From contig NZ_FOCO01000023.1 of the NCBI RefSeq assembly GCF_900110135.1, positions 1-48,522 on the forward strand: 48,522 nucleotides of DNA, read 5' to 3'. The position numbers were made by a program, and so were the translations under genes. Source of the DNA: Pseudorhodobacter antarcticus (GTDB lineage Bacteria; Pseudomonadota; Alphaproteobacteria; Rhodobacterales; Rhodobacteraceae). Shown in pieces: positions 1 through 48,522 of the stretch (the stretch's first letter is position 1; each line of letters begins with the position of its first letter). The notes below the pieces were generated by a model that saw only the letters and a list, made by a program, of their open reading frames with translations, ran no database searches and was not told the origin of the DNA.

Positions 1-246
1 ATGGCGAGGGAAATCATTCATTCAGGGTGGTCGCAAAGTAGTGAGGGACGCCCTCTACATGCCAGCCTTGGTCGCGATGAGATTCAACCCTGACCGCAAG
101 GCAAAATATCAAGCCATGATTAAAGCTGGAAAGCCACCAAAAGTCGCCCTTACTGCGCTCATGCGAAAGCTGATTGAACTCGCCAACGCCCTCATCAAAG
201 CAAACCGAAATTGGGTGATTAAAGAGGCTTGATCAAGACGGATACT
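1..246 (+). mobile_element. IS110-family insertion sequence, 3' end
   Basis: Only the 3' end of the element is inside the window. Bases 155-246 are the exact reverse complement of 48431-48522 at the other edge, and the two copies diverge just beyond 246 and 48431. This comparison fixes the element boundary at the sequence GACGGATACT. No terminal inverted repeat or target duplication can be seen, as is usual for IS110 elements. The body of the element lies to the left of the window. Confidence 0.85.
2..232 (+). CDS. IS110-family transposase, C-terminal fragment
   Basis: The reading frame is open from base 2, so the gene enters from outside the window. The residues shown (starting WRGKSFIQGG, then VVRDALYMPALVAMRFNP and LMRKLIELANAL) match the C-terminal part of the Transposase_20 domain of IS110/IS116/IS902 enzymes, which use a RuvC-like DEDD nuclease plus a serine in this C-terminal domain. 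The catalytic residues of the N-terminal half are not in the window. The stop codon is 14 bp before the element end. Whether the full copy is active cannot be judged here. Confidence 0.85.
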   Translation, partial: WRGKSFIQGGRKVVRDALYMPALVAMRFNPDRKAKYQAMIKAGKPPKVALTALMRKLIELANALIKANRNWVIKEA

Positions 247-478
<232 letters not shown>

Positions 479-785
479 ATGTCGTGGCCACGATGGTCTG
501 GGCGCAACCGCAAGCGTGCAGCAGCGGCCCCCAAGCCGGGGCAACCCCAGCGGTACCCGACGGGGTCAGTTCAATTTTGAACGGCAGCTTTGTGTGCAGC
601 TCTGCCGGGATCGTGCCTTGGGCGGCCATGTAAGGCAGGTCCAGCTCGCGGCTGACATCATTGCCTTCCATCGGCATCACTTGCACATCAACGCCCAGAA
701 TGGCGTTGGCCATGCCGGTGGGAATGGAGTCGGTGCCATAAACCGTTTCGGTTTTGCACATCAACAGTCGGTTGCGCCAAAGCAT
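479..785 (-). pseudogene. Phage tail tube-like protein, C-terminally truncated
   Basis: The product starts MLWRNRLLMCKTETVYGTD and contains GVAPAWGPLLHACG. This resembles the major tail (tube) proteins of siphovirus-like and RcapMu-type phages, which polymerise into the tail tube. About 100 residues remain; the family is usually far longer. The coding frame runs into IS3-derived sequence at about 479 and stops at 432, so the C-terminal part is lost. It sits one base downstream of the small protein at 786-968 and belongs to the same former late operon. The tail assignment is by resemblance only. Confidence 0.55.
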
Positions 786-968
786 TTAAGCCTCCTTTAC
801 AGCCGGTTTAACGGCCTTTTTTGGGGTGGATTGCGCCGGCGCAATTTCAGTCGGCTGCGCGTCAGGGATCGGGTCAGGGGCAGGCAGCAATTCGCCCGCC
901 TCAATGACAAAACAACCGCCCGTCTGGGGCAGCGGGTGGGCGGGCTGGTTAGGGCCGGCCTTGCTCAT
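786..968 (-). CDS. Small hypothetical phage protein
   Basis: A 60-residue proline- and alanine-rich protein that I do not recognise. Its ATG overlaps the stop of the upstream gene by four bases (ATGA), and its own stop is immediately followed by the tail gene start, so it is clearly a member of the phage late operon. It has no membrane segment or signal peptide. Small connector genes of this kind are common between Mu-like gp37 homologues and tail genes, but no function can be assigned. Confidence 0.55.
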   Translation of the reverse strand: MSKAGPNQPAHPLPQTGGCFVIEAGELLPAPDPIPDAQPTEIAPAQSTPKKAVKPAVKEA

Positions 969-1299
969 GGCGTGATCCTAAATTGGTCCGTGATGGAAAA
1001 TTCGATGACATAGGTGAAAGTGGTATCGGCCAGCGACACCGGGCCTGCGCGGACCAACTTGAACACCCCCGACACCTCCTCGGGTGCCCAGCCGCAAACA
1101 GCAGCCAGCACCGCCGTGATCTGTGGCGCGATATCAACCAGCGCCTTGTCGCCTGTGCGTCCGGCATTGCGCATCGACAGTAAAACGCTGACCGACTCCT
1201 CAACCGTCTGGACGAACAATTCGCTGGCACCCGCACCTGTGCGACCATTTCGGCGGTGATCGTCTCATTGACCTGCGCTGGTTTAACCTGCTTTGCCAT
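965..1299 (-). pseudogene. Phage tail-completion-like protein, frameshifted
   Basis: An N-terminal part starting MAKQVKPAQVNETITAEMV (ATG at 1299) and a C-terminal part containing FVQTVEESVSVLLSMRN and AVCGWAPEEVSGV are in different frames. The switch lies near bases 1212-1225. The C-terminal frame has only a TTG available and a stop just upstream, so it is unlikely to be an independent gene. Position between capsid and tail genes and the overall look suggest a tail terminator or Mu gp37-like role. The break may be a single-base indel or a small deletion that fused two genes. Confidence 0.5.
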
Positions 1300-1372
1300 T
1301 TTGTTGTCCTTCCCGTTTCGCTTTGTCGAAAGGGGCAGCTGCCCGCCCCTTCTGGAAAAACCGACGTGACCG

Positions 1373-2068
1373 TCAGGCAAGCCACGGCGACAACATCAAC
1401 TCGGCTGTGCCTTTCCATTCGTTGGTTTCGCCACCCGCCGCATTTTCAGAGTTCAGCAGCTTCAGGGCGGTGCTTTCCATTGAGGTGGGCACCACCAACA
1501 AGTTGGGGGTCAGGCCCAAGGGGCGGCCATAATCGCCCTTCATGCCCGACAAAGCCGCGCGGGCTGCGCCGTAGGTGGCAGCGGTGAGGGGCTGCTTGGA
1601 GCCGTAGGCAAACTGCCAGAACCCAAAGCCCACGTTGGCGCGCGCGTCTGTCCCGTAAACAAACTCGTTCTTGTCAAAGACGTTGTCGTCGGTCTCTTTG
1701 TCCTTGGCCACGAATTTGAAGTCTTTGCGCTTTTTCAAAAGGACCGGCTTGATCGCCCGCGACACGTCCAGCAAGAACCACGGGGCACCTGCGCCGTCGT
1801 TGGTATTGGCCACCTGTGTCACGTTGCCATCTACGTCCAGCACCGGGTGATCGGTGTCAAAATAGTTCTGGCCGTCATAGCATTCGGTGGTCCAGCCGTC
1901 TTTCAACAGGCCAAAGCAAAGCTGGTCCCAAGTCGCGCCCGACGAGCGGCCCATTTCACTGAACAGTGGCGTGTAGGTGCCAAGGTTGTCCGTCTCAATA
2001 TCGTCACGGTCAACACCGATGGTGAGTTCCCACGCTTTTTCGGTGATCTCGTAATCATGCTCGGACAG
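1373..2068 (-). pseudogene. Mu-like major capsid protein gpT, N-terminally truncated
   Basis: The frame is open from 2068 to 1373. It begins LSEHDYEITEKAWELTIGV, followed by DRDDIETDNLGTYTPLFSEM and later DTDHPVLD. This matches the Mu gpT family (Mu-like major head subunit), which builds the phage capsid. About 232 residues are present, whereas Mu gpT has about 305, so roughly the first quarter is missing. At 2069-2071 the frame meets a stop inside unrelated sequence, which marks a junction with the plus-strand gene that follows. It is the first of four minus-strand genes forming a cut-out piece of a Mu-like late operon. Confidence 0.75.
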
Positions 2069-2186
2069 CTATACTGGCAATCAAGGCGCAGAGGTCACCC
2101 TCTCACCCGCTGGCACCACCTCCACCGTTCAACAGACCTCAGCCAGCTTTCACGCTGCCACGGGGTTTGAGGTTCAAGGCGACATC

Positions 2187-2990
2187 ATGACCACCGCCAA
2201 ATCCCCCACAGGTTCCCCTGTAGTGGGACGTGAGGTGCGACCCTCGGATACCATCCAGACCCATGGTCAGCGTATGACCGTGGCAATGGCCATCCAAATG
2301 GGGTTTCTCTCACAGGACACAGGGGGCAACTTCCTGCCCACCTCCACAGGACAGGCAGGGGCAGCCCCCAAGGACGCCTCTAAAGGGGTCTTGGAGTTGG
2401 TATCTGGGGGCGCAGCAGAGGAAGCCTTAGAGGGTGCCTTCACGGCTTCCCCAGAGGCAGAGGCAACCTTCCAAGAGTTGGCGGGCAGCGTCAACCCTGA
2501 CACCCAGCTTGCTGCCTTGTACTCGATCTTGCGCAATGATGGCAACCTAGATCAAAAGGTCTTGGAACGGATGGCATCTCAGGCCGGGGTTGAACCTGAA
2601 GACATGGCCACCACAGTGGCGTTCGCACAAGAGGGGATGCAACATGCTATCATGAAGCACCTCTCACCTTTCGGGGTCTATGATCAGGACACCTTCACCG
2701 ACTTCCTGCACAGTTCCCCTCAGACTCATCAAAAGATGGTGGAAAGTGTCCGTGATTTGGTCATGCACAATTCGACCAAGGGCTTTGAGGGGCTTGCTGA
2801 GGAGTTCACCCTTGCCGCTGATATGGTGGACCCTGAAGGTGTAGCGGGGGCCTTAGAGGATGCAGGTATCCCCTTCACTCAACAGCGGGGCGGGGGAGTT
2901 GTCCTTGACCTCACAGCACAAGGCATGGGGCAAATGGCCTTTCGGCAAGCTGTCCAGTTGGGCATCATCAAGCTGAGTCGCAACAGGTAA
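2187..2990 (+). CDS. Hypothetical phage- or plasmid-type protein, probably 5'-truncated
   Basis: I do not recognise this protein (267 residues from the ATG at 2187). It is acidic, rich in Ala, Gly and Gln, without membrane segments, and contains the phrases GGAAEEALEGAF, AALYSILRNDGNLDQKVLERM and LDLTAQGMGQMAFRQAVQ. The same frame is open upstream to 2055 and reads protein-like sequence (VTLSPAGTTSTVQQTSASF), so the real gene probably started further left and was cut where it meets the capsid fragment. Virion internal or morphogenesis protein is possible but unsupported. Confidence 0.5.
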   Translation: MTTAKSPTGSPVVGREVRPSDTIQTHGQRMTVAMAIQMGFLSQDTGGNFLPTSTGQAGAAPKDASKGVLELVSGGAAEEALEGAFTASPEAEATFQELAGSVNPDTQLAALYSILRNDGNLDQKVLERMASQAGVEPEDMATTVAFAQEGMQHAIMKHLSPFGVYDQDTFTDFLHSSPQTHQKMVESVRDLVMHNSTKGFEGLAEEFTLAADMVDPEGVAGALEDAGIPFTQQRGGGVVLDLTAQGMGQMAFRQAVQLGIIKLSRNR

Positions 2991-3004
2991 CAAAGGGCGC
3001 GGGG

Positions 3005-3514
3005 GTGGCAGTATCAATCCACCCCCAGCTTTCCCTCATGGCCCTCGAAGGTCTCCGCATGGTGGCTGAGGGGGAGGACAAGGTGATTGAGGGGTGGTTG
3101 AAATATGGGGCTGCCTTGAACAAGGGGCGGTCACTCTGCGCGGGGGACCGAGAGTTCGGGCGGTGGGTTGAAGAGAATGTGCATTGGCAAGTTGCCATAG
3201 CACCTGAACCACATGATCGACTTGCCGCCATGTGGGCAGCCTGTGAACCCCACAACTTCTCCAACACGCGCCGCGCCCACCCTCGGGTTCGCACCGTGCG
3301 CGGCCTTCAAGTGGAATCCGCAATCCCAAAGGCCCGCTTCATAGATTTTGTAATGGCGCGCAACTTGGCCCCAGCACTTCCATATACCCTATCTCCAACT
3401 CCCCCAACCGTGTGCCCAAGGATTAGATTTTGGTCAAGGGATACCACTTCAGCCAAAATAAACCGATCTTTCATATTGTGTCGAAGGGAGTGGATTACAT
3501 GTTTTTCATTTTGA
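3005..3514 (+). pseudogene. DUF3102-like hypothetical protein, truncated by junction
   Basis: The first part (to about base 3303) reads like proteins of phages and plasmids with the sense WLKYGAALNKGR, FGRWVEENV, AAMWAACEPH and ARRAHPRVRTVRG-like words; these resemble DUF3102-type proteins of unknown function. After VRTVRG the remaining 68 codons are antisense to the C-terminus of the integrase and carry no recognisable sequence. The gene is therefore truncated where the integrase segment begins. Start is either GTG at 3005 or ATG at 3038; the latter gives MALEGLRMVAEGEDK. It follows the preceding gene by 14 bp. Confidence 0.45.
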
Positions 3515-4720
3515 GAAACCTTTTGCAGATGCTTCATGAGAGAGGCTGAGGCAGCGTCTCCCCCACGGGTTCGACCGTAAGACGGGACAGCATAGGCAGC
3601 CCCTCAGAGGCCATCCCGAGGGCTTCCTTAGCGGCCCCCAAGGCGTCTCCGACAAGCGGAACCTCGCGCCGTGATGACACCGTTTTTAGGCTTCTGAGGT
3701 CGTGGGCTTCAATGCAGATGTTTGGCAGATCACCCCCGGCATTCACATCTGCAACCCTTAGCCCTGTGACCTCTGCAATACGGCACCCCGTGCCCTCCAC
3801 CAAGCGCCAGATGAGGGCTAACTCGGGGGAGGCATTGGCAAGTATCCTTGCGCGTGTCTCAGTCAGCACCTCAGAGGGCAAAGAGTCACGTTTTTCGGAG
3901 GCTTTCCGACCCTTACCTTTAGCTGTATTTACCACCGGAAGGCGGTTGAAAGGATTTCTCAGCGCGTCTGGTAGTCCAAACTCCATCTTGGTAAAGTTGA
4001 TCACGGCAGAGATGATCGACAATTCACGAGAAACCGTTGCGGCGCTGACCTTACCCCCAACTCCCTTTCCGGTCACCTTCACCCGGTCCAACATTTCATC
4101 CCGAACCTGCCGAGCCTCTTCTCTTGTTATTGTAGACAAAGCTGGGTCTCGCCCCATTGCAGCAATGGCCGCGTCAATAACCCGGTTGGCAAGCCCGACT
4201 ACCCGGCTATCCGTCTCTGGGTCTTCAGCCCTCAGATGTTCCTTCAGGTAAAGCGCACGGGCATCATTCAGCGTAGGTTCCGGGGGCCTGTAGCGATCAG
4301 GTCCAAGCCTCATCAAGTTGATAGCGTAACGGTCAACTGAGGGCACCTGAGAGGCCCATCTTCATCCTGAGGGTATTGGTCTGACAGCATCTCAGCAGTT
4401 ATTTCCAAGTCCTCTTCTGTGGCCCCTGCATCTATCAAATCAGCCCGCCGCCGTAACGCCTCCGCATAGGCTTCACGCTCTGACAACGCAGCCTTACTGG
4501 GGGCAACCGACCGCGCTCTGCCCCGCTTGGCCGCTTCAATCTCTCGCTCGACCTGTGCGTGAAATCGGGGATAAGCCGCCAAGGCTTCACGCTCAGAATC
4601 ACCGAGCTTCTTCTTGAAATCACGCTTGGTAATGATTTCGGAAATACCTTTGGGAACCCTGCGACGATACCGCCAACTGCCCGATTTTGTGCGTTCTACG
4701 TGCTTCAAGATTAGTCCCAT
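3307..4720 (-). pseudogene. Site-specific tyrosine integrase, two frameshifts
   Basis: Three frames together make one integrase of about 470 residues. The N-terminal piece begins MGLILKHVERTKSGSWRYRR (ATG at 4720), the middle piece contains the core-binding region and the box I arginine in GTGCRIAEVTGLRVADV, and the C-terminal piece carries HSLRHNMKDR and LGHTVGGVGDRVYGS with the His, Arg, His and nucleophilic Tyr of box II. Frame changes are needed near 4345-4352 and near 3575-3590; in the second case the sense resumes as YGRTRGGDAASASLMKH. The gene reads away from a tRNA-Gly whose 3' end is 77 bp upstream, the usual layout of an integrative element using a tRNA as attachment site. As written it cannot make an active enzyme. 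Confidence 0.8.
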
Positions 4721-4796
4721 GTGTGCCCTAATGTGCACCAGAAGAGAACGCAAGTACCATAATTTACTGAGAAATATGACCAACTAAGGGGTCAAA

Positions 4797-4870
4797 TGGA
4801 GCGGGTGAAGGGAATCGAACCCTCGTCACTTGCTTGGGAAGCAAAAGCTCTACCATTGAGCTACACCCGC
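4797..4870 (-). tRNA. tRNA-Gly (anticodon CCC)
   Basis: The minus strand folds into a complete cloverleaf: acceptor GCGGGTG with CACCCGC, D-arm GCTC/GAGC, anticodon stem TTTGC/GCAAG with loop TTCCCAA, T-arm GAGGG/CCCTT with TTCGATT, and an encoded TCCA end. The central loop bases give anticodon CCC. The 3' end faces the integrase pseudogene, so it is the probable bacterial attachment site for the element to its left. No duplicated copy of the tRNA 3' end was found by eye at the other side of the element remnant. Confidence 0.95.
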
Positions 4871-4953
4871 ATTTGGGTTGGATAGGCCAGCGGCGGGACG
4901 GCGTCAAGCGGGTTGCGTGGGTGATTTCAGGCTTGGGGCGATTGGTGCAAACC

Positions 4954-4987
4954 AAAACGCCCCCGAAAACACATTCGGGAGCGTTTT
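4954..4987. terminator. Bidirectional terminator hairpin after fasciclin gene
   Basis: AAAACGCCCCCGAA and TTCGGGAGCGTTTT form 14-base arms with one mismatch and a six-base loop. The A-run on one arm and T-run on the other make it a plausible intrinsic terminator in both directions. It lies between the fasciclin gene (minus strand, ending at 5069) and tRNA-Gly. The remaining sequence of this 198-bp gap shows nothing recognisable. Confidence 0.65.
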
Positions 4988-5068
4988 GCGGGCCGCATGC
5001 GCCAAAGGGACAGGCATTGCGTGCGGCCCATTGGGGCGGGTAGGGGACAAAACCCACCCCAAATCGGT

Positions 5069-5614
5069 TTACATGGCGGGCAGCATGACCGTGTCAATCA
5101 CATGGATCACGCCATTGGATTGCACCACATCGGCGACGGTGACGGTGGCAACATTGCCGCCTTCGTCTGTTAGCATTACCATATCGCCGTCATAGCTGGC
5201 TTGCAGGGTGCAACCGCCCAAAGTTGGAACAGGGTGCTTGCCGCCATCATCGGCGATCATTTTGTTCAGCGCGTCCAGCATCACGGCCTTGCCCACAACA
5301 TGGCAGGTCAGGATTTTGGTCAACTGGTCCTTGTTTTCGGGCAAAAGCAGAGTTTCAACGGTGCCTGCTGGCAGTTTTGCGAATGCATCATTGGTAGGGG
5401 CGAACACGGTGAAGGGGCCAGCACCTTGCAGCGTTTCAACCAAACCTGCGGCAGTGACCGCAGCGACCAAAGTCGTGTGATCGGCAGAATTGACAGCGTT
5501 TTCGACGATGTTTTTCGTCTCAAACATTGCCGCGCCGCCAACCATTGGATTTTCGGCAAATGCCATGCCTGTGGTCAAAGCAAAGGCGGCGGTGAGTGTT
5601 GCGATACGCATCAT
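5069..5614 (-). CDS. Secreted fasciclin-domain protein
   Basis: A 181-residue protein with a cleavable-looking signal peptide (residues 1-21, ending GMAFA) followed by one FAS1 domain. Fasciclin hallmarks are FTVFAPTNDAFAKLP around residue 85-100 and the closing NGVIHVIDTVMLP. FAS1 proteins act outside the cytoplasm in adhesion or as surface lipid- or ligand-binding modules; the substrate is unknown. Two adjacent ATGs are possible starts; a GGAG lies eight bases before the first. The gene stands downstream of an ECF sigma/anti-sigma pair and is preceded by an ECF-type promoter (5666-5691), which suggests it is a target of that sigma factor. Confidence 0.85.
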   Translation of the reverse strand: MMRIATLTAAFALTTGMAFAENPMVGGAAMFETKNIVENAVNSADHTTLVAAVTAAGLVETLQGAGPFTVFAPTNDAFAKLPAGTVETLLLPENKDQLTKILTCHVVGKAVMLDALNKMIADDGGKHPVPTLGGCTLQASYDGDMVMLTDEGGNVATVTVADVVQSNGVIHVIDTVMLPAM

Positions 5615-5665
5615 GTGTAATCTCCGAGGTTATCCAAGGGCCATTCCCTTTGGTATGCTTGGAGT

Positions 5666-5691
5666 TACGAGGCGGATGGTAGGAAGTTTCA
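5666..5691 (-). promoter_or_regulatory. ECF sigma-type promoter before the fasciclin gene
   Basis: On the minus strand TGAAAC (5691-5686) is followed after exactly 16 bases by CGTA (5669-5666). This is the classical -35/-10 layout of many ECF sigma factors (the AAC and CGT cores). A start site about seven bases downstream gives a leader of about 44 nt before the fasciclin ATG. The nearest ECF sigma gene is only 0.7 kb upstream, so autoregulated control of the cluster is likely, though the partner sigma is inferred from position. Confidence 0.55.
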
Positions 5692-5724
5692 AAGCCGTGC
5701 GATTATTTTTCAAAATAATCTGAA

Positions 5725-6366
5725 TTAGCTGATAACGCCGGTGACAAGGACCGGGCCTGTGGGCGTACCGGTGGGCGACCCACCCGTGGGTTCAAGGCTG
5801 ATCGCGATGACCATGCCGGGCGCAAGGCCGGTTGTGGCCAATGTCAGGGCGGCCCCGTCAATCAGGCCCAGCGAAATGGGCGTAGCATTGCCCACAATCA
5901 GCCACACCTCATGCACTTGGCCTGCGGCGGCGGCGGGGCCCGCGGTCCGGGTGATGCGCAGATCATCGCCCCGTTGGCTGACATCATAGCGCAGGTCGGT
6001 GTTTTCCGCCGCAAGCGTGGTAAGGGGCTGCACATTTTGGCCCGGCAGAAAGGCCAAAACGGCAAGTCCCAAGGTGGCAGCAACAGCAGCGCCTGCAAAC
6101 CAGCTTTTCCAGAAGGGTGATTTTTTAGGCAGGGTGCCGAACAGCCGCGCCTCAATCTGCGGCAGCAGGTTGGGCAGGGGGGCATCGACGTAGCTGTCGT
6201 TCAACGGCTCCAGCCGCGCTTGCCAGCGTTTGACCGCCAAGGCAAAATGGGCATCGCGGCGCATGCGGGTTTCGGCGGCCAAACGGTCAGCATGGGGCAG
6301 GGTGCCCAGCACATATTCGGCGGCCATGATATCCGCTTCATCCTGCTTGGGGATGTCATTTGTCAT
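5725..6366 (-). CDS. Anti-sigma factor, RskA-type, single-pass membrane protein
   Basis: A 213-residue protein from the ATG at 6366, which overlaps the sigma gene stop (ATGA). The N-terminal part (about 1-80) has AAEYVLGTLP, typical of the cytoplasmic sigma-binding region of the anti-sigma-K family. One membrane segment follows at about 87-105 (SWFAGAAVAATLGLAVLAF), then a periplasmic RskA domain with QVHEVWLIVG and a Gly/Thr/Pro-rich end (GGSPTGTPTGPVLVTG). It should hold the ECF factor inactive at the membrane until released, usually by regulated proteolysis. No HxxxCxxC zinc motif is visible. The signal sensed is unknown. Confidence 0.85.
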   Translation of the reverse strand: MTNDIPKQDEADIMAAEYVLGTLPHADRLAAETRMRRDAHFALAVKRWQARLEPLNDSYVDAPLPNLLPQIEARLFGTLPKKSPFWKSWFAGAAVAATLGLAVLAFLPGQNVQPLTTLAAENTDLRYDVSQRGDDLRITRTAGPAAAAGQVHEVWLIVGNATPISLGLIDGAALTLATTGLAPGMVIAISLEPTGGSPTGTPTGPVLVTGVIS

Positions 6367-6908
6367 CGATCCAAACACTCCCGTAATTTCAGCAGGCTGC
6401 GACGCAACCAAGTGCGCATGGTGTTGACGGGCACGTTGTGGCGGGCCGCCAGGATTTCATAACTGGCCCCTTCCAGATAGGCCCCTTGCACGGCTGCGGA
6501 ATGAATGGGGTCGAGTTCGCCAAAACAGGCCACCGCGCGCCGCGCCTCGCCTTGCGCGACCAGCCCAGACAAGGGGCCGCGGCCTGTGTCGGGCAGGGAT
6601 GCGACCGCCTCACCATCATCAGCGATGGATTGGGGGCTGCGGGCGCGCAGGCGGTCAATCGCATGGTTGCGCGCAATGGTAATCAACCATGTCATGCCAC
6701 GCCCGCGTGTCGCGTCAAACCGCCCGGCGCGCAACCACGCCCTTGTAAACACCTCTTGCAACGCATCCTCCGCCTCTGCCCGGTTGCCCAAGATACGCAG
6801 AAGGACGCCCATTAGTTTCGCCCCCGCAGCCGCATAAATATCTGCGAATGCCGCCCGGTCTTGGGCGGCGACGCGGATCAAAAGTGCTGCGATGGGATCA
6901 TCAGTCAT
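6363..6908 (-). CDS. ECF-family RNA polymerase sigma factor
   Basis: A 181-residue sigma-70 family protein with only regions 2 and 4. Region 2 contains ALQEVFTRAWLRAGRFD and GMTWLITIARNHAIDRLR, and region 4 contains GASYEILAARHNVPVNTMRTWLRRSLLKLRECL, the helix-turn-helix that reads the -35 element. It resembles the SigK group paired with RskA anti-sigma factors. The stop overlaps the anti-sigma start by four bases, so the two are translationally coupled. A GCGTAAC at 6923-6929 (minus strand) matches the -10 of the fasciclin promoter, but no matching -35 is visible upstream. Confidence 0.9.
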   Translation of the reverse strand: MTDDPIAALLIRVAAQDRAAFADIYAAAGAKLMGVLLRILGNRAEAEDALQEVFTRAWLRAGRFDATRGRGMTWLITIARNHAIDRLRARSPQSIADDGEAVASLPDTGRGPLSGLVAQGEARRAVACFGELDPIHSAAVQGAYLEGASYEILAARHNVPVNTMRTWLRRSLLKLRECLDR

Positions 6909-6935
6909 GGGCGTTTGTAAAGGTTACGCAAAGGA

Positions 6936-8984
6936 CTAACCCCGTCTGCGACGCCGCGCGCCATCACCATCCCCACCGCCGGTGTTGAAGTTGATGTCGG
7001 GCAGGGTGAGGATGGAAAACAAGTTCGGAAACGCATCGACCGCGTTGGGAATGTTGGAGGCATTGACGAAATGTTCTTGAAAGCGCGGCTCAATCGCGGT
7101 TTCGATTTTGTGGATTTGGCCAACAGTATGTTCAATTTCCGCCCGCGTTTTGCGGTTGATCAGGGCGATGCGCGCGCCGGTGCCTGCGGCGTTGCCTGCC
7201 GATGTGACCTTGTTCAGTGGCACATCGGGGATCATGCCCAGCACCATCGCGTGTTTGGGGCTGATATGCGCACCAAACGCGCCCGCCAGCACAATTCGGT
7301 CCACATGATCGACGCCGAACTTATCCATCAACAGGCGCGCGCCAGAATAAAGCGCGGCCTTGGCCATTTGAATCTCGCGGATATCGCGGTTGGTGACGGT
7401 GATCACAGGGCCGCCGGTCGCACTGCCATCCCAGACCATATAGGAATGGGTGCGCCCATCTTTGAAACAACGGTCCGTGCCGGTTTGGTCGGGGCCGCCG
7501 ATCAGGCCGGGACCATCAACGATGCCCGCCATGCGCATTTCGGCCACCATTTCGATAATGCCCGACCCGCAGATGCCCGTGATGCCTGTGGTCGCGATGG
7601 CCACGTCAAACCCATCTTCATCCGACCAAATGTCGGAGCCGATGACGCGGAACCGGGGTTCCTTGGTCACGGGGTCAATTTCCACCCGTTCGATTGCACC
7701 GGGGGCCGCGCGCTGGCCTGAACTGATTTGCGCCCCTTCGAACGCGGGACCAGTAGGCGAGGAGCAAGCGAGGACCTTTTCTGTGTTGCCCAGCAAAATC
7801 TCGGCATTGGTGCCAACATCGACGATCAACACCAAATCGGGCGATTTTTCAGGCGCTTCAGACAAGGCCACCGCGGCGGCATCAGCCCCCACATGGCCCG
7901 CGATGCAAGGCAAAAGATAGACGCGGGCAGAGGGGTGAATGTGCAGATCGAGATCGCGCGCGGTCAGGTGCAAGCTGCCAGAGGTGGCAAGCGCAAAAGG
8001 GGCTTGGCCCAACTCATAAGGGTCAATGCCAAGGAACAGATGGTGCATGACCGGATTGCAGACGAACACCGCATCCATGATCAGGGTTTTGTCGATCTGC
8101 GCTTCTTCAGCGACTTGCGAAAACAGCGTGTTCATACCTGCGCGCACGGCGGCGGTCATTTCCGCAGCACCCGTGGGGTTCATCATGGAATAACTGACCC
8201 GGCTCATCAAATCTTCGCCAAAGCGGATTTGGGGGTTCATCAGGCCGCTGGATGCCAGCACTTCGCCCGTGCGCAGATCGCACAAATGGCCCGCGATGGT
8301 GGTGGAGCCGAGATCAACCGCCATGCCGTAAACCGTCCCTTCATAAAGGCCGGGCCAGACATGCATGATGCGCGGAATTTCAGCGTCATCAACGCGGTGC
8401 AAGGCGACAGTAACCTTCCATTCGCCTTTACGCAGAATGGGCTGCAGGCGGGTTAGCACCGACAGATCGGCGCGCACTTGGGCAACATCCCATTGATCGC
8501 GCAGGGCCATTGTCAGGCGTTCAAAATCGCCCGATGGGTCGTGCATATCCGGTTCCGTCACTTCAACATAATGCAGGGTAACGGACGGGTCTAGGGTGAT
8601 TTGCCGCGCCTCAGCACGCTTGCGGATGACTTGTTTGTGGACTTGGCTTTCGGGTGGTACGTCGATGACCACGTCACCTTGCACCTTGGCCTGACAGCCC
8701 AAACGCCGACCGTCGATCAGCCCACGCTTGGATCTATAGCGTTCTTCGACCGAATTCCATTCCGTCAGGGCTGTGGCCGAAACCGTCACGCCATGCTTTG
8801 AAAATGCGCCATACCCCGGCGAGATTTGGCATTTGGAACAAATTCCACGCCCGCCGCAGACGGAATCAAGGTCGACACCCAAAGCGCGCGCGGCAGCCAA
8901 AACAGGGGTGCCAACGGCAAAACGGCCCCGCTTGCCAGAAGGCGTGAAAATCACCAATGGGTCTTTTTCGGTTCCTGCGGTCAT
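6936..8984 (-). CDS. Corrinoid-activating [2Fe-2S]/ASKHA protein (RamA/RACo type)
   Basis: The 682-residue protein has an N-terminal ferredoxin-like domain with SVCGGRGICSKCQ and a later CQ (Cys ligands for a [2Fe-2S] cluster), then a linker, then a large ASKHA ATPase domain with MAVDLGSTTIAGHL, VDVGTNAEILLG and VLAGAFGAHI. RACo-type enzymes use ATP hydrolysis to re-reduce oxidised cobalamin on corrinoid proteins of methyltransferase systems. ATG at 8984 is chosen because AGGGGAACG precedes it at good spacing and the ferredoxin domain starts there. No corrinoid protein or methyltransferase lies in the window, so its partner must be elsewhere. A short Arg-rich tail (RRRRRG) ends the protein. 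Confidence 0.85.
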   Translation of the reverse strand: MTAGTEKDPLVIFTPSGKRGRFAVGTPVLAAARALGVDLDSVCGGRGICSKCQISPGYGAFSKHGVTVSATALTEWNSVEERYRSKRGLIDGRRLGCQAKVQGDVVIDVPPESQVHKQVIRKRAEARQITLDPSVTLHYVEVTEPDMHDPSGDFERLTMALRDQWDVAQVRADLSVLTRLQPILRKGEWKVTVALHRVDDAEIPRIMHVWPGLYEGTVYGMAVDLGSTTIAGHLCDLRTGEVLASSGLMNPQIRFGEDLMSRVSYSMMNPTGAAEMTAAVRAGMNTLFSQVAEEAQIDKTLIMDAVFVCNPVMHHLFLGIDPYELGQAPFALATSGSLHLTARDLDLHIHPSARVYLLPCIAGHVGADAAAVALSEAPEKSPDLVLIVDVGTNAEILLGNTEKVLACSSPTGPAFEGAQISSGQRAAPGAIERVEIDPVTKEPRFRVIGSDIWSDEDGFDVAIATTGITGICGSGIIEMVAEMRMAGIVDGPGLIGGPDQTGTDRCFKDGRTHSYMVWDGSATGGPVITVTNRDIREIQMAKAALYSGARLLMDKFGVDHVDRIVLAGAFGAHISPKHAMVLGMIPDVPLNKVTSAGNAAGTGARIALINRKTRAEIEHTVGQIHKIETAIEPRFQEHFVNASNIPNAVDAFPNLFSILTLPDINFNTGGGDGDGARRRRRG

Positions 8985-9178
8985 GATCGTTCCCCTCGTC
9001 AGCTTTGCCATCGTTCTAGGCTGTGGGCGCGCGGTTGCAATGCCCAAAGCGGCGCTTTTCGGCATGGTTTCGCCCTATCCCGCGTGATTGTGCGGGCGCC
9101 TGATGGTTTTTGTGGGTTTTAAGGGCGAATCCCGCGCAAGGTTTTATTTTTAGGGCGAAAACCGGTGCGCGGGCTTGG

Positions 9179-10483
9179 TTACAACGGGCGAATTTTCAGC
9201 GTGGTGATGCGGTTTTCCTTGCGCGCCACCACTTCAAACCGAAACCCGTGAAAGCTGAAAACTTGACCTTCGCTGGGGATCAATTGCGCCTCATGGATAA
9301 CCAAACCAGCCACGGTGTTCGCCTCCTCATCGGGCAGGCCCCAATCGGTGATGCGATTTAGGTCGCGGATGGTCATGGCCCCTTCGATCACATAATCGCC
9401 GCTTTCGGTGCGGGCCAAGGATTGGTCCTTTTCGACCACATCAAATTCATCCCGAATTTCGCCAACGATCTCTTCTAGGATATCTTCCAGCGTGATCAAG
9501 CCACGCAGCGCGCCATATTCGTCGACGACAAGCGCGAAATGGGTGCGGCGTTTCAAAAATTGCCGCATTTGTTCGTCCAACGGGGTCGTTTCGGGGATGA
9601 AATAAGGCTTCATCGCAACTTTAAGAATATCCAAATCGGTCAGTTTTGCGATGCGCCCAGAGCCCAAGCGCAGCAGTTTTTCCACCTCACGCAGCAAATC
9701 CTTGGCATGAACCACGCCAAGGATGTTTTCATCATCCCCGCGGTAGACGGGCAAGCGGGTGTGGGGCGATGCGAGGACTTGCGACAAAATCTCGCCCGGC
9801 GCTTTTTCTGCGTCGATCATCTCAATCTCGCGGCGGTGGCGCATGATTTCTTCGACCGTGCGGTCGGACAGGTCCAGTGCGCCCAACAGGCGGTCGCGGT
9901 CTTCTTTTTCTACAGCCCCTTCGGAATGGCCAAGGGCGATGGCGCCCGCGATTTCTTCGCGCAGGGCAAGGAATTTTCCATCGGGATCGGTACGCACACC
10001 GATCAAATACAGCATACCACGCACAAGGCTGCGCACCACGGCGACAATGGGCGAAAAGACCGGGATAATCAGCCGGATGATGGGGGCCACGCGCGAGGCG
10101 GCGCTTTCCGCATTGGTGATCGCATAGGTTTTTGGCAGCACCTCAGCGAAAATCAGCACAAGGGCGGTCATGACCAGGGTCGCCACGGCCACGCCGCTTT
10201 CGCCAAACAGGCGCGTCATCAATGCGGTGGCAAGGGCTGCGGATAGGATGTTGACGACGTTATTGCCCAGAAGCAAAGCCCCGATAAGCTTTTCGCGGTC
10301 CTCCGTCACCTCAAACGCGCGCTGCGCCCCTTTGGATCCGCGATCGGCTTGGCCCCGCAATTTGCCACGCGATGCGGCGGTTAGCGCGGTTTCGGACCCC
10401 GAAAAGAACGCCGAAAGCACCAAAAGGCCCAAAATCGCCCCCGCAGTCAGCCACAACCCGGTGTCAAACATCATATCGTTCAC
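9179..10483 (-). CDS. CNNM/CorC-family membrane protein with CBS domains
   Basis: A 434-residue protein: DUF21 (CNNM) membrane domain at about 1-180 with LSAFFSGSETALTAASR and IFAEVLPKTYA, a CBS pair at about 200-330 (TRLPVYRGDDENILGVVHAKDLL and ALVVDEYGALRGLITLEDIL), and a C-terminal CorC_HlyC domain. The family (HlyC/CorC, CNNM) is linked to magnesium and cobalt efflux; CBS modules bind adenine nucleotides. The start is GTG at 10483, forming a four-base GTGA overlap with the xerD stop; an ATG lies three codons further in. It is the last gene of the operon that starts at 13110. The short gap to the next gene (8985-9178) shows nothing clear. Confidence 0.9.
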   Translation of the reverse strand: MNDMMFDTGLWLTAGAILGLLVLSAFFSGSETALTAASRGKLRGQADRGSKGAQRAFEVTEDREKLIGALLLGNNVVNILSAALATALMTRLFGESGVAVATLVMTALVLIFAEVLPKTYAITNAESAASRVAPIIRLIIPVFSPIVAVVRSLVRGMLYLIGVRTDPDGKFLALREEIAGAIALGHSEGAVEKEDRDRLLGALDLSDRTVEEIMRHRREIEMIDAEKAPGEILSQVLASPHTRLPVYRGDDENILGVVHAKDLLREVEKLLRLGSGRIAKLTDLDILKVAMKPYFIPETTPLDEQMRQFLKRRTHFALVVDEYGALRGLITLEDILEEIVGEIRDEFDVVEKDQSLARTESGDYVIEGAMTIRDLNRITDWGLPDEEANTVAGLVIHEAQLIPSEGQVFSFHGFRFEVVARKENRITTLKIRPL

Positions 10484-11448
10484 GTCGCGTCCCTTTTATC
10501 CAGTTTTTCCCCGGCAGCTTTTCGCGCCAAGGGGTGGTGGTCCAGCACCAATGCTTTCAGATGCTTATCCAGTACATGGGTGTAAATTTCTGTTGTGGAA
10601 AGGTCTGCATGGCCCAAAAGAGTCTGGATCACGCGCAAGTCGGCCCCACCAGCCAAAAGATGGGTCGCAAAGGCGTGGCGCAGGGTGTGGGGCGTGACTG
10701 CGTCTGGGTCCAGCCCTGCGCGCGCCGCAATGGATTTCAGCAAAACGAACATTTGTTGACGGGTCACATGACCTGCGGCCCCGCGACCGGGGAACAAAAA
10801 ACGTGAGGGTTTGAGGCCGGTTTTCACCGCCGCCTCCTCTGCCGTGTCGCGCGCGATCAACCAATCCGCCAACGCGGATTTAGCAGGGGGCGACAAGGGC
10901 ACCATGCGTTCCTTGTCGCCTTTGCCACGCACCAAGATCATTGCGGGGCCACCGCGTGCGGCGGCCACGGGCAATTCCACCAGTTCCGAAACCCGCATCC
11001 CCGTGGCATAAATCAATTCCATCAAGCAGATGTTGCGGGTGGTTTCAAATGCGGTGCGGCCACTGGTTTTGGCAGCGGTCAACAGCGCCTCTACCTGATG
11101 CCATTCCAAGGTTTTGGGCAAGGTAACGCTGCGCCCCGGGCCTTTGATGCGCAGGCCGGGGTTTTCGCTGCGCCAGCCTTCCTCAAACGCGAAACGGTAT
11201 AGTTGACGAATGGCCGAGAGGCGGCGCGCACGGGTGGCCTTTGACAAGCCTTGGGCATCGCAAGCGATAAGATACGCCTCAATATCGGCCCGTTCGACAG
11301 TGGCAAAACTGCTGTGTCGCCTTTCCAACCAGCCCGCAAAATCAAGCAGGTCGCGGCCGTAGGCCAGCCGGGTGTTGCTTGCTGCCCCAAGTTCGGCGGC
11401 CTGCATATCAAGAAAAGTGGAAATCCAGCGGTCGTGGTCCGCGCTCAT
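10480..11448 (-). CDS. xerD: Tyrosine recombinase XerD
   Basis: A 322-residue recombinase of normal XerD length. The N-terminal SAM-like domain starts with FLDMQAAELGAASNTRLAYGR. The catalytic residues are visible: Arg in YATGMRVSELV, Lys in RGKGDKERMVPL, His-x-x-Arg in HTLRHAFATHLL, His in LLGHADLSTTEIYTHV and its Tyr nucleophile. With XerC it resolves chromosome dimers at dif during division. ATG overlaps the stop of the periplasmic-protein gene (ATGA), and its stop overlaps the CNNM gene start. XerD is preferred over XerC by resemblance of the N-terminal region. Confidence 0.9.
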   Translation of the reverse strand: MSADHDRWISTFLDMQAAELGAASNTRLAYGRDLLDFAGWLERRHSSFATVERADIEAYLIACDAQGLSKATRARRLSAIRQLYRFAFEEGWRSENPGLRIKGPGRSVTLPKTLEWHQVEALLTAAKTSGRTAFETTRNICLMELIYATGMRVSELVELPVAAARGGPAMILVRGKGDKERMVPLSPPAKSALADWLIARDTAEEAAVKTGLKPSRFLFPGRGAAGHVTRQQMFVLLKSIAARAGLDPDAVTPHTLRHAFATHLLAGGADLRVIQTLLGHADLSTTEIYTHVLDKHLKALVLDHHPLARKAAGEKLDKRDAT

Positions 11449-12986
11449 CCCCGACGCTCCAACAACAGCAATTCCAATGCGGTGCGGCGGGCCAAATCCT
11501 CTAGGCCGACATGACGAAACAGCGATAGGCCTTCGGTAACACCGCGCAGGTCGCCGTGCAGACCGCGTTCGATCCGGTCAACCGCGTGCAAAATCGCCTC
11601 ACCCAGCCGGTTTTCATCCAGCAGCGCCAAAAGGTCGGCTGGCGGCACGGGGCGGGTAAAGGCGGGGGCAATGGCGCGCGATAGACTGTCTGGGGGGGTG
11701 ACGGTTTGCAATGTGCCCCGCGCGATGCCAATCAAAAACGCTTCACGTGCATCAAGGGGCGTGTGGTTTTGGGCGGCAATTTCGTATTGGGTGGACAGCA
11801 GGGAGATTTGAAAGGTCAGGGCGGCGGCGGCATCTTTTAGCGGCAAGCGCAGCAGGCGTTCTGCGAATAACTCCGCAAAAGGCACCTCTAATGCGGCTTC
11901 GGTCATCTTCTCCCACGCTTTGGGCAGGGCGATGGCGACCGCACCGGGATCGGCGGCTTTTAGCGCAGTTTCAAAATGCTGAAAGGCCTCCACCCGGTCC
12001 CAGACGCCGCCCGATGCGGCAGGCAAGCGTTCGGTGTAAATGCCCATCAAACGGTTGGGAGACAGCACTGAGGCGCGGCCCAAACGCTCCGCCGCCTCCA
12101 ATTGCGCCTTCCAGCCGGCGGTTTCGCGCAATTCGGCATGGGAAAACGCCAGCGGCAGATGCGCTGTGGGCAAGCCTTCGCCAATCGCCTCTAGCATCCG
12201 CCAAGCAAGGGGGGTGACGGGCGTTGGCGGGAGCAGGGCGGGCTCGCCCTCATATAAATCGGGGTCCAAAAAGCGCGACAGCAGGGCATCATCGGCGGCG
12301 TCGACATAGCCAAGCGCCTGCGCCATCCGCAATGTCAGCGCACTGCCGCCCCAATCACCCGACCGCGCCAAACAAAAGATGCGGGCGGGATAGGTCGGCG
12401 CCAAATCGGGGGTTTCGCGCAATGTGGCGCAGGCGGCATCTTCGGTGCCCGTCAACATGGCGATGTCAAAATAGCGGCGAAACACCTGCGGCGACATTTT
12501 GCCCGCAGCGGCGATCAGGGCGTTCGCCTCCTCCAACGCGCCCATTTCCAGCAGTTTGTCGGTCCGCGCCATCAGCAAAATGCCACGCCCGCCTGCATCG
12601 GCGGGGGCATCGGCCTGCGCCAGCATCAGGGTCATCAACACACGCTGGAGGGAGGGCAGACCATCATCCCGCTTGACCGATATCAAGGCTGCGATCTTCT
12701 CAACCTCGCCAAAGCCCCATAGATCGAGGGGCAGCCCCGTGACAGACGGCGACAAAACCCCCGCCGCATCGGGGCTGGGGCCACCAAGAACAGATACGAT
12801 CACGTTTTGGGGAACAGCGCCCCCGATGCCAGTAACGCTGGCTTCGGGCGGGGGCACAGGGGCGGCGGGGGTAGAGACGGAACTGGACAGCCAATCAATT
12901 ACCGAAAGCGGTGCCTCGGCCCGGGCCGCGCCAACCACCGCAAAGGTCGCAATAAGCGCAAAAAGTGGGGCCTTTTTACTGCCCAT
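11445..12986 (-). CDS. Conserved hypothetical periplasmic/exported protein
   Basis: A 513-residue protein starting MGSKKAPLFALIATFAVVGAARA, a typical signal peptide. The mature part is Ala/Leu-rich and almost entirely helical in appearance, with repeated pairs of amphipathic helices (for example LLEMGALEEANALIAAAGKM, and the C-terminal RRTALELLLLERRG). This suggests a TPR-like or helical-repeat fold, but no named family is recognised. A frame extending to 13070 is open but would lack a signal peptide at its start. The gene begins inside the end of the 44-residue protein upstream and ends overlapping xerD, so it is co-translated with both. Genes of this kind sit before xerD in other Rhodobacteraceae as I recall. 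Confidence 0.75.
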   Translation of the reverse strand: MGSKKAPLFALIATFAVVGAARAEAPLSVIDWLSSSVSTPAAPVPPPEASVTGIGGAVPQNVIVSVLGGPSPDAAGVLSPSVTGLPLDLWGFGEVEKIAALISVKRDDGLPSLQRVLMTLMLAQADAPADAGGRGILLMARTDKLLEMGALEEANALIAAAGKMSPQVFRRYFDIAMLTGTEDAACATLRETPDLAPTYPARIFCLARSGDWGGSALTLRMAQALGYVDAADDALLSRFLDPDLYEGEPALLPPTPVTPLAWRMLEAIGEGLPTAHLPLAFSHAELRETAGWKAQLEAAERLGRASVLSPNRLMGIYTERLPAASGGVWDRVEAFQHFETALKAADPGAVAIALPKAWEKMTEAALEVPFAELFAERLLRLPLKDAAAALTFQISLLSTQYEIAAQNHTPLDAREAFLIGIARGTLQTVTPPDSLSRAIAPAFTRPVPPADLLALLDENRLGEAILHAVDRIERGLHGDLRGVTEGLSLFRHVGLEDLARRTALELLLLERRG

Positions 12987-13110
12987 CCAGCACCACCGGT
13001 TTTGTAATGGTGTTTTGACTGGGCGATAAATCCCCCAGATACGCAAAGCCAACAAGGCCCAAAAACCCAAAAAACACCAAAACCACCAAGCCTTTAACGA
13101 TCAGTTTCAT
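12976..13110 (-). CDS. 44-residue single-pass membrane microprotein
   Basis: A short gene starting MKLIVKGLVVLVFFGFLGLV (ATG at 13110) and ending PVVLDGQ. It has two or three positive residues, one strong hydrophobic segment (about 7-26) and a short polar tail, so it should be an inner-membrane protein with its tail in the periplasm. Its 3' end overlaps the start of the periplasmic-protein gene by 11 bp, which argues that it is real and is the first gene of the operon. No function is known to me. Confidence 0.65.
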   Translation of the reverse strand: MKLIVKGLVVLVFFGFLGLVGFAYLGDLSPSQNTITKPVVLDGQ

Positions 13111-13384
13111 ATCACTGCTTTCTTGCCCAAGTCCAATGTACCGCCGGATTGGCCTACGCGTTATGGGCCCATCCCCCCCGCATGCGCGCGCCGTTCCGAT
13201 CTTTTCACCACGTGGTCTACAGCCATCCTTAGCGGAGATCACGCCCCCACGCAAAGTTTTGCACCAATAAAGCGGCGCTTTGCCGAGAAACCTGCCGTAT
13301 GGGCCTGCGCGGGGCTGGACAGGGGGCAAGCGGGGTCGTTATTGGAAAGGGTTAGATTTGGCGTTGGGAAAGGCTGTGGTGGGG

Positions 13385-13921
13385 ATGCGGTTGGTCAAAT
13401 CGGTCGTGATGGTGGGGATGATGGGGTCGGGCAAGACCGCTGTTGGCACCCAGCTGGCCCGGCTGTTATCCGTGCCCTTCATTGATTCCGATGATGCCAT
13501 TGTTTCCGCCGCTAACCGCAGCATCGCTGAGATATTTGAACGTGATGGCGAAGCGTTTTTTCGCCAAAAAGAAGCGCAGGTGATTGAACGTTTGCTGGAA
13601 GGGCCGATGTGCGTTTTGTCCACGGGCGGTGGCGCGTTCATGGCCGAGGGCAATCGGCGGCTGATTGCCGCGCGGGGTGTTTCGGTGTGGTTGCGCGCGG
13701 ATCTAGACCTGTTGTGGCAGCGGGTGCGCCATAAATCCACCCGGCCGTTGTTGCACACCCCCACCCCCCGCGCCACCTTGAAGCAAATTTATGACGCGCG
13801 GGTCCCCGTCTATGCGCTGGCCGATTTGGCGGTGGATGCGCAGATGGATTTGTCGATTGACGATATGGCGCGGCGTGTCGTGGGGGCACTTTCCACCCGC
13901 GCCGATGTTTTGGAGGGTTAG
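13385..13921 (+). CDS. aroK: Shikimate kinase
   Basis: A 178-residue kinase phosphorylating shikimate to shikimate 3-phosphate in the chorismate pathway. The P-loop is GMMGSGKTAVG near residue 12, the substrate-binding Asp follows in PFIDSDDAI, the glycine-rich STGGGAFM binds shikimate, and Arg in RPLL is the lid/adenine contact. ATG at 13385 gives the normal short lead into the P-loop; the frame is open upstream to 13280 with no clear better start, so the exact start is uncertain. It is followed three bases later by aroB, forming the usual aroK-aroB operon, and is divergent from the microprotein operon (13111-13384 holds no other gene). Confidence 0.9.
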   Translation: MRLVKSVVMVGMMGSGKTAVGTQLARLLSVPFIDSDDAIVSAANRSIAEIFERDGEAFFRQKEAQVIERLLEGPMCVLSTGGGAFMAEGNRRLIAARGVSVWLRADLDLLWQRVRHKSTRPLLHTPTPRATLKQIYDARVPVYALADLAVDAQMDLSIDDMARRVVGALSTRADVLEG

Positions 13922-13924
13922 GGT

Positions 13925-15040
13925 TTGGCATTGGAAATCGTTCGCGTTGATTTGGGCACGCGCAGCTATGACGTGCGGATTGGCGACGGGTTGATTGACC
14001 AAGCCGGGGTTCAGATTGCGCCTTTGTTGCGCCGCCCCCGCGTGGCGATTGTGACCGATGAAACAGTTGGCGCGCTGCATTTGGCGCAGTTGCAGGCGGC
14101 GCTGTTGGCGTCTGGCATCGCAAGCACAGCGCTGATGCTGCCCGCGGGTGAAGGGACCAAGGGTTGGCCCGAATTTACCCGCTGCGTGGAATGGTTGCTG
14201 GACCAAAAGGTGGAGCGTAAGGATTTGGTCATCGCCTTTGGCGGCGGGGTGATTGGCGATTTGGTCGGGTTTGCGGCGGCCGTGTTGCGGCGCGGCGTGG
14301 GGTTTGTGCAAATCCCCACCAGCCTGCTTGCGCAGGTGGATAGTTCTGTGGGCGGCAAAACCGGCATCAACGCGCCACAAGGCAAGAACCTGATCGGGGC
14401 GTTTCATCAGCCGAGTTTGGTGCTGGCCGATATTGGGTTGCTGGGCACGCTGACGCCGCGCGATTTTCTGTCGGGATACGGCGAGGTGGCCAAATACGGG
14501 CTGCTGGGGGATGAGGCGTTTTTTGGCTGGCTGGAGGCGAATGGCCCGGCCCTTGCGCGCGGTGATGTGGCGTTGCGGCAATATGCGGTGAAACGGTCCG
14601 TGCAGATGAAGGCCGAGATTGTGGCCCGTGATGAGACGGAAGAAGGCGACCGCGCTTTGTTAAACCTTGGCCACACCTTTTGCCACGCGTTAGAAAAGGC
14701 CACGGGATTTGGCGACCGGTTGCTGCATGGCGAAGGGGTGGCGATTGGCTGCGCGCTGGCGTTTGAATTGTCGATGCGGTTGGGCCTGTGCGCGCAAGAG
14801 GCGCCAAGCCGGGTGCGTGCCCATTTGCGCGCCATGGGGATGAAGGTGGATATTGCCGATATTGCGGGCGATTTGCCGGGGGCTGAGGCGTTGTTGGACC
14901 TGATGGGGCAAGACAAAAAAGTGGTCGACGGGCAGCTGCGGTTCATTTTATCGCGCGGCATCGGCCACAGTTTTGTGGCCAGCGATGTGCCGGGGGATAC
15001 GGTGTTGGCGCTGCTGCGCGATGCGTTGCGGGGGCGCTAG
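13925..15040 (+). CDS. aroB: 3-Dehydroquinate synthase
   Basis: A 371-residue enzyme converting DAHP to 3-dehydroquinate, using NAD and a divalent metal. NAD-binding glycines are in AFGGGVIGDLVGFAAA, the family signature is PTSLLAQVDSSVGGKTGIN, and the metal ligands are Glu in GYGEVAKYG and His residues in LGHTFCHALE and LHGEGVAIG. The start is TTG: the aroK stop is only three bases upstream, no ATG is available near, and a strong GGAGGG lies about eight bases before the TTG (overlapping the aroK end). The 3' end overlaps the convergent ABC transporter gene by four bases. Confidence 0.92.
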   Translation: MALEIVRVDLGTRSYDVRIGDGLIDQAGVQIAPLLRRPRVAIVTDETVGALHLAQLQAALLASGIASTALMLPAGEGTKGWPEFTRCVEWLLDQKVERKDLVIAFGGGVIGDLVGFAAAVLRRGVGFVQIPTSLLAQVDSSVGGKTGINAPQGKNLIGAFHQPSLVLADIGLLGTLTPRDFLSGYGEVAKYGLLGDEAFFGWLEANGPALARGDVALRQYAVKRSVQMKAEIVARDETEEGDRALLNLGHTFCHALEKATGFGDRLLHGEGVAIGCALAFELSMRLGLCAQEAPSRVRAHLRAMGMKVDIADIAGDLPGAEALLDLMGQDKKVVDGQLRFILSRGIGHSFVASDVPGDTVLALLRDALRGR

Positions 15041-15774
15041 ATCGACGCGGCCAGCAGGCTTTGTGCATAGGGGTGGGTGGCGGCGTTTTGGCGCAGGGCA
15101 TCGACGCCCAGCACCTCTACAATTTGGCCGTTTTGCATGACGGCAAGGCGTTCGCACATATGCCCCACCACCGACAGATCATGCGACACCATCACAAACG
15201 TCAGACCCCGATCGCGGCGCAGATCAACCAACAGGTTCAGGATTTCGCCCTGCACGGACACATCTAGCGCCGATGTGGGTTCATCCAACAGCAACAGCTG
15301 CGGTTCGGGTGCCAAAGCGCGGGCGATTGCCACGCGCTGGCGCTGCCCGCCCGACAGTTGATGCGGATAGCGGAAGCGAAATTTTTGGCCCAAGCCCACA
15401 TCATCCAGCAATTTGACCACACGCGCGTCAATATCGCCAAACCCATGTAAATGCAGGGTTTCGCCCAACACTTGGTCAACCGAATGACGCGGATGCAGGG
15501 AGGCGTAAGGGTCTTGGAACACCATCTGAACGGCTTTGTAAAACGCCTTTGGCCGGGTTTTGGTCAGAGGCGTGCCATCCACCACCATCCGCCCGCTCCA
15601 TTGTGGGGCAAGGCCGGAAATGGCGCGCAGGATGGTGGATTTGCCCGACCCGCTTTCGCCGACCAGCCCAAAACTTTCGCCACGCGCGACGCTGAAAGTG
15701 GCGGCTTTGACCGCATCGACGCGGTCGCGACCCGAGCCGAACCAGACGTTGAGGGTATCAATATCAAGCATCAT
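15037..15774 (-). CDS. Peptide-type ABC transporter ATP-binding protein (DppF-like)
   Basis: A 245-residue nucleotide-binding subunit of an oligopeptide/dipeptide importer. Walker A is GESGSGKS, signature LSGGQRQRVAIARAL, Walker B LLLLDEPTSALDVS and switch His in VSHDLSVV. The C-terminal oligopeptide-transporter extension ends in HPYAQSLLAA. ATG at 15774 overlaps the upstream gene stop (ATGA); a second ATG follows directly. It is the last gene of the transporter operon and powers import with the DppD-like partner. Confidence 0.9.
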   Translation of the reverse strand: MMLDIDTLNVWFGSGRDRVDAVKAATFSVARGESFGLVGESGSGKSTILRAISGLAPQWSGRMVVDGTPLTKTRPKAFYKAVQMVFQDPYASLHPRHSVDQVLGETLHLHGFGDIDARVVKLLDDVGLGQKFRFRYPHQLSGGQRQRVAIARALAPEPQLLLLDEPTSALDVSVQGEILNLLVDLRRDRGLTFVMVSHDLSVVGHMCERLAVMQNGQIVEVLGVDALRQNAATHPYAQSLLAASI

Positions 15775-16634
15775 GCCACCCGTCCCGAAACGCTGGGGGC
15801 GGTGGACCACGCGGGGTCGCGTTGCAACACTTCCAGATGATCACGCGGCGCATCCAGCCGGGGCAGGGCGTTCAGCAACCCCCGCGTATAAGGGTGTTTG
15901 GCCTGCGACAGCTTTGACGCCTCACACACTTCTACAATTCGGCCCGCATACATGATCAGCACGCGGTCGCAAAAATCGGCGACCAAATTCAGGTCGTGGC
16001 TGATGAAAATTAGGCCCATGCCGCGTTCTTTGACCAACCCGTCCATGATGTCGAGCACTTGGCGCTGCACCGAAACATCCAGCGCAGATGTGGGTTCATC
16101 CGCGATCAGGATTTGCGGGTTCGGGATAAGCATCATTGCAATCATCACGCGTTGGCCCATGCCGCCCGACATCTCGTGGGGATAGGCGCGCATCACGCGG
16201 TCGGCGTCACGGATGGACACAGCTTGCAGCATTTCCACGGCCTTTGCATAGGCGTCGGCGTGGTTTGTGCGGTTGTGCTGGCGATACGCCTCAATAATCT
16301 GGGCGCCAATGGTCATCACGGGGTTCAGCGAAAACTTGGGGTCTTGCATCACCATTGAGATTTTTTGCCCCCGCACGGCGCGCATGTCCTTTTCGGATTT
16401 CTCCATCAGGTTGTCGCCGTTCAGGGCGATCTGTTTCGCCTCCACAATCCCCGGGGGGCGGATTAGGCGCAGGATGGCGCGGCCGGTCATGGATTTGCCA
16501 GAGCCGCTTTCGCCCACAATGCCAAGGCGTTCGCGGCCAAGGGTGAACGACACGCCACGCACGGCATCAAACACGCCTTGGCGCGACGGGAAGCGGACCC
16601 AAAGATCCTCAACATCCAGCAATGTGTCCATCAT
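15771..16634 (-). CDS. Peptide-type ABC transporter ATP-binding protein (DppD-like)
   Basis: A 287-residue ATPase subunit. Walker A GESGSGKSMTGRAIL, signature MSGGMGQRVMIAMML, Walker B ILIADEPTSALDVS and SHDLNLVADFCDRV are in order, with a C-terminal HPYTRGLLNALPRLD typical of DppD/OppD. The ATG at 16634 overlaps the permease stop by four bases (a second ATG follows directly). The signature LSGGQ is replaced by MSGGM, a change seen in some peptide importers. It pairs with the DppF-like subunit below the two permeases. Confidence 0.9.
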   Translation of the reverse strand: MMDTLLDVEDLWVRFPSRQGVFDAVRGVSFTLGRERLGIVGESGSGKSMTGRAILRLIRPPGIVEAKQIALNGDNLMEKSEKDMRAVRGQKISMVMQDPKFSLNPVMTIGAQIIEAYRQHNRTNHADAYAKAVEMLQAVSIRDADRVMRAYPHEMSGGMGQRVMIAMMLIPNPQILIADEPTSALDVSVQRQVLDIMDGLVKERGMGLIFISHDLNLVADFCDRVLIMYAGRIVEVCEASKLSQAKHPYTRGLLNALPRLDAPRDHLEVLQRDPAWSTAPSVSGRVA

Positions 16635-17539
16635 TTTTCGCCTTTCGGGTCCAGCACATCGCGCAACCCATCGCCCAGCAAGTTGAACGCCAGCGATACA
16701 GTGAAAATGGCAAGGCCGGGCATGGTGGCGACCCACCAATGGTCAAGGATAAACCGGCGCCCTCCAGATATCATGGCGCCCCATTCCGGGCTGGGGGGCT
16801 GCGCACCAAGGCCGAGGAAACCAAGCCCCGCGGCGGCGAGGATAATGCCCGCCATATCCAACGTGACCCGCACGATCAGGCTGGATATGCACAATGGCCA
16901 AATGTGGCGCGTGATGATGCGCATGGCCCCCGCACCCTGCAACTGGATCGCAGCGATATAATCGGCGGAGCGGATGGTGAGGGTTTCCGCGCGTGCGATG
17001 CGGGCATAGGGCGGCCACGCGGTCAGCGAGATCGCGAGCACCGCATTTTCAATGCCAGCGCCAAGCGCCGCCACAAAGGCCAGCGCCAGCACAAGGCGTG
17101 GAAAAGCAAGGAAAATATCGGTGATGCGCATCAGTACCACATCAACCCAACCGCCGACATAGCCTGACACAGTGCCCACCAACAGGCCCACGATCGGCGC
17201 GATCAACGCAACCAGTGCCACGATATAGAGCGTGATGCGTGACCCATAAATCAACCGCGACAAGATATCGCGACCAAGGCTGTCGGTACCAAAAATATGG
17301 CCCGGCGTGCCGAGGGGGGCAAGGCGGTTGCCAAGATCTTGGACAAACGGATCATGCGGCGCGATGATGGGGGCAAATAGGGCAATGCCCAGCAGCGCCA
17401 GCAAAATCCACAAGCCCGCCATCGCCATGGTGTTGCCACTAAACGACAGCCAGCCTTGATAAAGCGCGGACAGTTTGGCGTGCCTGCGCGACGTGGGTGT
17501 GTCGGTCAGCAGCCATTGGCGCAGGGTTTGTTCGGTCAT
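16631..17539 (-). CDS. Peptide-type ABC transporter permease (DppC-like)
   Basis: A 302-residue inner-membrane permease with the N-terminal OppC-type segment (residues about 38-60), five further membrane segments and the EAA loop around RIARAETLTIRSADYIAAIQ (the contact with the ATPase). HIFGTDSLGRDILSRLIYGSR is the conserved DppC/OppC phrase before the permease domain. It starts 12 bp after the DppB-like gene and overlaps the DppD-like gene at its end. Confidence 0.9.
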   Translation of the reverse strand: MTEQTLRQWLLTDTPTSRRHAKLSALYQGWLSFSGNTMAMAGLWILLALLGIALFAPIIAPHDPFVQDLGNRLAPLGTPGHIFGTDSLGRDILSRLIYGSRITLYIVALVALIAPIVGLLVGTVSGYVGGWVDVVLMRITDIFLAFPRLVLALAFVAALGAGIENAVLAISLTAWPPYARIARAETLTIRSADYIAAIQLQGAGAMRIITRHIWPLCISSLIVRVTLDMAGIILAAAGLGFLGLGAQPPSPEWGAMISGGRRFILDHWWVATMPGLAIFTVSLAFNLLGDGLRDVLDPKGEK

Positions 17540-17551
17540 ATGATGGTCCCT

Positions 17552-18610
17552 TTAGCGCGCACGCGGATCGAAGACTTTATACAGCAGGTCAGATGCGATG
17601 TTCAGCAGAATGAAGATCAACCCCACCACAACCGTGCCGCCCAGCACCGCGTTCATATCGGCGGCCAGCAGGGCGGTGGTGATATAGCTGCCAATGCCGG
17701 GCCATGAGAAAATAATCTCGGTCAGCACCGACCCTTCCAACAACCCTGCATAGGACAGCGCGATGACGGTGATCAATTGCACCCGAATGTTGCGAAAGGC
17801 ATGTTTCCACACCACGTCCCATTCCGACATGCCCTTGACCCGCGCGGTAGTGATGTATTCCGCGCTCAGTTGTTCCAGCATGAAACTGCGGGTCATGCGG
17901 CTGATATAGGCGAGGGAATAGTAGCCGAGGAGGCTGGCTGGCAGGATGATATGGCTGAACGCGTCTTTGAATACGGTCCAGTTGCCGTCGATGATGCTGT
18001 CGACCAGCAACATGCCCGTGACGGTTGGCACCACATCCTCATAAAATATGCCGACACGGCCCGGACCACCGACCCAACCCAGCATGCCGTAAAAAACCAA
18101 AAGCCCCATGAGGCCCAGCCAAAAGATCGGCATGGAATAGCCAACAAGGGCGAGGACGCGGGCGACTTGGTCAATCCACGACCCTTTGCGCACGGCGGCG
18201 ACCACGCCCAAAGGCACACCTAGCACCACGCCAAAAATGACCCCAAGCGAGGCGAGTTCCAGCGTGGCGGGAAACACCCGCGCAATATCTTCGGCCACGG
18301 GGCGGGCGTTCAGCAAGGACATGCCAAAATTACCCTGCGCCACATCGCGGACGTAATAGAAAAACTGGACGATCAATGGCTTATCAAGGCCAAGTTGCAA
18401 GTAAACCGCATCATAAGATGCCTTTGTCGCGCGTTCGCCCACGATGGCCAGCACCGGGTCAATCGGCATGACCCGGCCAATGATGAAGGTGATAAACACC
18501 AACCCCAACATGGTCACTGCGATGGAGCCGAGGGTTTTTACCGTTCCCGTCAGCCATTTGGGCAGGGGCGCGCGACCTTGCGCGCCCCCGTTATTGTCGG
18601 CAAGTGCCAT
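17552..18610 (-). CDS. Peptide-type ABC transporter permease (DppB-like)
   Basis: A 352-residue permease with six predicted membrane segments, the N-terminal one at about 28-48. The EAA motif region is around YITTARVKGMSEWDVVWKHA, and the DppB-type end EGSVLTEIIFSWPGIG is clear. It forms the transport channel with the DppC-like subunit. The start codon overlaps the stop of the binding-protein gene by one base (TAATG), so translation is coupled. Confidence 0.9.
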   Translation of the reverse strand: MALADNNGGAQGRAPLPKWLTGTVKTLGSIAVTMLGLVFITFIIGRVMPIDPVLAIVGERATKASYDAVYLQLGLDKPLIVQFFYYVRDVAQGNFGMSLLNARPVAEDIARVFPATLELASLGVIFGVVLGVPLGVVAAVRKGSWIDQVARVLALVGYSMPIFWLGLMGLLVFYGMLGWVGGPGRVGIFYEDVVPTVTGMLLVDSIIDGNWTVFKDAFSHIILPASLLGYYSLAYISRMTRSFMLEQLSAEYITTARVKGMSEWDVVWKHAFRNIRVQLITVIALSYAGLLEGSVLTEIIFSWPGIGSYITTALLAADMNAVLGGTVVVGLIFILLNIASDLLYKVFDPRAR

Positions 18611-20205
18611 TACTTGGTGACTTTGCTGTAGTCAGCCGAGCTGATGGCCTGACCTGTGGTGAAGTTCATCACATTATCCCGAATACCCAATTGTTCGGAC
18701 TGCTGGAACATCATCACAAAAGGGCTTTCATCCCGAAATTTGGCTTGGATGTCGTTGTACATCGCAATCCGCTTTTCGGTGTCGACCTCTTGCACCGCCG
18801 CCTCAACCATTGGGTTAAATTCGGACGTGTCCCACGCCAAACGCCAAGCCAGATAGCCGGTGCCTTGCGCCTCAAAGCTATTGTCAGGGTTATAGGCGAA
18901 TGTGCCTGCGTTGGTTTGCGGATCGGGATAATCCGGGCCCCAAGATTCCAACGACAAATCGAGTTCCCGCGCGCGGTAACGGTCCAGGATTTGCGAGCCT
19001 GTGCCGACGGTGATATTGACTTTCACCCCCGCTTGGGCGGCGGTGTTTTGGAACGATTGCGCCATCTCAATCCGCTCTTGCGCCTCACGCACGCCGATTT
19101 CCACCTCAAGGTTTTCGACACCGGCGGCGGCCAAGAGTTCCTTGGCCTTTTCAATGTTCAGGCTGAACGGATTTTCGGTCGACGCGCCCAAATAGGTTTT
19201 GGGCAAGAAGTTTTGATGCGTGGCCCATTGACCGTTCAAAAAGCTGTTTTGCATGCCTTCATAGTCGATCAGATATTTGAACGCTTGGCGCACTTCGGGT
19301 TTGGACAGGATCGGGTGGGTCTGGTTCAGGCCCATATACATCAGGCGGCCTTTCAGCTCCTCATGTATTTTGATGCCGGATGCGTTGCGCGCGCCTGCGA
19401 CATCTTCGGGGTTCAGGTTGCGGGCCACGTCAATATCGCCCGCCTCCAACAGCAACCGCTGGCTGGCGGATTCTGCCACATGGCGCACAATCACACGTTC
19501 CATCGCAGGCGCGCCGCCGTAATAGCCGGGAAAGGCCTGCAAGGTCACGGAATCATTCGGTTTCCACGACACGAGGCTATACGCGCCAGAGCCTGCTGTG
19601 TTGGTGTTGAGCCACGCATTGCCCATGTCGCCATCAACTTCATTCGCCATCGCCGTTTTCATATCGACAACCGACCCGATGGTTGCGGTCAGGCAGTTCA
19701 GCAAAAAAGATGTGGCATAACGTTTATCGGTTTTGATGGTCAGGGTGTTGCCATCCACCGTGATGGTTTCATTGACATTTTCCGGCGTAAACCCAAATTG
19801 GGTCAGGATGAACGCAGGCGTTTTGTTCAAAATCACCGCGCGGCGCAGCGACCAAGCGGCATCGTCGGCCGTGACCGGGTTGCCCGATTGGAACATCACA
19901 CCGTCGCGCATCGTGAAGGTGATGGACATGCCATCCTCGGACACGACCCAGCTTTCGGCCAAATCGGGCACATAGCCTTTGTCATAATCCAGCGGGTCAA
20001 AGTTGACCAGCTTGCTGTACACGTTTTGGTTCACGTCCGAACCCGCAAATTCAAAGCTTTGCGCCGGGTCCATGGATTTGATGTCATCAATCCGGTTGGC
20101 GATCACCAGCATATTGGCGGGCGTTTCGGCAATGGCCATGCCCGAGGTAAAGCTGAGCGTGACCGCCATGGTCGCCCCCGCAAGGGATTTGGTCCAAATG
20201 TTCAT
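18610..20205 (-). CDS. Periplasmic peptide-type substrate-binding protein (SBP family 5)
   Basis: A 531-residue exported protein with signal peptide (1-26, ending GMAIA). The SBP_bac_5 fold is shown by YVPDLAESWVVSEDGMSITF, the FTMRDGVMFQSGNPVTADD stretch and the late GPDYPDPQTNAGTF. It captures the ligand and delivers it to the DppBC-like permease. Ligand is most likely a di- or oligopeptide given the dipeptidase 42 bp upstream in the same operon, but family 5 proteins also bind glutathione, nickel and other solutes. Confidence 0.9.
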   Translation of the reverse strand: MNIWTKSLAGATMAVTLSFTSGMAIAETPANMLVIANRIDDIKSMDPAQSFEFAGSDVNQNVYSKLVNFDPLDYDKGYVPDLAESWVVSEDGMSITFTMRDGVMFQSGNPVTADDAAWSLRRAVILNKTPAFILTQFGFTPENVNETITVDGNTLTIKTDKRYATSFLLNCLTATIGSVVDMKTAMANEVDGDMGNAWLNTNTAGSGAYSLVSWKPNDSVTLQAFPGYYGGAPAMERVIVRHVAESASQRLLLEAGDIDVARNLNPEDVAGARNASGIKIHEELKGRLMYMGLNQTHPILSKPEVRQAFKYLIDYEGMQNSFLNGQWATHQNFLPKTYLGASTENPFSLNIEKAKELLAAAGVENLEVEIGVREAQERIEMAQSFQNTAAQAGVKVNITVGTGSQILDRYRARELDLSLESWGPDYPDPQTNAGTFAYNPDNSFEAQGTGYLAWRLAWDTSEFNPMVEAAVQEVDTEKRIAMYNDIQAKFRDESPFVMMFQQSEQLGIRDNVMNFTTGQAISSADYSKVTK

Positions 20206-20247
20206 ATCAGTAACCTCTTTGTTGGGTTCAGTTTATAGGGGTGGGCA

Positions 20248-21309
20248 TCAGCCACCCCAGGTTTTTTCAAGCACGCGCAGCCAGTTTTCATGGCAGATCT
20301 TGGCGATCAGCGCGGGGCCGTATCCGTGCTGTTCCATTGCTTGGCGCAAATTTGGCAAATCGGAAATACGGGTCACATCCTTTGGCACCACCGCGCCGTC
20401 ATAGTCGGAACCAAGGCCCACGCGATCCTCGCCCACATGGTCAATCAGATAATCCAGATGCCGCAGCATTTGCAACAATGGCACATCGGCGCGCATCATT
20501 CCATCATCGCGCAAAAACGCCACGGCAAAATTTAGGCCCACCATGCCGTCGCTGTCACGAATGGCGGCCAATTGCGCATCGGTTAGGTTGCGGCTGTGGG
20601 TGCAAATGGCGTGGGCGTTGGAATGGGTGGCGACCAGTGGCGCGTTGGAATGGCGCACCACGTCCCAAAACCCCGCCTCGTTCAAATGGGACAGGTCCAG
20701 CATGATGCCAAGCGTGTTGCAGCGTTTGACCAGCCGCATGCCCGCCTCTGTCAAACCGCCACCCGTATCGGGCGAGGACGGAAAGCGGAACGGCACCCCT
20801 TCGCCCCAAATCGTGGACCTGCTCCACACCGGACCGATGGAGCGCAGGCCGGCGGCGTATAGCACGTCCAGCGTGTGCAGGTCGGCATCAATCCCTTCGG
20901 CCCCTTCAATATGAAAAATCGCGGCCATAATACCGCTGGCAAGGGCCGCGCGAATATCAGCCACATTGCGACAAATCTTCAGCGCGCCCAAACGTTCGAG
21001 TTCAAACAGGATGGCCGCCTGCGCCATGACCACGGGCACCGCCTCGGCCCAGCCGATGGGGTCGGGCAGGGCCAGCTGATATTCCGGTTTTGACATCTCA
21101 TCATATTTCGCCGCGAGATCGGTGGGGGAGGGGACGTAGACCGCAAAAAACCCACCGCAAAAGCCCCCAACTTGCGCACTGGGAACATCCATCGCGCCAG
21201 AAAGGCCGGTTATAAATGCCGCCGCACCGCCAACCCCGCCCTCGCGGTACAGTTTCAGCAAAACATCATTATGGCCGTCAAATATAAGCGGTTGGCGCGG
21301 ATCAGTCAC
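20248..21309 (-). CDS. Membrane dipeptidase, peptidase family M19
   Basis: A 353-residue zinc enzyme of the renal dipeptidase family, hydrolysing L-L or L-D dipeptides. Expected metal ligands are His-x-Asp in FDGHNDVLL at residue 12, bridging Glu in IFHIEGAEGI, and His residues in MLDLSHLNEAGF and VATHSNAHAICTHSRN. There is no signal peptide, so it probably works in the cytoplasm on imported peptides. It is the first gene of the operon with the ABC transporter and is divergent from the LysR regulator. Confidence 0.9.
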   Translation of the reverse strand: MTDPRQPLIFDGHNDVLLKLYREGGVGGAAAFITGLSGAMDVPSAQVGGFCGGFFAVYVPSPTDLAAKYDEMSKPEYQLALPDPIGWAEAVPVVMAQAAILFELERLGALKICRNVADIRAALASGIMAAIFHIEGAEGIDADLHTLDVLYAAGLRSIGPVWSRSTIWGEGVPFRFPSSPDTGGGLTEAGMRLVKRCNTLGIMLDLSHLNEAGFWDVVRHSNAPLVATHSNAHAICTHSRNLTDAQLAAIRDSDGMVGLNFAVAFLRDDGMMRADVPLLQMLRHLDYLIDHVGEDRVGLGSDYDGAVVPKDVTRISDLPNLRQAMEQHGYGPALIAKICHENWLRVLEKTWGG

Positions 21310-21345
21310 AGTTGGAAGCCCCCCAAAGGTTGCGCTAACGCTAAC

Positions 21346-21361
21346 GCATAATTTTTCATGC
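21346..21361. promoter_or_regulatory. Candidate LysR-type operator (GCAT-N8-ATGC)
   Basis: The 113-bp divergent gap between the dipeptidase gene and the LysR gene contains the dyad GCAT-N8-ATGC with an AT-rich centre, next to a short direct repeat CGCTAACGCTAACGC (21333-21347). LysR-type regulators usually bind dyads of this kind in such gaps to control both directions. The match is short and only suggestive. Confidence 0.3.
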
Positions 21362-21422
21362 GCGAGTCGAAAGAGTATGATTAAATCGCATAGAGCAATG
21401 CAGTTTCAGCAAAGGCCCAAGC

Positions 21423-22331
21423 GTGACGCAAAAGATATGGCACAGCCTGCCCGAATACCAAGCCCTGCGCGCCGTGATGGAAAGCGGCACCACGGCCAAG
21501 GCAGCCATTCGGCTGGGCCTGTCGCAATCGGCGGTCAGTCGGTCAATCACCAGCTTGGAATCGCGCACAGGCCGCATTTTGTTTGAACGCGATGGGGGCC
21601 GCCTTGTGCCCACGGATGAAGCGGCGCAATTGAACCGCCGCCTTGATTCTTTGTTTGATGCACTGATTGCAATTGATGGACCGACCACGCCTGCGCGCGA
21701 AACCTTGCGGTTGACCGCCCCGCCCACCTATGCGCACCGCTTTTTGGTGGCGCATATCACCAGCTTTCTAAAGGCGAACCCGCATTATTTTATCTCAATG
21801 GAGGTGTCGCCATCGGATGAGGTGATCAGGGGTATTTTGGAGGGACGGTTTGATCTGGGTGTGTCGGGGGTGGAATTGTCGCGCGATGGGGTGCGGTTGA
21901 CACCGTATCGCCGCGCAAGTGCCGTGTGCGTAATGCCAACCGACCATCCATTGGCAGGCAAAGCCACCATCCGCCCGCAGGATTTGCACGGCGAACCCCT
22001 TATCACGTTGACCCACCGCCATGCCCGCCGCGCCCAATTGGACCAAGTGTTTTTGGCCGCCCGCAGCCAGCCCCGGTTGGTGGCCGAGGTTTCAACATCA
22101 TGTGCGGCGGTGGATTTGGCACGGGCGGGGTTGGGGCTGGCAGTGGTAAACCCGTTCCCGGTCTATCATTACCGCAGCAACGATGTGGTGTTTCGCGCCT
22201 TTGATTGCGATCTGACCTATCGCAGCTATTTCGTAACGCATGACAACCGCCCCCTGCCTGCCATTGCCCGCGCTTTTATGCGGCATTTGCGGCTGCACAC
22301 CCCGAATGACCCGTTTTCGCAAAAGGCCTAA
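21423..22331 (+). CDS. LysR-family transcriptional regulator
   Basis: A 302-residue regulator. The N-terminal winged helix-turn-helix reads YQALRAVMESGTTAKAAIRL and LSQSAVSRSITSLESRTG (about residues 12-50), followed by a LysR_substrate domain with FLVAHITSF, FDLGVSGVEL and AAVDLARAGLGLAVVNPFP. It is transcribed divergently from the dipeptidase-ABC operon and is the likely controller of it, responding to an unknown ligand. It runs convergently into the flavoprotein gene with only three bases between stops. Confidence 0.9.
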   Translation: MTQKIWHSLPEYQALRAVMESGTTAKAAIRLGLSQSAVSRSITSLESRTGRILFERDGGRLVPTDEAAQLNRRLDSLFDALIAIDGPTTPARETLRLTAPPTYAHRFLVAHITSFLKANPHYFISMEVSPSDEVIRGILEGRFDLGVSGVELSRDGVRLTPYRRASAVCVMPTDHPLAGKATIRPQDLHGEPLITLTHRHARRAQLDQVFLAARSQPRLVAEVSTSCAAVDLARAGLGLAVVNPFPVYHYRSNDVVFRAFDCDLTYRSYFVTHDNRPLPAIARAFMRHLRLHTPNDPFSQKA

Positions 22332-22334
22332 GCG

Positions 22335-23534
22335 TCAGATGATCGCCGCCTCGCGGTAGGGCTCGCCCTCTCGGATGCGCGCAAAGCCAAGCGGGGACAG
22401 ATCAAGGCTTCGGTAGGCGCCATAGGTCAAGAATTCTGCCATGCCGCGCCCAATGGCCGGGGCTTGTTGCAACCCATGCCCCGAAAACCCGTTCATAAAG
22501 TGGAAATTTTCCACTTGGTCATGCGGGCCAATGATGGCGTTGGCGTCCAACGTGTTCATATCATAACGGCCCGCCCATTCGCGGATCACGCGGATCGCCT
22601 CAAACTGCGGGATGGGGGCGGCGAGAGTGGGCCAGATGTGATCATCCCACAAATTGGGGTCCATCGTGAAATCTCTTTGATCGACGCTGGGATCATCCGC
22701 TGCGTGCCCACCCGCCATATAAGTGGTTTTGGTGTCTTGGCGCACATGCACGCCCGATGGGTCGATCGTCAGGGGCAGGGGGCGATCCAGCGGGGTTTGC
22801 GCGGTGAACACCCAAGTAAATCGCTTGCGCGGCGCAACCGGGATATCAATCCCCGCCATCTGCGTCGCGATCGCCCCACGCGTGCCCGATGCGTTCACGA
22901 CCTGCCCACAGGTAATCGTGGCGCCAGATTGCAGGGTCACGCTGTCCACGCGGTTGCCTTGCGCGTTGCGGATCATGCTGACCACTTCATCCGTGACAAA
23001 CGTGGCCCCCAGCCTGCACGCCTCACGGCGGAACCAATCAAACAAGGTGATGCCGTCAAAATACCCTTCATCTTGGGTGTTGATGCTGCCCAAGGTCAGG
23101 TCATCAACAGTGTAGAACGGATAGGCGGCTTTGATCTGATCGGGGGTCAACAGCCGTGTGCCTGCGCCAAGTGCCACCTGAACCGCATGGGCCGCGCGCA
23201 AATGATCGGCAAAGGCAGGCGTGTTGGCAAGATACATATAGCCAAAGTTCTGGATGCTCAGCCAGGGTGCCGCAGGTGACATCAACAGCGGCAAGTTTTG
23301 CACAAACTGCGCACCAAACTGCGTGATTTGGACATTCAATGCTGTTGAAAACTGTTGGCGGATGCAAGAATTGGTCAGGCTGGTCGCGGCGTATTGATAG
23401 GTGGGGTCACGTTCCACCACCAAAACGGAGCCATCGAAATCAGGGCTTTGCGCCAAAAACGACGCCAGCGACGATCCCATCATCGCACCGCCCATGATCA
23501 CAACATCATATGTTTTCGCCGATGATATCATCAT
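22335..23534 (-). CDS. FAD-dependent oxidoreductase (DAO family)
   Basis: A 399-residue flavoprotein with a Rossmann start VVIMGGAMMGSSLASFLA (middle Gly of GxGxxG is Ala), an SCIRQQFSTALNV stretch and a late HFMNGFSGHGLQQAPAIGRG that closes the FAD site. This is the DAO fold of D-amino acid/sarcosine/dimethylglycine-type oxidases and FOXRED1-like proteins. The natural substrate is likely an N-methylated or simple amine but cannot be read from sequence. Two ATGs (23534 and 23531) fit; the frame is open to 23552. It lies between the LysR gene and tRNA-Gln and may be independent. Confidence 0.8.
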   Translation of the reverse strand: MMISSAKTYDVVIMGGAMMGSSLASFLAQSPDFDGSVLVVERDPTYQYAATSLTNSCIRQQFSTALNVQITQFGAQFVQNLPLLMSPAAPWLSIQNFGYMYLANTPAFADHLRAAHAVQVALGAGTRLLTPDQIKAAYPFYTVDDLTLGSINTQDEGYFDGITLFDWFRREACRLGATFVTDEVVSMIRNAQGNRVDSVTLQSGATITCGQVVNASGTRGAIATQMAGIDIPVAPRKRFTWVFTAQTPLDRPLPLTIDPSGVHVRQDTKTTYMAGGHAADDPSVDQRDFTMDPNLWDDHIWPTLAAPIPQFEAIRVIREWAGRYDMNTLDANAIIGPHDQVENFHFMNGFSGHGLQQAPAIGRGMAEFLTYGAYRSLDLSPLGFARIREGEPYREAAII

Positions 23535-23610
23535 CAAACCCCTCCAAAGCATGCGAAACTACACCGCTGACCGCGGTGGTTTGCAAGTGGAATGGTGTGA
23601 CTGAAACTGT

Positions 23611-23685
23611 TGGCTGGGGCGGGAGGGATCGAACCTCCGTATGTCGGTACCAAAAACCGATGCCTTACCGCTTGGCGACGCCCCA
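23611..23685 (-). tRNA. tRNA-Gln (anticodon TTG)
   Basis: The minus strand gives a complete cloverleaf: acceptor TGGGGCG/CGCCCCA, D-arm with AAGCGGTAAGGC, anticodon stem TCGGT/ACCGA with loop TTTTGGT giving anticodon TTG, T-arm GGAGG/CCTCC with TTCGATC, and encoded GCCA end. No integrase lies near it. Confidence 0.95.
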
Positions 23686-23813
23686 ACTGTGGGAGTTATT
23701 TAGCGAAGCCCGCGTGGGGCTGCAAGGGGCTTTTGCGCAAAAAGTCACTTGGTGTTTCAAAGGGGCGCCAAGCCCGCCTTGCAGCCCGCAGGGGCAAGGG
23801 ATAACAGAGACAA

Positions 23814-24989
23814 ATGCAGGTAGATATCGCGATCATTGGGGCAGGGGCGGCGGGCATGTTTTGCGCGGCGGAGGCGGCGCGGCGTGGCAAATCGGTGTTG
23901 ATCATCGAGGCAGGCGCGGCCCCGGGCGAAAAGATTCGCATCTCGGGCGGGGGGCGGTGCAATTTCACCAACCTCGGAATTGCGGCGGATCGGTTTGTGT
24001 CGCAAAATCCGCGCTTTGCCTTATCTGCCCTTAAGCGCTTTACCCAATGGGATTTTATTGCGCGCCTCGATGCGGCTGGGATTGCGTGGCATGAAAAAAC
24101 CTTGGGGCAATTGTTTTGTGACGATTCCGCCAAGGACATCGTGGCAATGCTTGTGAAAGATTGTGAAGATAGTGGTGCAACCATTTGGCTTAGAACACAA
24201 ATTAGCGACGTGACCAAGGGTGCCAACGGCTTTGATCTTGCCACCTCACGCGGGGCTGTGCGGGCGAAAAAGCTGGTTGTGGCTTGCGGTGGCAAGTCGA
24301 TCCCAAAAATGGGTGCCAGCAGTTTTGGCTATAAAATCGCGGAACAATTTGGGTTGGCACTGGTGGAAACCCGGCCTGGCCTTGTGCCGCTTACCTTTGC
24401 CGAACAAGAATTAGAGCCGCTGAAACCCCTTGCCGGGGTTGCCGTCACCGGGGCTGTGCGCTGCGGCAAAACCCAGTTTGACGAGGCGCTTTTGTTCACC
24501 CATCGCGGGCTTTCGGGGCCTGCAGTGCTGCAAATTTCCAGCTATTGGCGCGAAGGGCAGGCGATTTCGGTCAACTTGGCCGGGGGCGTCGACACGGCAG
24601 CACATCTGCGTGATGTGCGCGGGCAGGCTGGCCGAATTGCGCTGCGCACAGCCTTGGGGCACATTCTGCCGGAACGGCTCGCCCGGCATATTGAGGGCAT
24701 CAGCGGCATCACCGGCAATCTTGCAGATCAATCCAACGCCAGTCTCGACCGCGTGGCGGGCCTTGTCCAAGACTGGCAAATGCGGCCCGTGGGCACCGAA
24801 GGTTACCGCACCGCTGAAGTGACGCTGGGCGGCGTGGATACCGACGCGTTGGACGCCCGAACGATGGAGGCGAAAGCAGTGCCCGGACTTTACTTTATAG
24901 GTGAGGTTGTTGACGTAACCGGTTGGTTGGGTGGGTATAACTTTCAATGGGCTTGGTCGTCTGGGTGGGCCGCAGGGCAAGCGGTGTAG
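23814..24989 (+). CDS. HI0933/YhiN-family NAD(P)/FAD-dependent oxidoreductase
   Basis: A 391-residue flavoprotein. The Rossmann motif IIGAGAAGMFCAAEAARRGK starts at residue 7, then KIRISGGGRCNFTN, the mid-protein LVVACGGKSIPKMGASSFGY and the closing DVTGWLGGYNFQWAWSSGWA are all family signatures. The group (HI0933, related to BaiN) has no settled substrate; flavin-dependent reductase activity is inferred. The gene begins 128 bp after tRNA-Gln on the other strand and has no operon partner. Confidence 0.85.
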   Translation: MQVDIAIIGAGAAGMFCAAEAARRGKSVLIIEAGAAPGEKIRISGGGRCNFTNLGIAADRFVSQNPRFALSALKRFTQWDFIARLDAAGIAWHEKTLGQLFCDDSAKDIVAMLVKDCEDSGATIWLRTQISDVTKGANGFDLATSRGAVRAKKLVVACGGKSIPKMGASSFGYKIAEQFGLALVETRPGLVPLTFAEQELEPLKPLAGVAVTGAVRCGKTQFDEALLFTHRGLSGPAVLQISSYWREGQAISVNLAGGVDTAAHLRDVRGQAGRIALRTALGHILPERLARHIEGISGITGNLADQSNASLDRVAGLVQDWQMRPVGTEGYRTAEVTLGGVDTDALDARTMEAKAVPGLYFIGEVVDVTGWLGGYNFQWAWSSGWAAGQAV

Positions 24990-25061
24990 GAGTTTTCCAC
25001 GCACACCACATGCCTTATCTTTTTGTCCGATAATCTATATTATGTAATACAAGCATCATCA

Positions 25062-25085
25062 ATACATTCAATACTTGCAATGTAT
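25062..25085. promoter_or_regulatory. Inverted repeat ATACATT-N10-AATGTAT upstream of SulP gene
   Basis: Perfect 7-base arms spaced by ten bases end five bases before the proposed ATG at 25091. The surrounding 100 bp is strikingly AT-rich compared with neighbouring genes and contains promoter-like TATATTATG. The dyad would overlap the ribosome-binding region, so a repressor or an RNA-level control is possible. Confidence 0.45.
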
Positions 25086-25090
25086 ATCCA

Positions 25091-26896
25091 ATGCAGCGCA
25101 TAACACACACGTTCAGACCCGCAACAGAAAGCAACAGTGTGCGCCGTTATTTCCCGATCCTAGACTGGTCCAAATCCTATTCCCGTGACACGGCAACCAG
25201 TGATCTGGTTGCAGCGCTGATTGTCACGATCATGCTCATCCCGCAATCGCTGGCTTATGCGTTGCTTGCGGGGTTGCCGGCAGAGGTTGGGCTCTACGCC
25301 TCTATCCTGCCTCTGGTGATCTATGCGGTCTTTGGCACCTCGCGGACGCTGGCGGTGGGTCCTGTGGCCGTGGCATCCTTGATGACGGCGGCTGCGGTGG
25401 GCAAACTGGCCGCGATGGGCACGCCAGAATATTATGGCGCTGCAATCGCGCTGGCATTTTTGTCCGGTGTCATGCTGCTGGGTATGGGCCTGTTGCGGCT
25501 GGGGTTTGTCGCCAATTTCCTAAGCCACCCGGTGATTTCGGGATTTGTGACGGCGTCGGGTTTGATCATTGCAGCGGGGCAAATTCCACATCTGCTTGGC
25601 ATCAAAGCATCGGGTAAAAACCTGTTAGACCTTCTGGGTCAGATTTCCGAAAATATAAGTAATATCAATGCCTTTACTGTTCTGATTGGGGCAAGCGCGA
25701 TAGGCTTTTTGTTCTGGTCGCGCAAGTATCTGAAGGATTGGCTGTTGGCGCGACACTTCGACCCGCGCTTGGCCAATGTTCTAACGCGTGCAGCCCCGGT
25801 TGCGGCGGTGATCGTCACCACGCTGGTCACGGCGGCGTTTGGTTTGAACAGCCACGGTGTGGCGATTGTGGGCGATGTGCCGCGGGGGCTGCCTGTGCCC
25901 ACCCTGCCCCCGCTGGACCTTGCCCTGTGGTCACAAATCGCGGTGCCAGCGCTGTTGATCGCGGTTGTCGGCTATGTGGAAACAATTTCGGTGGCTCAAA
26001 CCTTGGCCGCCAAACGCCGCCAACGCATTGATCCCGATCAAGAATTGGTGGCCTTGGGCGCATGTAACATCGGGTCGGCGCTGTCGGGTGGCTTTCCAGT
26101 GACGGGCGGGTTTTCGCGCTCGGTCGTGAATTTTGATGCAGGCGCGCAAACGCCAGCGGCGGGTGCGTTCACTGCGGTTGGCATGGCGCTGGCCACCGTG
26201 TTCCTGACGCCGCTGTTGTTTTTCCTGCCAAAGGCAACCTTGGCCGCCACGATCATTTTGGCTGTGCTGACGCTGGTGGATTTTGGTGCCATTCGCCGCA
26301 CGCTGGCCTATAGCCGCACGGATGGAACCGCGATGATTGCGACCATTTTGGTGACATTGGCGTTCGGTGTGGAATCCGGTATTTTGGCAGGCGTCGCGCT
26401 GTCGCTGTTTTTGCATCTGTACCGCACCTCGCGCCCGCATGTGGCCATTGTAGGCCAAGTGCCAGGGACGGAGCATTTTCGCAACATTGATCGCCACGCC
26501 GTGATCACCGCCGCAGATGTGCTGACAGTGCGCGTAGACGAAAGCCTGTATTTCCCCAACGCTCGGTTTTTAGAGGATTTTATCCAAACCCGTGTCGCCG
26601 CAAACCCCGATATCCGCCACTTGGTCCTGATGTTTCCTGCGGTGAACGAAGTCGACAGTTCCGCGCTGGAAAGCCTAGAGGCGATTAACGAAATGCTGCA
26701 CGCTTCCGGCGTCACGCTGCACCTGTCCGAGGTGAAAGGCCCGGTGATGGACCGTCTGCGCCGCAGTCCGTTTATCACCGATCTGACCGGGGAAGTTTTT
26801 CTAACACAATATGACGCGATGGTCTTTTTGGCACCCGAATTGACGGCGAAAACCTTGGCCGCCTGCCGCCGCGACACGGTGCGCAGCAGCGCATAA
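25091..26896 (+). CDS. SulP-family inorganic anion transporter
   Basis: A 601-residue membrane protein: cytoplasmic start, then about 12-14 membrane segments (residues 40-430) with IMLIPQSLAYALLAGLPAE, VGLYASILPLVIYAVFG and NIGSALSGGFPVTGGFSRS, then a STAS domain (about 455-565) with VRVDESLYFPNARFLEDFI and EVDSSALESLEAI. SulP proteins move sulfate, bicarbonate or dicarboxylates. No carbonic anhydrase or sulfur genes lie nearby, so substrate is open. No good Shine-Dalgarno precedes ATG 25091; GTG at 25139 (VRRYFPILDW) is an alternative start that fits family N-termini well. Confidence 0.9.
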   Translation: MQRITHTFRPATESNSVRRYFPILDWSKSYSRDTATSDLVAALIVTIMLIPQSLAYALLAGLPAEVGLYASILPLVIYAVFGTSRTLAVGPVAVASLMTAAAVGKLAAMGTPEYYGAAIALAFLSGVMLLGMGLLRLGFVANFLSHPVISGFVTASGLIIAAGQIPHLLGIKASGKNLLDLLGQISENISNINAFTVLIGASAIGFLFWSRKYLKDWLLARHFDPRLANVLTRAAPVAAVIVTTLVTAAFGLNSHGVAIVGDVPRGLPVPTLPPLDLALWSQIAVPALLIAVVGYVETISVAQTLAAKRRQRIDPDQELVALGACNIGSALSGGFPVTGGFSRSVVNFDAGAQTPAAGAFTAVGMALATVFLTPLLFFLPKATLAATIILAVLTLVDFGAIRRTLAYSRTDGTAMIATILVTLAFGVESGILAGVALSLFLHLYRTSRPHVAIVGQVPGTEHFRNIDRHAVITAADVLTVRVDESLYFPNARFLEDFIQTRVAANPDIRHLVLMFPAVNEVDSSALESLEAINEMLHASGVTLHLSEVKGPVMDRLRRSPFITDLTGEVFLTQYDAMVFLAPELTAKTLAACRRDTVRSSA

Positions 26897-26897
26897 A

Positions 26898-26929
26898 AAA
26901 GCGGCCCGGAAAGGTTCCCGGGCCGCTTT
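26898..26929. terminator. Bidirectional intrinsic terminator between sulP-type gene and tsf
   Basis: AAAGCGGCCCGG pairs with CCGGGCCGCTTT around a short loop, with A-rich sequence before and T-rich after. It lies between convergent genes and can stop transcription from both sides. Confidence 0.85.
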
Positions 26930-26946
26930 CATTTCAACAAAGACAA

Positions 26947-27843
26947 TCAGCTAGCCAAAGTTTTTGCAACTTCAGCAGCGAAATCTTCTTTTTCCTTTTC
27001 AATGCCTTCGCCGACAGCAATCCGCACGAATGCGGTCACGACAACGCCTGCATCTTTGGCAGCCTGTTCCACGGTGATGTCAGGGTTCATCACGAACTTC
27101 TGGCCCATCAGGGTATTTTCTTCCAAAAACTTCTTCATCCGGCCTGGGATGATGTTGTTTTCAATCACCGAATCCGGCTTTGGCTTGGCGGAGGATGCGT
27201 TTTCTTCCAGCGCCTTTTGGGTCTGGACGCTGCGCTCACGCTCAACCACTACCGGGTCGAGGTCTGCTTCGGCCAGTGCCAGTGGGTTGGTCGCCGCGAT
27301 ATGCATCGCGATCTGCTTGGCAATCCCGTTGTCGGTACCTTTAACAGCCACCAAAACGCCAATTTTTCCCATGCCATCGGCAGCGGCGTTGTGCACGTAG
27401 GCCGCAACGCTGTCGCCCTCAACCAACGCCATGCGGCGCAGCGAGATTTTTTCGCCGATCACTGCCGTGGCACCGGTGATGGTTTCATCAACCGTTTTGC
27501 CGTTCACATGCGCCAATGCCAGCTCTTCAACCGACGACACCGCCAAAGCGGCTTGCGTCACACCCGACACCAGCTTTTGGAAATCTGCGTTCTTGGCAAC
27601 GAAATCGGTTTCGGAGTTCACTTCGACAGCAACACCTTTGCCACCCGAAACAGCCACGCCCACAAGGCCCTCAGCCGCAATACGGTCAGCTTTCTTGGCC
27701 GCTTTCGCAAGGCCCTTGGTGCGCAACCAGTCGATCGCGGCTTCCATATCGCCGTCAACTTCGACCAGCGCTTTTTTCGCGTCCATCATGCCGGCACCCG
27801 ACATTTCGCGCAGTTCTTTCACCATTTGTGCGGTGATTGCCAT
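26947..27843 (-). CDS. tsf: Elongation factor Ts
   Basis: A 298-residue nucleotide-exchange factor for EF-Tu. The N-terminal UBA-like domain ([20 protein letters not shown]), the [10 protein letters not shown] motif that contacts EF-Tu, and GKIGVLVAV are present. ATG at 27843 is chosen because GAGGAGAG lies at proper spacing; the frame is open further upstream into the intergenic hairpin. It follows rpsB on the same strand, the standard arrangement. Confidence 0.95.
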
Positions 27844-27869
27844 CTTGGCTCTCCTCATATCATGCGAAA

Positions 27870-27896
27870 ATCCGGCAGGGCTTGCCCCCACCGGAT
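27870..27896 (-). terminator. Hairpin/attenuator between rpsB and tsf
   Basis: On the minus strand ATCCGG and CCGGAT flank further pairs (TGGGG with CCCTG) to give about 11 base pairs with a GCAAG loop, followed by TTTTCGC. The weak U-run suggests partial termination, so tsf would be expressed lower than or separately from rpsB. It sits inside the 72-bp rpsB-tsf gap, just before the tsf ribosome-binding site. Confidence 0.5.
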
Positions 27897-27915
27897 AAAT
27901 TTACGTCACCGCGTC

Positions 27916-28680
27916 TCAGGCTTCGGCTACTGCAACAACTTCTTCAATCGGGGCATCTTCCAACGCGCCCAAATCGATACCAGCAGCGCCCATTTGCGCG
28001 GACATACCGTCCAGCGCTGCGCGCGAAATCAAGTCGCAATACAGCGCAATCGCGCGTGCCGCGTCATCATTGCCGGGGATCACATAATCCACGCCCTTGG
28101 GCGAGCAGTTGGTGTCCACAATCGCAACAACCGGGATGCCCAATTTCTTGGCTTCCAAAATGGCGAGGTCTTCTTTGCCCACATCGATGATAAAGATCAG
28201 GTCTGGGGTGCCGCCCATTTCGCGGATACCGCCCAAGGATGCTTGCAGTTTGCCCTGCTCGCGTTCCATGTTCAGACGCTCTTTTTTCGTCAAGCCCTCT
28301 GCGCCATTGGCCAACAGCTCATCAAATTGCTTCAAACGCTGGATCGACTGGGAAACGGTTTTCCAGTTGGTCAACGTGCCACCCAACCAACGGTGATTCA
28401 TGTAAAACTGCGCGGATTTTTCAGCAGCCTCTGCCACGGCCTTTTGGGCTTGGCGCTTGGTGCCCACGAACAAAATGCGGCCGCCCTTGGCAACCGTGTC
28501 GCGCACAACTTTCAACGCCTGGTCCAGCATTGGAACCGTCTGCGTCAAGTCGAGAATGTGAATGCCGTTGCGGTCGCCATAGATGTATTCACCCATCTTT
28601 GGGTTCCAACGCGCGGTCTGGTGACCGTAGTGTACGCCAGCTTCCAACAACTGACGCATGGTGAACTCAGGAAGAGCCAT
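27916..28680 (-). CDS. rpsB: 30S ribosomal protein S2
   Basis: A 254-residue S2 protein starting [20 protein letters not shown], with [30 protein letters not shown] and [16 protein letters not shown], all conserved S2 phrases. It is needed for binding of S1 and initiation complexes on the 30S subunit. AAGGAT precedes the ATG. The C-terminus has an acidic tail, usual for alphaproteobacteria. First gene of the rpsB-tsf unit. Confidence 0.97.
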
Positions 28681-28723
28681 GCCTTATCCTTTTCCGGTTT
28701 GATCCTCGGCAGGGCCGTCTTTA

Positions 28724-28735
28724 GAACATATGTTC
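28724..28735. promoter_or_regulatory. Perfect 12-bp palindrome GAACATATGTTC upstream of rpsB
   Basis: A perfect dyad 44 bp upstream of the rpsB start, in the leader or promoter zone. It resembles the Gram-positive LexA box (GAAC-N4-GTTC); alphaproteobacterial LexA normally prefers direct GTTC-N7-GTTC, so SOS control is unlikely. The role is unknown. Confidence 0.35.
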
Positions 28736-28866
28736 CAACCGGCGGACAGTACAGGATTTCTCCCCGCACAGCCCAAGCCCCACCTGTGAAGTGCGCAGGC
28801 CTTACCCCGGCCCAAACCCGATTGCAAGCCCCTGCCCCCAGCTTTGCACCCAGACCAGCATTTTTT

Positions 28867-28919
28867 AGGTATTTAAGACCAAGATGAATGGGGAGTATTC
28901 GTCTTGGCCTCAAATACCT
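28867..28919. repeat. Long hairpin with 22-nt arms between rpsB and psuK
   Basis: Bases 28867-28888 (starting AGGTATTT, ending AAGATGAA) pair with 28898-28919 (ending CAAATACCT) around a nine-base loop TGGGGAGTA. The arms match at 19 of 22 positions and the three differences are G-T type wobble pairs. That pattern preserves an RNA or DNA hairpin. It lies in the 301-bp divergent gap between rpsB and psuK, otherwise empty apart from the palindrome at 28724. It could be a mobile extragenic palindrome or a terminator-like element. Confidence 0.65.
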
Positions 28920-28981
28920 GCGCCGCAGGCTCGGGCGGTTCGGACTTGCGCAGGCAAGCGGTTTGGGCGACATACGATGCC

Positions 28982-29875
28982 ATGAAAACATCAGAAATCC
29001 TTTGCATCGGTTCCGTTCTTTGGGATGTGATTGGCCGCGCACCCAATGCGATGCGGCTTGGGGCGGATGTTCCGGGGCGTATCACGCGGTTGCCCGGGGG
29101 CGTTGCGCTGAACATTGCGATGACGTTGCGCCGGTTTGGGCTGGTGCCTGCACTGCTTTCTGCGGTGGGGGTGGATGCCGAAGGCGAGGAATTGGTGGCG
29201 CGCTGCGACCAAATGGGATTGATCACACAACACATCTATCGGTCAGACGATTTGCCGACCGACGTTTATATGGCGATTGAAGGGGCAAACGGCCTTATCG
29301 CAGCGATTGCCGACGCCCATTCGCTGGAGGCAGCAGGCGATAAGGTGCTGCGTGCGCTTTCGGATGGGCGGTTGGGCAGCATAGACGCACCATACAGCGG
29401 CATCATCGCCTTGGACGGCAATCTAACCGAAAGCTTGCTGTCACAAATCGCCATATCGCCATTGTTTGCCGCCGCCGATTTGCGCGTGGCCCCTGCCAGT
29501 CCCGGCAAGGCGGAACGGCTGTTGCCCCTGCTCACCCATCCCCGCGCCACGCTGTATGTGAACCTTGAGGAAGCGGTTATTTTGACCAAAGAGCCTTACC
29601 CAGATGCCGCAAGCGCCGCTGCGGGGTTGATCGCCCGTGGCGCTGCGCGTGTGTTGGTCACTGATGGCGGCAACTCTTGCGCCGAAGGGATGGCATGCGC
29701 GGGCGTGATCACCGCCACCCCGCCACAAGTGTTGGTGACCCGCGTGACGGGCGCAGGCGACACCTTCATGGCCGCCCATATTGTCGCGACCCGCAAAGCG
29801 GTTTCCCGCCAAGAGGCGCTGAACCGCGCCATCACCGCCGCCGCCGATTACGTTTCCGGAGATATTGGAACATGA
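28982..29875 (+). CDS. psuK: Pseudouridine kinase, PfkB family
   Basis: A 297-residue ribokinase-type protein. The N-terminal PfkB region is ILCIGSVLWDVIGRAP and LPGGVALNIAMTLRRFG, and the C-terminal signature with the catalytic Asp is TRVTGAGDTFMAA. PsuK phosphorylates pseudouridine to pseudouridine 5'-phosphate. The specific assignment rests on the directly coupled psuG gene, whose ATG overlaps the psuK stop. ATG at 28982 is preferred; the frame runs further upstream through the hairpin without a signal. Confidence 0.88.
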   Translation: MKTSEILCIGSVLWDVIGRAPNAMRLGADVPGRITRLPGGVALNIAMTLRRFGLVPALLSAVGVDAEGEELVARCDQMGLITQHIYRSDDLPTDVYMAIEGANGLIAAIADAHSLEAAGDKVLRALSDGRLGSIDAPYSGIIALDGNLTESLLSQIAISPLFAAADLRVAPASPGKAERLLPLLTHPRATLYVNLEEAVILTKEPYPDAASAAAGLIARGAARVLVTDGGNSCAEGMACAGVITATPPQVLVTRVTGAGDTFMAAHIVATRKAVSRQEALNRAITAAADYVSGDIGT

Positions 29876-30819
29876 TAAACCCTTCCCTTTCACTGCGCGC
29901 CCCCCTTTCGATTTTGCCCGAAGTGGCCGATGCTTTGGCCACTGGCCGCGCTGTTGTGGCGCTGGAAAGCACCATCATCACCCACGGCATGCCCTATCCG
30001 CAAAACATGGATATGGCGCAGCAGGTGGAACAAGACATCCGTGATGCAGGCGCCGTGCCAGCCACGATCGCGGTGATGGGCGGGCAGATCCACATCGGGC
30101 TTTCGCAGGCAGCGCTTGCAGCATTGGCGCAAACCCCACATGCACGCAAACTGTCGCGCGCCGATATGGCGGCCTGTTTGGTCAGCGGTGATACTGGGGC
30201 CACAACAGTGGCGGCCACGATGATCGCAGCCCAGCTTGCGGGAATTGATGTGTTTGCGACAGGCGGCATCGGCGGTGTGCATCGCGGGGCGGAAACCAGT
30301 TTTGACATCTCGGCCGATCTGACCGAACTCGCACGCACCGCCGTAACCGTAGTTTGTGCCGGGGCCAAGGCGATCCTCGATATTCCCAAAACGCTTGAAG
30401 TGTTAGAGACGTATGGCGTGACCGTCATCGCCTATGGCCAATCCGAATTTCCGGGATTTTGGGCGCGCAATTCTGGCCTGCCGGCACCATTACGCTTTGA
30501 TACGGCGGCAGATATCGCGCAGGCGCATTTGATGCGCGCCCGCCTTGGATTGGCGGGTGGCCAGTTGGTGGCAAACCCCATCCCATTGCAGGATGAAATC
30601 CCCCTGCCCCAGATCACCCCGATGATCGAACAAGCCTTGGCCGAGGCTGCGGCGCAAAATATGGCCGCCAAATCCGTGACACCCTTTTTGCTGGATCGGA
30701 TATTCGCGCTGACTGCGGGGCGTTCGTTGACCGCAAACATCGCCCTTGTGCGCAACAACGCGCGCCTTGGGGCCGAAATTGCCCAAGAAATTGCTACCGC
30801 GCGGGCATTGACCCGGTAA
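29872..30819 (+). CDS. psuG: Pseudouridine-5'-phosphate glycosidase
   Basis: A 315-residue enzyme splitting pseudouridine 5'-phosphate into uracil and ribose 5-phosphate. Family phrases are VVALESTIITHGMPYPQN, AVMGGQIHIGL, TVAATMIAAQLAGIDVFATG and GGVHRGAETSFDISADLTEL, and TVVCAGAKAILDIPKTLEVL, which carries the catalytic Lys region. The ATG overlaps the psuK stop (ATGA). Together they catabolise pseudouridine released by RNA turnover. Confidence 0.95.
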   Translation: MINPSLSLRAPLSILPEVADALATGRAVVALESTIITHGMPYPQNMDMAQQVEQDIRDAGAVPATIAVMGGQIHIGLSQAALAALAQTPHARKLSRADMAACLVSGDTGATTVAATMIAAQLAGIDVFATGGIGGVHRGAETSFDISADLTELARTAVTVVCAGAKAILDIPKTLEVLETYGVTVIAYGQSEFPGFWARNSGLPAPLRFDTAADIAQAHLMRARLGLAGGQLVANPIPLQDEIPLPQITPMIEQALAEAAAQNMAAKSVTPFLLDRIFALTAGRSLTANIALVRNNARLGAEIAQEIATARALTR

Positions 30820-30885
30820 CAAGGCCATTTGCCATTGCAGTTGTTCCGCGCGGCCCATAAATTAGCCGCGTAAAAAGGGTGCTAT

Positions 30886-31683
30886 ATGACCAACCAACCA
30901 ATCATTCCGCCCAAAAAGCGTGGCCTGATCGTGGGCCTGCGCGCCAGCTTTTTGACCGGGCTTGTGGTGGTATTGCCTATTGGGTTGACGCTGTACCTGA
31001 TTTGGACAGTCACGGGTTGGATTGACGGGTTTGTGCTGCCCTTCATCCCCGAACGGTTCCAGCCGTCGGAATGGTTTGGCTATTGGTTCTGCCCACCCCA
31101 TTCCGGCCCTGCCACGGGCCTGTCGCAGTTTTGGATGTCAGACCCCGCATCGCCACCGTTTTTCTGCAAGGAAAACGGCATCAACCTGCGTGGCACTGGC
31201 GTTATCATCTTTTTGCTGTTCACCATCTTCATGGGGTGGATCGCGCGCGGTTTGATCGGACGGTCGTTTTTGAACTGGGCCGAACGGCTGGTTGACCGCA
31301 CGCCCGTGGTGCGCAGCATTTACAGCGGCATCAAGCAAATCGCCGAAACTGTGTTCGCCCAAACCGATCAAAATTTCGAAAAGGCTTGCTTGGTCGAATA
31401 CCCGAAGGAGGGGATTTGGGCCATCGGCTTCATCTCCACCGCAGCCAAGGGTGAGATTAAAGCGCGGTTCCCAGAACATGATGAAATGCTGTCGGTGTTT
31501 TTGCCGACCACGCCCAATCCGACCTCGGGGTTTTTGCTGTTCGTGCCGTCAACCGATGTGCGGATGCTGGATATGAAGATTGAAGATGCCGCCAAGTTGA
31601 TCATTTCCGCCGGGCTGGTCTATCCAAATGGCAAGGACAAAGACGGCGTGGCGATTACGCAGCCCCCTGCATCAGTCAAGTAA
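30886..31683 (+). CDS. DUF502-family membrane protein
   Basis: A 265-residue protein with two membrane segments (about 20-45 and 103-122) and the DUF502 core RGLIGRSFLNWAERLVDRTP, VVRSIYSGIKQIAETVF and a C-terminal FLPTTPNPTSGFLLFVP. The function of DUF502 proteins is not established; they are inner-membrane proteins widespread in proteobacteria. The 3' end overlaps the convergent patatin gene by 12 bp. Start ATG is preceded by GGGTGC only, a weak ribosome site. Confidence 0.85.
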   Translation: MTNQPIIPPKKRGLIVGLRASFLTGLVVVLPIGLTLYLIWTVTGWIDGFVLPFIPERFQPSEWFGYWFCPPHSGPATGLSQFWMSDPASPPFFCKENGINLRGTGVIIFLLFTIFMGWIARGLIGRSFLNWAERLVDRTPVVRSIYSGIKQIAETVFAQTDQNFEKACLVEYPKEGIWAIGFISTAAKGEIKARFPEHDEMLSVFLPTTPNPTSGFLLFVPSTDVRMLDMKIEDAAKLIISAGLVYPNGKDKDGVAITQPPASVK

Positions 31684-32721
31684 CGCCATCGGGTCCACCG
31701 TGCCGTGTTTGCCCAAAGCCGCGCCATGCGTGACCAAAAACAAATCCGTTGCCGCGCGCCCCGCGGCCTTTAGCTGCGCCAACAGCGCGGGCGTCGGCAA
31801 CAGTTTGCTGCTGGCCGACAAGCCGTTCATCAACGGATCATCCGCGATCAAATGCAGCGCCACATCCTTCATGCTGCCCTTTTCCAACTGCCCGGATGCC
31901 AGCAACCGTTTGACAAAAGCAATCGCGCGCAAATCCCGCAACAAAGGTGCGTTAAAGCTGATCTCATTAATCCGGTTTTGAATTTCCAACGGGCTTTGCG
32001 GAATGGCCCCGCGCAGCAATGGGTTGATTGCAACAATGATAAGATCGTCTGGCAAACCCTTTTCATACAACGGAAACAGCGCTGGGTTGCCAGAATATCC
32101 ACCATCCCACCATGCCTCCATTTGCCCCGTCACAGGGTCGGGCGCCTCCACCGCTTGAAACGCGGTGGGCAAGCAGGCCGAGGCCATAAGCGCCTCTGGC
32201 GTGATGTTTTGCCCGGTAAACACCCCGATTTTACCCGACCGCACATTGGTTGCATTTACAAACAAACGCGGCCCCGCATCGGCGCAGACTTGGGAAAAAT
32301 CAAAACTCGCCACCACCGGGGCCAATGGGTTTTTCCACGCGGCCCCCATCGCATAGGGCGAAAACATCTGCGATGCGATCCCTTGCGGCGATGTTTTGAA
32401 CGTGTTTTCCCACGCATCCGTCATCGCGGCGGCAAAGGGCAAAACGGGCTGCATCCACGCGGACAGGCGCATGTCGCCCACCTGCCCCACCGTGGCCCAC
32501 AGCGCGTCCAATGCGGCCCGCGCCCCGTCACGCCCGCCCGTCACCATCCCCGATTTGAACGCCGCCCCGTTCAGCGCCCCTGCGGATGTGCCCGAAATCG
32601 CAGCAACCTCTACCCCGGTTTCATCCAACAAACGGTCCAGCACGCCCCAAGTGAACGCGCCATGCGCGCCGCCCCCTTGCAGGGCAAGATTGACACGAAC
32701 CACGCTCACAAGGCGGTCCAA
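31672..32721 (-). CDS. Patatin-like phospholipase
   Basis: A 349-residue serine lipid hydrolase. The oxyanion hole LALQGGGAHGAFTWGVLD, the nucleophile motif ISGTSAGALNG (GxSxG) and the catalytic Asp in WWDGGYSGNPAL are all present, so the Ser-Asp dyad is intact. The start is either ATG at 32721 or GTG at 32709; the latter gives a four-base GTGA overlap with the bdhA stop. It is therefore co-translated with bdhA, which suggests a role in storage-polymer or lipid turnover, but this is inference. Confidence 0.85.
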   Translation of the reverse strand: MDRLVSVVRVNLALQGGGAHGAFTWGVLDRLLDETGVEVAAISGTSAGALNGAAFKSGMVTGGRDGARAALDALWATVGQVGDMRLSAWMQPVLPFAAAMTDAWENTFKTSPQGIASQMFSPYAMGAAWKNPLAPVVASFDFSQVCADAGPRLFVNATNVRSGKIGVFTGQNITPEALMASACLPTAFQAVEAPDPVTGQMEAWWDGGYSGNPALFPLYEKGLPDDLIIVAINPLLRGAIPQSPLEIQNRINEISFNAPLLRDLRAIAFVKRLLASGQLEKGSMKDVALHLIADDPLMNGLSASSKLLPTPALLAQLKAAGRAATDLFLVTHGAALGKHGTVDPMALLD

Positions 32722-33479
32722 CCACCATCAACGGAAATCGTGGTGCCGGTGATCTGGTCTGCGGACGGCGAACACAGGAACACGACCGTGCCGCCAAGCT
32801 GTGTGGTCGTCGCAAACTGGCGGCTGGGCTGGCGGTCCAGCATCACCTCGCGGATGACCGTTTCGCGGTCCATACTGTGCTTTTTCATCTGATCGGGGAT
32901 CTGCGCCTCTACCAACGGCGTCAAAACATAGCCGGGACAGACCGCGTTGCAGGTGATACCCGCCCCCGCCGTTTCCAAAGCAGTCACCTTGGACAGCCCA
33001 ACCACGCCATGCTTTGCCGCCACATAGGCTGATTTATAGGGGCTGGCCGTCAACCCATGCGCGGAGGCGATATTGACCACGCGCCCCCAGCCTTTCGCCC
33101 GCATCATCGGCAAGGCGGCAGCCGTGGTGTGAAACGCCGACGACAAATTGATCGCAATAATCGCGTTCCACTTGTCGACCGCAAACTCTTCAATCGCGGC
33201 AACATGCTGAATACCCGCGTTGTTCACTAAGATGTCACAGGCCCCGGCCTGCGCGATCAACTTGCGGCACGCATCCCCAGCCGACATATCCGCCTGAACA
33301 TAGCGCACGGTGACGCCATGCTGCGCCGCAATGTCTGCGGCCAGCGCGTGATCTTCATCCCGGTTGGTGAACGAGTTGATGACAACATCCGCCCCCGCCC
33401 GCGCCAATTCATGCGCAATCCCAAGGCCGATGCCAGAGTTGGACCCAGTGATAACGGCGGTTTTTCCTGCAAGTGTCAT
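32706..33479 (-). CDS. bdhA: 3-Hydroxybutyrate dehydrogenase, SDR family
   Basis: A 257-residue short-chain dehydrogenase. NAD site TGSNSGIGLGIAHELARAG, NNAGIQHVAAIEEF, and catalytic Ser, Tyr and Lys in VVNIASAHGLTASPYKSAYV and the following AAKHG. The LTASPYKSAYVAAKHG phrase and the QFATTTQLGG end are typical of 3-hydroxybutyrate dehydrogenases, which oxidise 3-hydroxybutyrate from polyhydroxybutyrate to acetoacetate. A strong AAGGGGC precedes ATG. An intrinsic terminator 100 bp upstream (33581-33610) could act on its leader. Confidence 0.92.
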   Translation of the reverse strand: MTLAGKTAVITGSNSGIGLGIAHELARAGADVVINSFTNRDEDHALAADIAAQHGVTVRYVQADMSAGDACRKLIAQAGACDILVNNAGIQHVAAIEEFAVDKWNAIIAINLSSAFHTTAAALPMMRAKGWGRVVNIASAHGLTASPYKSAYVAAKHGVVGLSKVTALETAGAGITCNAVCPGYVLTPLVEAQIPDQMKKHSMDRETVIREVMLDRQPSRQFATTTQLGGTVVFLCSPSADQITGTTISVDGGWTAL

Positions 33480-33580
33480 GGCATGCCCCTTGATTGCTGC
33501 GCTTGCAGCATCCTGTCACGCGACCGGACGAAAGGGAACGCCCCACCCCACACAATTGCGTTTGCCCCGCCCACCGGGCC

Positions 33581-33610
33581 AAAAAAAAACGCCAGCACGA
33601 AGCTGGCGTT
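33581..33610 (-). terminator. Strong intrinsic terminator on the minus strand
   Basis: On the minus strand AACGCCAGC-TTCGT-GCTGGCGTT is a perfect nine-base-pair stem with a five-base loop, running into nine T residues. In the plus direction no T-run follows, so it acts on minus-strand transcription. No minus-strand protein gene lies upstream of it in the gap, which means it ends a non-coding RNA or sits in the leader of bdhA. Confidence 0.85.
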
Positions 33611-33658
33611 AAGTTATTGAGGCAGGTTTCATACAGGCAAGAAACCTATCGAGCAGTC
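33581..33658 (-). ncRNA. Predicted small RNA (about 78 nt) or attenuated bdhA leader
   Basis: The minus-strand interval from a predicted start near 33658 to the terminator U-run at 33581 has no reading frame. It contains a first hairpin AGGTTTC-N10-GAAACCT (33647-33624) with a ten-base loop, a single-stranded AT-rich linker and the terminator hairpin. A near-consensus promoter precedes it (33664-33692). Size, promoter and terminator all fit a trans-acting small RNA. The alternative is a regulatory leader: bdhA starts 101 bp beyond the terminator on the same strand. I do not recognise the sequence as a known family. Confidence 0.6.
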
Positions 33659-33663
33659 CTTAC

Positions 33664-33692
33664 TTTATACGCGTTAACTTGCCAGGGGCCAA
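33664..33692 (-). promoter_or_regulatory. Housekeeping- or RpoH-like promoter for the predicted RNA
   Basis: On the minus strand TTGGCC (33692-33687) and TATAAA (33669-33664) are separated by exactly 17 bases. The preceding C (CTTGGCC) is also compatible with the CTTG -35 of RpoH-type heat-shock sigma factors. Start of transcription is expected near 33657-33658. Confidence 0.6.
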
Positions 33693-33770
33693 GTAAAAAG
33701 TTTGAACATCCGCGAAACCAGCCCTAGTGTCTGCGCCATGAAACCTTGGTGAAATGGGATTGTTGACGGA

Positions 33771-35588
33771 ATGAAATATCAATTTTTCGCGAAGTTGCGC
33801 AATGCAACAGCCCTGTTTTTCCTCTGTCTCGTGGCGATTCCCGCGCAGGCGCAGCCACAACACGCCATTGCTATGTATGGTGACCCAGCGTTACCACCTG
33901 ATTTTGTGTCCCTGCCATACGCGAACGCCAACGCGCCCCAAGGCGGCCGCATCATTTTTGGCGAATCGGGCAGCTTCGATTCGCTTAACCCCTTCATTTT
34001 GAAAGGCCGTGCGCCTTGGGGGCAAACGGCCCTGACCACCGAAACTCTGTTGGGGCGGTCGTTTGATGAACCTTTCACACTGTACGGCTTGCTGGCCGAA
34101 ACCGTGGAAACCGACGCCGCGCGCAGTTTCGTGGAATTTACGCTGCGCGACACCGCACGGTTCAGCGATGGCAGCCCGGTGACGGTCGACGATGTGCTGT
34201 GGTCGTTTGAAACATTGGGCACCATCGGCCACCCGCGCTATCTGAACAGTTGGACAAAGGTGGCAAAGGCCGAAATCACTGGCCCCCAGTCTGTCAAAAT
34301 CACTTTCAACACCACCGACCGCGAATTGCCCCTTATCATGGGTCTGCGCCCGATCTTGCAAAAGGCGCAATGGCAGGGCAAGGATTTCACCGCCTCCACG
34401 TTAGAGGCGCCAATCGGTTCTGGCCCCTATATTATTGGAAAATCGGAAACCGGGCGCTTTATTTCCTTTGTGAAGAACCCCGATTGGTGGGGGCGTGATT
34501 TGCCCTTTAACAAGGGCCGCCATAACTTGGGCGAGGTGCGCTATGATTATTTCGGTGACAGTGGCGTGATGTTTGAGGCGTTTAAAGCGGGCGAATTGAC
34601 CAGCTACCGCGAAACCAACGCCGCCAAATGGGATCAGCAATACAGCTTTCCCGCCATGACCGCGGGCGATGTTGTCAAATCCGAAATCCCCCATTCCCGC
34701 CCCTCAGGGATGGACGGGTTTGTGATGAACACCCGCCGCGCGCAGTTCATCGATTGGCGGGTGCGCGAGGCGTTGATTTCGGCCTTCAACTTTGAACAGA
34801 TCAACACCACGATCACAGGCGGCGCCGCCCCGCGCATCCAGTCCTATTTCCACAATTCGGTTTTGGCGATGGCCTCCGGCACCCCTGCCACGGGCGCGGA
34901 ACTGGCGCTGTTGCAACCCTTTGCGGACGGTCTGTTGCCGGGCGTGATCGACGGATATGCCCTGCCCATCGCCGACAATGCCACCAACCGCAAAAACATT
35001 CGCGCCGCCAAAGGCTTGCTGGAACAGGCAGGCTGGGCCCCCGATGCGGCGGGCGTGTTGCGCGATGCGGCAGGCACGCCATTTGCCTTTGACATCTTGC
35101 TGACCAATGGCAATGCCGAAGTAACCACCATCGCCAATATGTATATTGAGGCGCTCAAACCGCTTGGCATCACGGCCACCCTGACCAGCATCGACAGCGC
35201 GCAGATGACCGAACGCACCAACGCTTATGACTTTGACATGACACATATGATCCGGTCGATGTCCCTGTCGCCGGGCAATGAACAAAACCTCTATTGGGGG
35301 GCGGCGGGTGTCACAGACCCCGGCAGCCGCAACTGGATGGGCATGAATGTCCCCGCCGCACAGGCCATGATAGATGCGATGCTGAACGCCCAAACCGAAG
35401 GTGATTTTGTCGCCGCCACCAAGGCGCTTGACCGCGTGTTAACCGCTGGGCGCTATGTCGTGCCTTTCTGGTACTCGAAATATTCGCGCCTGGCCCATGC
35501 CAAGCAATTGCAATTCCCCACCACATTGCCAATTTACGGCGATTGGCCGGGGTTCCAACCCGATGTTTGGTGGTATCAGCCAGATTAA
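33771..35588 (+). CDS. YejA-like periplasmic peptide-binding protein (SBP family 5)
   Basis: A 605-residue exported protein with signal peptide (about 1-27, ending AIPAQA). The family phrases are AMYGDPALPPDFVSLPYANA, GGRIIFGESGSFDSLNPF, FTLRDTARFSDGSPVTVDDV and a C-terminal VPFWYSKYSRLAHAKQL. These resemble YejA-type binding proteins for oligopeptides and microcin-like ligands. No permease or ATPase gene follows, so it is an orphan here and must use a transporter elsewhere. No strong Shine-Dalgarno is visible; a weak TTGAAC box lies at 33702. Confidence 0.88.
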   Translation: MKYQFFAKLRNATALFFLCLVAIPAQAQPQHAIAMYGDPALPPDFVSLPYANANAPQGGRIIFGESGSFDSLNPFILKGRAPWGQTALTTETLLGRSFDEPFTLYGLLAETVETDAARSFVEFTLRDTARFSDGSPVTVDDVLWSFETLGTIGHPRYLNSWTKVAKAEITGPQSVKITFNTTDRELPLIMGLRPILQKAQWQGKDFTASTLEAPIGSGPYIIGKSETGRFISFVKNPDWWGRDLPFNKGRHNLGEVRYDYFGDSGVMFEAFKAGELTSYRETNAAKWDQQYSFPAMTAGDVVKSEIPHSRPSGMDGFVMNTRRAQFIDWRVREALISAFNFEQINTTITGGAAPRIQSYFHNSVLAMASGTPATGAELALLQPFADGLLPGVIDGYALPIADNATNRKNIRAAKGLLEQAGWAPDAAGVLRDAAGTPFAFDILLTNGNAEVTTIANMYIEALKPLGITATLTSIDSAQMTERTNAYDFDMTHMIRSMSLSPGNEQNLYWGAAGVTDPGSRNWMGMNVPAAQAMIDAMLNAQTEGDFVAATKALDRVLTAGRYVVPFWYSKYSRLAHAKQLQFPTTLPIYGDWPGFQPDVWWYQPD

Positions 35589-35647
35589 GACCACCCCTAA
35601 CCTTACGCCCCAAAACCCGGCCCCCCTTGGCCCGCAAAAATGAGAAG

Positions 35648-35785
35648 ATGATGAAACACAAAACCCTTTTCCTGCGTCCACTTGCCCTCCTCGCCCTCCT
35701 TGCGGCACTCTCCGCTTGCGGGACGGTTGATGGCATCGGGCGCGACCTGTCAGGCGCCTCCAACCGCGTCTCAAATATGCTTTAA
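35648..35785 (+). CDS. Entericidin-like small lipoprotein
   Basis: A 45-residue protein starting MMKHKTLFLRPLALLALLAA with lipobox LSAC; the mature part is only CGTVDGIGRDLSGASNRVSN-ML. The short mature peptide with GxGxD and SxxSN pattern resembles the entericidin EcnA/EcnB family of envelope lipoproteins. It lies 59 bp after the YejA-like gene and about 100 bp before eptA. Too small for automated callers to find reliably; the lipobox and family pattern support it. Confidence 0.7.
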   Translation: MMKHKTLFLRPLALLALLAALSACGTVDGIGRDLSGASNRVSNML

Positions 35786-35888
35786 CCGCACGCGCAGGCC
35801 TGCTATAGCGGCGTTGTTTTGCAGCGCCTCCGGCCCCATCGGCCTGCGGCGTGACTGCAATTAAGACCCGATCAAGGGATGCCCCATC

Positions 35889-37523
35889 TTGCCAAGCCTG
35901 CATAACCTGTGCCGCTTTTCGCCCGGCCTGTCGCCGTTGATGCTGAACATTCTTGTCGCGGCCTTCATAATGGCCCTGCACAACAACACATTCTGGACGC
36001 GCAGCTTTGCCGCCTATGGCGCAAGTTACAGCACCACGGCGCTGTTTGGGGCGGCGGTGTTCGCGCTGACCTTGCTTGTGATCACCCTGTTCGCCGTGCG
36101 CTGGTTCCAAAAGCCGGTTTTGGCATTTTTGCTTATCCTCGGCGCTGTCACCTCTTATTACCAAGATACTCTGGGGGCCACGATTGACCGTGAAATGATC
36201 CAAAACGCGATCACCACCACGGTCACGGAATCCAAACATCTGATCACCCCGAATTTCATGTTCCATGTAATCTGGGCGGGTATTTTGCCCGCATTGGTCG
36301 TGGCGTTTGTCACGGTCAAACGGTCTCAGCCATTGCGCGCGGGGCTGATTTGGGGTGCCAGTGTTCTGGGCTCTGCCGCGCTGTGTGTCGGTCTCCTCCT
36401 CCTCAACTTCTCGACGTTTTCGGTGACCTTGCGCGCTGATAAATCCCTGATGGCGGCTTATCAGCCGGGTGCGCCTTTGTCGGCCACGCTGCGCTATGCG
36501 CGGATGCTGCAAAAATCGGCGCGCTTGCCGTTGCAGCCTTACGGCACCGATGCCAAAACCGATGGTGAGGTGGCGCGCGCCACCAAACCCATCCTGATCG
36601 TGCTGGTTGCAGGCGAAACCGCACGGGCGCAAAACTGGTCCTTGGGTGGCTACGGGCGTGACACCAACCCAGAACTGGCCAAACGCGACATTACCTATTT
36701 CTCCAACACCAGCAGCTGTGGCACCGCCACGGCCGTGTCGCTGCCCTGCATGTTTTCCCATCTTGGCCGCACCGATTACAGCTATGAAGGCGGTTTGGGG
36801 TCAGAAAACCTGCTCGATCTGCTTGGCCGTGCTGGCTATAAGGTTGAATGGTGGGACAACAACACCGGCGACAAGAATATCGCCGACCGCTTTCCCGTCA
36901 AATCCTTCATCACCTCCACCGACCCGCGTTATTGCGCCGATGGGGAATGTACCGATGGCATATTTTTGGACGCATTGACCGATTATGCCGCCACCATGAC
37001 GCAAAACACTGTGCTGGTTTTGCACATGATCGGCAGCCACGGCCCGTCCTATTATCTGCGCTATCCAGCCGAATTCGAACGCTTCACCCCCGCCTGCAAA
37101 ACCGCAGAGCTGAAGAATTGTGAAGCCGCCGACATCGTCAACGCCTATGACAACACAATCCTTTATACCGATCATATCCTTGCCAGCATGATCGACATTT
37201 TGGACAACCAAGACCGCGTGATGACGACCTTGTTCTACGCCTCTGACCACGGCGAATCCTTGGGCGAAAATGGGCTGTACTTGCACGGCGCGCCCTATTT
37301 TATGGCGCCCGAATACCAGACCCGCGTGCCGATGCTGTTGTGGTTTGGCAAGGACTATGGGCACACCTTTGAAATTGACACCGACTGTGTCGGGCAAAAA
37401 GCAAACGATATCACCAGCCATGACAACATCTTCAGCACCGTTTTGCGGCTGGCCGATGTGCATACAAAGGTAATTGATCCCGCGCTGGATCTAATTTCAA
37501 GCTGCCACCCTGATGAAAGCTGA
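35889..37523 (+). CDS. eptA: Phosphoethanolamine transferase, EptA family
   Basis: A 544-residue inner-membrane enzyme with five N-terminal membrane segments (to about residue 175) and a periplasmic sulfatase-fold domain. Metal and catalytic residues are in VLVAGETARAQNWSLGGYG (Glu), SSCGTATAVSLPCMFS (Thr nucleophile) and ASDHGESLGENGLYLHG (Asp-His). It moves phosphoethanolamine from phosphatidylethanolamine to lipid A, releasing diacylglycerol. Pairs of Cys in CADGECTDG and PACKTAELKNC fit the family disulfides. The start is TTG at 35889 or ATG at 35940. The gene overlaps dgkA by 11 bp. Confidence 0.88.
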   Translation: MPSLHNLCRFSPGLSPLMLNILVAAFIMALHNNTFWTRSFAAYGASYSTTALFGAAVFALTLLVITLFAVRWFQKPVLAFLLILGAVTSYYQDTLGATIDREMIQNAITTTVTESKHLITPNFMFHVIWAGILPALVVAFVTVKRSQPLRAGLIWGASVLGSAALCVGLLLLNFSTFSVTLRADKSLMAAYQPGAPLSATLRYARMLQKSARLPLQPYGTDAKTDGEVARATKPILIVLVAGETARAQNWSLGGYGRDTNPELAKRDITYFSNTSSCGTATAVSLPCMFSHLGRTDYSYEGGLGSENLLDLLGRAGYKVEWWDNNTGDKNIADRFPVKSFITSTDPRYCADGECTDGIFLDALTDYAATMTQNTVLVLHMIGSHGPSYYLRYPAEFERFTPACKTAELKNCEAADIVNAYDNTILYTDHILASMIDILDNQDRVMTTLFYASDHGESLGENGLYLHGAPYFMAPEYQTRVPMLLWFGKDYGHTFEIDTDCVGQKANDITSHDNIFSTVLRLADVHTKVIDPALDLISSCHPDES

Positions 37524-37908
37524 TAAAGTGACCAAACCCCGCCCCGCCCGCGTTACAGGCATCGCCCATCTGTTTGCGGCCACCGGATATTCTATTGCGG
37601 GCATCCGCCGCCTTTGGGCCGAAACCGCCTTTCGCCATGAAATCCTTGGCCTGCCCGTGGTCATGCTGCTCTTTTGGACCATCAGCGCGCCGCTTTGGGC
37701 CTTTGGCGGATTCGCCCTCCTCTGGCTCCTCCTCATCGCGGTGGAGGCGTTGAATACCGCGGTTGAGGCGATTGTCGACCACGTTTCCCCCGATTGGTCG
37801 GTGGCAGCGCGCGATGCCAAGGATTTGGGGTCGCTGGCGGTCATGGCGCTTATCATTGCCAATGCAGGGTTTGTGGGCGGGGTGGTTTGGGGCGTGGTGG
37901 CGGCCTAA
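37513..37908 (+). CDS. dgkA: Diacylglycerol kinase
   Basis: A 131-residue integral membrane kinase with three membrane segments and the family core EALNTAVEAIVDHVSPDWSV (Glu and Asn of the active site) and ARDAKDLGSLAV. It phosphorylates diacylglycerol to phosphatidate for reuse in phospholipid synthesis. The ATG lies inside the end of eptA. Since EptA produces diacylglycerol, the overlap puts producer and recycler under one control. Confidence 0.93.
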   Translation: MKADKVTKPRPARVTGIAHLFAATGYSIAGIRRLWAETAFRHEILGLPVVMLLFWTISAPLWAFGGFALLWLLLIAVEALNTAVEAIVDHVSPDWSVAARDAKDLGSLAVMALIIANAGFVGGVVWGVVAA

Positions 37909-37958
37909 CCCCCGCCACTATCTTGCAACGCGCGCCCCACAAGGTTAGCACGGCCTCC

Positions 37959-39476
37959 ATGCAGTCCATCACCCATGCCCCCCCTTATCCACCCCTGCCC
38001 GCCCGTTTCAACCTCGCGGCGCATGTGTTGGCCCAAACGCAGTCCCGCCCGGATGCGGTGGCGCTGCAGGTGCTGGGCGAAAACAGCACCGAAACCCTGA
38101 CCTATGGCGCGGTGTTGCGCGCGGTCCAAGGGGTGGCATCTGGGCTGTTGGCCCAAGGGCTGACGCCGGGCGACCGCGTGCTGATGCGGCTGGGCAACAG
38201 CGTGGAATTTCCCGTGGTGTTTCTTGCCGCGATCTGTGCGGGGCTTGTGCCTGTGCCCACGTCGGCACAATTGACTGGGCCAGAGGTGGCAAAGCTGTGC
38301 GATCTGGTGGAACCTGCCTTGATCGTGGCCGCCCCCGGCGTGCCACTGCCCGATGCGCTAACCTGCCCCATCCTGCCCGCACATCAGTTGGCGGCGATGC
38401 ACGCCCTGACGCCCTGCCCCTTTGATCTGGGCGATGCCAACCGTCTGGCTTATATCATCTTCACCTCCGGCACCTCGGGCCACCCCCAAGCGGTCGCCCA
38501 TGCACATCGCGCCATTCTGGGCCGCGCCATGATGCTGCATGGCTGGTACGGCCTGCGCGCCAGCGACCGTTTGCTGCACGCGGGGGCGTTCAACTGGACC
38601 TATACCCTTGGTACCGGATTGATGGATCCATGGACCGTCGGCGCCACCGCCCTTATCCCCGCAGCCGGCACACCCGCCAGCGCCCTGCCCGCCCTGCTTG
38701 CAACCTCACAGGCCACCATTTTCGCGGCAGCCCCCGGCGTTTACCGCCAGCTTTTGCGCGCTGATATCCCCCCCCTACCACACCTGCGCCACGGCTTGTC
38801 CGCGGGCGAGGCATTGGCCCCTGCCACCCGCACCGCCTGGACCCAAGCAACCAAAACCCCGGTGTTTGAGGCGTTTGGCATGTCCGAAATCTCCACCTTC
38901 ATCTCGGGCAGCCCGGACCGCCCCGCGCCCACAGGCAGCACTGGATACGCGCAACCGGGCCGCCATGTGGCACTGCTTGCCCCAGATGGCACCCCAGTGC
39001 CCATCAACACCCCCGGCATCCTTGCCGTTCACCGAAATGACCCCGGCCTTTTCCTTGGCTATTTCCGCGACCCGGATGCAACCATCAGCCGTTTCGCGGG
39101 CGATTGGTATCTGACCGGCGATATCGGTCAAATGGCCCCAGATGGCGCGATCACCTATCTGGGCCGCAATGATGATATGATGAACGCCGGCGGGTTTCGC
39201 GTCGCCCCCAGCGAGGTGGAAGCAGCAATGGCCCAACACCCCTCAATCACCGATTGCGCCGCGATAGAGGTGACGGTCGCCCCCGGCACCACCATCATCG
39301 CTTGCGTTTATGCCAGCGCGCTGCCCCTAGACCCGGCCACACTTGCCGCCCACGCCGAAACCACGCTTGCGCGCTACAAACACCCCCGCGCCTTTCACCA
39401 CCAAACAACCCTGCCCCGCACGGCCAATGGCAAACTGAACCGCAAGGCCCTGCGCGCCGCTTTCACCCCGAACTGA
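37959..39476 (+). CDS. Class I adenylate-forming acyl-CoA synthetase
   Basis: A 505-residue AMP-forming ligase. The phosphate loop is YIIFTSGTSGHPQAVAHAH (about residue 165), followed by GLSAGEAL, the adenine/substrate-binding EAFGMSEIS, the ribose-binding WYLTGDIG, the hinge YLGRNDDMMNAGGFRVAPSE and the C-terminal catalytic Lys in RTANGKLNRKAL. It activates a carboxylic acid as acyl-AMP and then CoA thioester. Closest feel is benzoate/medium-chain or malonyl-type ligases, but the substrate is not determined. ATG 37959 is 50 bp after dgkA. Confidence 0.85.
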   Translation: MQSITHAPPYPPLPARFNLAAHVLAQTQSRPDAVALQVLGENSTETLTYGAVLRAVQGVASGLLAQGLTPGDRVLMRLGNSVEFPVVFLAAICAGLVPVPTSAQLTGPEVAKLCDLVEPALIVAAPGVPLPDALTCPILPAHQLAAMHALTPCPFDLGDANRLAYIIFTSGTSGHPQAVAHAHRAILGRAMMLHGWYGLRASDRLLHAGAFNWTYTLGTGLMDPWTVGATALIPAAGTPASALPALLATSQATIFAAAPGVYRQLLRADIPPLPHLRHGLSAGEALAPATRTAWTQATKTPVFEAFGMSEISTFISGSPDRPAPTGSTGYAQPGRHVALLAPDGTPVPINTPGILAVHRNDPGLFLGYFRDPDATISRFAGDWYLTGDIGQMAPDGAITYLGRNDDMMNAGGFRVAPSEVEAAMAQHPSITDCAAIEVTVAPGTTIIACVYASALPLDPATLAAHAETTLARYKHPRAFHHQTTLPRTANGKLNRKALRAAFTPN

Positions 39477-39504
39477 CACCCCAAAACCAAAACGGACCCG
39501 CCCT

Positions 39505-40161
39505 ATGATCCGCCTAGACATCTTTTCCGACCCGATCTGCCCTTGGTGCTACATCGGCAAAGCGTTCCTTGACCGCGCGCTTGAAAGCCGCCCCAACCAC
39601 CCCTTCGCCATCGCTTGGCACCCGTTCCAATTGAACCCCGACATGCCCGCAACAGGCATGGACCGCCGCACCTATCTGGAACGCAAATTCGGCGGCAAAC
39701 AACAAGCAGTGGAGGTGTATGGCCGCATCGAACGCGCCGCACAGGATGCGGGCGTCGAGATTGATTTTGCCGCAATCCAGCGCACCCCCAACACGATGAA
39801 CGCCCAACGCCTTATCCATTGGGCCGGGCTGGAGGGGCGGCAAGCCGCGCTGGTATCCACCTTGTTTCGCGCCTATTTTCGCGATGGTCAGGATATTGGT
39901 AACACCGACACCCTGATCACGCTGGCCCAATCCGCAGGGATGGACCCTGCCGCCACCGAACGCTTGCTGGCCACTGACGCCGACCGCGCAGACCTAATCG
40001 CGCGCGACACCGATTCCCGTCAAAAAGGCCTGTCGGGTGTGCCCGCGTTCCTTGTGGCCCAGCAATATGTCATGTCCGGCGCGCAGCCCGTCGCCACATG
40101 GCAACAGGTGATAGATGAATTGGCCGCACCCACGCCAGACGGTAGCGGGCCGGTTATGTAA
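39505..40161 (+). CDS. DsbA-family (FrnE-like) thiol oxidoreductase
   Basis: A 218-residue protein with CPWC at residues 12-15 after the first strand, HPFQLNPDMP and the cis-Pro loop LSGVPAFLV. It has no signal peptide, so it acts in the cytoplasm, unlike DsbA. FrnE-like proteins and 2-hydroxychromene-2-carboxylate isomerases share this fold; the intact CxxC favours disulfide chemistry. It starts 28 bp after the acyl-CoA synthetase and may be cotranscribed. Confidence 0.88.
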   Translation: MIRLDIFSDPICPWCYIGKAFLDRALESRPNHPFAIAWHPFQLNPDMPATGMDRRTYLERKFGGKQQAVEVYGRIERAAQDAGVEIDFAAIQRTPNTMNAQRLIHWAGLEGRQAALVSTLFRAYFRDGQDIGNTDTLITLAQSAGMDPAATERLLATDADRADLIARDTDSRQKGLSGVPAFLVAQQYVMSGAQPVATWQQVIDELAAPTPDGSGPVM

Positions 40162-40324
40162 CCCCAAATGCCGCCCCTGTGACCTTGGGGCGGTCTTTTG
40201 CGTCTTGCCCTTGTGGCACCGACAGGCGATATCCGCACCAATACGCCCGGGCGCACTTGCGCTTGCCTGCGGCCCAAAATGGGCGCGCGCGCAGATCCGG
40301 CGATCAGACCAAAGGCCAGCCAGC

Positions 40325-41533
40325 ATGACCCAAACCGCCAAACGCATGGGGCAACCCGAATTTATCGCCATGATCGCGATGCTGTTCGCCACCATCGCCT
40401 TTTCCATCGACAGCATGCTGCCAGCCTTGCCCACCATTGCGGCCGAACTGTCGCCACTCGCCCCCAACAATGCACAACTCATCTTGACCAGCTTCGTTTT
40501 GGGCATGGGCCTTGGCACATTTTTCGCAGGCCCATTGTCCGACAGCTTCGGACGCAGGCCAGTGATCGTGTTTGGCGCGGTTCTTTATTGTGCGGCGGCC
40601 TTTGCGGCCTATATCGCCCCCACATTGGAAACCATGCTGCTGGCCCGCGTGGTCCAAGGGCTGGGGGCCGCCGCCCCGCGCGTGGTGTCATTGGCACTGG
40701 TGCGCGACCTGTACAAAGGCCGCGATATGGCCCGCGTGGTCAGCTTTGCGATGATGATCTTCACGCTTGTCCCCGCCATTGCCCCCTTGGCGGCCACGGG
40801 TATTATCGCGGCCTTTGGCTGGCGCTCCATCTTTTTGGCGTTTGTGATCTTCTCGGTTATCTCCCTCACTTGGCTGATGCTGCGCCAACCCGAAACCCTG
40901 ACACCCGAAAACCGCCGCCCCTTCCGCGCCGCCCCCCTATGGGCCGCCTTGCGAGAGGTGTTGTCGCATCGCACCATCGCTATCAGCATCGGCGTGCAAA
41001 CCCTTATTTTTGGGGCACTTTTTGGCACGCTCTCCTCCGCGCAACCGATATTTGAGGTGCCTTTTGGGCGCGGTCCCGAATTTCCCCTGTGGTTTGCCTT
41101 GATCGCGGTTTGTGCCGGGTTCGCCAGCCCCTTGAATGCGGTTTTGGTTGGCCGCCTCGGGATGCGCTATCTGATCACCCGCACGCTGATTGGCCAAATC
41201 GTGCTGTCTGGCAGCCTTGTCGCCCTAACCCTAACAGGCGCGTTGCCCACCCCACTGGTGTTCCCCGCTTTCGTGATGTGGATGATCGGCGTGTTCGCAA
41301 TGGCGGGGCTAACGCTGGGCAACCTGAACGCGCTCGCGCTTGAACCCGTGGGCCATATCGCGGGTATGGCCGCGTCCGTCACCGGGGCGATTGCCACCAT
41401 TCTGGCCGTCGCACTCGCCGTCCCTTTGGGCTTGGCGTTTGACGGCACAATTTTGCCTTTGATCACAGGGGTGGCCGTGATGGCCGCAATCGCGCTGGCG
41501 TTGATGCTGTCGATGCCAAAGGATAAATCCTGA
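40325..41533 (+). CDS. Bcr/CflA-family multidrug efflux transporter (MFS)
   Basis: A 402-residue major facilitator with 12 predicted membrane segments. The start MTQTAKRMGQPEFIAMIAML and DSMLPALPTIAAEL are typical of Bcr/CflA exporters; the conserved loop 2-3 is LSDSFGRRPVIVFG and the antiporter motif follows in segment 5. It exports drugs or metabolites such as cysteine-pathway compounds in relatives. The 163-bp gap before it (40162-40324) shows nothing else. It is preceded by the FrnE-like gene on the same strand. Confidence 0.88.
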   Translation: MTQTAKRMGQPEFIAMIAMLFATIAFSIDSMLPALPTIAAELSPLAPNNAQLILTSFVLGMGLGTFFAGPLSDSFGRRPVIVFGAVLYCAAAFAAYIAPTLETMLLARVVQGLGAAAPRVVSLALVRDLYKGRDMARVVSFAMMIFTLVPAIAPLAATGIIAAFGWRSIFLAFVIFSVISLTWLMLRQPETLTPENRRPFRAAPLWAALREVLSHRTIAISIGVQTLIFGALFGTLSSAQPIFEVPFGRGPEFPLWFALIAVCAGFASPLNAVLVGRLGMRYLITRTLIGQIVLSGSLVALTLTGALPTPLVFPAFVMWMIGVFAMAGLTLGNLNALALEPVGHIAGMAASVTGAIATILAVALAVPLGLAFDGTILPLITGVAVMAAIALALMLSMPKDKS

Positions 41534-41620
41534 TACAATCGTGACTTGTTTGGGGCAAATTGCCGCATACATCCCCCCGCGCGCGGGCTAGGGTCCGGCA
41601 TCTGATCACAAGAAAGAAAA

Positions 41621-42160
41621 ATGATGCTTATTCCACGCCAAAAAACGCCCGATCTTTCCTTGCCAATGCTGGGCGGCGGCCAGTTCGATCTGTCGCAACC
41701 GGGCACGCCGCGCGGCACCGTCATCGCCTTTTACCGTGGCCTGCACTGCCCACTCTGCGCCACTTATCTGAAGGAGCTGGAGCGTCTAACCCCAGAATTT
41801 GCCAAACGCGGCGTTGGCACCATCGCAATTTCCTCCGATGCTGAGGAACGGACCAAAGCCATGGCCGACAAGATTGAGGCAAGCCACCTGCGCTTCGCCC
41901 ACTCCCTGCCGCTGACCTTGGCGCGCGATTGGGGGCTTTATATCTCCACCTCACGCGGAAAAACATCCATCGGGATTGAAGAACCAGCGCTGTTTTCCGA
42001 ACCCGGTCTGTTCATGGTGAACGCCGATCAAACGCTTTATTACATGAGCGTGCAAACCATGCCCTTCGTGCGGCCGCATTTCTCAGAACTCTTGGGCGCA
42101 TTGGATTTTGCGATTGATAAGGGTTATCCTGCCCGCGGCGAATACACAGGCGCCGTCTAA
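41621..42160 (+). CDS. Peroxiredoxin-like (AhpC/TSA) protein
   Basis: A 179-residue thioredoxin-fold protein with PDLSLPMLGGGQFDL and AFYRGLHCPLCATYLKELE near residue 45-60. The CxxC with first Cys in the peroxidatic position and Tyr-Arg before it fits the AhpC/TSA or peroxiredoxin-like family that reduces peroxides or acts as a thiol oxidoreductase. No second partner is nearby. Two adjacent ATGs are possible starts. Confidence 0.8.
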   Translation: MMLIPRQKTPDLSLPMLGGGQFDLSQPGTPRGTVIAFYRGLHCPLCATYLKELERLTPEFAKRGVGTIAISSDAEERTKAMADKIEASHLRFAHSLPLTLARDWGLYISTSRGKTSIGIEEPALFSEPGLFMVNADQTLYYMSVQTMPFVRPHFSELLGALDFAIDKGYPARGEYTGAV

Positions 42161-42168
42161 GATTTTGG

Positions 42169-42188
42169 CGCGCCCCACACGGGGCGCG
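42169..42188. terminator. Intrinsic terminator between peroxiredoxin-like gene and mfd
   Basis: CGCGCCCC-ACAC-GGGGCGCG gives a perfect eight-base-pair stem with a four-base loop, followed by TTATTTCTTT on the plus strand. It ends the plus-strand gene and immediately abuts the mfd stop codon, so it can also affect the convergent transcript. Confidence 0.85.
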
Positions 42189-45100
42189 TTATTTCTTTAA
42201 TTCCAACAGCTTCTCGGCCAACGCTTTGGCAATTCCAAACGCCCCTTTGATCCGCTCGCCTTCGGTTTTCCAATCCTGCACCAGCACGATCTTGTTGCCA
42301 TTCACCCGCGCACCCGCTTGGGCTTTGATGAAATCCACCAACCCCGCCGGATTGGCAAATTTATCGTTGTGAAACTGCACCGTGGCCCCTTTTGGCCCCG
42401 CGTCCAACTTGGCAATACCCGCCCGTTTGCACATCGCCTTGATCCGCACGACCAGCATCAGGGTGTTCACCTCTTTGGGCAACGGCCCAAAACGGTCAAT
42501 CAATTCGGCCGCAAACCCTTCCAATTCCACCTTGGTGGCAAGGCCCGACAAACGGCGGTACAGGCCCAACCGCAGGTCAAGGTCGGGCACATAAACCTCT
42601 GGTATCAATACAGGAACGCCCAAATTGATGTTCGGCGCCCATTGATCGTCCATCTCGGCCAGCCCCGAAATTTCGCCAGACCGCAGCTTGGCAATCGTAT
42701 CCTCCAGCATGGATTGATACAGCTCATACCCAACCTCTTTGATATGGCCCGATTGTTCCTCACCCAGCAGGTTACCTGCACCGCGCAGGTCCAAGTCATG
42801 GCTGGCCAAATTGAAACCAGCGCCAAGGCTGTCAAGACTGCCCAACAATCGCAACCGTTTCATCGCTTGCGGCGTCAACGGCGCGCGCGGTTTGGTGGTC
42901 AGGTAACAATAGGCCCGCGTTTTGGCCCGCCCAACCCGGCCACGAATTTGATAGAGTTGCGACAGGCCAAACATATCGGCCCGATGCACGATCATCGTGT
43001 TGGCGGTTGGAATATCCAAACCTGATTCAACGATAGAGGTTGCAACCAGAACATCATGTTTTCCATCGTAAAAATCATTCATGCGCTGGTCCAAATCACC
43101 CGCCGCCAACTGCCCATGCGCCACCAGATAATTCACCTCCGGCACATGGGTTTTCAAAAAATCCTCTACGAAAGGCAAATCCGAAATGCGCGGCACCACA
43201 AAGAACGATTGCCCCCCGCGATACCGTTCGCGCAACAACGCCTCGCGCACGGTTACTGTATCAAATTCAGACACATAGGTTCGAATGGCAAGCCGGTCCA
43301 CAGGCGGCGTCGCGATGATCGACAAATCGCGCACCCCCGTCAGCGACAGTTGCAACGTGCGCGGTATCGGCGTCGCGGTCAACGTCAGCACATGCACATC
43401 AGACCGCATTTCCTTCAACCGTTCTTTGTGGCCCACGCCAAAATGCTGCTCCTCGTCAATCACCAACAACCCAAGGTTCTTGAACTTGATCGCTTTTGCC
43501 AACACGGCATGGGTCCCCACCACAATATCCACCGTACCATCACTAATCCCTGCGCGCGTGCCTGCTGCATCCTTTGCGCTAACAAACCGCGACAAGGGCC
43601 TGACATTGATGGGAAATCCGCGAAACCGTTCGGCAAAGCTGCGGTAATGTTGGCGCGCCAGCAAGGTCGTGGGCGCAATAATCGCCACCTGCATCCCCGA
43701 CAGCGCCGCCACAAACGCGCCCCGCATCGCCACTTCGGTTTTGCCAAAGCCCACATCGCCGACCACCAAACGGTCCATCGGGCTGCCCGCCTCCAAATCC
43801 GCGACCACATCGGCAATCGCGGTCAGCTGATCTTCGGTTTCGGTATAGGGGAACCGCGCGGCAAACGCCTCCCACATGCCATGCGGGGCCTCCAGCACAG
43901 GCGCTTTGCGCAAATGCCGTTCCGCCGCAATCCGCATCAGGCGTTCCGCAATCTCGCGGATCCGCGCTTTCAACTTGGCCTTTTTCGCCTGCCACGCGCC
44001 GCCGCCCAAACGGTCCAACAACCCTTCTTCATGGCCATAGCGGCTTAAAAGTTCAATGTTTTCAACAGGTAGATACAGCTTAGCGTTTTCCGCATATTCA
44101 ATGCTGATACATTCATGCGGCGCGCCAAGCGCCGTTATCATCTCCAGCCCGTGATAACGGCCAACCCCATGTTCGACATGCACCACCAAATCGCCGGGGC
44201 TCAACGTCTCCACATCGCGCAGAAAATTATCGGCCTTGCGTTTGCGTTTGGGTTTGCCAACCAAGCGGTCGCCCAGCACATCCTGTTCCGATATCACGGC
44301 CAGTCCGGGGGCGGTAAACCCCGCCTCCAACGGCCAGATCATCAGGTACAACCCGCCCTTGCCCGTCACATCGCGCAGATCGGCGATATCCACCGCCCCC
44401 AACACACCTTGGTCCGACAACAGGCCGCGCAACCGTTCGCGCGCCCCGTCCGACCAACTGGCAATCACCACATTCGCCTCTTTGCGCAATACATGAACAT
44501 GATCTGCCAATACATTGAACAGGCTTATGTTTTCTTGCTGTCGTTCTGGCGCAAAACTGCGCCCCATGCGCCCACCTGCATCCAAAACACCCGGCCCCGG
44601 CGATTGCGCCAGCGGTGACAATTGCACCACACGCAAACCCGCCACGACAGCTGCCCAAGCCGCATCATCCAAATACAACAACCCCGGGGCCGCAGGTTTA
44701 TAGACGCTGTCGACCCGACCTTTGGCTCGCATCGCTTCCTGCCGCGCGTCATATTGGTCATCAATACTGTCCCAACGGGCCAGCCGCGCGGGCGTCACCT
44801 GATCGTCCAGCATGACGGACGCGCCGGGCACATAATCAAACACGGTTTCCAGCGTGGCGTGGAAAAACGGCAGCCAATGTTCCATCCCTTGGTTCTTGCG
44901 CCCCGCACTTACTGCCTCATACAGCGGGTCGTCGGCCCCGCCTACGCCAAATTCCACCCGGTAATTCTGGCGAAACCGCGAAATCGCCGCCTCGTCCAAG
45001 ATCACCTCAGACACGGGGGCAAAATCCACCGCTGTCAGCTTTTCGGTGGTGCGCTGGGTCTGCGCATCAAACCGCCGCGCACCGTCCAGCACATCGCCAA

Positions 45101-45623
45101 ACAGATCAAGGCGCACAGGCCCCAATGGCCCCGGCGGGTAAATATCAATAATCCCGCCGCGAATGGCATAATCACCCGGTTCTGCAACCGTTGGGCTGGG
45201 GGTAAACCCCATCCGCGTTAGGAAATTGCGCAAAACGCTTTCATCCAAACGGTGGCCAACGGTCGCGGAAAACGATGCCTCGCGCAGCACCGCCCGGGCA
45301 GGCAACCGCTGGGTGGCAGCGTTCAGCGTGGTCAGCAAAACGAACGGCCCCGGCACCCCTTGCGCCAGCGCGGCTAAGGTGGCCATGCGCCGCGAAATGA
45401 TGTCGGGGTTGGGCGACACGCGATCATAGGGCAAGCAATCCCACGCAGGCAGTTCCAGCACCACAACATCGGGCGCCATGACCGCCAGCGCCTCGCGCAT
45501 CGCCTCCAACCGCTTGTCGTCGCGCGCGATGTGGATTACGGGCGCACCACGCCCCAATTCGCGCGCCAGCAGGGCCGCATCAAACCCTTCGGGCGCACCG
45601 CCAAGAAAAATACGATCAGCCAC
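42189..45623 (-). CDS. mfd: Transcription-repair coupling factor
   Basis: A full-length 1144-residue Mfd. N-terminal UvrB-like domains (1-330), the RNA polymerase-interacting domain around GDLVVHVEHGVGRYHGLEMI, then the RecG-like translocase with Walker A VVGDVGFGKTEVAMRGAF, DEEQHFGVGHKERLK box, TLTATPIPRTLQLSLTGVRD and motif VI QLYQIRGRVGRAKTRAY, and a C-terminal regulatory domain. It dislodges stalled polymerase at lesions and recruits UvrA. Start is GTG at 45623, three bases after the stop of the upstream membrane-protein gene. Confidence 0.96.
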   Translation of the reverse strand: MADRIFLGGAPEGFDAALLARELGRGAPVIHIARDDKRLEAMREALAVMAPDVVVLELPAWDCLPYDRVSPNPDIISRRMATLAALAQGVPGPFVLLTTLNAATQRLPARAVLREASFSATVGHRLDESVLRNFLTRMGFTPSPTVAEPGDYAIRGGIIDIYPPGPLGPVRLDLFGDVLDGARRFDAQTQRTTEKLTAVDFAPVSEVILDEAAISRFRQNYRVEFGVGGADDPLYEAVSAGRKNQGMEHWLPFFHATLETVFDYVPGASVMLDDQVTPARLARWDSIDDQYDARQEAMRAKGRVDSVYKPAAPGLLYLDDAAWAAVVAGLRVVQLSPLAQSPGPGVLDAGGRMGRSFAPERQQENISLFNVLADHVHVLRKEANVVIASWSDGARERLRGLLSDQGVLGAVDIADLRDVTGKGGLYLMIWPLEAGFTAPGLAVISEQDVLGDRLVGKPKRKRKADNFLRDVETLSPGDLVVHVEHGVGRYHGLEMITALGAPHECISIEYAENAKLYLPVENIELLSRYGHEEGLLDRLGGGAWQAKKAKLKARIREIAERLMRIAAERHLRKAPVLEAPHGMWEAFAARFPYTETEDQLTAIADVVADLEAGSPMDRLVVGDVGFGKTEVAMRGAFVAALSGMQVAIIAPTTLLARQHYRSFAERFRGFPINVRPLSRFVSAKDAAGTRAGISDGTVDIVVGTHAVLAKAIKFKNLGLLVIDEEQHFGVGHKERLKEMRSDVHVLTLTATPIPRTLQLSLTGVRDLSIIATPPVDRLAIRTYVSEFDTVTVREALLRERYRGGQSFFVVPRISDLPFVEDFLKTHVPEVNYLVAHGQLAAGDLDQRMNDFYDGKHDVLVATSIVESGLDIPTANTMIVHRADMFGLSQLYQIRGRVGRAKTRAYCYLTTKPRAPLTPQAMKRLRLLGSLDSLGAGFNLASHDLDLRGAGNLLGEEQSGHIKEVGYELYQSMLEDTIAKLRSGEISGLAEMDDQWAPNINLGVPVLIPEVYVPDLDLRLGLYRRLSGLATKVELEGFAAELIDRFGPLPKEVNTLMLVVRIKAMCKRAGIAKLDAGPKGATVQFHNDKFANPAGLVDFIKAQAGARVNGNKIVLVQDWKTEGERIKGAFGIAKALAEKLLELKK

Positions 45624-45626
45624 AGG

Positions 45627-46157
45627 TCACCGCATCCACAGATTAAAAACCTGCATATTTTGCCACATGCCCCACATTGATGTGATGAAAATCGACACCA
45701 TTCCAATGCCTTGTACGGTCATCCTATGGCGGCCAAGGCGGCGGTACAACGCCTCCTCCTCCAGCGCATCGGCAACAATTTGCCGCGCGGTCGACAGGCT
45801 TAGCGCCCAGACCAACATCATCGGGGCCGCCAACAAAAACACCGCCTGCGCAAATTCAATGTCATAAAAGAAGCCCAAAACGATCAAAATCGTCATGGTA
45901 AACGTGGTCAATCCAATCAACCACAACCCCGACACTTGGGCGATAAACAGCATCCGCCGCGTATTGATGCCAATCATATCATGCAAATCCTGCGCCGCCT
46001 GCCCGCCTTTTCTGCGCGCGCGCACCACCATATCAAACGGCACACCCAGCACCCAATGGCTGGCCGTGGACCACAAAACCGCCAATGCAATCCAAAACCA
46101 CAGATTCGAAAAGGATCGCATGTCGATTAGATCGAAAATCGTTTGATACCAACTCAC
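45627..46157 (-). CDS. Hypothetical membrane protein ('SufBCD component' type)
   Basis: A 176-residue protein with about four membrane segments (for example FWIALAVLWSTASHWVLGV and GLTTFTMTILIVLGFFYDIE) and a cytoplasmic loop RARRKGGQAAQDLHDMIGIN. Similar proteins in Rhodobacteraceae carry the label 'component of SufBCD complex', but I know of no evidence for a role in iron-sulfur assembly. GTG at 46157 is chosen because AAGGG lies just upstream and the following MRSF-start sense agrees; an ATG at 46211 would add a polar lead of 18 residues. It directly precedes mfd in one operon. Confidence 0.7.
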   Translation of the reverse strand: MSWYQTIFDLIDMRSFSNLWFWIALAVLWSTASHWVLGVPFDMVVRARRKGGQAAQDLHDMIGINTRRMLFIAQVSGLWLIGLTTFTMTILIVLGFFYDIEFAQAVFLLAAPMMLVWALSLSTARQIVADALEEEALYRRLGRHRMTVQGIGMVSIFITSMWGMWQNMQVFNLWMR

Positions 46158-46308
46158 TGCACGGCCCTTTTCGTCAATTTCATCGACCCACGGCACAACT
46201 GCCGCATGCACTTGTCACATTCCTACTCTTGAGGCGCGGGCTTTTCCATGCCACCCAGAACAAATACCTCGCATCCCTTGCAGATGCACCACAGCCGCAG
46301 GAGACATC

Positions 46309-47313
46309 ATGACGCCCACCATCGGTCAATATCCCGCCGCCCGCTTTCGCCGCCTGCGCAAATCCGATGCGTTGCGGCGATTGGCACAGGAAAATGCGCT
46401 GTCGGTGAATGATCTGATCTGGCCCATGTTTGTGCGCGACGGCGTGAATATCACGGACCCAATCGCGTCGATGCCCGGCGTCTCGCGCCTGTCGGTTGAT
46501 CTGATTGTCAAACAGGCCGAAACGGCGGCCACCCTTGGCATCCCCGCGATTTGCTTGTTTCCCTACACGGACCCAGACAAACGGACCGAGGATTGCGCCG
46601 AGGCGTGGAACCCAAGCAACCTTGCAAACACCGCCATTCGCGCGATCAAAGCTGCGGTGCCCCACATCGCCGTAATGACCGATGTGGCGCTGGACCCCTA
46701 TAACATCAACGGCCATGACGGTTTGGTGCGCAACGGTATCATCCTGAACGATGAAACGATCGAGGCGTTGGTGAAAATGTCATTGGCGCAGGCCGAGGCG
46801 GGCGCAGATATCCTTGGCCCATCGGATATGATGGACGGGCGCATCGGGGCCATGCGCGCGGCGTTGGAAATGTCGGGCCACCGCGACGTGGCCATCCTAT
46901 CTTATGCGGCGAAATATGCGTCGGCCTTTTACGGCCCGTTTCGCGATGCGGTGGGGGCCGGGTCGCGCTTGGTGGGCGACAAGAAAACCTATCAAATGAA
47001 CCCCGCCAACACGGATGAGGCGCTGCGCCTCGTCCAGCGCGACCTGACCGAGGGCGCAGATATGGTGATGGTCAAACCCGGTATGCCTTACTTGGATATT
47101 TGCCGTCGAGTCAAAGATGCGTTTGGCGCGCCGACCTATGCTTATCAAGTGTCGGGGGAATACGCGATGATCATGGCCGCCGCGCAAAACGGCTGGATTG
47201 ATGGTGAAAAGGCGATGCTGGAAAGCATGATGGCGTTTCGCCGTGCCGGATGCGATGGCGTGCTGACCTATTTCGCCCCGCGTGTGGCACAAATTTTGCA
47301 CAATGGCGGCTAA
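46309..47313 (+). CDS. hemB: Porphobilinogen synthase (5-aminolevulinate dehydratase)
   Basis: A 334-residue haem-pathway enzyme condensing two 5-aminolevulinates. Active-site lysines are in ILSYAAKYASAFYGPFRD and MVKPGMPYLDICRRV. The metal loop reads DVALDPYNINGHDG, lacking the three Cys of zinc-type enzymes, so it should be a magnesium/potassium-dependent type as in Rhodobacter. It is divergent from the membrane protein-mfd operon; the 151-bp gap holds their promoters. Confidence 0.95.
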   Translation: MTPTIGQYPAARFRRLRKSDALRRLAQENALSVNDLIWPMFVRDGVNITDPIASMPGVSRLSVDLIVKQAETAATLGIPAICLFPYTDPDKRTEDCAEAWNPSNLANTAIRAIKAAVPHIAVMTDVALDPYNINGHDGLVRNGIILNDETIEALVKMSLAQAEAGADILGPSDMMDGRIGAMRAALEMSGHRDVAILSYAAKYASAFYGPFRDAVGAGSRLVGDKKTYQMNPANTDEALRLVQRDLTEGADMVMVKPGMPYLDICRRVKDAFGAPTYAYQVSGEYAMIMAAAQNGWIDGEKAMLESMMAFRRAGCDGVLTYFAPRVAQILHNGG

Positions 47314-47465
47314 GGGCGGGGGGCAAGAATACGCCCACCCCCACCCAAACAGATGACAGACGGGCAAAACCGCGCTATCCTTAGCCATCAAGGCCAGTCA
47401 GGCCCAATAAATTGTACAAACAGCGACCGTGGACCTACCCCGGCGCAAGTAAAATGAGGCGGCAG

Positions 47466-48020
47466 ATGACAATTTTGAATCGGCGGATTTTCATGGGTGC
47501 TGCGGCATCGACCTTGGCGCTGGGGGGCTGTGCAAACGGCATCGGCGGCGGCGGCGCGCCCCGACTTGATGCCCGCGTCGATGCCACCCGCGATTTCCTG
47601 TTTGGCCGCTATCCCGGCACCCGCGAATTGGCCGCGAAAAGCCAAGGGGTGCTGTTCATGCCCCTGATCACCGAGGCGGGCTTTGGCATCGGTGCCGCTT
47701 ATGGCCAAGGGGCGTTGCGCATCAATGATGTGACGGTGGATTACTATTCCACCACCCGTGCCACCATCGGCTTTCAGATCGGCGCGCAGCAATATGCCCA
47801 CGCGTTGTTTTTCCTCACCGAAAGCGCGCTTGGTGATTTCCGCCGCGCGTCCGGTTGGGCCGCAGGGGCTGATATTCGCTATGCCACCCCAGACCAAGGC
47901 GCAAGCATTGGCAAGGATACCACCGAAATTGATCCTGTGGTCGCGCTTATCTTTGGCCAATCCGGGCTTATTGCGGGCGCCACGCTGGCGGGCACCAAAT
48001 ATACCCGCATCCTCCCGTAA
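47466..48020 (+). CDS. Ysc84-family (DUF500) lipoprotein
   Basis: A 184-residue protein with an N-terminal signal NRRIFMGAAASTLALGGC: twin Arg and a lipobox Cys suggest a Tat-exported lipoprotein. The mature part has the Ysc84 phrases KSQGVLFMPLITEAGFGIG, DYYSTTRATIGFQIGAQQY and FLTESALGDFRR, a fold that binds phosphoinositides in eukaryotes but is of unknown role in bacteria. ATG at 47466 is chosen because GAGG lies seven bases upstream; ATG 47454 is a weaker option. It follows hemB by 152 bp. Confidence 0.8.
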   Translation: MTILNRRIFMGAAASTLALGGCANGIGGGGAPRLDARVDATRDFLFGRYPGTRELAAKSQGVLFMPLITEAGFGIGAAYGQGALRINDVTVDYYSTTRATIGFQIGAQQYAHALFFLTESALGDFRRASGWAAGADIRYATPDQGASIGKDTTEIDPVVALIFGQSGLIAGATLAGTKYTRILP

Positions 48021-48147
48021 ACGGCGGTCTTGCAGGCGGCGTGTTTGGGAAACATGCCATCCACATGTAGATTCACCCATAAAAAGCACAATTTTGGACC
48101 TTAAGTAACTGATTTCGTTGACGCCGCGTTCTGCCGAACCAGATGGG

Positions 48148-48190
48148 TGACGCATCGGATTCACAAAATGACATCATCGGATTCACAAAA
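48148..48190 (+). repeat. Paired 21/22-bp direct repeats, transposon-end-like
   Basis: Two adjacent units share CATCGGATTCACAAAA, each preceded by a TGAC-type start (TGACG at 48148 and TGACAT at 48169). The spacing is one unit of 22 bp, and the unit is palindrome-free. They lie immediately left of a TniQ-like fragment, which makes them candidates for transposase-binding sites at the end of a Tn5053/Tn7-type element. No canonical TGT terminus is certain. Confidence 0.5.
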
Positions 48191-48430
48191 AACGCCATTA
48201 TTGTCAGATATCACGCTTTTATTGCCAAAAAGAGCGTCCATAGGTGCATCCTTTCCTTTATTAAACAGCATAAATGGCGGCGTCCCCTGCGAGGCGAGAA
48301 ACGACGCCATATCGGACCGGCGATAGATGCGTGCGCCGAGGCATGAGGCATCCACGGCGGGCATGATGCCGGCTATCGTCAGCTCCCGAAGGACGGACGT
48401 GAAATGCCGTTCCACCTGGCGAGCAACCAA
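48161..48430 (-). pseudogene. TniQ/HTH-type transposition protein fragment, cut by IS110
   Basis: The minus frame to 48430 reads ARQVERHFTSVLRELTIAGI, MPAVDASCLGARIYRRSDM and ASFLASQG, then a less structured tail. This pattern resembles C-terminal helix-turn-helix segments of TniQ-like proteins of TniABQ transposons. The N-terminal part is lost where the IS110 copy begins at 48431; the apparent start lies inside the IS. The frame also overlaps the end-like repeats at its 3' end. Family assignment is tentative. Confidence 0.4.
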
Positions 48431-48522
48431 AGTATCCGTCTTGATCAAGCCTCTTTAATCACCCAATTTCGGTTTGCTTTGATGAGGGCGTTGGCGAGTT
48501 CAATCAGCTTTCGCATGAGCGC
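48431..48522 (-). mobile_element. IS110-family insertion sequence, 3' end (second copy)
   Basis: The 92 bp are the exact reverse complement of 155-246, containing the transposase C-terminus LMRKLIELANALIKANRNWV and the element end. The element continues outside the window to the right. Its insertion interrupts the TniQ-like gene. Together with the left copy it flanks the window in inverted orientation. Confidence 0.85.

Follow-up and report, generated by a model that had tools for sequence, protein, structure and literature searches.

DicF of E. coli is a prophage-borne sRNA that pairs with the translation start of ftsZ and blocks division. In Rhodobacter sphaeroides, StsR (RSs0827) is presented in the accessible part of its report as a 72-nt Hfq-binding sRNA affecting cell-division genes (PMC8307010), and UpsM, in the accessible part of another, as a 206-nt RNA in the mraZ leader, with no mraZ-exclusive start site seen (PMC5089854). 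EcpR1 of Sinorhizobium meliloti is, in the portion of the article available, a conserved alphaproteobacterial trans sRNA acting on the cell cycle (PMC4414408). Available sections of two further studies give Intergenic 134 of Paracoccus denitrificans as a well-expressed RNA of 84 nt, with a sequence and context common with a putative R. sphaeroides sRNA (PMC5107571), and a set of 30 trans small RNAs in Ruegeria pomeroyi (PMC4809877).

The locus described here lies in a stretch of 48,522 nt from Pseudorhodobacter antarcticus, hereafter the window. An initial annotation had placed, on the minus strand of a 291-nt gap, an unannotated small RNA or a bdhA attenuator leader with its own promoter and terminator. 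The gap, 33480-33770, is indeed free of protein genes and of that length. The features of the locus are as follows, with nucleotides (nt) of the RNA numbered from the predicted 5' end.

32706-33479, minus strand: bdhA, coding for 3-hydroxybutyrate dehydrogenase, the usual downstream neighbour (TIGR01963, 365.7 bits, cut-off 307.05).
33495-33510, no strand assigned: dyad TGCTGC-N4-GCAGCA before bdhA, a candidate operator outside the RNA (motif counts).
33581-33657, minus strand: putative small RNA gene of 77 nt, predicted 5' end 33657 and 3' end 33581 (sequence and family-wide conservation; transcription presumed).
33687-33692, minus strand: -35-like element TTGGCC, with a C before it at 33693 (TTGG at least 90% each and the C 80-89% in 172 distinct aligned loci).
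33664-33669, minus strand: -10-like element TATAAA (conserved in the 172 distinct aligned loci at 90% or more for each base of TATA and at 70-79% for the two that follow).
33648-33657, minus strand: nt 1-10, the conserved 5' end ACUGCUCGAU, unpaired for the most part in the fold and invariant in an alignment in which most loci were picked by an exact 36-mer.
33624-33647, minus strand: hairpin I, AGGUUUC-UUGCCUGUAU-GAAACCU, 7-bp stem of nt 11-17 and 28-34 with a 10-nt loop (fold from +1, centroid).
33633-33640, minus strand: loop seed UUGCCUGU, nt 18-25 (predicted pairing with the ftsZ ribosome-binding site).
33611-33623, minus strand: linker, nt 35-47, a possible Hfq site (sequence; Hfq binding presumed).
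33588-33610, minus strand: intrinsic terminator AACGCCAGC-UUCGU-GCUGGCGUU, 9 bp with a 5-nt loop (pattern scan and compensatory changes).
33581-33589, minus strand: T run of the terminator, two of its nine Ts lying in the stem (sequence and alignment).
33702-33730, plus strand: possible promoter of the divergent gene, TTGAAC-N17-TAGTGT (putative, from the sequence).
33771-35588, plus strand: divergent gene for an ABC-transporter substrate-binding protein, the most constant neighbour (weak NikA/Opp-type matches, below cut-offs).

Direct reading of the minus strand bore out the promoter pair proposed by the initial annotation, TTGGCC at 33692-33687 and TATAAA at 33669-33664 with a 17-nt spacer, as well as the 7-bp hairpin with its 10-nt loop at 33647-33624. 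The terminator had been described as a 9-bp stem with nine Us; the stem is as described, and two of the nine Ts (33589-33581) are stem bases, which leaves seven Us beyond it. Six bases separate TATAAA from the predicted +1, an A at 33657 on the minus strand. A pattern scan of 30000-37000 returned seven terminator-like sites against 9.5 in shuffled sequence, i.e. no excess; among the seven, the site of the RNA ranked first both in number of G-C pairs and in length of the T run. The corresponding promoter scan returned three sites against 3.2 in shuffles, and missed the promoter of the RNA because the last base of its -10 element is an A. RpoH-type control, which had been suggested from the C before TTG, is not supported, a TATA -10 element and a C before TTG fitting ordinary alphaproteobacterial promoters.

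Consensus scans alone thus remain at chance level, and it is the conservation that excludes chance. With a 146-nt query, 384 of 394 Rhodobacteraceae genomes matched at E<=1.1e-12, while among the other ten, nine matched only at E 0.03-0.83 and one gave no match at all. The RNA was present in 120 of 121 Paracoccus genomes. Since 117 of the 184 loci collected were chosen by an exact 36-mer (the locus of the window itself being counted twice in the 184), the invariance seen in the alignment is partly due to selection. The search for nt 1-40 with at most three mismatches is a fairer count, although 150 places were listed: it found 378 of the 394 family genomes and 340 of the 347 of good quality, and the block was letter-perfect in 147 among the 150 places listed, the others being G142 and G379 with one mismatch each and G157 with three.

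In the alignment of 172 distinct loci, invariance starts exactly at the predicted +1, 33657, and conservation stops past the T run. The promoter boxes and the predicted +1 coincide with the conserved block, the spacer and discriminator are unconserved, and single-base gaps and changes are tolerated in the RNA from nt 41 on. The block CAAAC (minus strand), at the possible promoter of the divergent gene, is at least 80% conserved in the same alignment.

The RNA seems to be confined to the family. All 121 genomes of an order-level sample matched, every one of them belonging to the same family, and a class-level sample of 240 gave 12 matches at E<=0.01, of which three came from the family itself. 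The nine from outside it (E 0.003-0.009) exceeded the 2 or 3 expected at this cut-off and were judged by eye not to be homologues; several covered the terminator only, and the best shared 26 of 40 positions of the 40-nt block, ungapped. Inspection of the matches in these 240 genomes found no copy outside the family. The exact 36-mer occurs in 118 named stretches; among the 80 listed, nearly all were assigned to Rhodobacterales or its genera, two were labelled Neomegalonema and a few merely Alphaproteobacteria.

The structure of the RNA was then considered. An 81-nt stretch folded at -25.5 kcal/mol (z = -3.54), with none of 200 shuffles as good. When folded from 33657, the best structure contained hairpin I and the terminator, with the loop 76-98% unpaired; with five extra 5' bases the best structure had another 5' hairpin, and hairpin I appeared only in the centroid. 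Both folds kept the terminator and showed no competing antiterminator. The conserved stems with compensating changes that had been looked for were found at the terminator, where pairs change together across the 172 loci: nt 54-64 are C-G in 103, G-C in 34, A-U in 27 and U-A in 6, nt 51-67 are G-C in 160 and C-G in 11, and the pairs 52-66 and 53-65 are mainly C-G with some U-A. Hairpin I never varies, and it has no covariation support because it is invariant throughout the alignment.

Its own promoter and terminator, family-wide conservation and compensatory changes in the terminator strongly support the small-RNA claim of the initial annotation. The element also lies outside coding sequence, as expected for a trans-encoded, intrinsically terminated sRNA, and from these sequence data we consider it very probably a real, independent small-RNA gene. 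A small protein gene was weighed here, as an ATG at nt 26-28 opens a frame reading MKPASIT, found in 78 of 190 distinct sequences, with MKPAS in 42. However, no ribosome-binding site was seen by eye before this ATG, there is no fixed stop, a gap falls at nt 41 in 49 of the 172 loci, and nt 1-40 are without any change in 147 among the 150 places listed; a coding function is scarcely credible.

A comparison of the neighbourhood of the RNA across the 184 loci found the divergent transporter gene on the upstream side in 172 (145+19+8), most commonly at 114-116 nt, and bdhA no more than 1.5 kb downstream in 150 (145+3+2). Seven loci have neither usual neighbour in reach (L039, L057, L062, L069, L116, L046 and L153), and the RNA is present there. 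bdhA was called by tblastn at E<=1e-5, leaving out 12 of the 184 loci with too short a downstream sequence. Of the 172 loci so assessed, 135 had bdhA within 400 nt, 16 had it displaced, and in 21 it was not seen, at least 1.5 kb of downstream sequence having been examined in each. By a mechanical ORF rule, the longest downstream ORF is opposite to the RNA in 14 of the 21 loci where bdhA was unseen and in 7 of the 16 where it was displaced.

These counts bear on the attenuator proposed in the initial annotation, in which regulated read-through of the terminator would set bdhA expression. The position and orientation of the RNA would allow such a leader in the window itself and in the 135 loci. 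A leader position is, however, not the general rule: the RNA is kept where bdhA is displaced or not seen, bdhA often has an upstream motif of its own, and the folds made keep the terminator, with no competing antiterminator appearing. We consider bdhA attenuation unlikely as the role of the RNA, and a leader working by regulated read-through very improbable. In a softer form, a mostly terminated sRNA would at times be read through into bdhA, for which two points can be adduced: in 135 of 172 loci bdhA follows in the orientation of the RNA at no more than 400 nt, and UpsM is a precedent in the same family (accessible part of PMC5089854). The same displaced or unseen bdhA genes and the frequency of the upstream motif argue against this dual element as well, and we hold it improbable; by analogy with UpsM, a leader role may nevertheless occur in some species.

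The upstream motif, TGC(A/T)GCA or a longer dyad, occurs between the terminator and bdhA in 64 of the 135 loci against 5.5 in shuffles, and in 43 of those 64 it stands 40-59 nt upstream of the bdhA start. It resembles what we take to be the PhaR operator, and its recurrence suggests a control site of bdhA's own. Because the RNA is kept without an adjacent bdhA and this motif lies upstream of the gene, bdhA would probably have its own start and control.

Pairing of the RNA with the two neighbour genes, scored with accessibility, reached -5.46 for the transporter gene (-2.54 to -4.49 in 12 shuffles) and -5.31 for bdhA (-2.74 to -4.72 in 12 shuffles), stronger in both cases than every shuffle, the bdhA score showing no difference from shuffles when accessibility was left out. 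No target was taken among these two genes, either of which may still be one, because the pairing positions scatter. At the start of the transporter gene (33745-33775) no ordinary ribosome-binding site was seen by eye. The sequence GGATTGT before this start is common to 56 of 135 distinct loci.

Possible targets were screened in one single-contig relative, G093, by ungapped pairing and accessibility at 2361 starts, the genes having been called heuristically on 2.4 Mb, about three quarters of the chromosome. Below -8 there were 143 genes, against 9 to 393 for 12 shuffled RNAs; since there is no excess over the shuffles, this list alone proves nothing. The loop was used by 92 of the 143. Three genes of the top 40 were picked by judgement for a conservation test: ftsZ and two that we presume to be an NDUFA9-like gene and cysG. 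The NDUFA9-like gene (4th in G093) was rejected, its site being found in only 4 of 30 relatives. A homologue of cysG (1st in G093) was found in 27 of 41 genomes, the genome of the window not being among them.

ftsZ ranked 17th of the 2361 genes, with a site at -17 to -8. A CAGGC core lies shortly upstream of the ftsZ start in 30 of 30 relatives and in L401; the site reads CAGGCGG in 30 of these 31 family genes and CAGGCAG in the remaining one. Pairing involved nt 18-25 of the RNA in 27 genes, parts of this stretch in 3 and nt 20-27 in 1, so that complementarity to the ftsZ ribosome-binding site was conserved in all 31 genes first read. The mean pairing energy over the 31 was -8.09; among 150 shuffled RNAs (mean -3.27, sd 1.59), one did as well. 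In the same zone, (A/G)CAGGC(A/G)(A/G) occurs in 15 of the 2361 G093 genes, compared with 6 in a control zone further upstream, and for three other genes the most widely shared 7-mer of this zone reached 4/30, 11/157 and 56/135, no word being common to the same extent as in ftsZ. None of six outgroup families had CAGGC in ftsZ, GGAGG-like sites being present instead; these six genomes were not among the class-level matches of the RNA. The C in CAGGCGG breaks the match to the 16S tail, and for this reason CAGGC(G/A)G is odd as a ribosome-binding site.

We further read 19 ftsZ starts, picked because they were divergent or because the RNA of the genome was variant or unseen. Eleven had CAGGC(G/A)(G/A), three paired only with extra G-U pairs (G021, G155, G136), four had no site (G379, G029, G004, G014), and G017 was left out, as its start could not be read. 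In G033 the site ACAGGCAA pairs with the loop through Watson-Crick pairs alone. In the 150 places listed, a mutated loop occurs just once, in G379 (L416), a single genome of 2.3 Mb: one loop letter is changed, its ftsZ lacks the usual site, and the terminator of its RNA still pairs. In G157 and G142 the RNA is changed outside the loop and the ftsZ site is kept. G004 and G014 have an RNA within three mismatches over nt 1-40 (loop letters unread) and no ftsZ site; they count against a universal rule because the RNA is kept without the site. G029 has neither the site nor an RNA within three mismatches over nt 1-40 (loop letters unread). The site or its G-U form is kept in G390, G227, G102 and G136, where the RNA has more than three mismatches (loop letters unread), and in G133, G147, G155 and G033, drafts 90, 73, 92 and 74% complete with no convincing RNA. 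The ftsZ zone of G014 (L410) holds AUCGAGCAG, a perfect complement to RNA nt 2-10, which may be a switch of the seed or chance.

These cases leave room for a real trans-acting sRNA that acts mainly on other mRNAs, in which case the conserved ribosome-binding site of ftsZ would match it by coincidence. Such a reading agrees with the lack of a genome-wide pairing excess in G093, with the exceptions G029, G004 and G014, with the four drafts that retain the site although no RNA was visible in them, and with 40 nearly invariant nucleotides that demand more than one 8-nt contact. Against it stand the non-canonical site, which all 31 family ftsZ genes of the first reading have and none of the 6 outgroups has, the single shuffle in 150 that pairs as well, and the loop mutant G379 without an ftsZ site. 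Conservation of the ftsZ site may stem from one shared origin in one clade, i.e. coincidence, or the site may be kept for translation alone. We regard this alternative as a distinct possibility, to which we give rather less than an even chance. ftsZ is the best-supported target found, and whether it is a real one we judge, from the pairing and its conservation, to be evenly poised.

On balance we lean slightly towards a terminated trans-acting sRNA of about 77 nt with a loop acting on ftsZ translation. A promoter lying back to back with that of the divergent transporter gene would start the RNA at 33657, and transcription would stop at the terminator, 33581. In the RNA, the 5' end would be mostly free, the 10-nt loop of the hairpin would be open, and the linker and U tail may suit Hfq; these last two are the sole features seen that would do so, and the Hfq site is a candidate. 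For the loop UUGCCUGU, pairing is predicted with the ribosome-binding site in ftsZ mRNA, e.g. ACAGGCGG or the G033 form. This pairing would block ribosome entry, so that a high level of the RNA would bring FtsZ down. Since the loop does not by itself account for 40 nucleotides that hardly change, other targets are probably served by the 5' end and the remainder of nt 1-40. More tentatively, and with somewhat less than an even chance, the RNA could be an inherent brake on cell division: in this clade the ribosome-binding site of ftsZ would have departed from the canonical form so as to remain complementary to the loop, and division would be tied to the signal driving the promoter region shared with the transporter.

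Rfam 15 contained no family at or above its gathering cut-off for this RNA, the window yielding two tRNAs only; the best weak matches at the RNA were SpF41 (26.2 of 52 bits), RyhB (20.5 of 55) and SorY (18.4 of 111). Identity with StsR was rejected, as the probe published in the accessible parts of PMC11354728 and PMC3688512 needs at least 11 mismatches here and the window has no match to it at three or fewer. The main texts of PMC5107571, PMC3688512 and PMC4809877, whose coordinate lists sit in supplements, do not use the word hydroxybutyrate, and the RNA-seq lists of relatives may well already contain the RNA, unnamed. No function of it is described in the open-licence literature searched. 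The element is thus a core sRNA of a large marine and phototrophic family that falls below every Rfam cut-off and, if the control of ftsZ is true, would amount to family-wide RNA control of division in Rhodobacteraceae.

Among the described systems, Intergenic 134 has reported matches, in the accessible part of its source, that include Rhizobiales, Streptomyces and Chloroflexus, unlike the present RNA, the two being compared by description. EcpR1 belongs to another bacterial group and is likened by description alone. UpsM, as far as its available text goes, is likewise a Rhodobacteraceae element with a promoter and an intrinsic terminator ahead of a gene; it differs in that bdhA is sometimes displaced or not seen near the present RNA. 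StsR is an sRNA of the same bacterial family with a link to cell division, whereas the targets given in the accessible part of its description are the UpsM/dcw leader and rpoE. DicF differs in being prophage-borne and is likened by description, with no sequence relation claimed; what it would have in common with the present RNA is the ftsZ translation start as the pairing site.
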